In this document: positions 1 through 64,000 of the stretch, piece by piece
Position numbering within the stretch: the stretch's first letter is position 1
Layout: every line of letters starts with the position of its first letter
Source: Streptomyces sp. F001
GTDB lineage: Bacteria; Actinomycetota; Actinomycetes; Streptomycetales; Streptomycetaceae
Reading direction: 5' to 3'
Length of the DNA: 64,000 nucleotides
NCBI RefSeq assembly: GCF_004187715.1
Contig: NZ_QZWF01000005.1
Location: 372,001 to 436,000 of the forward strand
Translations under genes and position numbers: made by a program
Notes under the pieces: generated by a model
Seen by the model: the letters and a program-made list of their open reading frames with translations, nothing else
What the model was told of the DNA's origin: nothing
Database searches by the model: none

Positions 1-1
1 G

Positions 2-400
2 CTGGCGACCTTGGTCCAGCACCGCAGCCTGCAACCCCTGGTGACGCTGTCCTTCTCCCTGGGCGCCTCCGCCCTCGCCCCCGCCCTCGTCTACAGCCTG
101 TTCTGGCGCCGCTACACCCGCACCGGTCTGCTGAGCACCCTCATCGGCGGCTCCCTGTCCGTCCTGCTGCTGATGCCGGGCACCAACCTCGTCTCCGGGT
201 CCCCCGCCTCCGCCTTCCCCGAGGCCGACTTCAACTACTTCCCGTTCACCACGACCGCCCTGATCTCCGTCCCCCTCGGCTTCGCCTTCGGCTGGCTGGG
301 CACGCTCGCCTCCGGCCGGCAGAAGTCGGACGAGCAGCGCCGGCAGTACGAGGCGGTGGAGGGGTGGATCCTGGCCGGCGCGGTGCGGCGCAGGGGGTGA
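2..400 (+). CDS. Sodium:solute symporter (acetate/ActP type), C-terminal part
   Basis: This frame is open from the left edge, so only the last ~132 residues are present; the true start lies upstream. The visible part holds three hydrophobic segments: one around LGASALAPALVYSLFW, one around LLSTLIGGSLSVLLLM, and one around LISVPLGFAFGWLGTL. A charged cytoplasmic tail ending in VRRRG follows. The order 'FPFTTTALISVPLGF..WLGTL' near the end matches the C-terminus of SSS-family cation/acetate symporters, which import short monocarboxylates with Na+. It converges on the next gene with an 18-base gap. The substrate is inferred from family resemblance only. Confidence 0.8.
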   Translation: MATLVQHRSLQPLVTLSFSLGASALAPALVYSLFWRRYTRTGLLSTLIGGSLSVLLLMPGTNLVSGSPASAFPEADFNYFPFTTTALISVPLGFAFGWLGTLASGRQKSDEQRRQYEAVEGWILAGAVRRRG

Positions 401-418
401 GACCGGCCGGCCCCCACG

Positions 419-1309
419 TCACTCCGCCTGCGCACGGTTCCCCATCAGCTTGGCGAGACTGCTGCGTACGTAGTCCATGTGCGCCTGCACCTTGTCCCAC
501 TGCTCCCCGTGCTCCCGCAGCACCCCCTCCGTCTCCCGCTCGATACGGTCCTCCTCGGCCCGGGCCTGAGCGAGAACCTCCTCGGCCCGGGCCTGGGCCT
601 GCTCCTGCCACTGCCGGTCGGACTCCGCGGCGGCGGCCAGGTCCTGTTCCGCCTCGGACAGCGCGGCCTCGGCGCGGGCCATCCGTTCGGCGAAGTGCGC
701 ATCCAGCGCTGCCGTGCTGTCCTCGGCCTCCTGCTCGGCGGACGCCCACCGCTGGGCGTGCTCCTTCTCCTGCTCGGCCAGCATCGCCGCCGTGCGCTGC
801 CGCACCTCACGCAACGCGGCGACGGCTTCCTTACGGCTCTCCTTCACCTCACGCCGGGCAGTGCCCCGGAGCTCGTCGGCCTCGGCCTGCGCCGCGAGCA
901 AGCGCTGACGGGCGTGTTCCTCGGCGTCCGCGCGCAGCGCATCGGCCTCTTCCTGCGCGGTCCGGCGCACCTCCAGGGCGTGCGACTCGGCATCCGCAAC
1001 CCACTCGTCCACCGCACTCCGCGCCTCCTCGCGCAGGACCGCCGCCTCCTCCTGCGCGAGCTGGAAAAGAAGCCGAGCGCGCTCCCCGAGCGCCTCGTAC
1101 GTCTGCGGAGGGAGCTGCTCGACCGTCTCCCGCAGCCGCTCCACCTCCGCCTCCATCTCCCGGGCGAGCACGGTGAGGCGGGCCGCGCGTTCCCAGGCAC
1201 CGTCACGATCCACGGAGAGCGCGAAGGCGTACGCGTCGACCTGCTCGGGGCGATAACCGCGCCCCCGGACGATCACGAAGCCATGCGACGACACCGATGC
1301 ACTACTCAT
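419..1309 (-). CDS. Coiled-coil DivIVA-like protein ('cellulose-binding protein' family)
   Basis: The protein has 296 residues. Residues ~10-45 carry a short DivIVA-like head (GFVIVRGRGYRPEQVDAY). Almost everything after residue 45 is charged heptad-rich coiled coil, full of A/E/R with repeated AEEEA-type stretches. There is no signal peptide or membrane segment. Streptomyces orthologues carry the legacy name 'cellulose-binding protein', but nothing here suggests carbohydrate binding; a cytoskeletal or scaffolding role is the more natural inference. The ATG at 1309 has a GAGGGG ribosome site about 9 bases upstream. It is monocistronic and convergent with the symporter. Confidence 0.85.
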   Translation of the reverse strand: MSSASVSSHGFVIVRGRGYRPEQVDAYAFALSVDRDGAWERAARLTVLAREMEAEVERLRETVEQLPPQTYEALGERARLLFQLAQEEAAVLREEARSAVDEWVADAESHALEVRRTAQEEADALRADAEEHARQRLLAAQAEADELRGTARREVKESRKEAVAALREVRQRTAAMLAEQEKEHAQRWASAEQEAEDSTAALDAHFAERMARAEAALSEAEQDLAAAAESDRQWQEQAQARAEEVLAQARAEEDRIERETEGVLREHGEQWDKVQAHMDYVRSSLAKLMGNRAQAE

Positions 1310-1414
1310 TCCAGAACCCCTCGAACCCCTTGAAAGACGTCCATGTCGCGCACATCTTGATGGATCAGACGGAAGCGTTCATAACGCGACACTCCGCGCA
1401 CAAGGTACGTAAAC

Positions 1415-1454
1415 AAAGGGCCGGGCCCGGTCACACGACCGGGCCCGGCCCTTT
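1415..1454 (-). terminator. Perfect 18-bp stem terminator
   Basis: Arms at 1415-1432 and 1437-1454 are perfectly complementary around an ACAC loop, starting with AAAGGGCC and ending GGCCCTTT. It lies 26 bases past the stop of the leftward deaminase-SUKH gene and reads as its terminator. The symmetric A/T edges could let it act in both directions. Confidence 0.85.
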
Positions 1455-1479
1455 CACACGTCCTGTCGTCACCCCAGGG

Positions 1480-4347
1480 TCACAGCAAGCCGTCCCACAT
1501 CTGCTCCAGCAGCACCGACCACCAGCTCTCCGGCGAACCCAGCGCCGCCGGATCGAGTGAGGCCAACTGGGCCTGGAAATCGACGGTCCAACGGCCCGCC
1601 TGCTCCTGGTTCAGCCCGAACCGCAGCCGCCACATCCGCCCGAGCAGCGCCAGACAGCGCACGAACTCCGGCAGCCCGGTGTTCACGAACTGCGGCGGCA
1701 CCGGCGCACCACCCGGCCCGGCCTCCACCGGCACCGCCACGATGTTCGCCGTGCCGTACTGCACACAGATCGCCTTGCCGAAATCGCTGCCCATCACCAG
1801 GTACGAGCCCGCGTCCGACGCCGGCTGCACCCCGCGCTCGGCAGCCAGCTCCGCCAGCGTCGGCACCGGCCGCCCCGGCTGGGCCTGCGCCCAGAAGAAC
1901 GGGCCCATGTCCAGCGGCAGCCCCGCCATCACCAGCGTCTGCGCCACCACCGGCGGCACCCCCTGCCGGGACACCGCCGCCTGCTCGAACCGGAACACCC
2001 CCGGCCCGAACGCCCCCGCCAGCTCCTGCGCCACACCCTCCGGCGGAACCGGCGGCGCCGGCTGCACCGGCAAAAGCGGCGCCCGTACCGGGGCCGGCCG
2101 CGCGGGACCGTCCGCGACCTGGTGCAACTCGCCCTGGTGGACGAGGAGTTGCTGCATGCCCTGCTGCCGGCTCGCGTGATCCGTGCCGTACGGAGCGATG
2201 CTCGTGATCCGCGCCTGCGGCCACTGCTCCCGGATCATCCGCGCACAGTACGCGCCCGGCAGCTCACACGACTCCAACTCGGTGTGCAGCTCGAGCACCT
2301 GGCCCGGCGGCACGTTCATCGCCCGCAGCTCGTGGAAGATCTGCCACTCCGGGTGCGGCGTACCCGGCGCGGAACGCCGGATCAGCTGCTGCTCAGAGCC
2401 GTCCTGCGCGCGGTAGCGCAGCACGGCCTGATAACCGGGGCCCACGGTCGGCTGACCGCCCGGCTGCGGGTAGCCGTACGCCGGCGGCTGCTGGCCGGGC
2501 ATGGGCTGGCCAGGTACGGGGTGGCCAGGCGCACCGGGCATGGGCTGGCCGGGGGGCGGCGCGACCGCACCCGGTGCCGGGGGCATCGGCTGCGGGGCGC
2601 CGGGGGGCATGCCGGGGGCGCCTGGAACGCCGGGTGCGCCGGGAGTTGGCGGCGGAGGTGCACCGGGGCCGCCGACCGGGGGCGCGGCCAGCACGGTCTC
2701 CGCGTGGTGCACGGCACCTCGCGCGCCGCCTGCGGAGCCCTGCGCGCCGGGGGGCTGCGGTGTGCCCGGGGTGCCGGGAGGCTGCGGTGCACCGGGGGTT
2801 CCGGGTGGCTGCGGGGTCCCCGGCGCACCAGGGGCACCCGGAGGCTGCGGTGCGCCTCCACCCGGGCCCATCCGGGCCGGATCGGCCAGCACCGTGGCGG
2901 CGTGGTGGACACCACCGGGAGGCGTGCCGCCCGGCGCACCCGGAGCCCCGGGCGGATGGGGAGCCCCAGGCGGAGTCGGGGCACCCGGAGGAGTCGGGGC
3001 ACCCGGCGGCTGCGGCACGCCCGGCACGCCAGGCACCTCAGGACCGTCGGGGCCGATCGCCGACACGAGCTGCGTCGGCACATACCCACCTGCCGACGCA
3101 CCGGGCCCACCCGGCGCACCCGACGGCGGAGGCGTGCTCCCAGACCGCGCACCCGGAACCCCGGGCGCCCCCGGCGGAGGCGGAGGAGTCACGCCGCCGC
3201 CCCGCGCACGGCGTGGCGGAGGCGCCGCCTTGCTCGTCGCGGCATCGGCGATGTCCCCGGCGCTCGGCGCGAGCGGCTGCCCGGCCGGTCCACCCGGAGC
3301 GACCGGCGGCTGTGGCGCGCCCGGCGCCTGCGGATACCCGTACGCCTGTGCACCACCCGGCGCCGGCGTACCCGCTCCCGGCGTCGGAGGCGGCGTCCCC
3401 GGAACAGCCCCCGCACCCGAACCCTGCGGATACCCGTAAGTCGACGGCCCCGGCGGCGGCGTCCCCGGAACCCCTGCCGCACCCGACCCCTGCGGATACC
3501 CGTAAGTCGGCGCACCCGGCCCCGGCGGCGGCGTGCTGCCCTGCGGGACGCCGCCCGGCGCACCCGCCCCCTGCGAACCCTGCGCGCCCGGCGCCTGCGC
3601 ATCGTCGAGGGCCGGTGCGACCGCCGTCGGCGGCAGCTGGCTGCCGCCCGACATCAGCGCCGTCTTCGCGTCCGGCGCCGTCGCGGGCGGCGTCTCGTCA
3701 ACGTCCGCGTCACTCAACGGCGGCGCGAAAACCGTCTCCGGCAACGGCACGGAACGGTCCTCACCTGCATCCGCGTTGGTGTCCGTCCCGGCCCACGGAG
3801 TCGCCCCCGCCGGCGCACCCGGCACCCTGGCACCCTCGGCACGCGCCCCTGCGCCCGCCTCACTGTCACCACCGGAGCCGGCCGCCGGCCACGCCGTACC
3901 ACTACCAGCCGCACCGGCCCCACCGGCACCGGAACCAGCACTGGTACCCGCACCCGTCCGCCGCTCCGGAATCCCCAACTTGTCCGCCGCCTCCTGCAAC
4001 CACTCCGGCGGACTCAGCAAGAACGACGTCTGATTCAGATCCACCCGAGCCGCAGCAGCCGGCGCCGCATCCGCGGCCGCGTCCGCACGCCCCCCGTACT
4101 CCTCCTCGTACCGGCGGATCACCTCACCCACCGGCAGCGACGGCCACAGCGTCGCCTCACCGCTGTCCCGCGCGATCACCAGCCGCTGCGCACCGCCGTC
4201 CGAACGCGGCCCGTCCGCACGGTCCTCGGCCCACACCACGAACCCGAGCCCGAACTCCCGCACCCGCACCTCACGATGCTGGTACGACGGCACATCCCCG
4301 TTGATCCACTCTTCCGCGCGCTCCTGCGCCTGCGCGAACGTCACCAT
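1480..4347 (-). CDS. Multidomain deaminase-like / SUKH-4 protein with N-terminal Imm35-like domain
   Basis: A 955-residue protein in four parts. Residues ~1-90 look like the Imm35/YrhB immunity fold (VREFGLGFVVWAEDR, then a LVIARDSGEATLWP strand). Residues ~130-635 are Pro/Gly/Ala-rich low complexity, with a near-repeated motif VHHAxTVLAxP. Residues ~639-750 resemble a deaminase of the toxin type: H665-P-E667 as the HxE motif, a strand VLELHTELES, then C694 and C701 as candidate zinc ligands (Cx6C rather than PCxxC). Residues ~770-955 match SUKH-4. There is no signal peptide. The start has GGGGGAG ~12 bases upstream and lies 8 bases beyond the stop of the upstream nuclease-SUKH gene, so the two are probably an operon. 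Domain names are by motif recognition; deaminase activity is unproven and the Cys spacing is unusual. Confidence 0.75.
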   Translation of the reverse strand: MVTFAQAQERAEEWINGDVPSYQHREVRVREFGLGFVVWAEDRADGPRSDGGAQRLVIARDSGEATLWPSLPVGEVIRRYEEEYGGRADAAADAAPAAAARVDLNQTSFLLSPPEWLQEAADKLGIPERRTGAGTSAGSGAGGAGAAGSGTAWPAAGSGGDSEAGAGARAEGARVPGAPAGATPWAGTDTNADAGEDRSVPLPETVFAPPLSDADVDETPPATAPDAKTALMSGGSQLPPTAVAPALDDAQAPGAQGSQGAGAPGGVPQGSTPPPGPGAPTYGYPQGSGAAGVPGTPPPGPSTYGYPQGSGAGAVPGTPPPTPGAGTPAPGGAQAYGYPQAPGAPQPPVAPGGPAGQPLAPSAGDIADAATSKAAPPPRRARGGGVTPPPPPGAPGVPGARSGSTPPPSGAPGGPGASAGGYVPTQLVSAIGPDGPEVPGVPGVPQPPGAPTPPGAPTPPGAPHPPGAPGAPGGTPPGGVHHAATVLADPARMGPGGGAPQPPGAPGAPGTPQPPGTPGAPQPPGTPGTPQPPGAQGSAGGARGAVHHAETVLAAPPVGGPGAPPPPTPGAPGVPGAPGMPPGAPQPMPPAPGAVAPPPGQPMPGAPGHPVPGQPMPGQQPPAYGYPQPGGQPTVGPGYQAVLRYRAQDGSEQQLIRRSAPGTPHPEWQIFHELRAMNVPPGQVLELHTELESCELPGAYCARMIREQWPQARITSIAPYGTDHASRQQGMQQLLVHQGELHQVADGPARPAPVRAPLLPVQPAPPVPPEGVAQELAGAFGPGVFRFEQAAVSRQGVPPVVAQTLVMAGLPLDMGPFFWAQAQPGRPVPTLAELAAERGVQPASDAGSYLVMGSDFGKAICVQYGTANIVAVPVEAGPGGAPVPPQFVNTGLPEFVRCLALLGRMWRLRFGLNQEQAGRWTVDFQAQLASLDPAALGSPESWWSVLLEQMWDGLL

Positions 4348-4354
4348 CGCCAGC

Positions 4355-5356
4355 TCACTCCCCCACGGCAGTCACGGCCGAAGAGACGGGCACCACCTGC
4401 GCGAACCCACCGTCCACCATCAGATTCGCCACGGTCTCCAACTCCGGCGGAGAACCCGCCAACCGCGCCAAGAACGCGTCGAAATCCTCACCGCACGGCA
4501 ACAACAACCGCTCCACCCGCTCCGCCGGCGGCAACGCAGGATCCACATCCCGCGCATCGTCGTACGCGCAGAACCACACCGACCCGATCCGGTCACCCTT
4601 CACCTTCACGGCCAGCAACCCGCCCTGCACAAAGCCGACACCCAGATAATCCTTGGTCAGATGGTCGCGCAGACACTTGTTCACATACACCAGGTCATTG
4701 ACCGCCGCCTCGTCCCGCACCGTGAAGAACGGCTGATCGATCAGCAGCCCCAACTCCGCATCCAACGCCGTCCCCACCGGCGCACACCCACCCGCCGCCT
4801 TCAAAAACGACCGGTACGCACCCGGCAGCCGATACCCCAGGTCCTCCTCGACCCCCAGCACCTGCGACTCACTCACCGCCACGCCCGACTTCGGCAACCC
4901 GAAATGCGCAGGCCGCGTCTCCTGCAACGGCCGCGTCCCCCGCTTGTTCTGGTCCACCGCCGCCGTCGCGACACCGCCGTGATGCCGCAGCAACGCCTTC
5001 ACCTCGACCGGCACCAGGTCCAGCCGCCGCGACCCCACCACGTGATGCCACGTCCAGCCGTGCGGCGTCGCCACCGACGGCACCGTGTCCCACAACTCAT
5101 GCCCCGAAGCCGCAAGCGCCGCGTTCGCCGACACGTAGTCCGTCAACCGCAACTCGTCCACACCGAAACCCTCCGGCGGCTCCGCAATCTCCACCGCCGC
5201 ACGCGCATAGGGCGAGAAGTCCGGGTAACCGTGCTCATCGATCCGCACCCCTCTCGGATGACGGGCCGCCCGAACCGGATCCGGGAAATGCACGACCTGC
5301 CCGGCATAGGCCGCGTTCGGCGGCGCGGCTTGCTGCCCGAGCCGACCTGTCGTCAT
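4355..5356 (-). CDS. WHH-type HNH/Endo VII nuclease fused to SMI1/KNR4 (SUKH-1) domain
   Basis: The 333-residue protein joins a nuclease and an immunity fold. The N-terminal part ends in a W103-H104-H105 motif followed by LVP (114-116) and RHHGG (124-128), the signature of the 'conserved WHH' HNH/Endo VII toxin nucleases. Residues ~160-333 are a SUKH-1/SMI1-KNR4 domain (ESQVLGVEEDLGYRLPGAYRSFL). I chose the ATG at 5356, which has AGGGGG 8-9 bases upstream; an in-frame ATG at 5377 lacks this. No secretion signal is visible. It is the first gene of a leftward pair with the deaminase-SUKH-4 gene. In polymorphic toxin systems these two folds normally sit in separate, opposing genes. Confidence 0.8.
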   Translation of the reverse strand: MTTGRLGQQAAPPNAAYAGQVVHFPDPVRAARHPRGVRIDEHGYPDFSPYARAAVEIAEPPEGFGVDELRLTDYVSANAALAASGHELWDTVPSVATPHGWTWHHVVGSRRLDLVPVEVKALLRHHGGVATAAVDQNKRGTRPLQETRPAHFGLPKSGVAVSESQVLGVEEDLGYRLPGAYRSFLKAAGGCAPVGTALDAELGLLIDQPFFTVRDEAAVNDLVYVNKCLRDHLTKDYLGVGFVQGGLLAVKVKGDRIGSVWFCAYDDARDVDPALPPAERVERLLLPCGEDFDAFLARLAGSPPELETVANLMVDGGFAQVVPVSSAVTAVGE

Positions 5357-5670
5357 GGCGGTAGCCCCCTGCGGCACTCTGGTACGACCCGTAGCAACCC
5401 CTAAGGCCCACTACGCCCCGTATCGACTGTCTCTCCAACGCGTTGACCGCGCGCATCGCGGTGCCGACAGCCTATGCGGTACGACGAAACCGGTCACCGG
5501 CGCCGGTCACAGCACCGGAAACCCACCCTCCGCCCACCGTGACCAGCCGTCACCCTCCCGTGACAGCCAGCCCGGACACGGGCGTGTCGCAGCGCCCCAG
5601 CTTCCGCACCAGCCACGGCATTTGGCACTCTGTGTCCGCCGGGGGGATGCACGGGAGGGGAAATACGATC
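5357..5670. promoter_or_regulatory. Divergent promoter region of the SUKH/toxin locus
   Basis: This 314-base gap separates the leftward nuclease-SUKH gene from the rightward YwqJ-type gene. I see no RNA gene or credible small ORF. It is slightly less GC-rich near 5620-5670 and ends with GGGAGGGG just before the rightward start. Promoters for both directions must lie here, but I cannot place -10/-35 elements with confidence. Confidence 0.35.
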
Positions 5671-6182
5671 ATGAACACGACGCAAACGGGACCACACACC
5701 AGCACATCCGGCGACCCCCGCACCGGCTGGAGCGCCACCGAAACCCACCAGGCACCCACCCTCCGCCACCGCCGCGACGGCATACTCCCCACCGTCGCCG
5801 CCGCCCTCTCCGTCCGCGGCACCACCCTCACCACGCCGCCCGCGGCGACCAGCCCCCCACCCTGCACCCACTCGTACAGGACTTCCTCGACACCCTCACC
5901 AGCGCCCAACGCGACCGCTTCACCGGCCGCTGCGCCGAAACGATCCTCATCTCCCGGCACATCGCCAACGCCGACGCCGCCCGCAGTAAACGCGCCGCCC
6001 GCAGACCCATGACCAACGGCGAAGCCCGCAAAGCCCTCAAACAGGCCAAACTCACCGCCCGCCGCATCCGCGAAGACGGCGACCCCCTCCACGGCAGCTT
6101 CGCCACCCCCTGCCGCGCCTGCACCGCCCTCAGCGCCCACTTCGGCGTCCGCATCATCGACCCCACCGCGACCGACGCCTGA
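5671..6182 (+). pseudogene. YwqJ-type nucleic acid deaminase, one frameshift
   Basis: A start at 5671 with GGGAGGGG upstream reads well to about 5830 (…AALSVRGTTLT). The protein-like frame then continues one base back (AARGDQPPTLHPLVQDFL) to the stop at 6182. Adding one base near 5831-5836 gives one ~170-residue protein. The second part carries GRCAE and PCRAC, the CxE and PCxxC zinc motifs of the YwqJ family of toxin-type deaminases. No slippery heptamer is present, so programmed shifting is unlikely; a sequencing deletion or real mutation fits better. The SUKH-3 gene follows and is the likely immunity partner. Confidence 0.7.
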
Positions 6183-6216
6183 CCCCCACCCCGAACAAAC
6201 GCAAGATAGAGGGCAG

Positions 6217-6707
6217 ATGCACGCCGACCGCACCTCCACCACACGCTTCGCCGTACCCGTCGACGCCGCCCTGCGCGCCGCCGGCTGGCAACCCGGACGC
6301 TGGGGCATCAAACAAGCCGAAATCTGGGCCGACACCCTCCGCGAACACACCTCACCCGCAGGCCACCGCCACGCCGTCTTCCCCGCCGCCGTCGAAGCCT
6401 GGGCCGAATTCGGCAGCCTCCACATCACCCCCCCGGACCCGGCCGCCAGATCGCCCCCAACCCTCCACCTCGACCCCTGCACGGCCTCCACATGGCCCGC
6501 ACCCTCGCCGACCTCGGCCGCGCCCTCGACACCGACGTCAGCCCCCTCGGCGCCGAACCCGACACCCAGACCATCCTCGCCATCGACACCGAAGGCCGCA
6601 TCTACGCCCTCGACCACACCGGCGACTGGTACCTCGGCCCCACCATCGACCAAGCCCTCACCGGCCTCATCTCCGGCACAGAACCCGTACGCCTCACAGC
6701 AGGCTGA
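6217..6707 (+). pseudogene. SUKH-3 family immunity protein, several frameshifts
   Basis: It opens with MHADRTSTTRFAVPVDAALRAAGW, a typical SUKH-3 start (residues after a short head, then W-x-PGR). After ~6425 the homologous reading moves between frames: GPGRQIAP, then TLHLDP, then LHGLHMARTLADLG through LDHTGDWYLG to the stop at 6707. Three small indels within about 50 bases are needed, at the C7 run 6428-6434, near 6456-6460, and at the C4 run near 6474-6477. SUKH-3 proteins neutralise co-encoded nucleic-acid-targeting toxins, here presumably the YwqJ deaminase just upstream. Whether the breaks are genuine or base-calling errors cannot be decided from sequence alone. Confidence 0.65.
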
Positions 6708-6753
6708 GACCGACAGCCCAGGACAGGCCGCCCCCGACAGACCCACGACAGGC

Positions 6754-8076
6754 CTACGACGCCGGAATCACCGCCGACACCCGAAAACCCCCCGCATCCG
6801 TCGGCCCCGACACAAACACCCCACCCAGCGCCGAAACCCGCTCCTTCATCCCCACCAGCCCGTTCCCCCCGGACGGCAACCGCGCCGACGACACCTCCGA
6901 CGGCGGCTCGTTCTCCACCTGCATCGCGATCTCCGACACCCGATGCGCCAACCGCACATGCGTCTTCGCCCCCGCCGCATGCTTGTGCACGTTCGTCAAC
7001 GCCTCCTGCACAACGCGATACGCGGTCTGCTCGATCTCCGGCGCATACGCCCGCGCATCACCCTCCACCGACAGATGGACGACCATCCCCGCAGCCTCCG
7101 ACTGCCCGATCAACTCATCCAGCTCCGACAGACACGGCCCGTCCGCGGAACCGCCCCCCTCATCCGCCGCACGCGAAGCCGCCGCAGCCGCCGCCACCTT
7201 CACCGCCGCCAACGGCACCGCCGCACGCTCCCGCGCCGGCCCCGCACCATCCCCACTGCGCAGCACCCCCAGCATCTCCCGCAACTCGGTCAACGCCTGC
7301 CGCCCCATATCCCCCACCAGCGCCGCGTTCTTCACCGCCTTCTCGGGATCCTTCCGAGCCACCGCCTGAAGCGCCGCCGCATGCACCACCATCAGGCTCA
7401 CCCGATGCGCGACCACGTCATGCATCTCCCGCGCGATCCGAGTCCGCTCCTCATTACGCGCCCACTCGGCCCGCTCCTCCGCCCGCTCCGCAAGCAACTG
7501 AAGCTCCCGCTCCAGACTGTCCGCCCGCTCCCGAAGACTCTCCATCAGCCGACGCCGAGCACCCACATACAGGCCCAACAACAACGGCGGCGCAGTCACA
7601 CCAACAGACGCGGTAATCGAGATGAAGGGGACGAACCAGTCCCCCATGTCCAACTCGCCATTCGTCATGTCCTGCCGCGCCCGCACGAACGTCACCACCA
7701 ACGTCCCCACCAGCGACATCCCCGCCAGCGACGCAATGATCCGACGCGGCAACTCCGACGCGGCGAGCGTGTACAGACCGACAACCGTCAGCAGAAAACC
7801 CATCTGCGCCGGCGCAATCGCCACCGACACCAGCACGACGACAATCGGCCACATCCGCCGCAACAGCAGCGTCGAGCCGGCCACCGCACCGAACACCACA
7901 CCCGCAGCCAGCGGAATCCCCGCATCCCGCGCAAACGGAATCCCCTCCGCCGCACACTCCACCGCGGACACCAGCGCGAGACACCCATCGAGCACCGCGC
8001 TACGCCATCTGGCCCACCGCCAGGGCCCGGTCAAGGCCCTGATGTCCCCTTTGCCGTCTTCCCCCGTCGTGGTCAT
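6754..8076 (-). CDS. Orphan sensor histidine kinase (HisKA_3/NarL class)
   Basis: The protein has 440 residues. Four to six membrane segments span ~28-170. A coiled linker (~175-210) leads to the dimerisation helix with phospho-acceptor H219 in REMHDVVAH. The C-terminal third is a HATPase_c domain with an N-box (NVHKHA) and a G-box (GGNGLVGMKERV). Such kinases phosphorylate LuxR-type response regulators. No regulator gene is adjacent, so its partner is unknown; two LuxR regulators lie 14 and 22 kb away. GGAGG sits only one base before the ATG, so the exact start is uncertain. It is monocistronic and ends 46 bases from the SUKH-3 gene, convergently. Confidence 0.85.
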   Translation of the reverse strand: MTTTGEDGKGDIRALTGPWRWARWRSAVLDGCLALVSAVECAAEGIPFARDAGIPLAAGVVFGAVAGSTLLLRRMWPIVVVLVSVAIAPAQMGFLLTVVGLYTLAASELPRRIIASLAGMSLVGTLVVTFVRARQDMTNGELDMGDWFVPFISITASVGVTAPPLLLGLYVGARRRLMESLRERADSLERELQLLAERAEERAEWARNEERTRIAREMHDVVAHRVSLMVVHAAALQAVARKDPEKAVKNAALVGDMGRQALTELREMLGVLRSGDGAGPARERAAVPLAAVKVAAAAAASRAADEGGGSADGPCLSELDELIGQSEAAGMVVHLSVEGDARAYAPEIEQTAYRVVQEALTNVHKHAAGAKTHVRLAHRVSEIAMQVENEPPSEVSSARLPSGGNGLVGMKERVSALGGVFVSGPTDAGGFRVSAVIPAS

Positions 8077-8236
8077 GCCTCCAGCCTACGGGCGGCAGCA
8101 TGCGCTTTTCCGGCGAGTTTCAACGACCGGCTCACACCACACTCCGTAATCGAATAACAGCGAAACCGGCTGGTATCCCTCGAACTGCTGAACCACACCC
8201 GTTCGACCCCGGAACGACGCATTCCGGCCGGACGGT

Positions 8237-9114
8237 ATGCACATGGCACATTCACATGGCAAGTACGCGGACTTCGAGGGGCTGCGGGAACGGGCGGTCG
8301 CGCTGCGGCGCGAGGGCTACAGCCTTCGGCAGATCCGCGACGCGCTTCAGGTCCACAACAAGGAGATCCTTCAACGCCTCGTTGAGGGCGAGCCGCCGCC
8401 GGAGTGGACGAAGCGACCGAACGCCAAGGACGACCTGCGGGAGCGTGCGCGCGAGCTGCGGAGGCAGGGCGGACGTACAACCAGATCCAAGCCGAGCTGG
8501 GGTGCTCAAAGAGCTCGGTCTCACTGTGGGTGCGCGATCTGCCGCACCCAGAGCCCAAGTGCACACTGGAGGAGCAGCGAGCGCGCATGAATGCAGGGCT
8601 CGCACGATTTCACGCTTCCCGGGACCATGAGCGTGCAGCAACCAAGCAGGCAGCCGCAGCAGCCATCGGGGAGCTGTCGGACCGGGAGCTGTTCATCGCA
8701 GGCGTCGCCCTCTACTGGGCAGAGGGCTCCAAGGACAAGCCATACCGGCGCACCGAGGTCCTGCAGTTCATCAACAGCGACCCCAACGTGATCAAGCTCT
8801 TCCTGCGCTGGCTTGAGCTACTCGATGTGACGCGAGACCGCCTCACCCTCCGAGTCAGCATTCACGAGACCGCGGACGTGAAGGCCGCCGAGAACTTCTG
8901 GGCCGACATCGTGGGCGTCGACGTGTCAGCGTTCAGCAAAGCGACACTCAAGAAGCACAACCCCCGGACGGTCCGCAAGAACACCGCCGACTCCTATCAC
9001 GGATGCCTCGCGATCTACGTCCGACAGAGTGCCGACCTATACCGTCGCATGGAGGGCGCCTGGTGCGGCATAGTAGGGGCTGCACCTGCAGCCGATCTAG
9101 GAAATCGGACATAG
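8237..9114 (+). pseudogene. HTH protein with LAGLIDADG-like domain, one frameshift
   Basis: Two frames join into one protein of about 290 residues if one G is added to the GGG at 8467-8469. The N-terminal half holds two Hin-type recognition modules: RREGYSLRQIRDAL, and TYNQIQAELGCSKSSVSLWV across the join. The C-terminal half has GVALYWAEGSKDK and VLQFINSDPNVIKLFLRWLE, the pattern of degenerate LAGLIDADG-like domains in actinobacterial HTH proteins. A DNA-binding role is likely; endonuclease activity is only a possibility. The start may be the ATG at 8237 or the one at 8243; neither has a clear ribosome site. The tRNA-Gln gene follows by 12 bases. Confidence 0.65.
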
Positions 9115-9125
9115 CAGGCAAACTA

Positions 9126-9196
9126 TCCCGGGTCGTCTAATGGCAGGACAAAGAGTTTTGGTCTCTTGAATGAGGGTTCGATTCCTTCCCCGGGAG
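9126..9196 (+). tRNA. tRNA-Gln (anticodon UUG)
   Basis: The acceptor stem TCCCGGG/CCCGGGA closes the cloverleaf. The anticodon stem AAGAG/CTCTT holds loop TTTTGGT with anticodon TTG. The T-arm GAGGG-TTCGATT-CCTTC is intact. The discriminator base is G and CCA is not encoded. The gene lies upstream of glmU. Confidence 0.95.
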
Positions 9197-9321
9197 CTAC
9201 AGAACACAAAACCTCGGTTCGGGCCCTGACTGCCAAGTCAGGGCCCGCTCTCATGTCCCCCGCAAAACACCCCGGTATCCTGCGGATGTCACCCACCCCC
9301 TCCACAGCCGAAGGGCATCCC

Positions 9322-10770
9322 GTGAGCGCCATTCGCCCGGCAGCCGTCGTCGTACTCGCAGCGGGTGAGGGCACCCGTATGAAATCGGCCACACCGAAGG
9401 TCCTGCACGAGATCTGCGGCCGCAGTCTCGTGGGGCATGTGCTCGCCGCCGCCGGTGAGTTGGCGCCGGAGAACCTCGTCGTGGTCGTCGGGCACGCCCG
9501 GGAGAAGGTCACCGAGCATCTCGCGAAGGTCGCCCCGGACGTACGCACCGCTGTCCAGGCGGAGCAGAACGGCACCGGTCATGCCGTCCGGATGGGTCTG
9601 GAGGAGCTGGGCGGTGTCGTCGACGGGACCGTCGTGGTCGTCTGTGGTGACACTCCCCTGCTGACCGGCGAGACGCTCAAGCAACTCGCGACGACCCACG
9701 AGCAGGACGGGAACGCCGTCACCGTGCTGACCGCCGAGGTGCCGGACGCGGCCGGCTATGGGCGGATCGTCCGGGAGGACGTCTCCGGTGCCGTGACGGC
9801 GATCGTCGAGCACAAGGACGCGACCGAGTCCCAGCGGGCGATCCGTGAGATCAACTCCGGGGTGTTCGCCTTCGACGGGCAGTTGCTCGCGGACGCTCTC
9901 GGGAAGGTGCGTACCGACAACAGCCAGGGCGAGGAGTACCTGACCGACGTCCTCGGGATTCTCCGTGAGGCCGGTCATCGCGTCGGTGCCTCCGTGGCGG
10001 GCGATCATCGTGAGATCGCCGGCATCAACAACCGTGTGCAGCTCGCCGAGGCGCGCCGGATTCTCAACGACCGGCTCCTCACCCGCGCCATGCTCGGCGG
10101 CGTCACCGTCGTCGACCCCGCGACCACCTGGATCGACGTCACCGTCACCTTCGAGCAGGACGCGGTCGTCCACCCGGGCACCCAGTTGCAGGGTTCCACC
10201 CATCTGGGCGAGGGCGCGGAGGTGGGGCCGAACAGCCGGCTCAAGGACACGCGTGTCGATGCCGGTGCCCGGGTGGACAACACTGTGGCCGACGGTGCGC
10301 AGGTGGGGCCGAATGCGTCCGTGGGGCCGTACGCGTATCTCCGTCCTGGTACCCGTCTCGGCGCGAAGGGCAAGATCGGTACGTACGTCGAGACGAAGAA
10401 CGCTTCGATCGGTGAGGGCACGAAGGTGCCGCATCTGTCGTATGTGGGTGACGCGACGATCGGTGAGTACACGAACATCGGCGCTGCGAGTGTGTTTGTG
10501 AACTACGACGGGGAGAGCAAGCACCACACGACTGTCGGGTCGCACTGCAAGACCGGAGCGGACAACATGATTGTGGCTCCTGTCACGGTCGGGGACGGTG
10601 CGTACACCGCTGCCGGGTCCGTGATCACGAAGGATGTACCGCCCGGTTCGTTGGCTGTGGCCCGTGGTCAGCAGCGGAATATCGAGGGTTGGGTGGCTCG
10701 TAAGCGGCCGGGGAGTGCGTCGGCGAAGGCGGCCGAGGTGGCGTCCCGGAAGTCGGATGGTGAGGGCTGA
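9322..10770 (+). CDS. glmU: Bifunctional UDP-N-acetylglucosamine pyrophosphorylase / glucosamine-1-P acetyltransferase
   Basis: GlmU makes UDP-GlcNAc for peptidoglycan. The C-terminal half acetylates glucosamine-1-phosphate with acetyl-CoA; the N-terminal half transfers UMP from UTP. Residues ~1-230 are a nucleotidyltransferase with the LAAGEGTRMKS loop. Residues ~250-460 form left-handed beta-helix hexapeptide repeats, with YLRPGT and VPHLSYVGDATIG. Length (482 aa) is normal for actinobacteria. The GTG at 9322 starts MSAIRPAAVVVLAAGEG; the open frame upstream runs into the tRNA and is not coding. AGGG lies ~8 bases before the start. prs follows in the same direction. Confidence 0.96.
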   Translation: MSAIRPAAVVVLAAGEGTRMKSATPKVLHEICGRSLVGHVLAAAGELAPENLVVVVGHAREKVTEHLAKVAPDVRTAVQAEQNGTGHAVRMGLEELGGVVDGTVVVVCGDTPLLTGETLKQLATTHEQDGNAVTVLTAEVPDAAGYGRIVREDVSGAVTAIVEHKDATESQRAIREINSGVFAFDGQLLADALGKVRTDNSQGEEYLTDVLGILREAGHRVGASVAGDHREIAGINNRVQLAEARRILNDRLLTRAMLGGVTVVDPATTWIDVTVTFEQDAVVHPGTQLQGSTHLGEGAEVGPNSRLKDTRVDAGARVDNTVADGAQVGPNASVGPYAYLRPGTRLGAKGKIGTYVETKNASIGEGTKVPHLSYVGDATIGEYTNIGAASVFVNYDGESKHHTTVGSHCKTGADNMIVAPVTVGDGAYTAAGSVITKDVPPGSLAVARGQQRNIEGWVARKRPGSASAKAAEVASRKSDGEG

Positions 10771-10826
10771 CCGGAAACAGGTGCGTCTGGGACGGCGTAC
10801 CGTGATAAGTGCACACCCGCACCCCA

Positions 10827-10884
10827 CCAGCTGAGACGACGCCTTTCGTCCAGTTGAGACGTCGTGTCAACACCCAGCTGAGAC
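10827..10884 (+). repeat. Three direct repeats CCAGYTGAGAC in the prs leader
   Basis: The 11-mer CCAGCTGAGAC occurs at 10827-10837 and 10874-10884, and as CCAGTTGAGAC at 10850-10860. Spacing is 23 and 24 bases, about two helical turns. The last copy ends 21 bases before the prs GTG and just upstream of its GAGGAGA ribosome site. It could be an operator or an mRNA leader element; no function is known to me. Confidence 0.6.
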
Positions 10885-10904
10885 ACCTCTGAGGAGACAG
10901 TGCT

Positions 10905-11885
10905 GTGACCGGGATCAAGACGACCGGCGAGAAGAAGATGATGTTCTTCTCCGGCCGCGCCCACCCCGAGCTTGCCGAGGAGGTCGCCCACCAGCTGGGT
11001 GTCGGGGTTGTCCCGACGAAGGCCTTCGACTTCGCCAACGGTGAGATCTATGTCCGTTACCAGGAGTCGGCGCGTGGTGCGGACTGCTTTGTGATCCAGA
11101 GCCACACGGCTCCGATCAATCAGTGGATCATGGAGCAGTTGATCATGATCGATGCTCTGAAGCGTGCGTCGGCCCGCTCCATCACGGTCATCGTGCCCTT
11201 CTACGGTTACGCGCGGCAGGACAAGAAGCACCGGGGGCGTGAACCGATCTCGGCGCGTCTGATCGCGGATCTGATGAAGACGGCGGGTGCGGACCGGATC
11301 CTGACGGTGGATCTGCACACGGACCAGATTCAGGGCTTTTTCGACGGTCCGGTGGATCACCTGTTCGCGCTGCCGCTGCTTGCGGACTATGTGGGCGCGA
11401 AGGTGGACCGGGAGAAGCTGACGGTGGTTTCCCCGGACGCCGGCCGTGTGCGGGTGGCCGACCGCTGGTGCGACCGTCTCGGCGCGCCGTTGGCGATCGT
11501 GCACAAGCGGCGTGACAAGGACGTCGCGAACCAGGTGACGGTGCACGAGGTGGTCGGTGAGGTTCGGGGCCGGGTGTGTGTGCTGGTGGACGACATGATC
11601 GACACCGGTGGCACGATCTGCGCGGCGGCCGATGCGTTGTTCGCGCATGGTGCGGAGGATGTGATCGTGACGGCGACGCATGGTGTGCTGTCGGGTCCGG
11701 CGGCGGACCGGCTGAAGAACTCCCGGGTGAGTGAGTTCGTGTTCACGAACACGCTGCCCACGCCGGGTGAGTTGAGCGGGGACCTGGACAAGATCACGGT
11801 GCTGTCGATCGCGCCGACGATTGCGAGTGCGGTGCGTGAGGTGTTCGAGGACGGTTCGGTGACGAGCCTGTTCGACGAGCAGTAG
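10905..11885 (+). CDS. prs: Ribose-phosphate pyrophosphokinase (PRPP synthetase)
   Basis: It converts ribose-5-phosphate and ATP to PRPP, the precursor of purines, pyrimidines, histidine and tryptophan. At 326 residues it has the normal class I length. Motifs seen are FFSGRAHPELA at the N-terminus, the catalytic flexible loop region PFYGYARQDKKHRGREP, DLHTDQIQGFFD, and the PRPP-binding loop VLVDDMIDTGGTI. The GTG start has GAGGAGA 8 bases upstream. It lies downstream of glmU, an arrangement common in Gram-positive bacteria, with the repeat-containing leader between them. Confidence 0.95.
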   Translation: MTGIKTTGEKKMMFFSGRAHPELAEEVAHQLGVGVVPTKAFDFANGEIYVRYQESARGADCFVIQSHTAPINQWIMEQLIMIDALKRASARSITVIVPFYGYARQDKKHRGREPISARLIADLMKTAGADRILTVDLHTDQIQGFFDGPVDHLFALPLLADYVGAKVDREKLTVVSPDAGRVRVADRWCDRLGAPLAIVHKRRDKDVANQVTVHEVVGEVRGRVCVLVDDMIDTGGTICAAADALFAHGAEDVIVTATHGVLSGPAADRLKNSRVSEFVFTNTLPTPGELSGDLDKITVLSIAPTIASAVREVFEDGSVTSLFDEQ

Positions 11886-12081
11886 ACCTCTCACGTCTGA
11901 TCACGTCTGATCGATTTCACTACGGCCTTCTTCGGCGAGTACTCTGTTGCAGTTGCTCGGCGAGGGAGGCCGTGGTCCGTTCTGGGACGGGTTGCGGCGG
12001 TCCGTTATCGACGCGCTCTTCGTAGCAGGCCGTTCGTGGCCGGGTGACCCCGTCCGTTTCTGACCTCTACGAGGAGTGATC

Positions 12082-12690
12082 ATGTCCGAGGTGAAGCTCA
12101 CCGCCGAGACGCGCAACGAGTTCGGCAAGGGTGCCGCCCGCCGTATTCGCCGTGACAACAAGGTTCCCGTCGTTCTGTACGGTCACGGTTCGCAGCCGCT
12201 GCACCTGACCCTTCCGGGTCACGACCTGCTGCTGGCGCTGCGTACGCCGAACGTTCTGATTTCGCTGGACATCGACGGCAAGAGCAACGAGCTGGCGATT
12301 CCGAAGTCGGTGCAGCGTGACCCGCTGAAGGGTTTCCTGGAGCACGTCGACCTGCTGCTGGTGAAGCGTGGCGAGAAGGTCAACGTCGAGATTCCGGTGC
12401 AGACCGAGGGTGAGCTGGCTCCGGGCGGCAACCTGCTGGAGCACGTGCTGAACGCGCTGCCGGTCGAGGCCGAGGCCACTCACATCCCCGAGGCCGTCAC
12501 CGTGTCGGTGGAGGGTCTGGAGGCCGGTGCCTCGATCCTCGCGAAGGACATCACCCTGCCGAACGGTGTGACGCTGGCCGTCGACGAGGACGCGGTTGTC
12601 CTGCAGGTGCTGGCCGCGCAGGCCGAGGAGGCTCCGGAGGGCGTGGAGGCCGCCGAGGGTGAGGGCGCGGAGGCGCCTGCCGAGGCCTGA
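12082..12690 (+). CDS. rplY: 50S ribosomal protein L25 / general stress protein Ctc
   Basis: L25 binds 5S rRNA; the long Ctc form carries an extra C-terminal TL5 domain. Residues ~1-90 are the L25 core (EVKLTAETRNEFGKGAARRIRR, VPVVLYGHG). Residues ~95-185 are the beta domain (VEIPVQTEGELAPGG). An acidic tail rich in E and A follows. The protein has 203 residues. I start it at ATG 12082, because GAGGAG lies 7-12 bases upstream; the frame's earlier ATG two codons before is too close to that site. pth lies 75 bases downstream, as is usual. Confidence 0.94.
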   Translation: MSEVKLTAETRNEFGKGAARRIRRDNKVPVVLYGHGSQPLHLTLPGHDLLLALRTPNVLISLDIDGKSNELAIPKSVQRDPLKGFLEHVDLLLVKRGEKVNVEIPVQTEGELAPGGNLLEHVLNALPVEAEATHIPEAVTVSVEGLEAGASILAKDITLPNGVTLAVDEDAVVLQVLAAQAEEAPEGVEAAEGEGAEAPAEA

Positions 12691-12765
12691 TCCTCACTTT
12701 TCTCGTTTTGTCAGCCGCTGTTCCCTGTGGGGGCAGCGGCTGGCGCGTATCAAGGAGATATGAAC

Positions 12766-13362
12766 GTGACGACCGATGCGGGTGCGCCCTGGCTGATCGT
12801 GGGGCTGGGGAATCCCGGGCCGGAGTACGCCATGAACCGGCACAACGTGGGGTTCATGGTGGCTGATCTGCTGGCGGAGCGGGTCGGGGGCAGGTTCAAG
12901 CGGGCGGGGAAGGCGCAGGCGCAGGTGGTGGAGGGCCGGATCGGTCCGCCGGGGCCGGCGAGTCGTCGGGTGGTTCTGGCGAAGCCGATGTCGTACATGA
13001 ACCTGTCGGGTGGTCCGGTGAACGCGCTGCGTGATTTCTACAAGGTGCCGGTGGCGAATGTCGTGGCGGTGCATGACGAGTTGGACATCGGTTACGGGGT
13101 GTTGCGGTTGAAGCTGGGGGGTGGTGACAACGGGCACAACGGTCTGAAGTCGATGACGAAGGTGATGGGGTCGGACTATCACCGGGTGCGGTTCGGGATC
13201 GGGCGTCCGCCGGGTCGTCAGCAGGTCGCGGATTTTGTGTTGAAGGATTTTTCGTCGGCGGAGCGCAAGGAGCTGGACTACTTCGTGGATCGGGCGGCGG
13301 ATGCGGTGGAGTGTCTGGTGATCGAGGGGTTGGAGCGGGCGCAGGGGACGTACAACTCCTGA
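12766..13362 (+). CDS. pth: Peptidyl-tRNA hydrolase
   Basis: Pth frees tRNA from peptidyl-tRNA that has dropped off the ribosome. The motifs are intact: [20 protein letters not shown] with catalytic His and its Asn partner, [18 protein letters not shown], and [11 protein letters not shown]. The protein has about 198 residues. AAGGAG ends at 12757. That is only 2 bases before ATG 12760 but 8 before GTG 12766, so GTG 12766 (MTTDAGAPW) is the better start. It follows rplY closely and may be cotranscribed. Confidence 0.94.
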
Positions 13363-13422
13363 CGTCGGTTCCCGTCCGGCCGAGATTGACTTTGGGCTAG
13401 GCAATGGCCAAGGATCGCGGCC

Positions 13423-13911
13423 ATGCCTACTGCCGTCGTCTCCACTCAGGGCGCGTTCACGGTGCTGCGGTTCGGGCGGCTCGCGGCGATGGGGGTCGTC
13501 GCCGCGCTGATCCTGATCGCAGGAGTGTGGGCGTCCTGGAGTTCCGCCCAGTACGTGATGCTCACCAAGGGCCGGGAGAGCGGGACCATCGAGGTGACGG
13601 GGTGCGGTGCGGACACCTGCACCGGGCCCTACGCGCCGATCTCCGCGGGGTCGCAGGCCCGGGAGCGGGTCGTGATCGAGAACTCGGCCGCCGTGGCGGA
13701 CGGCGAGACGTACACCGTCGTGATGAAACCCGGTAGCAGCGAGGTCGTCCGGTCCGGTCCCGCCGGGATCCTCTACTCCTGGGTGCCGCTGGGCGGGGCG
13801 CTGCTGCTCGCGTCGGTGGTGGTCGCGGGCGGGCTGGGGCGGACGCGGGCGGCGTGGGTGATGGCCGGGTCGGGGTTCGCGCTGATCACGGCGGCTTTTC
13901 TCGTGATCTGA
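13423..13911 (+). CDS. Small membrane protein of unknown function
   Basis: It has 162 residues. A membrane segment spans ~20-40 (AAMGVVAALILIAGVW), and two more lie in the C-terminal third (LYSWVPLGGALLLASVVVAGGL and AAWVMAGSGFALITAAFLVI). Between them is a ~75-residue extracytoplasmic region with two Cys in GCGADTC, which could form a disulfide. I do not recognise a named family. It starts 60 bases after pth and could be the last gene of that unit. Confidence 0.75.
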   Translation: MPTAVVSTQGAFTVLRFGRLAAMGVVAALILIAGVWASWSSAQYVMLTKGRESGTIEVTGCGADTCTGPYAPISAGSQARERVVIENSAAVADGETYTVVMKPGSSEVVRSGPAGILYSWVPLGGALLLASVVVAGGLGRTRAAWVMAGSGFALITAAFLVI

Positions 13912-13946
13912 GCGATCTGAGCGATCCGGGCGATCTGAGGGATCGG
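13905..13946. repeat. 9-bp tandem repeat GATCTGAGC, about 4.5 copies
   Basis: Units GATCTGAGC, GATCTGAGC, GATCCGGGC, GATCTGAGG and GATCGG follow each other directly. The array begins inside the last codons of the small membrane protein and runs into the intergenic gap. It looks like replication slippage and may vary between strains. Confidence 0.75.
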
Positions 13947-14093
13947 AGTGGCCTGGGCCGGCATCGCCGATCTCCACGTCTGTGAAGGATCTGAGCGTTG
14001 CCTGTTCGTGCTTGTTCTGCCGGCGGGTCGGGCTGGAGGCTGAGCCGCCCCCTCCACATCTTCCCCATTGGTTTCTCGAAGATGGACTGCCCC

Positions 14094-14768
14094 ATGCGTA
14101 CCCTCACTCGCGCCGGCGCCCTGTCCGCCGTCGCCACGGCCGCTCTCCTCACCTCCCCGGCCGTCGCCCACGCGACCGCCCCGGGCGACAACGGCACCGT
14201 CAAGATCCACGACACCGCCACCGGCGAGGAACTCCGCAAGAACGAACCGCACGTCTGCACGTTCTACCTGGACGCCTTCGGCTTCGACGCCGGCCAGCAG
14301 ATCGACTGGCACATCGAGGCCTGGGCCCCGACCGCCGCCACCAAGGGCGAGACGGTCACGGCCGGCGCCCTCACCCTCGACGCCGACGGTCACGGCCGTA
14401 CGAACGACCTGTCGCTGCCCGACGGGCACTACAAACTGTTCTGGAACTTCGACGGCGAGCACGGCTCGGCCAAGCACAAGGTGTTCTGGACGGACTGCGA
14501 GGAGGAGAGCGACGACACGACGCCGTCCGCCACCCCGTCGGAGACGGTCGGCACCGAGGCTCCGGCTGCCTCCCCGAGCACGTCCGCCGAGGAGGGTGCC
14601 GCTCCCACCGCGTCCTCCTCGCCGTCCGCCCAGGGTGGCACCGCCGAGGGCGATCTCGCCGAGACCGGCAACGGTGCCCCGGTGGGCCTGCTGTCCGGCG
14701 CCGCCGCCGCGCTGCTCGCCGCCGGCGGTTACCTGGTCTTCCGGCGCCGGAAGGCAAGCCAGAGCTGA
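14094..14768 (+). CDS. Cell-wall-anchored protein with LAETG sorting motif
   Basis: The protein has 224 residues. A Sec signal peptide (LSAVATAALLTSPAVAHA) ends at ~residue 28. A secreted domain of ~110 residues follows, with two Cys (HVCTFYLD and WTDCEEE). A Ser/Thr/Pro/Ala spacer, LAETG, a hydrophobic helix (GLLSGAAAALLAAGGYLVF) and RRRKASQS complete it. LAXTG is the motif of class E sortases in Streptomyces, so the protein is probably covalently attached to peptidoglycan. Its function is unknown. An alternative ATG four codons earlier (14082) is possible. It is followed by a strong terminator. Confidence 0.85.
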   Translation: MRTLTRAGALSAVATAALLTSPAVAHATAPGDNGTVKIHDTATGEELRKNEPHVCTFYLDAFGFDAGQQIDWHIEAWAPTAATKGETVTAGALTLDADGHGRTNDLSLPDGHYKLFWNFDGEHGSAKHKVFWTDCEEESDDTTPSATPSETVGTEAPAASPSTSAEEGAAPTASSSPSAQGGTAEGDLAETGNGAPVGLLSGAAAALLAAGGYLVFRRRKASQS

Positions 14769-14787
14769 CGGCCGTAGCACAAACCGG

Positions 14788-14822
14788 CGGTGCCCCCGTG
14801 CTCGTACAGCACGGGGGCACCG
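14788..14822. terminator. Bidirectional 15-bp stem terminator
   Basis: Arms 14788-14802 and 14808-14822 are perfect complements (CGGTGCCCCCGTGCT) around a 5-base loop. It sits between the convergent LAETG gene and ppc, so it can serve both. Confidence 0.85.
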
Positions 14823-14837
14823 TCGGGTCCGGGCCGG

Positions 14838-17579
<2,742 letters not shown>

Positions 17580-17795
17580 AGGTGCGGCTCCTTGCAGTGT
17601 TGAAGCTCGTCTGAAGCTCGTGAGGGAGGGAACCCGATGACCCGTTCGCGCGGCGGGGTGCCGCATACGGGCCGGATCATCCGGGAAGTAAACAGAGCGG
17701 ACCGCGCTGTCCGACCGACTCCAGGATAGGTGTCGGCCGGGACGCGCAGCTCACGGGCTCTTGCCGCCGGGCGGCGCACTGACATACTTACGACG

Positions 17796-17815
17796 CCGTA
17801 GGTTACGGAACCGTA
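17796..17815. promoter_or_regulatory. Overlapping inverted repeats upstream of the desaturase
   Basis: CCGTA-GGT-TACGG-AA-CCGTA places three alternating half-sites in 20 bases, giving two overlapping palindromes. It lies ~85 bases before the desaturase start. The downstream TetR gene is translationally coupled to the desaturase and is the obvious candidate to bind here. That pairing is inference. Confidence 0.5.
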
Positions 17816-17900
17816 GGGAAGGCTCTTTCGAGCCCCACTCGCGGACTTCCCCCAGCCACGGCACCTATCTCAACCCTCGAAACCCCACAGGGGACGCCCC

Positions 17901-18920
17901 ATGACCACGAGCTCCGATGTGATCGACGACGCCCCGAAGGCGACCTCCCAGGACACCTCCGCCTCCCAGCCGGCCGGCACCCTGGGCGGTGACCGCAAGG
18001 GTTCGGCGGAGCAGATCGCGCTTCTGCTCTTCATCATCGTCCCGTTCCTCGCGCTGATCGCGGCGGTGCCGCTGGCGTGGGGGTGGGGCGTGAGCTGGCT
18101 GGACCTCGGCCTGCTGGTCTTCTTCTACTTCCTCGGCTGCCACGGCATCACGATCGGTTTCCACCGCCATTTCACCCACAGTTCGTTCAAGGCCAAGCGA
18201 CCCCTGAAGATCGCACTGGCGATCGCGGGCTCGCTGGCGGTCGAGGGCCCCCTGGTGCGCTGGGTGGCCGACCATCGCAAGCATCACAGGTTCTCCGACG
18301 CGGAGGGCGACCCGCACTCGCCGTGGCGTTACGGCGAGACCGTGCCGGCCCTGATGAAGGGCCTGTGGTGGGCGCACATCGGATGGATGTTCGACGAGGA
18401 GCGCACGCCGCAGGACAAGTACGCGCCGGACCTGATCAAGGACCGGACGCTGCGGAACATCTCCCGTCAGTTCATCCTGTGGACGGTGGTGTCTCTGGCC
18501 CTGCCGGCGCTGATCGGCGGTCTGGTGACGATGTCCTGGTGGGGCGCGTTCACCGGGTTCTTCTGGGGGTCACTCGTCCGGGTGGCGTTGCTGCATCACG
18601 TGACGTGGTCGATCAACTCGATCTGCCACGCGGTCGGCAAGCGCCCGTTCAGGTCGCGTGACCGCTCGGGCAACGTGTGGTGGCTGGCGATCCTGTCCTG
18701 CGGCGAGTCCTGGCACAACCTGCACCACGCCGACCCGACCTCGGCGCGGCACGGTGTGGAGCGCGGCCAGATCGACTCCTCGGCCCGGCTGATCCGCTGG
18801 TTCGAGCTGGCCGGGTGGGCCTACGACGTGCGCTGGCCGTCACGCTCGCGTATCGATTCCCGCCGGAACACCGGTGCAGACGGCTCCCGGCGCGGGCGGG
18901 AGACCGCTGAGGCGGCATGA
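17901..18920 (+). CDS. Acyl-CoA (stearoyl-type) delta-9 desaturase
   Basis: A membrane-bound di-iron desaturase that introduces a cis double bond in fatty acyl chains. All three histidine boxes are present: HRHFTH (~residue 88), HRKHH (~124) and HNLHH (~270). Four hydrophobic spans flank them. At 339 residues it has normal bacterial length. The TetR gene's ATG overlaps its stop codon, so the two form an operon. Control through the upstream inverted repeats is likely. Confidence 0.9.
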   Translation: MTTSSDVIDDAPKATSQDTSASQPAGTLGGDRKGSAEQIALLLFIIVPFLALIAAVPLAWGWGVSWLDLGLLVFFYFLGCHGITIGFHRHFTHSSFKAKRPLKIALAIAGSLAVEGPLVRWVADHRKHHRFSDAEGDPHSPWRYGETVPALMKGLWWAHIGWMFDEERTPQDKYAPDLIKDRTLRNISRQFILWTVVSLALPALIGGLVTMSWWGAFTGFFWGSLVRVALLHHVTWSINSICHAVGKRPFRSRDRSGNVWWLAILSCGESWHNLHHADPTSARHGVERGQIDSSARLIRWFELAGWAYDVRWPSRSRIDSRRNTGADGSRRGRETAEAA

Positions 18921-19594
18921 TTGACGGCGTGGCGACCGACTCCAGCAGCACTTCCAGCAACGAGAAGCCGCGGCGCACGCGCCGTACCCGTATGACCGGT
19001 GCGGAGCGTCGCCAGCAGCTGCTGGAGATCGGTCGCACCCTCTTCGCCGCGAAGGGCTTCGAGGGCACGTCGGTGGAGGAGATCGCCGCGAAGGCGGGCG
19101 TCTCGAAACCGGTGGTGTACGAGCACTTCGGCGGCAAGGAGGGCCTGTACGCGGTGGTCGTGGACCGCGAGATGCGGCGCCTGCTGGACATGGTGACCAG
19201 CTCGCTGACCGCGGGCCATCCGCGTGAGCTGTGCGAACAGGCGGCGTTCGCGCTGCTGGACTACATCGAGGAGTACACGGACGGTTTCCGCATCCTGGTC
19301 CGTGACTCCCCCATCCCGCAGTCGACCGGCTCCTTCGCTTCTCTCATCTCGGACATCGCCACCCAGGTGGAGGACATCCTGGGCCGCGAGTTCAAAAGCC
19401 GCGGCTTCGACCCCAAGCTGGCCCCCCTCTACGCCCAGGCCCTGGTCGGCATGGTCGCGCTGACCGGCCAGTGGTGGCTGGAGGTACGCCGCCCGAAGAA
19501 GGCGGAGGTGGCGGCCCACCTGGTGAACCTGGCCTGGCACGGCCTGGACGGGCTGGAGCAGAAGCCGCGGTTGATCGGGCACCGGAAGAGCTGA
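18917..19594 (+). CDS. TetR-family regulator coupled to the desaturase
   Basis: The protein has 225 residues. A basic leader (KPRRTRRTRMTG) precedes the TetR HTH at ~30-75 (VEEIAAKAGVSKPVVYEHFGGKEGLY). The rest is the helical ligand/dimer domain. The ATG at 18917 overlaps the desaturase TGA (ATGA), and a GTG at 18929 is an alternative start. Autoregulation of membrane unsaturation, sensing an acyl-CoA, is the natural hypothesis but is not shown by the sequence. Confidence 0.88.
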   Translation: MIDGVATDSSSTSSNEKPRRTRRTRMTGAERRQQLLEIGRTLFAAKGFEGTSVEEIAAKAGVSKPVVYEHFGGKEGLYAVVVDREMRRLLDMVTSSLTAGHPRELCEQAAFALLDYIEEYTDGFRILVRDSPIPQSTGSFASLISDIATQVEDILGREFKSRGFDPKLAPLYAQALVGMVALTGQWWLEVRRPKKAEVAAHLVNLAWHGLDGLEQKPRLIGHRKS

Positions 19595-19621
19595 TTCGGG
19601 GCCGCCCGATGGCGGTGATCA

Positions 19622-20423
19622 TCACGTCTCCTTGCGGGCGACGGCGAAGATGCGGCGGAACGGGAACGGGGTGCCGTGCCTGCCGGGTGGGTAGGCACGG
19701 CGCAGGGCGGTCCGGTAGTCGTTCAGGAACTCGTCCTTCGCCGCGGGGTCGTCCGCGAGGGCGGTGAGGACGGGGCGCAGGCCGGTGCCCTTCACCCAGT
19801 CCAGGACGGGGTCCTCGCCGGTCAGCAGATGGATGTACGTGGTCTCCCAGACGTCGGCCGTACAGCCGAGGGCGGTGAGGTGCTCCAGGTAGGTCTCGGG
19901 CGCCAGGACCGCCTCGTCGTGGCGCAGGACGCCCGAGAGGCGGGGGTGGGCGGCGGCGAGGTCGCGCATCAGGCGGTGGCTGGGGCGTCGAAGTTGCCGG
20001 GGACCTGGAAGGCGAAGGTGCCGCCGGGGCGAGGGCGGCGATCCAGTCGCCGAAGCGGTCGGCGTGGCCGGGCACCCACTGGAGCGTGGCGTTGCTGATG
20101 ATCAGTTCGTGCGGCTCCGTCGGCGTCCAGGTGCGCACGTCCGCGTGGGCGAAGTCGAGGCGGCCGCCGGCCGGGGTGGGGCCCGCCTGGGCCCGGGCGT
20201 CAGTAAGCATCTCCGGGGAGTTGTCGTAGCCGGTGATGTGCGCGGTGGGCCAGCGCCGGGCGAGCAGGGCCGTGACGTTGCCGGGGCCGCAGCCGAGGTC
20301 GGCGATGCGGGGGCGGTCGGCCGGGAGGTCGGGGACGTGAGCGAGGAGGTCGGCGAAGGGGCGGGCGCGGTGGCCGGCGTGACGCAGGTACTGGGCGGGG
20401 TCCCAGGTGGCAGCGGCAGACAT
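19622..20423 (-). pseudogene. tam: Trans-aconitate 2-methyltransferase, two frameshifts
   Basis: Tam methylates trans-aconitate, an inhibitor of aconitase, using SAM. The N-terminal part is clear: TWDPAQYLRHAGHRARPF, SAM motif IADLGCGPGNVT, and LIISNATLQWVPGHADRFGDW. After WIAALAP the homologous frame shifts at the GGGG of 20026-20029 (restoring GGTFAFQVPGNFDAP). It shifts again at the GGGG of 19982-19985, before MRDLAAAHPRLSGVLRHDEAVL. One added base at each site gives a ~267-residue Tam. Both are homopolymer sites, so base-calling error is likely. It is divergent from the MarR gene tamR, the known Streptomyces arrangement. Confidence 0.8.
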
Positions 20424-20477
20424 GGCGGGCCTTCCTTGAAGTCACCGTAGGTCGGCCCCAGCTTGCCTCTCAAGGTA

Positions 20478-20491
20478 TCTTGACGTCAAGA
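20478..20491. promoter_or_regulatory. TamR operator, perfect palindrome TCTTGACGTCAAGA
   Basis: This 14-base perfect palindrome lies between tam and tamR, 36 bases before tamR. TamR of S. coelicolor is known to bind the tam-tamR intergenic region and to be relieved by trans-aconitate and related TCA-cycle ligands. The match in position and symmetry makes this the likely site. Confidence 0.75.
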
Positions 20492-20526
20492 GACTTCACG
20501 TCGACACAACCACTACACTGATCGCC

Positions 20527-21024
20527 ATGGAGGACGAGGTCGATCGGCTGGTCGCAGCATGGCGCCGGGAGCGCCCGGACCTCGACGTGGAACCGCTCGA
20601 GGTGCTCAGCCGGGTGAGCAGACTCGCCCGGCACCTGGACCGCGCACGCCGGCTGGCCTTCGCCGAGCACCACCTGGAGCCCTGGGAGTTCGACGTCCTG
20701 ACGGCACTGCGCCGCGCGGGCACCCCGTACCAGCTCTCCCCCGGACAGCTGCTGACCCAGACTCTGGTCACCTCGGGCACGATGACGAACCGTATCGACC
20801 GCCTGGCGAAGAAGGGCCTGGTGGAACGCCTGCCCGACCCCAGCGACCGGCGCGGCGTCCTGGTCCGCCTCACCGACGAGGGCCGGGACCGCGCCGACCA
20901 GGCACTGGCGGGCCTGCTGGACCAGGAGCGGGCGATCCTCGCGGAGCTGTCCCACGCCCAGCGCAGCGAACTGGCGGCGCTGCTACGCCAGTTGACCGCC
21001 CCGTTCGACAACATCCCCGGCTAG
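20527..21024 (+). CDS. tamR: MarR-family regulator TamR
   Basis: The protein has 165 residues. An N-terminal helix precedes the MarR winged helix (FDVLTALRRAGTPYQLSPGQL, VTSGTMTNRIDRLAKKGLVERLPDPSDRRGVLVRLT). In S. coelicolor TamR represses tam and itself, and responds to trans-aconitate, citrate and isocitrate during oxidative stress. Divergence from tam and the palindrome between them support the same identity. Its last 42 bases overlap the convergent LuxR regulator gene. Confidence 0.88.
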   Translation: MEDEVDRLVAAWRRERPDLDVEPLEVLSRVSRLARHLDRARRLAFAEHHLEPWEFDVLTALRRAGTPYQLSPGQLLTQTLVTSGTMTNRIDRLAKKGLVERLPDPSDRRGVLVRLTDEGRDRADQALAGLLDQERAILAELSHAQRSELAALLRQLTAPFDNIPG

Positions 21025-21756
21025 GTCCACTGGCCCGACCCCCGCCCTGCGCGCCAGCGCGACGGCGGCGAGGGTGGAGTGGACGCCGAGCTTGCCGAGG
21101 ACGTTCTGCATATGCGTCCGCACGGTGTGCGGGGACAGATACAGCCGCTCGGCGACGGCCTTGCGCCCGAGCCCCGCGACCATGCACCGCAGCACCTCCC
21201 GCTCCCGCGGGGTGAGGGACTCCACCAGCCGCTCGCTCTCGGTGCGGTGCTTCCGAGCAGCCGTCAGCTCGCGCAGCACCCCGGTGAGCAGGGCGGGCGG
21301 CAGATGCGTCTCGTCACGCAGCACACCTCGTATGACCGTGAGCAGCCGGGACAGCGAACAGTCCTTGGCGACCCACCCGCCGGCCCCTGCCTGCAGGGCG
21401 AGGGCGGCACGCCGCGGATCGTCCTTCTCGGCGAGAACGACGATCCGCGCCGCAGGCTGTGCCGACCGGACCGCCGTGACGAGGGAGATCCCGTCCACCA
21501 CCCCGTCCACACCGCCCTCCTGCACGGGCACGGGCACGGCGGGCCGCACTGTGGGTACGTTCCCGCCCAGATCGGCGTCGACGAGCAGTACGTCGAACCG
21601 GCGGCCCTCGGCGGCCGCGCGCTCCAGGCTGCGCAGCGCGGCGGGACCGCTGCCGGCCGCGGAGACGTCGACGTCGGGCTCGGCGGCCAGGGCCGCGGCG
21701 AGGGACTCGGCGAAGATGCGGTGGTCGTCGACGACCAGGACTCGGATGCGAACCAC
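20983..21756 (-). CDS. LuxR/NarL-type response regulator with receiver insertion
   Basis: The receiver begins VRIRVLVVDDHRIFAESL. The phospho-acceptor Asp is in LLVDADLGG and the conserved Lys in GWVAKD. Between the Asp and the next helix is an unusual ~20-residue loop (NVPTVRPAVPVPVQEGG), and the usual Ser/Thr of strand 4 is Ala (VVLAEKDD). The C-terminal LuxR HTH reads LTPREREVLRCMVAGLGRKAVAERL. The GTG at 21756 has AAGGGGG 4 bases upstream. No kinase gene is adjacent. The 3' end overlaps tamR convergently. A long perfect inverted repeat lies upstream. Confidence 0.85.
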   Translation of the reverse strand: MVRIRVLVVDDHRIFAESLAAALAAEPDVDVSAAGSGPAALRSLERAAAEGRRFDVLLVDADLGGNVPTVRPAVPVPVQEGGVDGVVDGISLVTAVRSAQPAARIVVLAEKDDPRRAALALQAGAGGWVAKDCSLSRLLTVIRGVLRDETHLPPALLTGVLRELTAARKHRTESERLVESLTPREREVLRCMVAGLGRKAVAERLYLSPHTVRTHMQNVLGKLGVHSTLAAVALARRAGVGPVDLAGDVVERGGQLA

Positions 21757-21819
21757 AAAACCCCCTTCCCCACGCTCTCCAAGAGCAGGGGATCCATCGT
21801 CGGGAGCCGCCGACCGGTG

Positions 21820-21941
21820 CGGGTACGACGCCCGAAGCGCTCCCGGGTTGTTGTTTCTGCCGTTCCCCAGGACGGGGTCGCCGCAGCCGCACGGCCGCCG
21901 CCGTGCAGACACTGCTACCCCCACTTCGGGCGTCGTACCCG
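21820..21941. repeat. 18-bp perfect inverted repeat, arms 86 bases apart
   Basis: CGGGTACGACGCCCGAAG at 21820-21837 is exactly reversed and complemented at 21924-21941. Both lie in the 295-base gap between the LuxR regulator and the GNAT gene, read divergently. It may be a two-site operator with a loop between, possibly for the regulator itself. The gap holds no credible gene. Confidence 0.6.
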
Positions 21942-22051
21942 ACTTGTCTCGCCCCCTGAACAGCACCGGCCCCCACCGGTGCCGTTCATCAGGGTACGGC
22001 CGGGTACCGGGAGCGGAAGGTAATTTGCAGAACTGGTTGTCCGACGCGTTT

Positions 22052-22516
22052 ATGGTGAGCCGCATGTTTCGTATGGAGACAGAAGTCGACAAATCCCGGC
22101 GCGATCTTCTCCGCACCCGGCTCCGCAACAGCAATACGGCCGCGTCCCCCGTCCTACGCGACCTGCGCGGCACCCCCGCCGAACGCGAAGTCCCCCTCCA
22201 CGTGTGGGTGTTGGACGGCTCGGACGCCCTGGCGGGCGGGCTGGTGGGGCATACGTGGGCGGCGTGGCTGCACGTGACGTACCTGTGGGTCGACGAACGC
22301 CACCGGGGTGCGGGGCTGGGTTCGCGACTGCTGTCCGAGGCGGAGCGGGTGGCGCGGGCGGAACGGGGCTGCTCGGCGTCCCGGCTGGAGACGTGGGACT
22401 TCCAGGCGCCGAAGTTCTACGAGAAACAGGGGTACGACGTGGTGTGCGCGATCCCGGACTATCCCCCCGGGATCACGGAGTTCACGCTGACGAAGCGCTT
22501 GGGGACACCCCGGTGA
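22052..22516 (+). CDS. GNAT-family N-acetyltransferase
   Basis: The protein has about 150 residues. The GNAT core is visible: AAWLHVTYLWVDERHRGAGLGSRLL, with motif A (R/Q-x-x-G-x-G/A), then AERGCSASRLETWDFQAPKFYEKQGY (motif B). The acetyl acceptor is unknown. Possible ATG starts are 22052, 22064 and 22073, none with a clear ribosome site. Its stop overlaps the next gene's GTG (GTGA), so it is coupled to the dipeptidase. Confidence 0.8.
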   Translation: MVSRMFRMETEVDKSRRDLLRTRLRNSNTAASPVLRDLRGTPAEREVPLHVWVLDGSDALAGGLVGHTWAAWLHVTYLWVDERHRGAGLGSRLLSEAERVARAERGCSASRLETWDFQAPKFYEKQGYDVVCAIPDYPPGITEFTLTKRLGTPR

Positions 22517-23169
22517 CGGCCGGCATCATCCTCATGTCCGACGCCCGGGTGGCGGCCGTCCCCGTCGAGGACGACGGCCAACGGCTCCTGGACGTACGGC
22601 AGGACGCCACCCTGCTCGTCGACCGGAAGCGCCAGGACGCGACGGGAGCGTACGCTCACCTGCGCGAAGGCGTCCTGCACCGCCTCCGCGCCGCCCAGTC
22701 TCTGCTCCCAGCGGGACTTCGCCTCCTCGTCGTCGAGGGCTACCGCCCCCTCGCCCTGCAACGCACGTACTTCGAGGACTACGCGGCCACGCTCCGCACC
22801 GCCAACCCGAACTGGCCGGAAACCCAGGTCCACACCGCCGCCAGCCGTTACGTCTCCCCACCCGGCATCGCCCCGCACAGCGCAGGCGCCGCCGTCGACC
22901 TCACGCTCGCCGACACCGACGGACACGAACTCGACCTTGGCACATGGATCAACGCCAGCCCCGAGGAAAGCAAGGGCGCCTGCTACACACAGGCGACCGA
23001 CATCACCGCAGCGGCCCAGGAGAACCGCCGAATCCTCTGCACGGCCCTGACCGCCGCCGGCCTGGTCAACTACCCGACGGAGTGGTGGCACTGGTCCTAC
23101 GGGGACCGGTACTGGGCGCTGATGACGGGCGCCGCGACAGCTCGCTACGGGCCGTACGAATCGTTGTAG
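22513..23169 (+). CDS. M15D D-Ala-D-Ala dipeptidase (VanX/DdpX type)
   Basis: Zinc dipeptidases of this group cleave D-Ala-D-Ala, for cell-wall recycling or, with vanHA, glycopeptide resistance. The active-site residues are present: GYRPLALQ with the Arg, SAGAAVDLTL preceded by APH (the H and D zinc ligands), and EWWHWSYGDRYWA with the Glu base and last His. The GTG start overlaps the GNAT stop. No vanH/vanA genes are here, so a housekeeping or recycling role is more likely. Confidence 0.85.
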   Translation: MTAGIILMSDARVAAVPVEDDGQRLLDVRQDATLLVDRKRQDATGAYAHLREGVLHRLRAAQSLLPAGLRLLVVEGYRPLALQRTYFEDYAATLRTANPNWPETQVHTAASRYVSPPGIAPHSAGAAVDLTLADTDGHELDLGTWINASPEESKGACYTQATDITAAAQENRRILCTALTAAGLVNYPTEWWHWSYGDRYWALMTGAATARYGPYESL

Positions 23170-23217
23170 CGGAAGCCGCTTTCGTGGCCGTTCCCTGGGC
23201 CTTCATGACCTCCGTCG

Positions 23218-23389
23218 TTCCGGGAAAGATGCTGTTGGCGACTCCCGGTCGGTGGGGTGGCGGACTGGCCGGCGGCCCAGGGGGCCACGGTGTACGGCCC
23301 GGATTATGTGACACTTTCGCGGAGAGCGTCACATTCCCACGGCCGACTACCCGGCCGCAGCGGATTCGCCAACAGCGTCTTCCGGGAAA
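23218..23389. repeat. Nested inverted repeats in a 400-base gene-free gap
   Basis: The gap 23170-23576 holds no credible gene. It carries an imperfect 24-base inverted repeat (23218-23241 and 23366-23389, 19 of 24 matching, with GCTGTTGGCGA identical). Inside is a 7-bp hairpin, ATGTGAC at 23306-23312 with GTCACAT at 23328-23334. The size and symmetry resemble a small MITE-like element or a structured RNA. I cannot tell which. Confidence 0.4.
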
Positions 23390-23576
23390 CGCCGGCGCCC
23401 ACGTGACGGCGTCGTACCGGCCGGTGCTCGAAGTGCCGGCCAGCCAGCGCATGCGTCTCTCACCGGGTCGATCCAGTGGACCGCCGCTGAGTGGGTGGTT
23501 TGAAGGGTGCAGCCTTCCGTCCCGGTGTCTCTGATCGGGTAGCGCCGTTGGCGACTGGAGTGTTTGACTCTCGCGC

Positions 23577-24327
23577 ATGTCAACGGCCCTTGGTGTGTCC
23601 CGACCTGACCAGGCTTCCTACATGTTGCGAGCCGCTGCGAGCGGTGCCGGCCGCGCATACAAGCAGGAGCTGATCAACCTGCTGGACGTTCAGCCGGGTC
23701 AGACCGTGCTGGATGTGGGATGCGGACCGGGAACAGACCTGGCCGCGCTGGCGGAACGCGTCGGCGACAGCGGCACCGTGATCGGTGTGGACCGTGATCC
23801 GGCCATGCTCGCCCAGGCCCGTCGGCGCACGGAGGGCCTGCCGGTGGTCGAGGTCCGCGAGGGGGACGCGCACGCCCTCCCGGTCGAACCGGGAACAGCG
23901 GACCGGGCCAAGATCGATCGGGTCCTCATGCACGTTGCCCAACCAGCCGAAGTGCTTGCACAACTGCATCTGGCCACCCGGCCAGGCGCCCTGATCGGCC
24001 TCGTCGAACCGGATTGGGACACCTTGATCGTCGACTCGGAAGACCTCGGCACAAGCCGTGCATTCACGCGCTACACCACCTCGGAAGTGGTCCGTCACGC
24101 CACCATCGGCCGCAGTCTCGCCCGCCACGCGGAGCAGGCAGGCTTCGTCGTCGAGACCGTGCTGGCCACGACACCGCTCTTTCGCGATTTCGCGGATGCC
24201 GATCACATGCTGGGGCTCGGCCGCAACATGCAGCAGGCGATCCAGGACGGTCGCATCGACGAATCGCGCGGTCACCGCTGGTTCACGTCTCTCGCCGAAG
24301 GCCCGTTCTTCGCGTCCTTCACGCTGT

Positions 24328-24350
<23 letters not shown>
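23577..24350 (+). CDS. Class I SAM-dependent methyltransferase
   Basis: The protein has 257 residues. Motif I is VLDVGCGPGTDLAAL, motif II ends VIGVDRDPAML, and motif III/IV is REGDAHALPVEPGTADRAKIDRVLMHV. The pattern is that of UbiE/Methyltransf_11 enzymes acting on small molecules. The substrate is unknown. Its last 23 bases overlap the extended galK frame from the other strand. It reads like an accessory gene between the VanX gene and the gal operon. Confidence 0.82.
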
Positions 24351-25668
<1,318 letters not shown>

Positions 25669-25696
25669 ACCCCTGACCCCTGACCTTCCGTACGTT

Positions 25697-26659
25697 CTAC
25701 TTGCCGTGCCGCTGCGCGAAGTCCCACGCGTCCGCGACGATTCCCGCGAGATCCGCGCGGGACGGGTTCCAGCCGAGGCGACCGCGGGCCGTGTCGGCCG
25801 ACGCCACCAGGACCGCCGGGTCGCCGCCGCGGCGCGGGGCCACGACCTCGGGGATCGGGTGGCCGGTGACCTGCCGGACCGTCTCGATGACCTGACGGAC
25901 GGAGAAGCCGTTGCCGTTGCCGAGGTTGCAGATCAGGTGCTCGCCCGGGGTCGCCGCCGTCAGGGCCAGCAGGTGCGCCTCGGCCAGGTCGGCGACGTGG
26001 ATGTAGTCGCGGACGCAGGTGCCGTCGGGCGTCGGGTAGTCGTCGCCGTAGACGGAGATCGCGTCGCGCCTGCCCTGGGCGACCTGGAGGACCAGCGGGA
26101 TGAGGTGCGACTCGGGGTCGTGGCGCTCACCGAACGCGCCGTAGGCGCCCGCGACGTTGAAGTAGCGCAGCGACACCGCGCCCAGGCCGTGGGCCTTCGC
26201 CTCGCCGGTGATCATGTGGTCGACGGCGAGCTTGGAGGCGCCGTAGGGGTTCGTCGGGGCGGTGGGCGCGGTCTCGACGATCGGGACCTGCTCCGGTTCG
26301 CCGTACGTGGCCGCCGTGGAGGAGAAGACCAGCCGGCGTACGCCTGCCTCGCGCATCGCGCCGAGCAGGGCCATCGTGCCGCCGACGTTGTTGTCCCAGT
26401 ACTTCTCCGGCTTCACGACCGACTCGCCGACCTGGGAGGACGCGGCGAAGTGGAGCACGGCGTCGTACGAGGAGTCCAGCCATTTGGCGGCGTCCCGGAT
26501 GTCGCCCTCGACGAAGGCGGCGCCGGCGGGCACGCCCTCGCGGAAACCGGTCGAGAGGTTGTCGAGGACCGTCACCTCGTGACCGGCCTCCAGCAGATGC
26601 TGGGCGACCACGCTACCGACGTATCCCGCACCACCCGTGACCAGGTACTTCCCGCTCAT
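25697..26659 (-). CDS. galE: UDP-glucose 4-epimerase
   Basis: GalE interconverts UDP-galactose and UDP-glucose with bound NAD+. The protein has 320 residues. The Rossmann loop is [18 protein letters not shown]. The catalytic Ser/Thr region is [10 protein letters not shown], followed by YxxxK as [11 protein letters not shown]. The C-terminal half has the sugar-nucleotide pocket. The ATG is at 26659, and galT's stop overlaps it (ATGA), so galT-galE are translationally coupled. Confidence 0.95.
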
Positions 26660-27717
26660 GAACTCGCTACCTCTCGCAGTCGCTCGGCCGCGCGCTCCGG
26701 CGGCACGTCGTTGATGAACACGCTCATGCCGGATTCGGAACCCGCGAGAAACTTCAGCTTGCCGGACGTACGGCGGATGGTGAAAAGCTCCAGGTGAAGC
26801 GCGAAGTCGTCACGGTTGACGCCCTCGAACTCCTCCAGCTGGCCGAACGGGGCCTGGTGCCAGGCCGCGATGTACGGCGTGGGCGGTTCACCTTCGCCGA
26901 AGATCCGGTCGAAGCGCCTCAAGAGTTCCAGATAAACCTGGGGGAATTCTGAGCGCGCCGCCTCGTCGAGCCCGAGCAGATCCGGCACCCGGCGGCGCGG
27001 GTACAGGTGGACCTCGTACGGCCAGTGCGCGGCGTACGGCACGAAGGCCACCCAGTGTTCACTCGCGAGGACGATCCGCTCGTCGGCGAGTTCACGCTCC
27101 AGGACGGCGTCGAAGAGGTTCTCCCCGCCCGTCGCCTCCTTGTGGGCCGCGAGCGAGCGGAGCATCAGGGCGGTGCGGGGGGTGGTAAAGGGGTAGGCGT
27201 AGATCTGCCCGTGCGGGTGACCCAACGTGACGCCGATCTCGGCACCGCGATTCTCGAAGCAGAACACCTGTTCCACGGAGGGCTGATGGGACAGCTCGGA
27301 GGTGCGGTCGGTCCATGCGTCCAGGACCAGCCCGGCCTGTTCCTCGCTCAGATCGGCGAAGGAGGCGTTGTGGTCGGAGGTGAAGCAGACGACCTCGCAG
27401 CGGCCGGAGTCGCCGGCCAGCGAGGGGAAACGGTTCTCGAAGACCACGACGTCGTACGACGAGTCGGGGATCTCGCTCAGCCGGTCGCCCTGCGTCGGGC
27501 ACAGGGGGCACTCGTCGGCCGGCGGGTGGTAGGTGCGGCCCTGGCGGTGGGAGGCGATGGCGACCGCGTCGCCGAGCAGCTCGTCACGGCGGATCTCGGA
27601 GGTCGTGACGGTCCGGTCCAGCGGACGGCGGTCGACCGCGTCGCGCACGGCGTCGTCGCGCAGGTCGTAGTAGATCAGCTCACGACCGTCGGCGAGACGG
27701 GTCGAGGTCTTCTTCAC
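26656..27717 (-). CDS. galT: Galactose-1-phosphate uridylyltransferase
   Basis: GalT exchanges UMP between UDP-glucose and galactose-1-phosphate. The protein has 353 residues. It has the Zn site CPLCP, the NRFPSLAG segment, and the active site [11 protein letters not shown] with the nucleophilic His. I start at GTG 27717 ([13 protein letters not shown]), with GGAGAG 8 bases upstream. The ORF could begin at 27810, but that leader lies in the A/T-rich regulatory region and looks unlike coding sequence. It is the first gene of the gal operon. Confidence 0.94.
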
Positions 27718-27744
27718 CGCGGACTCTCCATTCGAGCCACCCAA

Positions 27745-27830
27745 GCAATCAACAGAACTCAACACACCAAAACACAACTCACCACGACAGTCAACATCAC
27801 AATCAATCAAAGCTCGACATCGGACGTGTT
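27745..27830. promoter_or_regulatory. A/T-rich gal control region with TCAACA repeats
   Basis: The galT-symporter gap has far more A/T than its surroundings. TCAACA (TGTTGA toward galT) occurs at 27749-27754, 27759-27764 and 27791-27796, with 10- and 32-base spacing, and related AATCAATCAA follows. The 10-base phasing suggests binding of one protein face. The S. lividans galP1 promoter is known to be galactose-controlled through hexamer repeats; I infer the same role here. Confidence 0.55.
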
Positions 27831-27929
27831 CAATTGGCGAACGCGGAGGCGTAGGTTCCGCTCTGGATCAGTTCAGGAACCGGTTCGGCTCAGTTCCCGC
27901 AACGAAGTCCCGCAACGAAGCGAGTGCGT

Positions 27930-29609
27930 ATGGAAACCCCCACATACCTGGCCGCCGAGCTACGGCTCCCCACCAACTGGCTCGACTACACGATCCTCGG
28001 CATCTACTTCGTCGTCGTCCTCGGCATCGGCTTCGCCGCCCGCCGATCGGTCAAGACCAGCCTCGACTTCTTCCTGTCCGGCCGCTCCCTGCCCGCCTGG
28101 GTCACGGGTCTGGCGTTCATCGCGGCCAACCTCGGCGCCACCGAGATCCTCGGCATGGCCGCCAACAGCGCGCAGTACGGCGTCTACACCACCCACTGGT
28201 ACTGGGTCGGCGCCATCCCCGCCATGGTCTTCCTCGGTCTGGTGATGATGCCGTTCTACTACGGCTCCAAGGTCCGCTCGGTTCCCGAGTTCCTGCTGCT
28301 GCGCTTCGACAAGGGGGCGCACCTGCTCAGCTCGATCCTGTTCGCCTGCGCCTCCATCCTGATCGCCGGCGTCAACCTCTACGCCCTCGCGATCGTCGTC
28401 GAGGCGCTGCTCGGCTGGCCGCAGTGGGTGGCGATCGTGATCGCCGGCTTCTTCGTGCTGGCGTACATCACCCTGGGCGGTCTGTCGTCGGCGATCTACA
28501 ACGAGGTGCTGCAGTTCTTCGTGATCCTCGCCGCGCTCATCCCGATCTCGGTGCTAGGCCTGAAGAAGGTCGGCGGCTGGGACGGGCTGTCCGACACGCT
28601 GACCGAACGCCGCGGCGAGAACTTCATGACCGCGTGGGGCGGCACCGGCATCGGCCACGACAACCCGCTCGGCGCGAACTGGCTGACGATCGTCCTGGGC
28701 CTGGGGTTCGTGCTGTCCTTCGGCTACTGGACGACGAACTTCGCCGAGGTGCAGCGCGCGCTGTCGGCGAGGAACCTGTCCGCGGCGCAGCGTACGCCGC
28801 TGATCGCCGCGTTCCCGAAGATCTTCATCGTCTTCCTGGTGATGATCCCGGGCCTGGTCGCCGCGGCGCTGGTGCCGCAGATCGGTACGCCCGAGTCGGA
28901 CCTGCAGTACAACGACGCGATCCCGTACCTCATGCAGGACCTGTTGCCCAACGGCGTCCTGGGCATCGCGGTCACCGGTCTCCTGGCGGCCTTCATGGCG
29001 GGCATGGCGGCCAACATCTCGGCCTTCAACACCGTCTTCACGTCCGACATCTGGGCGAAGTACGTGGTGAAGGGCCGCGAGGACGAGTACTACGTGCGGT
29101 TCGGGCGGCTCATCACGGCGATCGGTGTGCTCGCGTCCATCGGCACGGCGTTCCTCGCCTCGTCGTTCTCGAACATCATGGCGTACCTCCAGACGCTGTT
29201 CTCCTTCTTCAACGTCCCGATGTTCGTCGCCTTCATCATCGGCATGTTCTGGAAGCGGGCGTCCGCGAAGTCCGGCTTCTGGGGTCTGCTCGCCGGCACC
29301 ACCGCCGCGATGGTGAACTACTTCGTCTTCTACAAGCAGGGCGTCATCGGCATCCCCACCGACCAGGGCGCCAACTTCGTCTCCGCGATCGCCGGGTTCG
29401 TCGCCGGTGCGGTGGTCATGGTGGCCGTGTCGCTCTTCACCGCGCCGAAGCCCGCGGAGGAACTCCAGGGGCTGGTCTACGGCACCCGGGCCCCCGGTGT
29501 GGCCGAGCCGCCCGCCGTGGGCGACGACGCGTGGTACCGCAAGCCGGCACTGCTCGGCTGGGGTGCCGTGATTCTGGCCGCCGCCTGCTACATCCCGTTC
29601 TCGTTCTGA
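27930..29609 (+). CDS. Na+/sugar symporter (SSS family), likely galactose uptake
   Basis: The protein has about 559 residues with ~14 hydrophobic segments. SSS features include TSLDFFLSGRSLPAWVTGLAF near the N-terminus and the long conserved GLLAAFMAGMAANISAFNTVFTSDIW. Divergence from galT across a shared control region makes galactose the probable substrate. ATG 27930 is used; GTG 27924 is an alternative, and both follow a duplicated CCCGCAACGAAG. The small membrane protein gene comes 21 bases downstream. Confidence 0.88.
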   Translation: METPTYLAAELRLPTNWLDYTILGIYFVVVLGIGFAARRSVKTSLDFFLSGRSLPAWVTGLAFIAANLGATEILGMAANSAQYGVYTTHWYWVGAIPAMVFLGLVMMPFYYGSKVRSVPEFLLLRFDKGAHLLSSILFACASILIAGVNLYALAIVVEALLGWPQWVAIVIAGFFVLAYITLGGLSSAIYNEVLQFFVILAALIPISVLGLKKVGGWDGLSDTLTERRGENFMTAWGGTGIGHDNPLGANWLTIVLGLGFVLSFGYWTTNFAEVQRALSARNLSAAQRTPLIAAFPKIFIVFLVMIPGLVAAALVPQIGTPESDLQYNDAIPYLMQDLLPNGVLGIAVTGLLAAFMAGMAANISAFNTVFTSDIWAKYVVKGREDEYYVRFGRLITAIGVLASIGTAFLASSFSNIMAYLQTLFSFFNVPMFVAFIIGMFWKRASAKSGFWGLLAGTTAAMVNYFVFYKQGVIGIPTDQGANFVSAIAGFVAGAVVMVAVSLFTAPKPAEELQGLVYGTRAPGVAEPPAVGDDAWYRKPALLGWGAVILAAACYIPFSF

Positions 29610-29630
29610 CCACGGGAGGATTGAGAGACC

Positions 29631-29951
29631 ATGTCCGAGGACCACGGATTCTCCGAGAAGGACGTCCAGCGGGAAGTCACCGACCTGGAGGGCAAGTCCG
29701 CCACCGCCGCACGGCTGTTCGACATCCGTCGGACCATCGGTGCGCTGTTCGTGATCTACGGCGTCATCGTGACGATCGCCGGGCTGACCGACGATGACGC
29801 GGCGATCGCCAAGGCGGAGGGGGTGAACGTCAACCTGTGGACCGGGGTGGGGATGCTGCTGCTCGGGTTGTTCTTCCTGGCGTGGCTGAAGCTGCGGCCG
29901 CTGGCTCCGCCGTCGGCTGTCCCGCCGGACGAGCAGGCGAAGGAGCAGTGA
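29631..29951 (+). CDS. Small membrane protein linked to the symporter
   Basis: The protein has 106 residues and two membrane segments (RTIGALFVIYGVIVTIAGL and LWTGVGMLLLGLFFLAWL). The N-terminus is charged and cytoplasmic-looking; the tail is Pro-rich. A good ribosome site (GGGAGGA) precedes the ATG. Its 21-base spacing from the symporter implies cotranscription. It may be an accessory subunit, but I know no biochemical role. Confidence 0.8.
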   Translation: MSEDHGFSEKDVQREVTDLEGKSATAARLFDIRRTIGALFVIYGVIVTIAGLTDDDAAIAKAEGVNVNLWTGVGMLLLGLFFLAWLKLRPLAPPSAVPPDEQAKEQ

Positions 29952-30046
29952 ACGTCGGCGAGCTGTTTTGGTGACCCGGCGCGGGGTGCGTGCCGCCCGC
30001 TGCAGCCGGAGGGTGGCGCAACCCGGCGCGGCGGGGGTGCCGCCCG

Positions 30047-30163
30047 CGCCCACCCGTGCCGCCCCAGGCGGCACGACTGCCCGCGGCTGGGCGGGTGGTT
30101 GCGGCACGCCCGCCGCTGGGCGGGTGGTTGCGGCACGCCCGCCCGTGGGCGGGTGGGTGTGGC
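30047..30163. repeat. Dispersed Streptomyces repeat plus 29-bp tandem units
   Basis: 30047-30088 carries CGCCCACCCGTGCCGCC and GGCACGACTGCCCGC, shared with a second copy at 39099-39170. Directly after it, two identical 29-base units (30086-30114 and 30115-30143, GCTGGGCGGGTGGTTGCGGC...) and a partial third follow. The 279-base gap 29952-30230 contains nothing else I can identify. Confidence 0.65.
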
Positions 30164-30230
30164 GTGTGCGGGCGTCGCAAGAGGTGGTGGCAGGTCGGTC
30201 CGTCGGGCCGTGCCGGGCGGTGGGTGGTTC

Positions 30231-30944
30231 TCAGTGCTCGCTGTCCGGTGCGCTGTTCTGTGGTGGCGGGTGTTGGAGGGTCGGGGTTGCTCGGTCCAGC
30301 AGGCCGGTGCGGGCTGCCAGGGCCGCGGCCTCCAGGCGGGAGCCGACGCCGAGTTTCATGAGGACGCGCTGGACGTGGGTGCGGGCGGTGGAGGGGGCGA
30401 TGCCCATGCCCGCGGCGATCAGGCGGGTGTCCTCGCCGTCGGCCACACGGACCAGGACCTCGATCTCCCTCGGCGTGAGCATCTGCAGCAGCCGCTGGCC
30501 CTCGTCGTCGGGCTGGGCCGCGGGGTTCAGCAGCTCGCTGAACGCCCCCTGCAGGAGCTGCGGCGCGACGGCCGCCTCGCCTCCCCTTGCCTTCATGATC
30601 GCCCGCTCGACGCCCTCTATGCGCTCGTCGTGACGGACGTAGCCGGACGCGCCTGACGCGAAGGCCGCGGCTATTCCGCGCGGGCTCGGTACCGGGCCCA
30701 GCACCACCACCGCCACCTGCGGCCGCTCCCGCTTGATCCGTACCACCGGGTCGAACGCCCCCGGCTCGGCCGGTGTCGCCGTACCCAGCAGGCACACCTC
30801 CGGCGCCCGGGCGATCACCAGCTCCGCCGCCCCCGCGGCAGGCGCCGCGGCGGCCAGCACCCGGTGCCCCCGCAGCTTCAGCGCCGAGGCCAGTGCCTCC
30901 GCGAGCAATCGGTGGTCGTCGACCACCATGAGCCGCACTCCCAT
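30231..30944 (-). CDS. LuxR-type regulator with phosphorylation-incompetent receiver
   Basis: The protein has about 237 residues. The receiver keeps the N-terminal acidic pair (VRLMVVDDHRLLAEAL), but the phospho-acceptor position reads CLLGTATPAE, with no Asp. The strand-4 Ser/Thr is gone (VVVLGPVPS) and the strand-5 Lys is Arg/His (GYVRHDER). The LuxR HTH is intact (LTPREIEVLVRVADGEDTRLIAAGMGIAPSTARTHV). It should act without phosphorylation, through ligand binding or constitutively. ATG 30944 is used; GTG 30938 and TTG 30947 are possible. No kinase is adjacent. Confidence 0.85.
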   Translation of the reverse strand: MGVRLMVVDDHRLLAEALASALKLRGHRVLAAAAPAAGAAELVIARAPEVCLLGTATPAEPGAFDPVVRIKRERPQVAVVVLGPVPSPRGIAAAFASGASGYVRHDERIEGVERAIMKARGGEAAVAPQLLQGAFSELLNPAAQPDDEGQRLLQMLTPREIEVLVRVADGEDTRLIAAGMGIAPSTARTHVQRVLMKLGVGSRLEAAALAARTGLLDRATPTLQHPPPQNSAPDSEH

Positions 30945-31148
30945 CAACCCCCCAGTCCCCCCGATGGACGCCCACTATGGATGCCCACAGGTCCCCACGG
31001 ACAGACCCCAAGCACGCAGGCCCCCCGGCACTGCGCCTTCATGCCCCCGGAAGCTACACGCTTGTTCGACGTTGCGCTGCCCCTACTGGTGAGAAGTGCC
31101 CCGGATCGCCGAAATTCCTCTCATTCGAGGGTGTTGAGCGGTACGCGC

Positions 31149-31180
31149 ACGGCCCCGCCCCTGAGCAGGGACGGGGCCGT
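31149..31180 (-). terminator. Terminator downstream of the PQQ-propeller gene
   Basis: ACGGCCCCG (31149-31157) pairs with CGGGGCCGT (31172-31180), with an inner CCCT/AGGG. It lies 19 bases past the stop of the leftward PQQ gene at 31199. Confidence 0.75.
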
Positions 31181-31198
31181 GACGACAGCGCGTCGCGC

Positions 31199-33045
31199 TC
31201 AGCCGCTCGTGCCGAACGCGATGGCCAGATACTCCTGGCTGCCCGAGCTCGATCCACTCGCGTACACGTCGGACATGTACAGGTGCCCCTGTGCGTAGAG
31301 GATCTCCGAGTACTCCGGAGACATGGTGGTCTCCACGTCCCGCACCGAGTCCGTCGCCGGGTTCTCCAGCAGCGTCGTCTGCTTGAAGCTGCCGCCGTCG
31401 ATGCTGACGATCTGCCCGCCCTTGTCGTACGGCGGACGCTTGTACGCGATCACGTTGCCGCCGTCCATGCGCAGCGGCGTGATCGTGTAGCCGTCGCCCG
31501 CGTCGGCGCGCTGGCCGGTCTGCTTGCCGGTGGCCAGGTCGAAGACGACGACCTCGTTGGTCCGGCTGTACTCGCCGGAACCGTCGTGCTCCTCGGTCGG
31601 CAGGTACAGCCGGTCGTTGCCGATCGCGATACCGGAGCAGTCCTCGACCCGGGTGATGCCGTCGCACTCGGCGGCGTAGTTGTCGCCCGGCGCGGAGATA
31701 CGGGTGAGCAGCTTGCCGGTCTTGTTGTCGATGGAGAAGAAGTCCGAGATGCCGCTGCCGTCGCCCGCGGAGTCGCCCACGTCGGCCGCGACGACCAGCG
31801 GGTCGGTCGACACGACGCTGGCGTACTCGATGCCCTTGGACATCTTGTACTCGGAGATGACCTTCCCGGACTTCGGGTCGATGGTCTGGATGTGCAGCTC
31901 GCGCTCGTCGTACGAACCGCACTTGCGCACGGCGACGAGCTTGACGCCGCCGCCGTACCCGGAGTCGTAGCAGGTGTCCGCCGGCTTCGGCGTCCACAGC
32001 GCGTCGCCGGTGGCGAGGTCGAAGGCGGCACCGCCACTGGAGCTGCCGACGGCGACCGTGTTCGCGCTGACGGTGACGTTGTCGAAGCTGATCGGCTGGT
32101 CACCGGAGGTGGCGGTCTTCGTCCACAGCTTCTTGCCCGTGTCGAGGTCGATCGCCGCGACCTGGCTGCAGCCCTCGGAGGAGTTCTTGGCGGGCATCTT
32201 CGGCTGGAAGAGGACGGCCGTCTTGTTGTCCTGGGAGACGTGCCGGCTGGCCTCGCAGACCGGGCCGGGCAGCGGGATCGTCCACAGTTTGGTGCCCTTG
32301 TCGGGGTCGTAGCCGACGATCTCGGCGATGCCGCTCTTGGCGTACACCTTGTCGGTGAGCCAGGAGCCCTCGACCACGACGCTGTCGTCCTTGGCGACCT
32401 CGGGCTGCGGGATCTGGAACAGCACCTTGGAGCTCGGGTCGGACGGCACCTTCTCCGAGCCCTTTGAGGAGGAGCCGCCCTTGTCGTCGCCGCCGGTGCC
32501 GCCGTTGGAGCTCGCGGTGTCGTCCTTGCCCTTGTCGCCGGAGGAGTTCGCGTACCAGACGCCGCCGCCGATGATCACGGCGATCGCGACGACGGCCGCG
32601 ACGATGATGAGCAGCTGCGCATTCGGCTTCCGGCCGCCACCGGCCGGCCCGCCGGCCTGCACGTGCATCGGCATGCTCTGCTGCGGGTAGCCGTAACCGG
32701 GCTGCTGGCCGTACGGGTTCGGCTGCTGGCCCGGGTAGCCGTACGGGCTCGGCTGCTGGCCGGGATAGCCGTAGCCGGGGGCCGGAGTGCCCTGCGGGGG
32801 CTGCGGCAGGCCCTGCGGCGGCTGCGGTGCGGCGGCGGGCGCCTGCGGGTAGCCGTAGCCGGGCTGTCCCTGCGGAGGCTGCGGGGGCTGCGCGGGCTGC
32901 TGAGCCGGCGGCGGGGGCGTCTGCGGGGACTGGGGCGCACCGAAGCCGGGCGGCTGTTGCGCGGGCTGGCCCTGCGGGGACTGCGGGCGCCGTAACCTCC
33001 CCCCTGCGGGGGCTGGTTGGGCGGCGGGGGCGGCGGCTGGGTCAT
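31199..33045 (-). CDS. PQQ-like beta-propeller membrane protein, one frameshift near the start
   Basis: The intact part (32674 down to 31199) has a membrane helix (AQLLIIVAAVVAIAVIIGGGVWY), a Ser/Gly-rich linker and a ~400-residue outer domain. The outer domain has repeated PQQ-propeller blades: DPDKGTKLWTIPL, DLDTGKKLWTK, DLATGDALWTP, DPKSGKVI. The true N-terminus is MTQPPPPPPNQPPQGGGYGA at 33045, a Pro/Gln/Gly-Tyr-rich cytoplasmic tail. The frame is lost at the GGG of 32985-32987, where one more base restores GAPQSPQ. It is the downstream twin of the next gene. It may be a sensor or a wall-associated scaffold; the role is unknown. Confidence 0.78.
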
Positions 33046-33094
33046 GACGTGGGTACCTCTGAGATACGGGGACGGAGGAAGTCGGGGGAGCGCG

Positions 33095-34885
33095 TCACTT
33101 GCCGTAGGCGAGCATCAGCTTCTCTTTCGCCTCGTCGTCGCCGGACAGGCGCGTGGAGGAGAGGTAGAAGCGGCCGTCCACCCAGTCGATGTCCCGCGAG
33201 AAGAAGCTGTCCTCGACGTCCGCCGCGCCGGCGGGGTTCTGCAGGAGCTTCGCCGGCTTGTGGCTGCTGCCGGTCGTCGGGATGGACACGATCTGGCCGC
33301 CGGCGTCGTAGGAGGCCTCGACGTAGGCGATGAGCTTTCCGCCCTCGGTCTTCAGCGGCAGCATCGACTCGTCCGCGGGGGACTTGACGCGCCACTTCTC
33401 CTTGCCGTTGGCGAGGTTGATCGCGACGATCTCGTTGGCGCCGCCGGTGGCCTCGGTGGGCAGGTAGAGCGTGTTCGCATCGGCGGCGACGCCCCCGCAG
33501 CCGGTCAGGTCGCGCTGGAGGACGGACCAGCCGCAATCGGGGGCGAAGTCCTCGTCGACGCCGACCTGGGAGCGGAACCCGCCCTTGGCGTCGAGCGTGG
33601 AGATGTTCCACGCGTCCTTGTCGTCGTTGGTGCTGTAGACGACCAGCGGGTCCACGGAGTAGGTGCGGGCGACCCGCCAGCCCTTGTCGAACTTCTGGGT
33701 CCACAGGACCCGGCCGGTGCGCGGGTCCAGCTCCTGGATCTCGTCGTGCTCGTTCGACGTGGCCGCCCCGCAGGACGCGACGGAGATCAGCCGGCTGCCG
33801 CCCGCGAACGCGGTCGGGAAGCAGGCGTCGCCGTACTTCTTCTTGTCGAACAGCTTGTCGCCGTCGGCCATGTCGTACGCCGTGCCGGACTGCGAGCGGC
33901 CCACCATCAGCGTGTTGCCGGTCAGCGACAGCTCGATGGTGAGCGCACTGTCGAACAGCGCGCCGTCGGCGACCTCGCCGCTCCAGCCCTTCGCGCCGGT
34001 GTTGAGGTCGACCTGCTGGATCTGGTTGCACTTGGCGCGGTCGCTGGCGCCGTTCATGTACGCCACGACGATCTTGTCGTCGGCCGTCTTCTGCGGGGTG
34101 GCCGCGCAGATCTTCTGCGGGAAGGTGATGGGGTCCCAAGTGGGGTTGCCGTCACCGACGTTGAAGGCGAGGAGCTGCTTGTACGCCGCCTTCACCGCCG
34201 TCTTGTCGGTGATCCACATGCCGGGGGCGTCGGCGCCGGAACCGGGCGCGTCGGGCGCCTCCTTGTACCAGAGCACCTTCGCCTCGCCCGCCTGGCGGCC
34301 CGCGTTGAGGTCCTCCGGGTCCTCGCCGCCGTCACCGCTTCCGTCGCCGGGGTTGACCGGGTCGTCGGAGGCGGTGGGCTCGGCGTCGTCGCTCGGCCCG
34401 GCGACCGGCTTCTTCTTCCCGTCGTCGTCACCGCCGCCGGCCACCGCGAACACGGTGCCGCCGATGACGAGCAGCGCCGCCACCGCGGCACCGATCACCA
34501 GGGCGGGCCGGCCCTTGAAGGGGTTGCGCGAGCCGGAGCCGGGCGGCTGGGCGCCGGGGTACTGGGGCTGGGGGTAGCCGTAGCCGGGCTGCTGGCCGTA
34601 CGGGCCGGGCTGCTGCGGCTGGCCGTACGGGCCCTGGGCGTTCGGCTGCCCGTAGGGGCCGGGGGTGCCGTACGGGCCCGGCTGGGCGTAAGGGCCCGGC
34701 TGCTGCTGCGGATAGCCGTAACCCGGCTGCGGGGCGCCCTGCGGGGGCGGCGGCGTCTGGGGCGGCTGGGCGGGCGGAGGGGGCGTGCCCTGCCGCGGGT
34801 CCTGTGGTGCGCCGAAGCCGCCCGGCGGCGGGTCCTGTGGCGCGCCGAAGCCGCCGTTCGGCGGCTGGCTGGGCGGCTGGGTCAT
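33095..34885 (-). CDS. PQQ-like beta-propeller membrane protein (paralogue)
   Basis: The protein has 596 residues with the same plan as its neighbour: a Pro/Gln/Gly-Tyr tail with repeated PYGQP/GYGYP units, a helix (PALVIGAAVAALLVIGGTVFAV), an acidic linker, then propeller blades (DLNTGAKGWSG, DPRTGRVLWTQ, NLANGKEKWRV). I start at ATG 34885 (MTQPPSQPP), with AAGGGGG ~8 bases before. 49 bases separate it from the downstream copy, so the two are a tandem duplication in one operon. Similar propeller domains occur in BamB and actinobacterial kinase ectodomains. Confidence 0.85.
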   Translation of the reverse strand: MTQPPSQPPNGGFGAPQDPPPGGFGAPQDPRQGTPPPPAQPPQTPPPPQGAPQPGYGYPQQQPGPYAQPGPYGTPGPYGQPNAQGPYGQPQQPGPYGQQPGYGYPQPQYPGAQPPGSGSRNPFKGRPALVIGAAVAALLVIGGTVFAVAGGGDDDGKKKPVAGPSDDAEPTASDDPVNPGDGSGDGGEDPEDLNAGRQAGEAKVLWYKEAPDAPGSGADAPGMWITDKTAVKAAYKQLLAFNVGDGNPTWDPITFPQKICAATPQKTADDKIVVAYMNGASDRAKCNQIQQVDLNTGAKGWSGEVADGALFDSALTIELSLTGNTLMVGRSQSGTAYDMADGDKLFDKKKYGDACFPTAFAGGSRLISVASCGAATSNEHDEIQELDPRTGRVLWTQKFDKGWRVARTYSVDPLVVYSTNDDKDAWNISTLDAKGGFRSQVGVDEDFAPDCGWSVLQRDLTGCGGVAADANTLYLPTEATGGANEIVAINLANGKEKWRVKSPADESMLPLKTEGGKLIAYVEASYDAGGQIVSIPTTGSSHKPAKLLQNPAGAADVEDSFFSRDIDWVDGRFYLSSTRLSGDDEAKEKLMLAYGK

Positions 34886-34967
34886 CAGCGGTTCCCCCTT
34901 GTGGCTGATGAGCATGTGCCCGATGTGGCCCGCGCCCGGTGGCGCTGTGTTTCCGCCACATCCATGC

Positions 34968-34989
34968 TTCTCAGACGGTTCTCAGACGG
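34968..34989 (-). repeat. Tandem 11-bp repeat in the PQQ operon promoter region
   Basis: TTCTCAGACGG occurs twice head to tail (34968-34978, 34979-34989), 83-104 bases before the start of the PQQ operon. The 11-base period is one helical turn, which suits cooperative binding. No regulator is known to me. Confidence 0.5.
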
Positions 34990-35017
34990 CCTTTCTATCA
35001 CCCGGGACCGACACGAC

Positions 35018-35061
35018 ACGGGGCCGGATCCTCCCCTGTTCCCAAGGGAGAACCGGCCCGT
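35018..35061 (-). terminator. Terminator of the ABC-F gene
   Basis: ACGGGGCCGG pairs with CCGGCCCGT and an inner CTCCC with GGGAG. It lies 64 bases past the ABC-F stop, between it and the PQQ operon promoter. Confidence 0.65.
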
Positions 35062-35124
35062 GATGCCCTCGTTACGCGCCTTCACGTGCCCTTCACGAGG
35101 CGTGCGCGCCCCGCGCCCAGGTGC

Positions 35125-36930
<1,806 letters not shown>

Positions 36931-37002
36931 TTCGCTCCTGCTCGCGGGGATCGGTCAGCCTCCCAGCGTAGTCCGCGCCGGGAGGTGACCGATACGCGCA
37001 GG

Positions 37003-37180
37003 TCAGCGGGGTGCCGCTGTCGCGCGGACCGCGGTGAGCAGGCCGTCGTCGCCAAAGTAGCGGCCCTCGTAGATGCCCCGCACGGTGGCCGCCGGGTCGG
37101 CGTCGGCCGCGACGAGCGCCGTACCGCCGTCCTCGCGGTCGCGCAGCCGGCGGTCAGGCGCTGCCAGGCACCGGCGCCGT
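37003..37180 (-). other. Possible gene fragment between ispE and the ABC-F gene
   Basis: Immediately after the ispE stop, leftward reading gives a protein-like stretch: AGAWQRLTA, then in a shifted frame LRDREDGGTALVAADADPA and GIYEGRYFGDDGLLTAVRAT, ending at a stop at 37003-37005. It lacks its own start and I do not recognise the family. It may be the tail of a lost or frameshifted small gene. The rest of the 250-base gap is the ABC-F promoter side. Confidence 0.3.
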
Positions 37181-37182
37181 GG

Positions 37183-38085
37183 TCAGCCGAGCACCGTCGC
37201 CCCCGGCGCCGGCCCCGAAGCCGTACGCACCGTCCGGCACGTCCCCGACACGCTCAGCGCCTCGGCCACCTTCGCCGCGGACTCGGGGTCGCGGGCGAGG
37301 AAGGCGGTCGTCGGACCGGAGCCGGAGACCAGCGCGGTGAGGGCGCCGGCGGCGCGGCCGGCCGCGAGGGTGTCGGCGAGCTCGGGGAACAGGGAAAGGG
37401 CGGCCGGCTGGAGGTCGTTGGACACGGCGGCGGCGAGCGCGTCCGGGTCGCCCTCGGCCAGGGCGTCGAGGAGTGCCTGGGAGGCGAGCGGCTCGGGGAT
37501 GTCCATGCCCGCGCCGAGCCGGTCGAACTCCCGGAAGACCGCCGGGGTCGACAGCCCCCGGTCCGCCATCGCGAACACCCAGTGGAAGGTGCCGCCGACT
37601 TCGAGCGTCGTCAGCTTCTCGCCGCGTCCCGTACCCAGAGCCGCCCCGCCGACCAGGCTGAACGGCACGTCGCTGCCCAACTCGGCGCAGATGTCGAGCA
37701 GTTCGTCACGGGAGGCGCCCGTGCCCCACAGTGCGTCGCAGGCCAGCAGCGCACCCGCACCGTCCGCGCTGCCGCCCGCCATGCCGCCGGCGACCGGGAT
37801 GTCCTTGGCGATGTGGATGTGCACGTCCGGGGTGCGGCCGTACCGCACGGCCAGCGCTTCGGCCGCGCGGGCCGCGAGGTTCGTGCGGTCCAGGGGGACC
37901 TGGCCGGCGTCCGGGCCGTCGCAGGTGACGCGGAGCTCGTCGGCCGCGGTGACCGTGACCTCGTCGTACAGCCCGACCGCCAGGAAGACGTTGGCCAGGT
38001 CGTGGAAGCCGTCGGGGCGGGCGGCGCCGACCGCGAGCTGGACGTTGACCTTGGCGGGGACGCGTACGGTGACGCTCGCGCTCAC
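37183..38085 (-). CDS. ispE: 4-diphosphocytidyl-2-C-methyl-D-erythritol kinase
   Basis: IspE phosphorylates CDP-ME in the MEP isoprenoid pathway. The protein has 300 residues. It is a GHMP kinase with an N-terminal Lys-Asn motif (VPAKVNVQL), the glycine-rich ATP loop IPVAGGMAGGSADGAGAL, and C-terminal VSGSGPTTAFL. Its start abuts the stop of rsmA (one base apart), so rsmA-ispE are coupled. Confidence 0.95.
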   Translation of the reverse strand: MSASVTVRVPAKVNVQLAVGAARPDGFHDLANVFLAVGLYDEVTVTAADELRVTCDGPDAGQVPLDRTNLAARAAEALAVRYGRTPDVHIHIAKDIPVAGGMAGGSADGAGALLACDALWGTGASRDELLDICAELGSDVPFSLVGGAALGTGRGEKLTTLEVGGTFHWVFAMADRGLSTPAVFREFDRLGAGMDIPEPLASQALLDALAEGDPDALAAAVSNDLQPAALSLFPELADTLAAGRAAGALTALVSGSGPTTAFLARDPESAAKVAEALSVSGTCRTVRTASGPAPGATVLG

Positions 38086-38972
38086 TTACTCGGACTCCTT
38101 GTGCTGGGCGCCGGCTTCCTTGTGCTCCGCGATACGGGCGAACTCCTCGACGGTCAGCGCCTCACCACGCGCCTGCGGCGAGACCCCGGCCGCGACGAGC
38201 GCCGCCTCGGCGGCCGCCGCCGAACCTGCCCACCCGGCGAGCGCGGCCCGCAGGGTCTTGCGGCGCTGGGCGAACGCCGCGTCGATCACGGTGAACACCT
38301 CGCGCTTCGTGGCGGTGGTCTTCAGCGGCTCGGGGCGGCGGGTGAACGAGACGAGCCCGCTGTCGACGTTGGGCGCGGGCCAGAAGACGTTGCGGCCGAT
38401 GGCGCCGGCCCGCTTGACCTCGGCGTACCAGTTCGCCTTCACGGACGGCACGCCGTACACCTTCGAGCCGGGCGCCGCGGCGAGCCGGTCGGCGACCTCG
38501 GCCTGCACCATCACGAGGGTGCGCTCGATGCTCGGGAAGGTGTCCAGCATGTGCAGCAGGACGGGCACGGCGACGTTGTAGGGGAGGTTGGCGACCAGCG
38601 CGGTCGGGGGCGGGCCCGGCAGCTCGGTCACATGCATCGCGTCGGAGTGCACCAGCGCGAAGCGCTCCGCGCGGTCCGGCATGCGGGCCGCGATCGTCGC
38701 GGGCAGTGCTGCGGCGAGTACGTCGTCGATCTCCACGGCGGTGACGCGGTCGGCGACCTCGAGCAGGGCGAGGGTGAGGGAGCCGAGCCCCGGGCCGACC
38801 TCGACGACCACGTCGTCGGGGCGGACGTCCGCGGTGCGGACGATACGGCGGACCGTGTTGGCGTCGATGACGAAGTTCTGGCCGCGTTGTTTGGTGGGGC
38901 GTACGCCTAGGGCGGCCGCGAGTTCTCGGACGTCGGCGGGGCCCAGGAGGGCGTCGGGGTGGGGCTGCTCAC
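38086..38972 (-). CDS. rsmA: 16S rRNA dimethyladenosine transferase, one frameshift near the start
   Basis: RsmA/KsgA dimethylates two adjacent adenosines of 16S rRNA. The body is intact: [52 protein letters not shown] and the C-terminal helical domain. The natural start is GTG 38972 ([15 protein letters not shown]). To read it, one base must be added to the GGGG run at 38956-38959. Without that the frame has no sensible start and runs open far upstream into rpfB. No other ATG/GTG precedes the conserved core. It is coupled to ispE downstream and lies after rpfB. Confidence 0.88.
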
Positions 38973-39059
38973 CCGAAGGGTACGGGCGTAGGTGGGCCGG
39001 GTGCTTCGGTTGCTCGGGGTGGGGCTGGGCGGCGGGGCGCAGCCCGGCGTTGGCGGGGT

Positions 39060-39176
39060 GCCTCCCCACTCTCGCTTCGCTCGAGGGGGGACCCCCATCG
39101 CCCACCCGTGCCGCCCTGGGGGCACCTCCCAGGCCCTTGAGGCACTGGGGGAGGCACGACTGCCCGCAGCTACGGG
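39060..39176. repeat. Dispersed Streptomyces intergenic repeat
   Basis: This gap between rpfB and rsmA contains GCACCTCCCAGGCCC facing CACTGGGGGAGGCAC-type inverted arms. It also has a CTCGCTTCGCTCGAG hairpin and the CGCCCACCCGTGCCGCC ... GCACGACTGCCCGC frame shared with 30047-30088. I recognise these strings as common between Streptomyces genes. It may be a terminator or a REP-like element. Confidence 0.6.
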
Positions 39177-39179
39177 GGG

Positions 39180-40586
39180 TCACGAGTGCAGGCGGTTCCC
39201 GCAGTGTGGCCAGGGGGCCGTGCCTCGGCGTACGTAGAGCTTCTTTGCCCGGAGGGTTTGTTCGGTGGCCGGGGCGTCCTGGGGGCGGCCGGTGCCGCCC
39301 AGGCTGTGCCAGGTGTGGGTGTCGAACTGGTAGAGGCCGCCGTACGTTCCCGAGGTGTCGACCGCGCCGGGGCGGCCGCCGGACTCGCATGCCGCGAGGC
39401 CCTGCCAGTTGAGGTGGTCGGCGCTCTGCACGGACGTCGGCAACGGCTGCGTCCCCACCTTCACCACCTGCGTGGTCGGCTCGCGCACGACCTCGGAGCC
39501 GATCCGTCGCGGCTTCTGCCGGACCCCGTTCACGCTGCGCACGGAGTACGTGATCCGGCGCAGGCCCGGCTGCCCGGCCCGCTCGATGACCTCCGTGCCC
39601 CGGAAAACCGTCGGATCCTCGATCCGCCGCACCTGGAACGGGATCTGCTCCTCGATCACCTCCCTCGCGGCGGTGATCCGCAGCACGCTGACCGTCTGCC
39701 CGTCGCGCGGGAAGCTGTCGGCCGGGACGGAGGTCGTGTCCTGGCCGTGCAGGGTGATCCCGGCCTCGTCGACGGCCTCGCCCACGGTGGCGGCGTTGGT
39801 GCGGATGGTGCGGGCGCGGCCGTCCGCCATGATCGTCACGGACCGCTCGGTGCGTACGTCGAGCGTGAGGCCCGCACGCCCGATACGCCGGGAGCGCGAC
39901 GCGGACAGGTACGCGCCCTCCGCACGCACCCCGAACTGCTTGAGCGCCCCTTCCACCGTGCGCGCCGTCGTCCACACCTCGCGCCGTTCGCCGTCGAGGG
40001 TGAGCCGGACGGGGCGCCCGTAGTGCACGGCGATCTCGTCGCCGTTGGCGAGTTCCGTGCCGGGGGCGGGTGTGACCACGTCGTGCGCCCCCACCTCCAC
40101 GCCCTCCTCTGCGAGCAGCTCGGTCACATCGTCGGCGAAGGTGTGCAGTCGGCGCGGTTCGCCGTCGACGCTCAGCTCGACGGCCTTGTCCTCGGCGACG
40201 AACGCGGTGGTGCCGCCGGCGAGGAAGGCGACGACCAGTGCCTGCGGGAGCAGGCGGCGCACGGAGCCGTCCGCGCGCTCGGCGTACCGCCCCCTGCGCC
40301 GGCGCCCACCCCGCCGCTCCACTCCGGCGCGCGACCCGCCCTGCCGGGGCAGCACAGGATCGGGCCTCTCGTAAGCGGGCCGGTATGTGTCATCGTCTGT
40401 GTCGCACGTGTCGTATGTGTCATACGTGGCGCCATATGCCAGCGTCGGCGCACTGTGCACATCAAAACCGGCGTACGCCGACGGCTCATAGGTGCCATAC
40501 GCCTCGTGGGTCTCATATGGCCTGTACGACTCATACGGCTCATACGGCTCATACGGCTTGTACATCTCGAACTGCGAGTTGCTCAC
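39180..40586 (-). CDS. rpfB: Resuscitation-promoting factor RpfB
   Basis: RpfB is a secreted or membrane-tethered muralytic enzyme that aids spore germination. The protein has 468 residues. Residues 1-80 are a Tyr/Pro/Glu-rich head ([16 protein letters not shown]). An Arg-rich stretch precedes a membrane helix at ~112-130. Three DUF348 repeats (~134-175, ~188-232, ~247-290) and a G5 domain (~303-378) follow. The Rpf lysozyme-like domain (~390-468) has catalytic Glu400 in [11 protein letters not shown]. The cytoplasmic Tyr-rich head is unusual. The GTG start has GGAGCG ~11 bases upstream. rsmA and ispE follow in the same direction. Confidence 0.93.
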
Positions 40587-40670
40587 ACCGACACGCTCCA
40601 GGGGCCGGAGGGGTCCGGATCGGGCCCCCAGAACCTAGCCGAGCGGTCGTCACTCTCCAAAACGACGCGA

Positions 40671-41564
40671 CTACACAGCGTGGTGCGTTATGGGTCGGTA
40701 ACCGAAGGCACGCGCCGTGTTCGCACCGAGGGCCGTCGCCAGGGCGTCCTCGTCGATGCCGCGCACGGCAGCCATCGCGCGTACCGTGACCGGAACGAGA
40801 TACGGGGCGTTGGGCCGTCCGCGGTACGGCGCCGGCGTCAGGAACGGCGCGTCGGTCTCCACCAGCACCAGCTCCAGCGGGGCCACGGCGAGCGCGTCAC
40901 GCAGGTTCTGGGCGTTCTTGAAGGTGACGTTTCCGGCGAAGGACATGTAGTAGCCGGCGCGGGCGCACAGCTCCGCCATCTCCGCGTCACCGGAGTAGCA
41001 GTGGAAGACGGTCCGCTCGGGCGCGCCCTCCTCCTTCAGGACCCGCAGCACATCCGCATGAGCCTCTCGGTCGTGGATGACCAGCGCCTTGCCGTGCCGC
41101 TTGGCGATCTCGATGTGGGCGCGGAAGGACCGCTCCTGCGCCTCCTTGCCCTCGGGCCCGGTGCGGAAGTAGTCCAGTCCCGTCTCGCCGACCGCCTTCA
41201 CGTGCGGCAGCGCGGCCAGCCGGTCGATCTCGGCGAGCGCCTCGTCGAGCCCGGCGTCACCGCCCGGCTCGCGCGCCCCCTGCCGCGACCAGCCGTCAGG
41301 ATCCCCGTGGACGATGCGCGGGGCCTCGTTGGGATGCAGCGCGACGGCCGCGTGGACGTTCTCGTACGCCGCCGCCGTCTCGGCCGCCCACCGGGAGCCG
41401 TTCACATCGCACCCCACCTGCACCACCGTCGTCACACCGACGGACGCGGCCTTCGCAAGACCCTCCTCCACCGTGCCGGACTGCATGTCGAGGTGGGTGT
41501 GGGAGTCGGCGACCGGCACCCGGAGGGGTTCGGGCAGGGGCGGGGCTTCGGCGGGGGAAGGCAT
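40671..41564 (-). CDS. tatD: TatD-family metal-dependent DNase
   Basis: The protein has 297 residues. It is a TIM-barrel amidohydrolase-like hydrolase with DSHTHLD near the N-terminus, GLDYFR, and C-terminal VETDAPFLTP. TatD proteins are 3'-5' exonucleases linked to DNA repair and turnover. It lies upstream of rpfB, an order conserved in actinobacteria. Its role in this neighbourhood is not known. Confidence 0.92.
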   Translation of the reverse strand: MPSPAEAPPLPEPLRVPVADSHTHLDMQSGTVEEGLAKAASVGVTTVVQVGCDVNGSRWAAETAAAYENVHAAVALHPNEAPRIVHGDPDGWSRQGAREPGGDAGLDEALAEIDRLAALPHVKAVGETGLDYFRTGPEGKEAQERSFRAHIEIAKRHGKALVIHDREAHADVLRVLKEEGAPERTVFHCYSGDAEMAELCARAGYYMSFAGNVTFKNAQNLRDALAVAPLELVLVETDAPFLTPAPYRGRPNAPYLVPVTVRAMAAVRGIDEDALATALGANTARAFGYRPITHHAV

Positions 41565-41612
41565 GCCCCGATCCTACGAAAGGGCCACGCCTCCCCCGAG
41601 CCGCCGGCCGTC

Positions 41613-42008
41613 TCAGCTCGCCCGGCGCTGGAACGGGTGCAGGAGATCGGACAGGTGCCAGTGGTGGCGGTGCTCCCCGTCACCCGTCGGCGCCTCGGCG
41701 GACCTCGCCGGAGGGACCGGCCCGCGCCGGCGCGCCGCATCACGGACCGACGACACCTGCCCGGCCCGCATGATGCGCACCACATGCCCGTCACAGTTCC
41801 GGCACGTGGGCCGGCTCAGCGGCGACGGCACCACCCGCCCGTCCGCCACGTACATCACGAACTCGCGGCCCTCCGCGTCCGTGTGGTGCTCGATCTCGTA
41901 CGACTGCTCCCAGCCGTGCCCGCAGCGCATGCAGGCGAAGGAATACGACTCGTTGACCACGGCGGTCGCCCCGTTGCGAAGGCCGGTCTGTCCAGTGATC
42001 TCACTCAT
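41613..42008 (-). CDS. Zinc-ribbon protein of unknown function
   Basis: The protein has about 131 residues. One CxxC knuckle (FACMRCGHGWEQSYEIEHH) and a second (PTCRNCDGHVVRIM) likely bind one Zn2+. The C-terminal part is Arg/His/Pro-rich. ATG 42008 (MSEIT) is preferred to the one at 42011. It is read toward tatD with a 48-base gap. The function is unknown. Confidence 0.8.
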   Translation of the reverse strand: MSEITGQTGLRNGATAVVNESYSFACMRCGHGWEQSYEIEHHTDAEGREFVMYVADGRVVPSPLSRPTCRNCDGHVVRIMRAGQVSSVRDAARRRGPVPPARSAEAPTGDGEHRHHWHLSDLLHPFQRRAS

Positions 42009-42146
42009 CACCAGCTCCTGTTGTCCGCTGGAGGGACGGATTACGTCCCGCCACCCAGTGGACTCCCGGGCGGGAGCGAACGCACGAAACCTGTCCAGTA
42101 TTGGGCCGGACTTGGCCGTACCTTGCCAAAACGCCCGCGCTCTTTA

Positions 42147-42250
42147 CCCACGCGTGGGACAGCGCCCCAAAGGGGCGCGGGGCTGTGACGATATGCGGCT
42201 CCGCCGCGTGGGCGCGACAAGCCCCCACAAACCCGCAGACCGCCACGACC
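42147..42250. repeat. Dispersed Streptomyces repeat, GCGCCCC-AAA-GGGGCGC type
   Basis: The 12-base palindrome CCCACGCGTGGG (42147-42158) and the hairpin GCGCCCC/GGGGCGC (42162-42178) are followed by GCGGGGCTGTGACGATATG, a CGGC/GCCG hairpin, GCGCGACAAGCCCCC and CCCGCAGAC. The same skeleton lies in reverse at 48475-48545. It is a frequent intergenic element in this genus, of unknown function, here between rsmI and the zinc-ribbon gene. Confidence 0.65.
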
Positions 42251-42258
42251 CCCAACCA

Positions 42259-43090
42259 TCAACGGCGCTTGGCTGCAACCACCGCGTCGAAGACAACCCG
42301 CTTCGGCACCCCCGCCTCCACCGCCACCGCAGCAATCGCCTCCTTGCGCCGCTCCCCCGCTTCCTCCCGCACCCGCACCCGCCGCACAAGCTCTTCCGAG
42401 TCAACCGCCGGAGGCACCCCTGCCCCTCGACCACACGGTGATCTCCCCCCGCACCCCTGCGGCCCATTCCGCGAGCTCCCCCAGCGAACCCCGCCTGACC
42501 TCCTCGTACGTCTTGGTCAGCTCCCGGCACACGGCGGCCCGCCGCTCCGCCCCGAACACCTCGGCCATCGCGGCGAGCGTGTCGTCGAGCCGATGCGGGG
42601 CCTCGAAGTAGACGAGCGTCCGGCGCTCGCCGGAGACCTCCCGCAGCCGTGACAGCCGCTCCCCCGCCTTGCGCGGCAGGAACCCCTCGAAGCAGAACCG
42701 GTCCACGGGCAGCCCGGACAGTGCGAGCGCGGTGAGTACGGCGGACGGACCGGGCACGGCCGTGACCTTGATGTCCTTCTCCACGGCCGCCGCGACCAGC
42801 CGGTACCCCGGGTCCGACACCGATGGCATCCCGGCGTCCGTCACCAGCAGCACGCGCGCGCCGCCGAGCAGTTCCTCGACCAGTTCCGGCGTACGGGCGG
42901 CTTCGTTGCCTTCGAAGTACGACACGACGCGCCCCTTGGGCGTGACACCCAGCGCCTGGGTGAGCCGCCGCAGCCGCCGCGTGTCCTCGGCGGCGACCAC
43001 GTCGGCCCCGGCCAGCTCCTCGGCGAGCCGGGGCGGGGCGTCCGCAATGTCGCCGATGGGGGTGCCTGCCAGTACAAGGGTTCCAGTCAC
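42259..43090 (-). CDS. rsmI: 16S rRNA 2'-O-ribose C1402 methyltransferase, frameshifted tail
   Basis: RsmI methylates C1402 of 16S rRNA. The N-terminal SAM fold is clear: [70 protein letters not shown]. As written the frame ends at 42401 after [10 protein letters not shown]. Adding one base near 42434 (GTGGTGGTC) and one at the CCCC of 42417-42420 restores [36 protein letters not shown] with a stop at 42259-42261, a normal RsmI tail. GTG 43090 has GAGGA ~8 bases upstream. It is divergent from pmt. Confidence 0.88.
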
Positions 43091-43152
43091 GTTTCCATCC
43101 TCGCAGGGGCGGTCCACGGGACTCCCACAGACCTGTTCCCTACGATGGCGCG

Positions 43153-44898
43153 GTGACCAGTACCGCGTCCTCCACGGACACCCGGCAGGAGCAGACCCCC
43201 CACGAGCAGCGGCCCTCGTGGCAGCAGCGGCTGCGCCGTTTCGGATACGTGCCGTCGGGATCCCGCGGCGATGTCCGGGACCGGCTGGTGCCGCCGTACA
43301 CCGAGCCCTCCCCGCGGCTGTGGGCGAGCCTCGGCATCCGGCACACGCTCGCCGAACGGCTCGTCCGCTGGGCGGGCTGGGGCGGTCCGCTGCTGGTGAC
43401 GCTGTTCGCGGGCGTGCTGCGGTTCTGGAACCTGGGCAACCCGAAGGCGGTGATATTCGACGAGACGTACTACGCCAAGGACGCGTGGGCGATCGTCCAC
43501 CGCGGGTTCGAGGTCAACTGGGACAAGAACGTCAACGACCTCATCCTCTCCTCGAACGGGAACGTCCCGATCCCGACGGACGCGGCGTATGTCGTGCATC
43601 CGCCGGTCGGCAAGTACGTCATCGGGCTCGGCGAGCTGATGTTCGGGTTCAACCCGTTCGGCTGGCGGTTCATGACCGCGCTGCTGGGCACCCTCTCCGT
43701 CCTGATGCTCTGCCGCATCGGCCGCCGCCTCTTCCGCTCCACGTTCCTCGGCTGTCTCGCGGGCGCGCTGATGGCGGTGGACGGTCTGCACTTCGTGATG
43801 AGCCGTACGGCGCTGCTCGACGGTGTGCTGATGTTCTTCGTGCTGGCGGCGTTCGGCTGTCTGCTGATCGACCGCGACAAGGCGCGGGAGAAACTGGCCG
43901 CCGCGCTCCGGGCGGACGCCGACGGCAGGGTCCGCCCGGACGCGGACACGGCGGAGAACACGCGGATCGGCTGGCGCCCCTGGCGGCTGGCGGCGGGCCT
44001 GATGCTGGGCCTGGCCCTCGGCACCAAGTGGAACGGCCTGTACATCCTGGCGGCGTTCTGCGTGCTGGCGGTGCTGTGGGACGTCGGCTCGCGCCGGGTC
44101 GCGGGCGCCCGCCACCCGTACATGGCGGTGATCAAGCGCGATCTGGGCTGGGCGTTCCTGTGCACGGTGCCGGTCGCCGTCGCCACCTACCTCGCCTCCT
44201 GGACCGGCTGGATCCTCTCCGCCACCGACGGTTCCGGCGGCTACTACCGCAACTGGGCCGCGACCGACGGCAAGAACAGCAGCTGGTCCTGGCTGTTCCC
44301 GGACTGGTGGCGCAGCCTGTGGCACTACGAGCACCAGGTGTACGAGTTCCACGTCGGCCTCTCCTCGCCGCACACGTACCAGTCCAACCCGTGGAGCTGG
44401 CTCGTCACCGGCCGCCCGGTGTCGTACTTCTACGAGTCGCCGGCCCCCGGCAAGGACGGCTGCCCGGTCGACGCCGGCGAGAAGTGCGCCCGCGAGGTGC
44501 TGGCGCTGGGCACGCCGATGCTGTGGTGGGTGGCCTGCTTCGCCCTCCTGTACGTCCTGTGGCGCTGGTTCTTCCGCCGCGACTGGCGGGCGGGCGCGAT
44601 CGCCTGCGGGATCGTGGCGGGTTATCTGCCCTGGTTCATGTACCAGGAGCGGACGATCTTCTTCTTCTACGCCGTGGTCTTCGTGCCGTTCCTCTGTCTG
44701 GCAGTGGCGATGCTGGCCGGTGCGCTGATCGGCCCGGCCCGCTCGAGCGACACCCGCCGGGTGGCGGGCGCGACGGGTGCGGGCGTACTGGTGCTGCTGA
44801 TCGCGTGGAACTTCATCTACTTCTGGCCCCTGTACACCGGCACCGCGATCCCGATCGACGACTGGCGTTCACGAATGTGGCTGGACACCTGGGTCTGA
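43153..44898 (+). CDS. pmt: Protein O-mannosyltransferase (GT39)
   Basis: Pmt transfers mannose from polyprenyl-phosphate mannose to secreted proteins. The protein has 581 residues with ~10-11 membrane segments. The first outer loop carries the acidic motif [11 protein letters not shown], and another conserved part is [15 protein letters not shown]. In S. coelicolor pmt is needed for phage phiC31 infection and affects antibiotic sensitivity. The GTG start is 62 bases from the divergent rsmI start, so the promoters overlap. Confidence 0.92.
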
Positions 44899-44988
44899 CG
44901 GCCGGTCTAACAATCTGAGAAACAGCCGCCCCTCCCTTCGCAGCTCCCGCCTAGAGTGCGGAGATCGAGTAGGGGGAGGGGGCGCATC

Positions 44989-46617
44989 GTGCGCAAGGGG
45001 GTCAAGGCTGCCGTCGTCGGCAGTGTGTTCGTCGTGATGGTGGGAGGGGCCGGGTACGGCGCCTTCAACCTCGTGTCCGCGCTGAACGGTGACGGCTCGG
45101 CCGGCTCGGCCGGCCAGGAGGCCGTCAAGACCGGGCCGCCCAGCAGTGCGGAGGTCGAGGAGACGACCCGCGCGTTCTTCGCCGCGTGGGAGAAGGCGCA
45201 GGGCGCGAAGGCGGCGTCGTACACGAACAACGCGTCGGAGGCCGAGCCGCTGCTGACCTCCTTCGGGCAGGACGCGCACCTCACCGCCGTGAAGATCACG
45301 CCCGGTGAGGCGACCGGCCGTACGGTCCCCTTCTCGGTGAAGGCGACGGTGTCGTACGACGGGAAGTCCAAGCCGCTCGCGTACGACAGCCGCCTCACCG
45401 TCGTCCGCGGGGTCACCACCGGGCGGGCGCTGGTCGACTGGAAGCCGTCCGTCGTCCATCCCGCCCTGAAAGACGGCGACACCCTCGTCACCGAGGAGGC
45501 GGCGAACCCGCCCATCGAGGCGGTCGACCGCGACGGCACCGTCCTGACGAAGGAGAAGTACCCCTCGCTGGGCCCGATCCTGGACGAGCTGCGCGCCCGC
45601 TACGGCGACAAGGCCGGCGGCACCCCCGGCGTCGAACTCGCCGTCCGGCACACGGCGGGCGAGGCGGCCGACACCTCGCTGCTGACCCTGTCCGAGGGCA
45701 AGCCGGGCAGACTGCCGACGACCCTCAGCGCGAGCGTGCAGGCGGCGGCCGAGAAGGCGGTCAAGGAGTACGACGAGTCGTCCGTGGTCGCCGTCAAACC
45801 GAGCACCGGCGAGGTGCTGGCGGTCGCCAACAACCGCACGGACGGCTGGAACGCGGCGTTCCTCGGCCAGGTGGCGCCCGGCTCCACGATGAAGATCCTC
45901 AGCGCGGCCATGCTCATCGACAACGAGCTCACCAGCATGAACGGTCCTGCGCCCTGTCCCGACTCGGCGATCTCGGAAAGCCAGACCTTCCACAACATCA
46001 CCGGCATGACGCCGAACGAGAACGCGACCCTCTCCGAGAGCTTCGCCCGCTCCTGCAACACGGCCTTCATCAAGTTCGCGGACGAGGTGCAGGTGGACTC
46101 CCTGACCAAGGAGGCGCAGGAACGCTTCGGGCTCGGCCAGGACAACTGGAAGGTCGGCATCCCCTCCTTCGACGGCTCGGTCCCCGCCGCCGGCGGCCCG
46201 GACACCGCGGCCAACATGATCGGCCAGGGCCAGGTCCAGATGAGCCCGCTGAACATGGCCTCGGTGACGTCGACAGCGATGACGGGCACGTTCCGGCAGC
46301 CGGTGATCGTGCCGCAGCGCCTCGACGACCGTGAACTGGCCCGGGCGCAGGGCCTGTCGGGCAGCACCGTCGCCCAGCTGCGCGCCATGATGAACCGCAC
46401 CGCCACCAGCGGCACCGCGGCCGGTGTGATGTCCCGGCTGGGCGGCGACATCGGGGCGAAGACCGGTTCGGCGGAGGTGGACGGGCAGGCCAAGGCCAAC
46501 AGCTGGTTCACTGGCTATCGCAACGACGTTGCGGCGGCGGCCATGGCTCAGCAGGGCGGTCGCGGCGGTGACGCGGCCGGTCCGATCGTGGCGGCCGTCC
46601 TGCGGGCGGGTGGCTGA
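44989..46617 (+). CDS. Penicillin-binding protein (class B type), first of two
   Basis: The protein has 542 residues. An N-terminal helix anchors it. An NTF2-like MecA_N domain covers ~45-165 (EETTRAFFAAWEKAQ), then a dimerisation region. The transpeptidase carries SxxK as PGSTMK, SxN as RSCN, and KTG as GAKTGSAEVDG. It cross-links peptidoglycan. I start at GTG 44989, with GGGGGAGGGGG ~8 bases upstream. A close paralogue follows 151 bases later. Confidence 0.9.
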   Translation: MRKGVKAAVVGSVFVVMVGGAGYGAFNLVSALNGDGSAGSAGQEAVKTGPPSSAEVEETTRAFFAAWEKAQGAKAASYTNNASEAEPLLTSFGQDAHLTAVKITPGEATGRTVPFSVKATVSYDGKSKPLAYDSRLTVVRGVTTGRALVDWKPSVVHPALKDGDTLVTEEAANPPIEAVDRDGTVLTKEKYPSLGPILDELRARYGDKAGGTPGVELAVRHTAGEAADTSLLTLSEGKPGRLPTTLSASVQAAAEKAVKEYDESSVVAVKPSTGEVLAVANNRTDGWNAAFLGQVAPGSTMKILSAAMLIDNELTSMNGPAPCPDSAISESQTFHNITGMTPNENATLSESFARSCNTAFIKFADEVQVDSLTKEAQERFGLGQDNWKVGIPSFDGSVPAAGGPDTAANMIGQGQVQMSPLNMASVTSTAMTGTFRQPVIVPQRLDDRELARAQGLSGSTVAQLRAMMNRTATSGTAAGVMSRLGGDIGAKTGSAEVDGQAKANSWFTGYRNDVAAAAMAQQGGRGGDAAGPIVAAVLRAGG

Positions 46618-46768
46618 TGTCACCCACATCTCACCCGCACAGGACGGGACTCTAGGGTGGGGCCGTCGTTGGGGACTGTGAGTGCTACGAGGCCGGTACG
46701 GCCGCACGGGGTCGTAGCCGGCCATGCGGGGCGGTGGGACCCGGGAATGCGCGGAGGATCGGGAAGCA

Positions 46769-48442
46769 GTGGGCAAGAGAAGGCGCGTCGCCGAGCGACG
46801 GAAGACGAAGCCCGCCGTCATCGGCGGGATGATCGCCGTGGTCGTCGGCGGTGCCGGGATCGGCGCCTACGCGCTGTTCGGTGGCGGGGCCGCGGCCGAG
46901 GACGGCACGTCGGCGACCTCCGCCGGCGGGAAGAAGTCCGTGAAGACCGGCCCGCTGTCGGCCACCGAGGTCACCACCGCCGCCCAGGAGTTCCTCACGG
47001 CCTGGCAGCAGGGCCGGGTGCCGCAGGCGGCGGCCGCCACGGACGACGCCACCGCGGCGAAGGCCCTGCTGACCGCCTACGCCAAGGACGCCCACATCGA
47101 GGACGTCACGCTCACCCCCGGCACCCGCACGGGCGACCGGCTCCCGTTCACCGTGAAGGGCACGGTGTCGTACAAGGGGGTCAGCAAGCCGCTGTCGTAC
47201 GAGAGTTCACTGAAGGTCGTACGACAAGAGGCGGACGGCACGCCGATCGTCGCCTGGGAGCCGTCCGTCGTGCACCCCGACCTGCGTTCCGGTGACCGGC
47301 TGGTGACCGGCGAGTCCGGGACCCCGCCGGTGACGGCGCTGGACCGGGACGGCGGGGAGCTGACGACGAAGGAGTACCCGTCGCTGGCGCCGGTGCTGGA
47401 CGGGCTGCGCGAGAAGTACGGCAAGACGGCGGGCGGCAAGGCGGGCGTCGAGCTCCAGGTGGTCCGCGGGAAGGCCTCCCAGGCCAAGGAGCTGTCCGAC
47501 AAGACGCTGCTGGAGCTGAGCGAGGGCACACCAGGCAAGGTGAAGACGACGCTCAGCCCGTCGATGCAGGCGGCGGCGGAGGACCAGGTCGCCTCGAAGG
47601 CGCGGGCGTCGGTGGTCGTGCTGCGGCCCTCGACGGGCGAGATCCTGGCGGTCGCGAACGCCTCCCGCGGCTTCAACACCGCCTTCCAGGGCTCGCTGGC
47701 GCCCGGTTCGACGATGAAGGTCATCACGTCATCACTGCTGATCGAGAAGGGGCTGGCGTCCTCGGACAAGCAGCATCCGTGCCCCAAATACTTCTCGTAC
47801 GGGGGCTGGAAGTTCCAGAACGACGACAAGTTCCAGATCAAGGGCGGGACGTTCAAGGCGAGCTTCGCGCGGTCCTGCAACACGGCGTTCATCAGCCAGG
47901 CGCCCGAACTGGCCGACGACGATCTGACCAAGCAGGCGCAGCAGGTGTTCGGCCTGTCGCAGAACAACTGGTCGGTCGGCGTACCGACCTTCGACGGCGC
48001 CGTGCCGGTGCAGTCCGACGCCCAGATGGCGGCGTCGCTCATCGGGCAGGGCGGGGTGCGGATGAACCCGCTGAACATGGCATCGGTGTCGGCGACGATC
48101 AAGTCGGGCGTCTTCCACCAGCCGTACCTGGTCGCCCCGTCGGTGGACGGACGCAAGCTGGCCACGGCCTCGCGCACGCTGTCCGCGTCCGCCCTGTCGC
48201 AGCTGCGGGAGCTGATGGCCTACACGGCGGCGTACGGTACGGCGGCGGAGGCGATGGCGGGAGTCACCGGTGACGTCGGTGCGAAGACCGGCTCCGCCGA
48301 GGTCGACGGTCAGAAGAAGCCCAACGGCTGGTTCACGGCGTACCGGGGTGACCTCGCCGCCGCGGGCGTCGTCCAGTCGAGCGGGCACGGCGGGGAGACG
48401 GCGGGACCGATCGTGGCGGCGCTGCTGAAGCAGGGCGGCTGA
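46769..48442 (+). CDS. Penicillin-binding protein (class B type), second of two
   Basis: The protein has 557 residues with the same layout as its neighbour: basic head, membrane helix (AVIGGMIAVVVGGAGIGAYAL), NTF2-like domain, and a transpeptidase with PGSTMK, ARSCNTAF and GAKTGSAEVDG. The two share long blocks such as GDxGAKTGSAEVDGQ, so they are a tandem duplication. GTG 46769 begins MGKRRRVAERR, after a GGGAAG. They are likely adapted to vegetative and sporulation wall growth, which is inference. Confidence 0.9.
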   Translation: MGKRRRVAERRKTKPAVIGGMIAVVVGGAGIGAYALFGGGAAAEDGTSATSAGGKKSVKTGPLSATEVTTAAQEFLTAWQQGRVPQAAAATDDATAAKALLTAYAKDAHIEDVTLTPGTRTGDRLPFTVKGTVSYKGVSKPLSYESSLKVVRQEADGTPIVAWEPSVVHPDLRSGDRLVTGESGTPPVTALDRDGGELTTKEYPSLAPVLDGLREKYGKTAGGKAGVELQVVRGKASQAKELSDKTLLELSEGTPGKVKTTLSPSMQAAAEDQVASKARASVVVLRPSTGEILAVANASRGFNTAFQGSLAPGSTMKVITSSLLIEKGLASSDKQHPCPKYFSYGGWKFQNDDKFQIKGGTFKASFARSCNTAFISQAPELADDDLTKQAQQVFGLSQNNWSVGVPTFDGAVPVQSDAQMAASLIGQGGVRMNPLNMASVSATIKSGVFHQPYLVAPSVDGRKLATASRTLSASALSQLRELMAYTAAYGTAAEAMAGVTGDVGAKTGSAEVDGQKKPNGWFTAYRGDLAAAGVVQSSGHGGETAGPIVAALLKQGG

Positions 48443-48474
48443 CGCGCAAGCGCTCCGCTGGGAGTGCTGGCATG

Positions 48475-48545
48475 GGCCGTCGGTCGTCTGCGGCGCCATC
48501 GTGGCTGGTCGCGCAGTTCCCCGCGCCCCTTCAGGGCACTTCGCC
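48475..48545. repeat. Dispersed Streptomyces repeat, reverse orientation
   Basis: On the minus strand it reads GCCCTGAAGGGGCGCGGGG, then CTGCGCGACCAGCC and GCCGCAGACGACC. This is the same skeleton as the element at 42147-42250. It lies between the second PBP and ssgE (convergent) and could double as a terminator. Confidence 0.6.
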
Positions 48546-48553
48546 CGACCTGC

Positions 48554-48913
48554 TCAGCTGTGTACCGGCGTCGCAGCCGCCAGGTACGTCCGGCGCAGGA
48601 AGCGGATCAGGGTCTTCATGTCGAGCTGCACGACCGCCGTGCCCTGCGCGGAGTGGAACTCGACCACAGCCTGCACCCGCCCGCACGGCCACACCCGTAC
48701 CTCGCCGTCGCCGGCCGGTGCGCGCAGGCCCTGTTCGAGCAGGGACCGGGAGAAGGACCACTCGTGCGGGCCGGGCAGACGTATGCGGACCGCGCGCGGG
48801 TCGATGTCGGGGTCGTAGCGCAGAACGACCGGAACCGCTCCCTTCTCCTCGAGTATCTGGACGTCCTCGTCCGTGACGATCTGGGCTCGTGCGTACTGTT
48901 CGACTACAGACAT
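48554..48913 (-). CDS. ssgE: SsgA-like sporulation protein
   Basis: SALP proteins are small actinomycete-specific regulators of septum formation and spore wall remodelling. This one has 119 residues and the family core: VPVVLRYDPDIDPRAVRI, WSFSRSLLEQGL and VRVWPCGRVQAVVEFHSAQG. Position next to two PBPs and upstream of cbiM matches ssgE of S. coelicolor, which affects timely spore separation. The assignment to ssgE rather than another SALP rests on synteny. Confidence 0.88.
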   Translation of the reverse strand: MSVVEQYARAQIVTDEDVQILEEKGAVPVVLRYDPDIDPRAVRIRLPGPHEWSFSRSLLEQGLRAPAGDGEVRVWPCGRVQAVVEFHSAQGTAVVQLDMKTLIRFLRRTYLAAATPVHS

Positions 48914-49055
48914 CGGACGGCCCTTTCACCCTGCGTGAGCTGTGCGGAAGCTATGCATCCACTTCCACTCCAATGTCCCATATTTTCGGGATTATGCTCG
49001 CCGGACGGGCGATGTCCTATGCACGCGCATGAAGCAACGGGAGACTGCCTCGCTC

Positions 49056-49086
49056 TTGCAAGACATTCGCATTAAGCCACTATCAT
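49056..49086 (+). promoter_or_regulatory. Nur-box-like site and promoter of the cbiM operon
   Basis: TTGCAA-GACAT-TCGCAT (49056-49072) resembles the nickel-uptake-regulator consensus TTGCAA-N5-TTGCAA at 10 of 12 half-site positions. TATCAT at 49081-49086 looks like a -10 box, placing transcription start at about the GTG 49093 itself. There is no Shine-Dalgarno before the GTG, so the message is probably leaderless. I found no cobalamin-riboswitch features in the 179-base gap. Confidence 0.5.
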
Positions 49087-49092
49087 CGAACG

Positions 49093-50160
49093 GTGCATGT
49101 ACCTGACGGATTCATCAACGCCCCCACCTCCGCCGTGGCCGGCGTCGTCGCCGCGGGCGCCGTCGCCGTCAGTCTGCGTGGCGCGCGCCGCGAACTCGAC
49201 GAGCGCACCGCGCCGCTGGCCGGTCTCGTGGCGGCGTTCATCTTCGCGGTGCAGATGCTGAACTTCCCGGTCGCGGCCGGGACCAGCGGACATCTGCTGG
49301 GCGGTGCCCTCGCCGCGATACTCGTCGGCCCCTACACCGGCGTCCTGTGCATATCCGTGGTCCTGCTGATGCAGGGCATCCTCTTCGCGGACGGCGGCCT
49401 GACCGCACTGGGCGTGAACATCACCGACATGGCGATCGTCGGTGTCGTCGTCGCCTACGTCGTCTTCCGCGGCCTGGTGAAGGTGCTGCCGCGCAGCCGG
49501 CGCTCGATCACCGCGGCCTCCTTCGTCGCCGCCCTGGTGTCGGTGCCGGCCGCCGCCCTCGCCTTCACGCTGCTCTACGCGATCGGCGGCACCACCGACG
49601 TCTCCCTCGGCAAGGTCACCACCGCCATGGTCGGCGTCCACATCCTCATCGGCATCGGCGAGGCCGCGATCACCGCGCTCACCGTCGGCGCCGTCGTCGC
49701 CGTCCGGCCGGACCTCGTGTACGGCGCCCGTGACCTGCGCCGGCCGCTGAAGCTGCGGGTCGGCGGCGAACTCGTCGACGCGCCCGCCGCGGAGCCGGTC
49801 GCCCTCGCCACGCGCTCTCACCGCAAGGTCTGGCTCGCCGGCCTGGTCACCTCCCTCGTCCTCGCCGGTTTCGTCAGCTTCTACGCCTCCGCCAGCCCCG
49901 ACGGTCTGGAGAAGGTCGCCGAGGACAAGGGCTTCGCCGAGTCCGCCGAGGAACACGACATCGCCGACTCCCCGCTCGCCGACTACGGCGTCAAGGACAT
50001 CGACAACGCCCGTCTGTCCGGCGGTCTCGCCGGTGTGATCGGGGTCGGCGTCACCGTCGTCGCGGGCAGCGGCATCTTCTGGGCGGTGCGCCGCCGGCGC
50101 AGCGACGAGGGAACCGACGTGTCGCCCGTCTCACCCACGAACACGAACACGGGCGTCTGA
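49093..50160 (+). CDS. cbiM: Nickel/cobalt ECF transporter, fused CbiM-CbiN subunit
   Basis: This is the substrate-specific membrane subunit. The protein has 355 residues. The N-terminus MHVPDGF fixes the GTG at 49093 as the start, because His2 and the free N-terminus bind the metal in this family. ~7 membrane segments span 10-225, with HLLGGALAAILVGP and the second His. A C-terminal PDGLE domain (ASPDGLEKVAEDKGF) and a last helix correspond to CbiN. cbiQ and cbiO follow. The Nur-like site points to nickel. Confidence 0.92.
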   Translation: MHVPDGFINAPTSAVAGVVAAGAVAVSLRGARRELDERTAPLAGLVAAFIFAVQMLNFPVAAGTSGHLLGGALAAILVGPYTGVLCISVVLLMQGILFADGGLTALGVNITDMAIVGVVVAYVVFRGLVKVLPRSRRSITAASFVAALVSVPAAALAFTLLYAIGGTTDVSLGKVTTAMVGVHILIGIGEAAITALTVGAVVAVRPDLVYGARDLRRPLKLRVGGELVDAPAAEPVALATRSHRKVWLAGLVTSLVLAGFVSFYASASPDGLEKVAEDKGFAESAEEHDIADSPLADYGVKDIDNARLSGGLAGVIGVGVTVVAGSGIFWAVRRRRSDEGTDVSPVSPTNTNTGV

Positions 50161-50161
50161 C

Positions 50162-50923
50162 ATGGGTGCGGGCCACGCCCACAAGCTCTACCGGGCGGGG
50201 TCCTCACCCGTGCACGCCCTGCCGCCGCACACCAAGCTCGCCGCCGGCTTCGCCTTCGTCGTGGTCGTGGTGTCCACCCCGCGGGAGGCGATGTGGGCGT
50301 TCGGGGCGTACGCCGTGCTGCTGGGCGCCGTCGCCGCCGTCGCGCGCGTGCCCGCCGGTTTTCTGCTCAAACGGCTGCTGATCGAGGTGCCGTTCGTCGC
50401 GTTCGCCGTGCTCCTGCCGTTCGTTGCGGAGGGCGAGCGCACCGAGGTGCTGGGCATGTCGCTGAGCGTCAGCGGACTGTGGGGCGCCTGGAACGTGCTC
50501 GCCAAGGGCACGCTGGGCGTCGCCGCGTCCGTGCTGCTGGCCTCCACCACCGAACTGCGGGAGCTGCTGCTCGGCCTGCAGCGGCTGAAGCTGCCGCCGC
50601 TGCTGGTGCAGATCGCGTCGTTCATGATCCGGTACGGCGATCTCATCACCGACGAGATGCGGCGGATGCGCATCGCGCGGGAGTCACGGGGCTTCGAGGC
50701 GCGCGGCATACGGCACTGGGGGGTGCTGGCGAAGTCCGCCGGGGCCCTGTTCATCCGCTCCTACGAGCGCGGTGAGCGCGTGCATCTCGCGATGGTCAGC
50801 CGGGGCTACGCCGGTGTGATGCCGGTGATCGACGAGGTGACCGCGTCCCGGGCGCAGTGGTCGTACGCCCTCGCGCTGCCGTGTGCCGCTCTTGTCGTCT
50901 GTCTGCTGGGATGGGTCCTGTGA
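50162..50923 (+). CDS. cbiQ: ECF transporter transmembrane protein CbiQ
   Basis: CbiQ couples ATP hydrolysis to the substrate subunit. The protein has 253 residues, ~5 hydrophobic segments, and the two short cytoplasmic A-x-x-x-R-G coupling motifs (IARESRGFEARG and MVSRGYAG). It starts one base after the cbiM stop and its stop overlaps cbiO. Confidence 0.92.
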   Translation: MGAGHAHKLYRAGSSPVHALPPHTKLAAGFAFVVVVVSTPREAMWAFGAYAVLLGAVAAVARVPAGFLLKRLLIEVPFVAFAVLLPFVAEGERTEVLGMSLSVSGLWGAWNVLAKGTLGVAASVLLASTTELRELLLGLQRLKLPPLLVQIASFMIRYGDLITDEMRRMRIARESRGFEARGIRHWGVLAKSAGALFIRSYERGERVHLAMVSRGYAGVMPVIDEVTASRAQWSYALALPCAALVVCLLGWVL

Positions 50924-51678
50924 CTGCTTCTTTGGAGGTCTCCGGCCTCGCCTTCGCCTACCCCGACGGGCACCAGGCCCTCTTCGGCGTGGACTTCCGC
51001 GTCGAGCGCGGCGAACGGGTCGCGCTGCTCGGGCCGAACGGGGCCGGCAAGACCACGCTGGTGCTCCATCTCAACGGCATCCTCACCGGCGGCACGGGCT
51101 CGGTACGGGTCGCCGGGCTGCCCGTCGGCAAGAAGAACATGGCCGAGATCCGGCGCCGCGTCGGCATCGTCTTCCAGGACCCCGACGACCAGCTCTTCAT
51201 GCCGACCGTCCGCGAGGACGTCGCCTTCGGGCCGGCTGCGGCCGGGCTGACGGGGGCGGAACTCCAGGCGCGCGTGCAGCGAGCGCTGGACCAGGTGGGG
51301 ATGGCCGACTTCCAGGACCGGCCCCCGCACCATCTGTCCTTCGGGCAGCGGCGCCGGGTGGCCGTCGCGACCGTGCTGGCCATGGAGCCGGAGATCCTCG
51401 TCCTGGACGAGCCGTCCTCCAACCTCGACCCGGCCTCCCGTCGCGAACTGGCCGACATCCTGCGGTCCCTGGACGTGACCGTGCTCATGGTCACCCACGA
51501 CCTGCCGTACGCCCTCGAGTTGTGCCCGCGCTCGCTGATCCTGAGCGACGGCGTCATCGCCGCCGACGGTCCGACCGGCGACCTGCTCGGCGACGACGCG
51601 CTCATGCGGGCGCACCGTCTGGAGCTGCCCTTCGGCTTCGACCCACGGTCGGTGCCGGCCGGGTCGGGGCCCGCGTGA
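50920..51678 (+). CDS. cbiO: ECF transporter ATPase CbiO
   Basis: The ATPase of the complex. Walker A is GPNGAGKTTLV, the Q-loop FQDPDDQLF, the signature LSFGQRRRVAVA, and Walker B ILVLDEPSSNLDP; the H-loop is MVTHDLPYAL. The protein has 252 residues. GTG 50920 overlaps the cbiQ stop (GTGA); ATG 50911 is possible. It is the last gene of the transporter operon; a MarR gene follows after 46 bases. Confidence 0.92.
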   Translation: MTASLEVSGLAFAYPDGHQALFGVDFRVERGERVALLGPNGAGKTTLVLHLNGILTGGTGSVRVAGLPVGKKNMAEIRRRVGIVFQDPDDQLFMPTVREDVAFGPAAAGLTGAELQARVQRALDQVGMADFQDRPPHHLSFGQRRRVAVATVLAMEPEILVLDEPSSNLDPASRRELADILRSLDVTVLMVTHDLPYALELCPRSLILSDGVIAADGPTGDLLGDDALMRAHRLELPFGFDPRSVPAGSGPA

Positions 51679-51724
51679 TGCGTTTCCGTGACCGCCGTCC
51701 CCCGGCGTCCGTGACAATGGGCAC

Positions 51725-52186
51725 GTGACGGAACACGAGGACGCCGGGTCGCTGCTGCTGGACGAGCAGCTGTGCTTCGCGCTGTACGCCGCCCAGCGCG
51801 CGGTGACGGCCGCGTACCGCCCGCTCCTCGACGAGCTCGGTCTGACCTACCCGCAGTACCTCGTGCTGCTCGTCCTGTGGGAGCGCGGCGAGACCACGGT
51901 CAAGGAGCTGGCGGCGGCGCTCCGGCTCGACTACGGGACGGTGTCACCACTGCTCAAGCGGCTTGCGGCGGCGGGGCTCGTACGCCGGGAGCGCGCGGCG
52001 CACGACGAGCGCTCGGTGCTGGTTGCCTGCACGGGGCGCGCGGAGGAACTGAGGGAGCGTGCGACTCGCGTGCCGGGCGCGCTGCTCGCGACGACGGGGC
52101 TCGGCGCGGCGGAGGTCGCACGGTTGCGCGAGGAGTTGTGGCAGCTCGCGCAGCGGGCGGGAGCGGCGGCCGAGAGCGCCCGCTGA
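51725..52186 (+). CDS. ohrR: OhrR-type MarR regulator
   Basis: OhrR senses organic hydroperoxides through a reactive Cys near the N-terminus. Here it is in LDEQLCFALYAAQRAV, the typical context, with the conserved Tyr residues nearby (YRPLLDELGLTYPQYL). The winged helix follows (TTVKELAAALRLDYGTVSPLLKRL). The protein has 153 residues. The ohr gene follows in the same direction, which supports the assignment. Confidence 0.9.
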   Translation: MTEHEDAGSLLLDEQLCFALYAAQRAVTAAYRPLLDELGLTYPQYLVLLVLWERGETTVKELAAALRLDYGTVSPLLKRLAAAGLVRRERAAHDERSVLVACTGRAEELRERATRVPGALLATTGLGAAEVARLREELWQLAQRAGAAAESAR

Positions 52187-52267
52187 CGACGCGCACAGCG
52201 CACCACGCGCCCTGTTACCCCCGGTCACTACCCCCCAGTAGCCCAACAAGCCCTACCCGCCAGTACC

Positions 52268-52290
52268 TTGTGCACGATGTACTTGCACGC
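52268..52290. promoter_or_regulatory. Candidate OhrR operator before ohr
   Basis: The ohrR-ohr gap contains CTTGTGCACGATGTACTTGCAC, with inverted GTGCA (52270-52274) and TGCAC (52284-52288). It lies 46-66 bases before the ohr start, a sensible operator position. The symmetry is short, so confidence is limited. Confidence 0.4.
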
Positions 52291-52335
52291 CGCTGTGCTG
52301 CCTGCCGTTGTGTCCGCTCTGGGGGAGGTCCTGCC

Positions 52336-52806
52336 GTGACCGAAGACACCGCTGTCGAGACCGCCGTCGACACCGTCCTCGACACCCGCCCGACGAAGAT
52401 CATGTACGTTGCCGAGGCCACCGCGCACGGCGGCCGGGACGGCTATGTCACCAGTCAGGACGGCCAGATCGAACTGAAGGTGGCGATGCCTCCGGAGCTC
52501 GGCGGCGACGGCAACGGCACCAACCCGGAGCAGCTGTTCGCGGCCGGCTACAGCTCCTGCTTCCACAACGCGCTGGTCCTGGTCGGCCGTCGGGCGGGCT
52601 ACGACCTGTCGGGTTCCGCGGTCGCCGCGAAGGTCGGCATCGGCCCCAACAAGCAGCGCGGCTACGGCCTCGCGGTCGCGCTCAGCGTCTCCCTGCCCGT
52701 CCTCGACCCGGACATCGCCACGAAGCTGGTCGACGCGGCCCACGAGGTCTGCCCGTACTCGAACGCGACCCGCGGCAACATCGACGTCACGATTCTGCTG
52801 GGGTGA
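52336..52806 (+). CDS. ohr: Organic hydroperoxide resistance peroxidase Ohr
   Basis: Ohr reduces organic hydroperoxides using lipoyl-dependent recycling. The protein has 156 residues. Both catalytic Cys are present: AAGYSSCFHNAL and HEVCPYSNATRGN. The GTG at 52336 has GGGGGAGG ~8 bases upstream. An N-terminal extension of ~15 residues (TEDTAVETAVDTVLDTRP) precedes the usual start of the fold. Confidence 0.93.
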   Translation: MTEDTAVETAVDTVLDTRPTKIMYVAEATAHGGRDGYVTSQDGQIELKVAMPPELGGDGNGTNPEQLFAAGYSSCFHNALVLVGRRAGYDLSGSAVAAKVGIGPNKQRGYGLAVALSVSLPVLDPDIATKLVDAAHEVCPYSNATRGNIDVTILLG

Positions 52807-52870
52807 CGAAAACCACCCGGAACCAAGGAATCGCCGGCCGTACGTCCGCGCTGCACCCACCGTCACAGGC

Positions 52871-54052
52871 GTGAGTGAACGGAGTGCGGACGTGGATGTG
52901 CACGGCACGGTTGCCGAGGGCTTCGAGCCGGTCAGGGCAGCGTTCGTACAGAACTTCGAGGCGCTCGGCGACCGCGGCGCGGCCGTGGTCGTCCACCGCG
53001 ACGGGCACAAGGTCGTCGACCTGTGGGGCGGCACGAAGGACGTCGACGGCAGTGAGCCGTGGGAGCAGGGCACCGCGCAGATCGTGCGCTCGGCGACCAA
53101 GGGCGTCGCCGCCGCCGCACTCCTGCTGCTGCAGCAGCGCGGCGAGCTGGACCTGGACGCGCCGGTCGGCGAGTGGTGGCCGGAGTACAAGGCGGCCGGC
53201 AAGGAGCGGACCCTCGTACGGCATCTGCTCACGCATCGCGCGGGGGTGCCGGTCCTGGACCGTCCGCTGACCCCGTCGGAGGCGGCCGACCCGGACCTCG
53301 GCGCCGCGGCGGTGGCCGCGCAGACGCCGGTGTGGGAGCCGGGAGCGGACCACGGGTACCACGCGCAGACGTACAGCTGGCTGGTCGGCGAGCTGATACG
53401 GCGGGTCACCGGGCGTGAGGTCGGTGAGTGGATCGCGGACGAGATCGCGGGCCCGGTCGGCGCCGACCTGTGGCTCGGGCTCCCCGCGGACCAGGCCGCC
53501 CGGGTCGGACGCGTCGGGCAGGTCGCGCCCCCGGAGCCGGCCGGCGCACTGAGGACGCGCCCCAAGCGAGCCGTGGCCGACGCCTACGCCGACCCCGCGT
53601 CCCTCACCCGCCGCGCCTTCGCCGCGATCACGCCCCTGCCCGACGAGAACGACCCCGCCTACCGCGCCGCCGCCCTCCCCGCCTCCAACGGCATCGCCAC
53701 GGCGGAGGGCCTGTCCCGCTTCTACGCCGCGCTGATCGGCGACGTGGACGGCGGGCAGCGCCTGTTCACCCCGGAGACGGCCGAACTCGCCCGCGCCGAG
53801 CAGTCCGCGGGCCCCGACCGCACCCTTGTCATCACCACCCGCTTCGGCCTCGGCTACATGCTGGACGGCGCCGCCTCCCCGCTGCTCTCCCCGGCCTCCT
53901 TCGGCCACCCGGGCCGCGGCGGCGCCCTCGGGTTCGCCGACCCGGAGGCCGGCATCGCCTTCGGCTATGTCACGAACGGCTTCCGCAAGAGCGTCACGGC
54001 GGACCCGAGGGCACAGGCACTGGTGCGCGCGGTACGCCAAGCCATCGCGTAG
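52871..54052 (+). CDS. Beta-lactamase-fold serine hydrolase (EstB-like)
   Basis: The protein has 393 residues and no signal peptide, so it is cytoplasmic. The catalytic SxxK is in VRSATKG, the Tyr region is YHAQTYSW, and the third motif is FGHPGRGG (HxG in place of KTG). This is the pattern of family VIII esterases and class C-like hydrolases. The substrate is unknown. The GTG at 52871 has no strong ribosome site; GTG or ATG codons a few residues later could serve. Confidence 0.82.
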   Translation: MSERSADVDVHGTVAEGFEPVRAAFVQNFEALGDRGAAVVVHRDGHKVVDLWGGTKDVDGSEPWEQGTAQIVRSATKGVAAAALLLLQQRGELDLDAPVGEWWPEYKAAGKERTLVRHLLTHRAGVPVLDRPLTPSEAADPDLGAAAVAAQTPVWEPGADHGYHAQTYSWLVGELIRRVTGREVGEWIADEIAGPVGADLWLGLPADQAARVGRVGQVAPPEPAGALRTRPKRAVADAYADPASLTRRAFAAITPLPDENDPAYRAAALPASNGIATAEGLSRFYAALIGDVDGGQRLFTPETAELARAEQSAGPDRTLVITTRFGLGYMLDGAASPLLSPASFGHPGRGGALGFADPEAGIAFGYVTNGFRKSVTADPRAQALVRAVRQAIA

Positions 54053-54077
54053 CAACCACACAGCGACCACGGGTGGG

Positions 54078-54620
54078 TCACTTCGTGACGGCCCGGAACT
54101 GCCACGCCTGACGCACGTCGCCCTTCCGGGGGAGCTGAAGGTCGACGCGGGGCGGGTAGACCGCCAACGGGCTCCGGTCGAGGACCAGTTCGCTGTCGGG
54201 AGCCTGGAGGTGGAAGGCGAGGAAGCCCCTGCCCGTGTGCAGCGCCGGGCTCAGCCCCCACTCGTACGGGGTGCTCGTCGTCACGGCGAACCGGTGCGGC
54301 CGGAACGTGCCCTGATGGCCCACGTAGGTGTTCTGCCGGATGTTACGCAGGGCGATGTTGCCGTGGGTGAGCCGCACCACCTCCCACTCCTGGGCGCCCG
54401 GCGCCGCACCGGGCGGCAGGATGACGAGCGGTTCGTCGACGCCCTGGGCGGTGAGGAGCTGCCCGGGGTTCTTGGCGATGGTGTAGGTCCCGCCGGCAAG
54501 GGGCGCCGGCCGGCTCGTGGCGGCCGCCGCCCGGGGGGCACCGGCGGTGAACAGGGCGGCCAGACTGGTGGCGGCGACGGTGCCGAGCGCACGGCGTCGG
54601 CTCAGAGGCTGTTGCGTCAT
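54078..54620 (-). CDS. Tat-exported beta-trefoil protein (I66 inhibitor-like)
   Basis: The protein has 180 residues. Twin-arginine signal SRRRALGTVAATSLAALF ends in APRAAAA. The mature part (GGTYTIAKNPGQLLTA, NIALRNIRQNTYVGHQG, LVLDRSPLAVYPPRVDL) shows three repeating strands in a beta-trefoil pattern like I66 serine protease inhibitors. Inhibitor activity is inference. The start at 54620 is chosen over 54710 because it begins the signal peptide. Confidence 0.7.
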   Translation of the reverse strand: MTQQPLSRRRALGTVAATSLAALFTAGAPRAAAATSRPAPLAGGTYTIAKNPGQLLTAQGVDEPLVILPPGAAPGAQEWEVVRLTHGNIALRNIRQNTYVGHQGTFRPHRFAVTTSTPYEWGLSPALHTGRGFLAFHLQAPDSELVLDRSPLAVYPPRVDLQLPRKGDVRQAWQFRAVTK

Positions 54621-54771
54621 GCGCCGATCGTGCCGCGTCGCCGCCTCCCGTGAACCGCCCTGGGCCCGTTTGACCAGGCCTTTCCCCCGGTCGGGCGACC
54701 TGACGGCCACCTCCGGTTGTGCGTACGGCCAGGACGTAACTGCCGAGACGTACGACTAGGACGTACGGCGA

Positions 54772-55047
54772 TCAGACGTGAATCGGGTGCGACGTCCGCC
54801 CGGACACCGAGTCGATCTCGCCGTGCGCCTTGGTGAGCAGCTGCATCGCGAGCTCGTTGAGCGCCCGCGCCCCAGCGATCTCCTCGCCGACCCTTGGCTG
54901 ATTAGGGTCGGTGTGGTGCCGGCTGGCGTGCCCGTGGGCTCGAACCTCACTCCCGTCGGGCAAGCGCACCAACGCGGCTGCCTTCGTGTGCGTGTCGTCC
55001 TCCTGAAACTCCAGTTCGACATGCCATCCCACAGCGGTGTGCATCAT
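54772..55047 (-). CDS. DUF1876 domain protein
   Basis: The protein has 91 residues: WHVELEFQEDDTHTKAAALVRLPDGSEVRAHGHASRHH... This is the DUF1876 fold, a small alpha-beta protein similar to double-stranded-RNA-binding folds, widespread in actinobacteria. GGAGGAG lies before ATG 55047, and ATG 55044 follows directly. The function is unknown. The long open frame upstream (to 55665) is a shadow of the phosphoesterase. Confidence 0.82.
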   Translation of the reverse strand: MMHTAVGWHVELEFQEDDTHTKAAALVRLPDGSEVRAHGHASRHHTDPNQPRVGEEIAGARALNELAMQLLTKAHGEIDSVSGRTSHPIHV

Positions 55048-55203
55048 GACGATCTCCTCCGGAACCCGTGTTTCCAGGGCTGCTTCCAGGGTGCCCCTTC
55101 GATGCCCGAGTTGTCGCGCTTCCATCGCACTTGCCGCGCTCCGGACCCGATGCCGCCGCCGTGACCACGGCCGCCGTTCACTGCCGCAGGGCACGAAGAC
55201 GGC

Positions 55204-56682
55204 ATGCGCTGCTGCCTCTCCGCTCTGTCCGCCCTGTCTGCGCTCCCCGCCCCCCATCACGTCCTGCGCTCCGCCGCGTTGCTCGCCCCGTCCTCCTGCA
55301 CGGCCTGCGCACCCCGGCCCCCGCCACGCCCGGCACCCGACGCCGTCGCCGCCGTCCACCTGGAACTGGTCACCCTCACCGAGGACCACGCCGTCCTCAC
55401 CTGGTTCACCGGCGTGCCCGGCACCGACGACGGCCTCGGCCGGATGGTGCCGGCGATCACCGAGGGCGAGGTGGTGTACGGCACCCATCCCGCGCGGCTG
55501 AACCGGGTCGCGGGCGAGGACCGCCCCACCGCCCACCATCACATCGAACTCACCGGCCTGGAGCCCGGCCAGACGTACTACTACCAGGCCCGTTCCCGGG
55601 GCGTCGCCGCCACGCCCACCCCGCTCCACCTGACCGGCGGCAACGCCGTCGGCACCTCCCGGCACGGCCTCGGCTCCCCGGCGGCCCTACTCCTTCACCA
55701 CTCCCCAGCCCCGCCCGGCCGCCACCTGCTCTCCCTGGCCCTCTGCAACGACCTTCACCTCGGCGAGACCACGGCCGGTCTGGTGGCCGGCCTGCCCCTG
55801 CTGCGCGGCGTCTCCCAAGCGCCGGGCCGAGCACCGTACCCGGAGATCACCACCCGAGCCGTGGTGAGGGAGGCACGGCGCCGCGGTGCGCACCTTCTGC
55901 TGGCCGCCGGGGACATATCGGCGGGCGGCGCGCCCCGCGACCTGGCCACGGCCCGCCGCATCCTGGACGGTTTCGGCGCCCTCGGCCGCGACTACTTCGT
56001 CGTACGCGGCAACCACGACCGGGCCGGACCCGACGGCGACGCGTTCCGGACGGGCTTCCCCGGCCTCCCCTACTTCGCCCATGACCTGGGCGGACTGCGC
56101 ATCATCGGCCTCGACACCTACGCGAAGACGGGCACCGGCGCCGACGCGGGCGGGCTGGGTGCGGAACAGCTGTCATGGCTGCGGACGCGACTGCGGGAGG
56201 CGAGGGAACAGCCGACGCTCGTCTTCGGCCACCACCCCCTCACGGTCCGGGACTCGCTCTTCCCGGTGAGCGCGGGCCAGCGCCTGTCCCGGCGTGACGC
56301 ACGCGCGATCCTCACCGCGTACGCCGCCGCGCGCGGCGTCTTCCTCCACCACGCCGGCCACACCCACCGCAACAAACGCACGGTGCTGCCGCAGGCCCCG
56401 CACGTCACCTTCCAGGAGGTCAGCGCCGTCAAGGACTATCCCGGCGGCTTCAGCCTGCTCCGGCTCCACTCCGGCGGCTACGCCCTCAACCACTACACGC
56501 CCCGCGACGCCCCCGCGCGTGCCTGGGCCGAACGCAGCCGCCGGGTGGCGGGCGGCCTGTGGCCGCACTACGCCCTCGGCCGCTCGGTCACCGACCGCAA
56601 CAGCGTCCGTACCCACGACCTGTCCGGCATCGCCCGCCCGGCACCCCGGGAGCCGGCGACGGGCCGGCTCACGGTGGCCTGA
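55204..56682 (+). CDS. Calcineurin-like metallophosphoesterase with fibronectin-like N-domain
   Basis: The protein has 492 residues. Residues ~45-145 resemble a purple-acid-phosphatase N-domain (AVLTWFTGVPGT, ELTGLEPGQTYYYQARS). The catalytic domain has NDLHLG, AAGDI, RGNHDRA, FGHHPLT and HAGHTHRN, the five metal-binding motifs. The N-terminus is Ala/Leu/Pro-rich but not a clear signal. The start is uncertain. The substrate may be a phosphodiester or phosphomonoester. Confidence 0.85.
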   Translation: MRCCLSALSALSALPAPHHVLRSAALLAPSSCTACAPRPPPRPAPDAVAAVHLELVTLTEDHAVLTWFTGVPGTDDGLGRMVPAITEGEVVYGTHPARLNRVAGEDRPTAHHHIELTGLEPGQTYYYQARSRGVAATPTPLHLTGGNAVGTSRHGLGSPAALLLHHSPAPPGRHLLSLALCNDLHLGETTAGLVAGLPLLRGVSQAPGRAPYPEITTRAVVREARRRGAHLLLAAGDISAGGAPRDLATARRILDGFGALGRDYFVVRGNHDRAGPDGDAFRTGFPGLPYFAHDLGGLRIIGLDTYAKTGTGADAGGLGAEQLSWLRTRLREAREQPTLVFGHHPLTVRDSLFPVSAGQRLSRRDARAILTAYAAARGVFLHHAGHTHRNKRTVLPQAPHVTFQEVSAVKDYPGGFSLLRLHSGGYALNHYTPRDAPARAWAERSRRVAGGLWPHYALGRSVTDRNSVRTHDLSGIARPAPREPATGRLTVA

Positions 56683-56742
56683 GCCGCAGGCCGACACCAC
56701 TGACCGCCGAACAAGACCGAACGGCCGGTCACCCTCCTCAAC

Positions 56743-57582
56743 TCACCGCAGCATCAACCCGATCCCGGCCACCAGCAGCCCGGCGGCCACGATCCGCGGC
56801 GTACCGAACCGCTCCTTGAACACCACCGCCCCGATGGCCGCGCCCACGATGACCGAGGACTCGCGCAGGGCGGAGATGGGCGCGAGTTCCGCGCGGGTCT
56901 GCGCCCACAGGATCAGCGCGTACGCCCCCACGGACAGCCCCGCGCCCAGCAGTCCGAGCCCGAGGAACGGCCGCAGGCGCGCGGGCGTCTGCGTACGCCA
57001 GCGGTACACGGCGTACGCCGGTATCACCATTCCCTGCACCGCCATGAGCCACGCGACGTACCCGAGGGGCGAGCCGGACGCCCGCACGCCCAGCCCGTCC
57101 ACCACCGTGTACGCCGCGATCGACAGCCCGGTCGCCAGCGCCGCCCCGATCGCCGCCCAGTCCGGCCGCCGCCCGCGCAGCCCCCACAGCGCGGCGCCGG
57201 TGAGTCCCGCGCAGCTCAGCGCGATGCCGGCGACCACCCAGCCGTCCGGCACCTCGTGTGCGAAGACGGCGGCGAGCACGGTGACGGCCAGCGGCGCACT
57301 GCCGCGCGCGATCGGATACGCCTGCCCGAAGTCGCCGAGCCGGAAGGACGTCATCAGCAGCGCGTAGTAGGCGATGTGGATGGCGGCGGAGGCGAAGAGA
57401 TACGGCCACGCCTGCACGGCCGGGAAGGCCACGAACGGCACGAGCGCGAGCCCGATGACCAGGCCTCCGCCCGAGATGAGCGCGAACCCGACCAGCTTGT
57501 CGGTGATGCGGTGGGCGATCGCGTTCCAGCTCGCGTGGGCAACGGCGGCCAGCAGCACGGCCGCCGTGACCAGCGGCGTCAC
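56743..57582 (-). CDS. EamA/DMT-family transporter
   Basis: The protein has 279 residues with ten predicted membrane segments in two five-helix halves, each ending in an EamA-type motif (RLGDFGQAYPIARGSAPLAV, then RESSVIVGAAIGAVVFKERF). GTG 57582 overlaps the stop of the YbaK gene (GTGA); the open frame to 57684 is in that gene. It is a metabolite exporter of unknown substrate. Confidence 0.85.
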   Translation of the reverse strand: MTPLVTAAVLLAAVAHASWNAIAHRITDKLVGFALISGGGLVIGLALVPFVAFPAVQAWPYLFASAAIHIAYYALLMTSFRLGDFGQAYPIARGSAPLAVTVLAAVFAHEVPDGWVVAGIALSCAGLTGAALWGLRGRRPDWAAIGAALATGLSIAAYTVVDGLGVRASGSPLGYVAWLMAVQGMVIPAYAVYRWRTQTPARLRPFLGLGLLGAGLSVGAYALILWAQTRAELAPISALRESSVIVGAAIGAVVFKERFGTPRIVAAGLLVAGIGLMLR

Positions 57583-58085
57583 GCAGCCCGCTCGCGCACG
57601 TCCACCAGGGTGCCGCCGGCATGGGCGATCAGCGCCCTGGGTTCCATCGGGAACACGGTGTACGGCGTCCCGGCGGCGGCCCACACCACGTCATGGTCGA
57701 GCAGCGACCGGTCGGCGAGCACCCGCGTCGCCGTCCGGTGCCCGAACGGCGGTACGCCCCCGATGGCATACCCCGTTGTCTCCCGTACGACGTCGGCGCC
57801 GGCCCGCATGACCTTCGCGGCGCCGAGCTCCCGCCGCACGAGCTCCACGTCGACGCGGGACGCCCCGTCCATGAGGACGAGCACCGGGACCCCGTCCGCC
57901 GCGAAGACCAGCGACTTGCAGATCTGGCTCAGCTCGCACCCGATCGCGGCGGCGGCCTCGGCGGCGGTACGGGTCGCGTCCGGGAACCGGCGGACACGGC
58001 CGTGCAGTTCACGGAGCCCCAGCGCGTCGAGGGCCTCGGCGAAACGGGGATGAGCTCGTGAAGTTCCGGCATCCGAAGTGGTCAT
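57579..58085 (-). CDS. YbaK/aminoacyl-tRNA deacylase
   Basis: The protein has 168 residues of the YbaK/ProX fold, which removes mischarged amino acids from tRNA. It has AAAAIGCELSQICKSLVF with the conserved Lys, the GxxxxPF region GYAIGGVPPFGHR, and the strand VVWAAAGTPYTVFPM. I use ATG 58085 (MTTSDAG). It is coupled to the EamA gene by overlapping codons. Confidence 0.88.
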   Translation of the reverse strand: MTTSDAGTSRAHPRFAEALDALGLRELHGRVRRFPDATRTAAEAAAAIGCELSQICKSLVFAADGVPVLVLMDGASRVDVELVRRELGAAKVMRAGADVVRETTGYAIGGVPPFGHRTATRVLADRSLLDHDVVWAAAGTPYTVFPMEPRALIAHAGGTLVDVRERAA

Positions 58086-58362
58086 GAACGGCACGCTAGC
58101 GGTCCGTGTACGGCACATGCGACCGGGTTACCAGCGGCTCGCACGCCGCCACACTCCCCGAGCATGGCGATATGTCCCGTTTCCTGTTAGCGGCTTACGG
58201 ATGAAGGGCTGGCGGCCGCGTCCGGGGCCTGTGACCGGCAAGCCGGTCCCCCGGGGCTCCGATGCCACCGACCCGGCGTACCGCCACCCCGATGCCGCGC
58301 CCGCCCAACCCGGCCGCCCCGCAGCGATGGAGGCGACCGCCTGCCTCGGCCACCCGCCTTCC

Positions 58363-58427
58363 GGGCCGCTCGCTCGCTTCTCACCCGGGCCGTGGAAGCA
58401 CGACACTGGCAAAGAAGCGAGCGGCCC
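58363..58427 (-). terminator. Terminator of the XRE-DUF397 operon
   Basis: GGGCCGCTCGCTCGCTTCT (58363-58381) pairs with AGAAGCGAGCGGCCC (58413-58427), with one extra CGCT. It ends 7 bases past the DUF397 stop. The rest of the 348-base gap 58086-58433 holds nothing I can identify. Confidence 0.6.
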
Positions 58428-58433
58428 CGATGG

Positions 58434-58618
58434 TCACTTCGCGAGGTACGTCAGGAAGTCGGTCCAGGTGTGGGGGCGACGGTGAGGTGGGGGGTGTTCG
58501 GGGTCTTGGAGTCGCGGATGTGGATGGTGGCGGGGGTGGTGGCGACCTCGACGCAGTCGCCGGGTTCGCTGCTGTCGCTGTAGCTGCTCTTGAACCAGTG
58601 GAGTTCGGCGGTGCTCAT
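58434..58618 (-). CDS. DUF397 protein, one frameshift near the end
   Basis: It reads MSTAELHWFKSSYSDSSEPGDCVEVATT, the DUF397 core. As written it stops early at 58451. One more G in the run 58472-58476 restores HTWTDFLTYLAK and a stop at 58434, the usual ending. DUF397 proteins pair with Scr1/WhiJ-type XRE regulators in Streptomyces development and may act like a small toxin or effector. The ATG overlaps the regulator's stop (ATGA). Confidence 0.82.
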
Positions 58619-59460
58619 AGTCTCCCCAGCGCTTGCTCGATGAAGGCTTGCGACTCCCTCGGCGTGAGAGCCTGCGCCCGGATCATGCCATAGCGCAGCT
58701 CAAGGATACGGAGATCCCTGGGGCTCTCGACCGGACGCGCGTTGAACACACCGCTGGAACGTCCGATCGCCGTGCCGTCGGCGAACTTCAGCACCTGGAT
58801 CAGGCCCGACGCTCCAGCGTTCTCCTGCCGGTCGGTCGGCATGATCTGAAGCGTGACGTTCCGCAACTGCCCTACCTCCAAGAGGTGTTCGAGTTGTCGG
58901 CGCAGCACCATCTTCCCACCGTAAGGCCGTTCGAGTGTCACCTGTTCCTGGACGAAACTGAGCGTCGGCGCGAGCTCCCGCTCGAAAACGGCCTTCCGAG
59001 CCATGCGTGCGGCGGTCTCGCGCTCTACGACGTCTTCGCTGAGTGCGGGCTGCCTCATCTCGAACAGCGTTCGCGCGTACTCCGGAGTCTGCAGCAGGCC
59101 ATGGAGGTTGTGGCTGCCGTACAGCAGCATCTCCACCGCCCGCTCCTCCAAGTCCGCGAGATCCCGCACCTTCTTCGGATACCGAGCCTTCTCCATGTCC
59201 TTCTTGAACGCCTTGAGATGCCCCTGCGCCTTCAGGACGTCGTCCGCTCTGTCCAGGAACTCCGGCCGGGGAATCCGCTGTCCCCGCTCCATCTTGCGGA
59301 TCATGTCCTCGCCGTAGCCCATGACCTCCCCGAAGTCGGCCACCCGCATGCCCGCAGCTTCCCGGCACACCTTCAGCAGCCGCCCCACCGCCTCGACCAC
59401 CGGTTCGATCTCGTCCCCGGGTTCGACATCCCAACCGGCCTCGTCCGCAACCTCGTTCAT
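58615..59460 (-). CDS. XRE regulator with DUF5753 (Scr1 antitoxin-like)
   Basis: The protein has 281 residues. The helix-turn-helix is at ~25-80 (LLKVCREAAGMRVADFGEVMGYGEDMIRKMERGQRIPRPEFL). The C-terminal ~180 residues are the DUF5753 / Scr1 domain (LLQTPEYARTLFEMRQP, TLSFVQEQVTLERPYGGK, LQIMPTDRQENAG). Such genes are paired with DUF397 genes and often a divergent anti-sigma ATPase. That third gene is here only a remnant. Confidence 0.9.
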   Translation of the reverse strand: MNEVADEAGWDVEPGDEIEPVVEAVGRLLKVCREAAGMRVADFGEVMGYGEDMIRKMERGQRIPRPEFLDRADDVLKAQGHLKAFKKDMEKARYPKKVRDLADLEERAVEMLLYGSHNLHGLLQTPEYARTLFEMRQPALSEDVVERETAARMARKAVFERELAPTLSFVQEQVTLERPYGGKMVLRRQLEHLLEVGQLRNVTLQIMPTDRQENAGASGLIQVLKFADGTAIGRSSGVFNARPVESPRDLRILELRYGMIRAQALTPRESQAFIEQALGRL

Positions 59461-59499
59461 GCCCCACCTCCACCGCGCAGTCGTACCCCTACAACCCCT

Positions 59500-59535
59500 G
59501 AGACAGCCGAGACAGCACGAGACAAAGCCGAGACA
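59500..59535. promoter_or_regulatory. Four phased GAGACA repeats upstream of the XRE gene
   Basis: GAGACA occurs at 59500, 59509, 59519 and 59530 (spacing 9, 10, 11). It lies 40-75 bases before the XRE start, a fitting operator position. No binding protein is known to me. Confidence 0.45.
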
Positions 59536-59646
59536 GTCCCGCTACGCACACTCGTCGACGCCCTGGCCGTCCCCTGGGGTGTGGCCGCCGGTCCGGCACC
59601 GCGCAAGACGGTCTGGGCCGAAGCGAGCGCAGAAGGAAGCCGGTGA
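59536..59646 (+). pseudogene. C-terminal remnant of an ATP-binding anti-sigma-type protein
   Basis: The frame reads VPLRTLVDALAVPWGVAAG then PAPRKTVWAEASAEGSR and a stop. This matches the last ~35 residues of RsbW/HATPase_c-type proteins usually encoded divergently from XRE-DUF397 pairs. No HATPase core or start precedes it, and the upstream bases are the GAGACA repeats. The gene is deleted except for its tail. Confidence 0.6.
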
Positions 59647-59703
59647 GGGCAGCCCCGTCCCCACGGAACCCTCACCGGCTGGTCTTGAATCAGAAGCGGT
59701 GCG

Positions 59704-61914
59704 TCAGACGCGTACCAGCTCCCTCTCCTCATCGGGATCCGCGTCCTTCGACTGCGCCTTCAGACCCTCGCCCTCGACGTCGACGTTGGGCAGGGCGCGG
59801 TCCAGCCACTTCGGCAGCCACCAGGCCTTGTCGCCGAGCAGGGCGAGCACCGCCGGGACGATCGCCATGCGGACGATGAACGCGTCGAAGAAGACCGCGA
59901 TCGCGAGGCCGAAGCCGATCATCTTGACCATCGACTCGCTGGAGCCGATGAAGCCGGCGAACACCGCCATCATGATCACTGCCGCGGCCGTGACCACCCG
60001 CGCGCCGTGCCTGAAGCCCGTGACGACCGCCTGGCTGGGCTTCTCGCCGTGGACGTACGCCTCCCGCATCCGGGTCACGAGGAACACCTCGTAGTCCATC
60101 GCGAGGCCGAAGACGACACCCACCATGAAGATCGGCATCATCGACATGATCGGGCCGGTCTCCTCGACGCCCATCAGGTCGGCCATCCAGCCCCACTGGA
60201 AGACCGCGACCACGGCACCCAGCGCCGCCAGCACGCTCAGCAGGAAGCCGAGGGCCGCCTTCAGGGGGACCAGGATCGAGCGGAAGACCGCGATCAGGAG
60301 CAGGAACGCGAGGCCCACCACCAGCGCCAGGTACGGGATCAGCGCATCGTTCATCTTCTGCGAGAAGTCGATGTTCATTGCGGTGGTGCCGGTGACCAGC
60401 ACCTCCGCGTCCGTGTCGGCCTTGATGTCCGCGCCCGCGTCACGGATGCCGTGGACCAGGTCCTCGGTCTCGGTCGACGAGGGCTTGGAGTCCGGGATCA
60501 CGGTGATCGTGTAGGTGTCACCGGCCTTGTTGGGCGCCGCCGGGGCCACCGTGACGACGCCCTCCAGGTCCTTGATCTCGTCGGTCACCGTGGCGGCGGC
60601 CGCCTGGGGGTCGTCGCTGGACTTGGCGTCGACCACCACCATCAGCGGACCGTTGAAGCCGGGCCCGAAGCCCTCGGACAGCAGGTCGTAGGCGCGGCGC
60701 TGGGTCGTCGACGTCGGCTGCGAACCGTCGTCGGGCAGGCCCAGTTCGAGCGAGCCGACCGGGGCCGCGGCGGCGCCCAGGCCGATGATGCCGAAGAGGA
60801 GGACGGCGACGGGACGGCGGACGACGAAGCTCGCCCAGCGCGTGCCCATGTTCGGCTTGTTCTGCGCCGACGACTTCCGGCGTCCGAGCAGCTTGCTCTT
60901 CTCCCCCGCCGGCTGCACCTTGCGGCCCGCGTATCCGAGCAGCGCCGGGATCATCGTCAGCGCGATCAGTACGGCGATGACGACGGTGCCCGCTGCGGCG
61001 AAGCCCATCTTCGTCAGCATCGGGATGTTGACGACCGCGAGTCCGGCCAGGGCGATCACGACCGTCAGGCCCGCGAAGACCACCGCGGAGCCCGCCGTGC
61101 CGACCGCCCGGCCGATCGCTTCCTCGCGGTCGCGGCCCTCGGCGAGTTCGGCCCGGTAGCGGGAGACGATGAACAGCGCGTAGTCGATGCCGACGGCGAG
61201 GCCGATCATCATGGCCAGCGTGGAGGTGGTGGAGCCGAGTTCGAGCGTGTTGGCGAGGGCCGTGATGGTGGCGACGCCGATGCCCACGCCGATGATCGCC
61301 GTCAGCAGCGGCAGTCCGGCCGCGACCAGCGAGCCCAGGGTGATCACCAGGACGACCGCGGCGACCGCGATACCGATGATCTCGGTGGTGCCGGTCTCGG
61401 GCGTGGCCTGGAGCGCGTCACCGCCGACCTCCACGGTCAGCCCGGCGTCCCGCGCGTTCTGCGCGGCCTCCTCCAGGGCTTCCTTGGTGGAGTCCTCCAG
61501 CTCCATGCCGGAGACGTCGTAGCTCACCGCCGCGTAGGCGACCGTGCCGTCCTTGCTGACGGCCTGCGCCTGGTACGGGTCGGCGACGGAGGCGACCTCG
61601 GAGCCGTCGGACAGCTCCCGGACGGTCTCCTTGACGGTCGCCTTGTTCTCGGCGTCGGTCATCTTCTCGCCGTCGGGCGCCTTGAAGACGACCCGGGCGG
61701 TCGCTCCGTCGGCGCTCATGCCGGGGAAGCGGTCCTCCAGCAGGTCGAAGGCCTTCTGGGCCTCGGTGCCGGGGATGGAGAAGGAGGTGGTGCCGGCGGC
61801 GGGGGCACTGGCGGCGCCGACGCCTGCGAGCGTCAGCAGCGCCACCCATATCAGGGCGACGAAATGCCGTCGCCGGAAGGCGAGCCGGCCGAGTTTGTAG
61901 AGGAACGTGGCCAC
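59704..61914 (-). CDS. MMPL-family transporter
   Basis: The protein has 736 residues. Two RND-like halves each have a large outer loop and a helix bundle, about 12 membrane segments. Signatures are GLAVGIDYALFIVSRYR in the first half and GLAMDYEVFLVTRMREA in the second, with the proton-relay Asp-Tyr pairs. MMPL proteins export lipids or hydrophobic metabolites. The TetR gene with a strong operator lies upstream in the same direction. Confidence 0.9.
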   Translation of the reverse strand: MATFLYKLGRLAFRRRHFVALIWVALLTLAGVGAASAPAAGTTSFSIPGTEAQKAFDLLEDRFPGMSADGATARVVFKAPDGEKMTDAENKATVKETVRELSDGSEVASVADPYQAQAVSKDGTVAYAAVSYDVSGMELEDSTKEALEEAAQNARDAGLTVEVGGDALQATPETGTTEIIGIAVAAVVLVITLGSLVAAGLPLLTAIIGVGIGVATITALANTLELGSTTSTLAMMIGLAVGIDYALFIVSRYRAELAEGRDREEAIGRAVGTAGSAVVFAGLTVVIALAGLAVVNIPMLTKMGFAAAGTVVIAVLIALTMIPALLGYAGRKVQPAGEKSKLLGRRKSSAQNKPNMGTRWASFVVRRPVAVLLFGIIGLGAAAAPVGSLELGLPDDGSQPTSTTQRRAYDLLSEGFGPGFNGPLMVVVDAKSSDDPQAAAATVTDEIKDLEGVVTVAPAAPNKAGDTYTITVIPDSKPSSTETEDLVHGIRDAGADIKADTDAEVLVTGTTAMNIDFSQKMNDALIPYLALVVGLAFLLLIAVFRSILVPLKAALGFLLSVLAALGAVVAVFQWGWMADLMGVEETGPIMSMMPIFMVGVVFGLAMDYEVFLVTRMREAYVHGEKPSQAVVTGFRHGARVVTAAAVIMMAVFAGFIGSSESMVKMIGFGLAIAVFFDAFIVRMAIVPAVLALLGDKAWWLPKWLDRALPNVDVEGEGLKAQSKDADPDEERELVRV

Positions 61915-62086
61915 GAGGGCGTCTCCCGGTCAGGTCGTGGGGTGTTCAGGGCAGGGTTGATCAACCCGGGGGGTGGCAGGGGTGATCGGCCCGACGACGA
62001 TGGGGGCGCCCCCGGCCTGAGCGGATTCGAAGGCTGGGGGAGGTCGCGTCAGGTACTGGTCGGGTACTAGCTGAGGGGGATGCGGC

Positions 62087-62686
62087 TCAGGTGGTGGGCG
62101 CGCCGAGGGCGGGGAGGACCACGGCGTCGATGTACGAGATGAGGAAGGCCCGGTTCGGCGGCTGATCCTCGATCAGCCCCCGGGTGACGAATGCGCCGAT
62201 CATCATGTGCACCACGAAGTCCAGCGCCGGGTTGTCCGCACGGATCTCACCCCGGTCGATGGCGCGCTGCAGCACACGACGGAACTCCGTCATCTCCGGC
62301 TCGATGAGCTGTTCCCGGAATTCCCGCAGCAGGTCGGGGTTGTTGTGCACCGCCATGGCCAGACCCCGCATGAGCGCAGCGTTCTGTTCCATCTGGCAGT
62401 CGTCCGCCAGCTCCATGTGGGCATGCAGGTCGCCCCGGAGCGTGCCGGTGTCGACGCCGGCGAACGAACCCGGTTTGTTGTGCTGGATGGCCTTCACGAC
62501 CAGCTCGGCCTTGCCGCCCCACTGGCGGTAGAGCGTGGCCTTGCTGGAGCGTGTCCTGGCGGCCACGGCGTCCATGGTGAGGGCGTCGTAGCCGACTTCA
62601 CGGAGCAGGTCGAGCACGGCCTCGTACAGCTCGGCCGCGCGCTCGGGAGTGATACGACTGCGACGCGGCGTTGCGACCTCAGCCAT
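62087..62686 (-). CDS. TetR regulator of the MMPL gene
   Basis: The protein has 199 residues. The HTH is at ~15-60 (LLREVGYDALTMDAVAARTRSSKATLYRQWGGKAELV). A TetR_C ligand domain follows. I start at ATG 62686 (MAEVATPRRSR), which has AGGAAGGTGA ~8 bases upstream. It probably represses itself and the MMPL gene from the palindrome upstream. Confidence 0.88.
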   Translation of the reverse strand: MAEVATPRRSRITPERAAELYEAVLDLLREVGYDALTMDAVAARTRSSKATLYRQWGGKAELVVKAIQHNKPGSFAGVDTGTLRGDLHAHMELADDCQMEQNAALMRGLAMAVHNNPDLLREFREQLIEPEMTEFRRVLQRAIDRGEIRADNPALDFVVHMMIGAFVTRGLIEDQPPNRAFLISYIDAVVLPALGAPTT

Positions 62687-62714
62687 TCCGCTCACCTTCC
62701 TGTTCCGAACGACA

Positions 62715-62770
62715 CGGTTTCGTACACGACGAAGGTAGCGCAACCGCCATTCGAAACGAAACCGTTTCGT
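62715..62770. promoter_or_regulatory. TetR operator: perfect palindrome plus half-site
   Basis: ACGAAAC-C-GTTTCGT (62756-62770) is a perfect 15-base palindrome, and CGGTTTCGTAC (62715-62725) is a half-site. Both are just upstream of the TetR gene. The tricorn gene begins 73 bases to the right, so it may share control. Confidence 0.7.
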
Positions 62771-62842
62771 ACGTGTCCTGCGTCACGCACGGTCAGTTTT
62801 TCACGATTTGCTCCACTTCGTCCCCGGGCAAAGCATGGAAAG

Positions 62843-64000
62843 GTGACCTATCTGCGTCTGCCCCACCTCAGCGGTGACCTGCTGTGCTTCGTCGCCGAGG
62901 ACGACCTCTGGCTCGCCCCGCTCGACGGCCCGGGCCGCGCCTGGCGGCTCACCGTCGACCGCACCAAGATCGGCCATCCTCGCTTCTCGCCCGACGGCCG
63001 CCACCTTGCGTACACGAGCTGGCGCAGCCTCGTCCCGGAGATCCATCTCGTCCCGGTGGAGGGCGGTGCGGGACGCCGGCTGACCTACTGGGGCAGCGCG
63101 GACACCCAGGTCTGCGGCTGGACCCCGGACGGCGACATCCTCGCCGTCGCCTCGCACGGCGAGCCCTTCTCCCACTTCACCTGGGCCTACAAGGTCTCCC
63201 CCGACGGCGATCCGGGCCGCAAGCTGCCCTGGGGGCCGGTCTCCGACATCCAGGTCGCCGACATCGAGGGGGAGCGCAGGACACTTCTCCTCACCGGCAC
63301 CCCACCCCACGAACCGGCCTCCTGGAAGCGTTACCGGGGCGGGGCGACGGGCCGGCTGTGGCTGCACGGGCAACGCCTGCTCGCCGACCTGAACGGCCAT
63401 CTGCACTCCCCCCTGTTCGTCGGCGGCCGCATCGCCTTCCTCTCCGACCACGAGGGCGTCGGCAACCTCTACTCGTGCGCCTACGACGGCTCCGACCTGC
63501 GCCGCCACACCGACCACGACGCCTTCTACGCCCGGCACGCCTCCAGCGACGGCACGCGGGTCGTGTACCAGTGCGCGGGCGACCTGTGGATCGTCGACGA
63601 TCTGGCCGCGGACTCGGCGCCGCGCCGCCTCGACGTGCGCCTGAGCGGGCCGCGCGCGGGCCGGCGTACGTACCAGGTGCCCGCCGCCCAGCACGTGAAC
63701 GGCATCTCCGTCGACGAGACGGGCCGCGCGAGCGCGGTCGTCGTACGAGGGAGTCTCTACTGGCTGACGCACCGGGACGGACCGGCGCGCACGCTCACCG
63801 ACACGCCCGGCGTACGGGTCCGGCTCCCGGAGATGCTCGGCTCGGGCGGCCAGGTCGCCTACATCACGGACGCGGAGGGCGAGGACGCGATCGAGATCGC
63901 CTATCTGCCGCGGGCCACCGGCGACCGCGAGCCGCGGCGGCTGGCACAGGGGGAGCTGGGACGCGTCCTGGAGATGGTCTGCGATCCGCAGGGCGAGCGG
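62843..64000 (+). CDS. Tricorn protease homologue, N-terminal part
   Basis: It is open from GTG 62843 to the right edge, so the C-terminus is missing. It begins MTYLRLPHLSGDLLCFVAED, followed by beta-propeller blades: FSPDGRHLAYTSWRS, GWTPDGDILAVASHGE, LFVGGRIAFLSDHEGVGNL, SSDGTRVVYQCAGDLW. These are the N-terminal propellers of the tricorn protease family, which degrade proteasome products to short peptides. The serine protease and PDZ domains should lie beyond the window. It is divergent from the MMPL-TetR pair. Confidence 0.9.
   Translation, partial: MTYLRLPHLSGDLLCFVAEDDLWLAPLDGPGRAWRLTVDRTKIGHPRFSPDGRHLAYTSWRSLVPEIHLVPVEGGAGRRLTYWGSADTQVCGWTPDGDILAVASHGEPFSHFTWAYKVSPDGDPGRKLPWGPVSDIQVADIEGERRTLLLTGTPPHEPASWKRYRGGATGRLWLHGQRLLADLNGHLHSPLFVGGRIAFLSDHEGVGNLYSCAYDGSDLRRHTDHDAFYARHASSDGTRVVYQCAGDLWIVDDLAADSAPRRLDVRLSGPRAGRRTYQVPAAQHVNGISVDETGRASAVVVRGSLYWLTHRDGPARTLTDTPGVRVRLPEMLGSGGQVAYITDAEGEDAIEIAYLPRATGDREPRRLAQGELGRVLEMVCDPQGER

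Follow-up and report, generated by a model that had tools for sequence, protein, structure and literature searches.

A probable nickel importer operon of Streptomyces with a conserved Nur-like box over its promoter and a putatively leaderless message

The closest described systems are the Nur regulon of Streptomyces coelicolor (sodF and nikABCDE; PMC3919588, PMC7055735), the leaderless mRNAs of Streptomyces and mycobacteria (PMC4895711, PMC4681348, PMC4633059) and the NikMNQO/CbiMNQO ECF transporters (PMC2667541, PMC7689651). According to these papers, the Nur box is tTGCaa-N5-ttGCAA and nickel is scarce late in batch growth (both PMC3919588); AUG opens 76.4% of the leaderless mRNAs of S. coelicolor, and the translation efficiency of leaderless messages rises slightly with growth phase (both PMC4895711); in mycobacteria, both AUG and GUG function at the 5' end (PMC4633059). 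A message is leaderless in the published definitions if its leader is under 9 or 10 nt.

The operon described here lies within “the window”, i.e. the whole stretch of 64,000 nucleotides that was analysed. The explanation that we favour, and hold with considerable confidence, is that this operon (49093-51678) encodes a Nik-type ECF importer (PDGLE-fused S component, T component and ATPase) which is repressed by Nur and transcribed from a single promoter (-35 TTGCAA at 49056, -10 TATCAT at 49081) as a leaderless mRNA, the +1 being the G of the GTG start codon at 49093. Nickel-loaded Nur (encoded at C3:129578) would sit on 49056-49072, cover the -35 element and block RNA polymerase; under nickel shortage, Nur would leave, and sodF and a nikA-like operon would be derepressed together with the importer. 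Transcription would then begin at the G of GTG, with ribosomes engaging the mRNA directly at its 5' end. The pairing of a late nickel shortage with a late gain in leaderless translation is suggestive only.

Operon and promoter anatomy

The features of the region (window coordinates) were as follows:

48554-48913, opposite strand: SsgA-family gene upstream of cbiM (domain search)
49056-49072, plus strand: Nur-box-like inverted repeat TTGCAA-GACAT-TCGCAT, two mismatches to the published tTGCaa-N5-ttGCAA (PMC3919588), kept in relatives
49056-49061, plus strand: left half-site TTGCAA, putatively doubling as the -35 element (-37 to -32 if +1 is 49093)
49062-49066, plus strand: N5 of the box, GACAT
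49067-49072, plus strand: right half-site TCGCAT
49073-49080, plus strand: TAAGCCAC, between the box and the -10 element
49081-49086, plus strand: -10 element TATCAT (TANNNT; -12 to -7 if +1 is 49093)
49087-49092, plus strand: CGAACG, the 6 bases between the -10 element and GTG
49093-49095, plus strand: GTG start codon, putatively also the +1 of the mRNA
49093-50160, plus strand: cbiM/nikM-type S component fused to a PDGLE domain, MHVPDGF..., 355 aa (Pfam CbiM 203.9 bits, PDGLE 82.1 bits)
50162-50923, plus strand: cbiQ-type T component (TIGR02454, 171 bits, above cut-off)
50920-51678, plus strand: cbiO-type ATPase (TIGR01166, 217.1 bits, above cut-off; start picked by eye)
51725-52186: MarR-family gene downstream of the operon (domain search)

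The genes cbiM, cbiQ and cbiO almost touched each other (49093-51678), the first 4 nt of cbiO lying within the end of cbiQ, and the components of an ECF nickel/cobalt transporter (CbiM/NikM, CbiQ and CbiO) were all present; the PDGLE part is presumably NikN-like. Upstream of the SsgA-family gene were two consecutive penicillin-binding-protein genes (44956-48442), both with transpeptidase and MecA_N domains. A look by eye through the frames of 44000-55000 revealed no urease, hydrogenase or B12 gene. Control of the window cbiM by a riboswitch was considered and rejected: at gathering scores, there was no riboswitch in the window and no Rfam match in the loci of 20 relatives searched whole, including the one with the longest leader (L192).

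When the sequence was re-read, the box, TATCAT and GTG were found where the preliminary description had placed them. GTG 49093 was the first ATG, GTG or TTG in the cbiM open frame, and the spacer between the -35 and -10 elements was 19 nt. Shine-Dalgarno matches were scored against the anti-16S string GAAAGGAGGTGAT; no match of at least 4 nt was present 3-13 nt 5' of GTG 49093, in agreement with the earlier statement that cbiM has no ribosome site.

Leaderless and leadered loci

The loci compared comprised the best 80 of 562 relatives, the 29 best matches from 197 genomes drawn from the order (169 of the 197 had some match), 40 loci picked from the weaker matches listed, and 18 loci from 18 of 19 further genomes (the 19th had a cobalt-type match alone); they are not a random sample, and their proportions are not natural frequencies. 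Including the window, 168 regions were classified; removal of 13 duplicates left 155, three of which were boxless by script, and the counts were made on the remaining 152. The nearest relatives, among the best 80 of the 562 matches, were nearly all Streptomyces. Two of these three loci were clipped at contig ends and do have the box: L139 (leaderless, GTG) and L186 (leadered, ATG). Two cbiM relatives (G140:C113 and G033:C45) had one TGA within the matched frame, which may reflect decay, a sequencing error or an early frame end.

A start codon was found at the expected +1 in 97 of the 152 loci (“leaderless” type, window included): GTG in 95 and ATG in 2. The other 55 loci (“leadered” type; ATG in 53, GTG in 2) had the box farther from the start codon, at 44-204 bp. 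Shine-Dalgarno matches of at least 4 nt were found in 0/97 leaderless versus 52/55 leadered loci (the three lacking one were L145, L155 and L193), and matches of at least 5 nt in 0/97 versus 16/55. By chance, a 4-nt match was present in 23% of 7600 random upstream 20-mers, and in 17% (leaderless) and 35% (leadered) of shuffled upstreams.

The gap between the -10 element and the start codon was 6 nt in 87 of the 97 leaderless loci and 7 nt in the other 10, and -10 variants (TAAAAT, TACTAT, TAGAAT, TATTAT) stood at the same distance from the start; the distance from box to start varied (19-21), although that from the -10 element was near constant. The hexamer was CATCAT, a weaker one, in 30 of the 97, and the spacer was 18 or 19 in all of them, taking TTGCRA as the -35. 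Leadered loci had a G at the equivalent +1 place in 47 of 55 cases; the triplet there was most often GTT (35 loci), in place of the GTG of the leaderless type. The fixed gap, together with the G kept at +1 in leadered loci, indicates that the promoter sets the position of the start codon, and points to an mRNA that would be leaderless, with +1 at the G of GTG 49093. The leaderless layout put forward in the preliminary description is supported by this comparison: 97 loci have a start codon at the standard distance from the -10 element and no Shine-Dalgarno match.

A very short leader of 1-5 nt (with transcription starting, for instance, at A49089 or G49092) instead of none was judged unlikely. 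Promoter spacing alone leaves +1 unfixed to the base, and the 7-nt gap of ten leaderless loci fits such a leader; base 7 after the -10 element is, however, the standard place for +1, and a G was kept there in the 47 leadered relatives, which have no start codon at that place. By the published definitions a message with a 1-5 nt leader is still leaderless, so that this alternative overlaps with the favoured explanation of a start at the G of GTG.

The native MH N-terminus of CbiM had been offered as the reason for a leaderless start. This link was rejected: MH was present in 55/55 leadered loci classified (the clipped L139 and L186 alone failed the check) and also in the cobalt-type CbiM of the same genome, whose gene has a long leader, so leaderlessness and N-terminus are independent.

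The operator, the repressor and the metal

The pattern CTCTTGCRA-N5-TYGCAW, scanned in up to 400 bp upstream, was present with at most 3 mismatches in 152 of 153 correctly placed loci and with at most 2 in 150 of 153; the reversed pattern reached 3 mismatches or fewer in 2/153. None of the first 81 loci (the best 80 of 562 plus the window) exceeded 2 mismatches; L169 and L200 were counted on a 3-mismatch box, the level met by the reversed control in those 2/153. The box was missing in one correctly placed locus only, L154 (G112 contig 97), which had ATG and a Shine-Dalgarno match, and where Nur control may have been lost. With respect to the published consensus, the 152 loci showed 0 mismatches in 1 case, 1 in 73, 2 in 47, 3 in 30 and 4 in 1.

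The motif TTGCAA-N5-TTGCAA, with at most 2 mismatches, occurred once in the 64-kb window (0.24 expected), and at least once in 20 of 100 shuffled windows. The whole genome (9.72 Mb) had 16 such places versus 26 for the reversed control, and genome-wide enrichment of the motif was rejected. The motif alone is weak evidence, and the argument rests on position and conservation: 16 places in 9.72 Mb correspond, by simple arithmetic, to a chance of about 2 in 10,000 that a box lies about 100 bp or less from a given start. One of the 16 places was directly before an intact sodF, another before a shortened sodF copy and another 33 nt before the nikA-like gene (box end to ATG). A third Nur-like box on contig 6 of this genome (G000), with 2 mismatches, was observed between sodF and the nikA-like gene (356690-356706; L111:6691-6707), 110 bp before the frame MATDIHL..., which is acetyltransferase-like by eye.

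The shortened sodF (G000 contig 18, L114:1616-1897, minus strand) had a perfect Nur box at C18:31351 and consisted of a 93-codon frame (70 aa from the likely ATG) with only part of the C-terminal SOD domain left; behind the box were 19 nt exactly antisense to the 5' region of sodN and a strong terminator-like hairpin. In published work, s-SodF arises by cleavage of the sodF mRNA, and S. bingchenggensis sodF2 is similar to the shortened copy, with a large deletion (PMC3919588); the copy may be kept only for the s-SodF small RNA. In another genome (G006 contig 1, 6226500-6228300; L253), a perfect Nur box led after 10 nt into the anti-sodN stretch and then a hairpin, sodF coding sequence being absent from this interval; the arrangement stood beside a permease gene that looked by eye like the one next to the shortened sodF. 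This locus is a candidate free-standing Nur-controlled small RNA gene. A loose pattern (TTGC-N9-GCAA, 4-34 nt, antisense 18-mer) was found in 10 of 392 Streptomyces genomes (L257-L266), and in none with the backwards control.

Five Fur-family proteins are encoded in the genome. The one from contig 3 (C3:129578) scored 292.4 bits against S. coelicolor Nur (3EYY), the next chain reaching 82; both a Nur gene and a conserved tTGCaa-N5-ttGCAA-like box over the promoter were therefore present. The proposal that this box overlaps the -35 region (TTGCAA at -37 to -32 if +1 is 49093) was likewise supported by the comparison with relatives. Behind the nikA-like gene came two permease genes and, at a greater distance, a gene for an ATPase; the best match of the nikA-like protein was NikA (191 bits, below the model cut-off of 393). 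The genome also encodes NiSOD, NiFe hydrogenase and urease. A second, cobalt-type set was found elsewhere:

G000 contig 7, 329019-329853 (L112): cobalt-type cbiM paralogue, MHIAEGFLPP, followed by separate cbiN and cbiQ

A cobalamin riboswitch ends 30 nt before the start of this paralogue, which therefore has a long leader; its protein scored 283.5 bits with the solved chain of the cobalt protein 5x3x and 72.7 with 4m58. The closest solved relative of the window CbiM was 4m58 (85.9 bits versus 47.8 with 5x3x), which we take to be the nickel S component NikM2, although its PDB name is CbiM. Two ECF sets, one per metal and each with its own control, are the natural reading, and the importer of the window is probably for nickel, under Nur. 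The earlier suggestion of nickel rather than cobalt import is favoured by these scores, by the Nur-like box and by the separate riboswitch-controlled cobalt set.

An operator for another metal repressor (a different Fur-family member or a cobalt sensor) in front of a cobalt importer was considered improbable, somewhat more so than a very short leader. There are five Fur-family proteins to choose from, and the best NCBIfam models for the window CbiM are named cobalt CbiM, all of them scoring below their cut-offs; against this, the half-sites match the published Nur box, sodF and the nikA-like gene, both known kinds of Nur target, have such half-sites in front of them too, and cobalt has a set of its own behind the cobalamin riboswitch.

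Base frequencies were calculated from 53 right-anchored upstream regions (the window and 52 of the best 80, box-to-start 20 bp). The mean frequency of the commonest base was 0.93 in the half-sites, 0.60 in the N5, 0.94 in the -10 element and 0.41 at -100 to -48; T, A and T of TANNNT were invariant (53/53). The conserved footprint thus consisted of box, -10 element and start, and stopped at about -48 upstream. A second promoter, with transcription starting well upstream and the conserved block serving as a mere operator within a leader, is compatible with the sequence alone but highly improbable, given the poor conservation beyond -48, the lack of Shine-Dalgarno matches in all 97 leaderless loci and a block that holds both promoter elements at standard spacing.

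History of the leader and comparison with known systems

Four changes between leadered and leaderless types were counted in a FastTree tree of the 152 genes, all of them forced by starred branches, and five in an IQ-TREE tree of 96 genes (all 55 leadered and 41 of the 97 leaderless), four of them forced by starred branches; change counts alone do not separate loss from gain. The root of the IQ-TREE set, L200, belongs to another family of the order and was scored as leadered; it has a long branch and a 3-mismatch box, with no clear -10 element found behind it. The other deep branches were leadered in both trees, which makes repeated loss the simplest reading, and the leader was probably lost repeatedly among the relatives. 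The two leaderless ATG genes (L068 and L072) each stood beside a leadered ATG sister (L058 and L082), and the larger leaderless groups carried GTG, as would be expected if the leader of L068 and L072 had gone recently and ATG predated GTG. In an independent-pair test with only 4 pairs, leader and Shine-Dalgarno match coincided in a mean of 3.9 of 4 (median p 0.125), whereas ATG went with the leader in 2 of 4 and showed no difference in the other 2; neither association reached significance. Fisher tests, which disregard kinship, were left out of the evidence.

These observations can be joined in a single reading that we put forward tentatively and regard as rather doubtful as a whole. The Nur-repressed nickel-import promoter would have stayed fixed and the whole leader would have been lost at least 4 separate times, each loss putting the start codon on +1; young losses would keep ATG (L068 and L072) and older ones would move to GTG, matching the G at +1. 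Selection for the loss would come from an advantage of leaderless messages late in growth, when nickel is short and Nur releases its targets, so that a single base would mark the beginning of the transcript, the start codon and the end of a nickel-controlled promoter.

SCO3159-SCO3161 are presumably the S. coelicolor orthologues of the window operon, and no openly licensed paper was found naming SCO3159, SCO3160 or SCO3161. SCO5958-SCO5961 had first been taken for these orthologues and were discarded; SCO5958 is tied to a B12 riboswitch in one paper. Among the matches listed, no report of a Nur-controlled CbiM-type nickel importer in Streptomyces was found in openly licensed papers, nor one of repeated leader loss at such a promoter in the openly licensed literature. 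The Nur repressor and leaderless messages are known kinds; the proposed ECF-importer target and the probable repeated leader loss were absent from the literature searched.

If the favoured explanation is true, a second nickel importer joins the Nur regulon, and a metal is indicated for a common Streptomyces operon to which the NCBIfam models give a cobalt name. Close relatives also provide a natural experiment: their orthologues share promoter and protein, and some have a leader and Shine-Dalgarno sequence where others lack both. In it, the cost or benefit of leaderless translation and the choice between GUG and AUG become directly testable.

With the S. coelicolor Nur regulon, as described in PMC3919588 and PMC7055735, the locus would have in common the repressor, the box consensus and a box over the promoter. 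The targets differ: the NikABCDE ABC importer or FeSOD in S. coelicolor, an ECF importer here. The nikA-like gene of this genome, with its box ending 33 nt before ATG, has no comparable leaderless layout. The NikMNQO/CbiMNQO transporters (PMC2667541, PMC7689651) likewise have their S, T and A components encoded together in an operon, the MH N-terminus and H67 (counted by eye versus 4m58); here, by contrast, the PDGLE part is fused to the S component. The leaderless mRNAs of Streptomyces and mycobacteria (PMC4895711, PMC4681348 and PMC4633059) share with the proposed message a start codon at or beside the 5' end, which is predicted in our case, the lack of a Shine-Dalgarno sequence and a TANNNT -10 element. 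Published leaderless mRNAs usually begin with AUG, as in the 76.4% recorded for S. coelicolor, so that a conserved GUG (95 of 97 loci) is unusual; and, unlike them, the leaderless genes described here have leadered orthologues with the same box.
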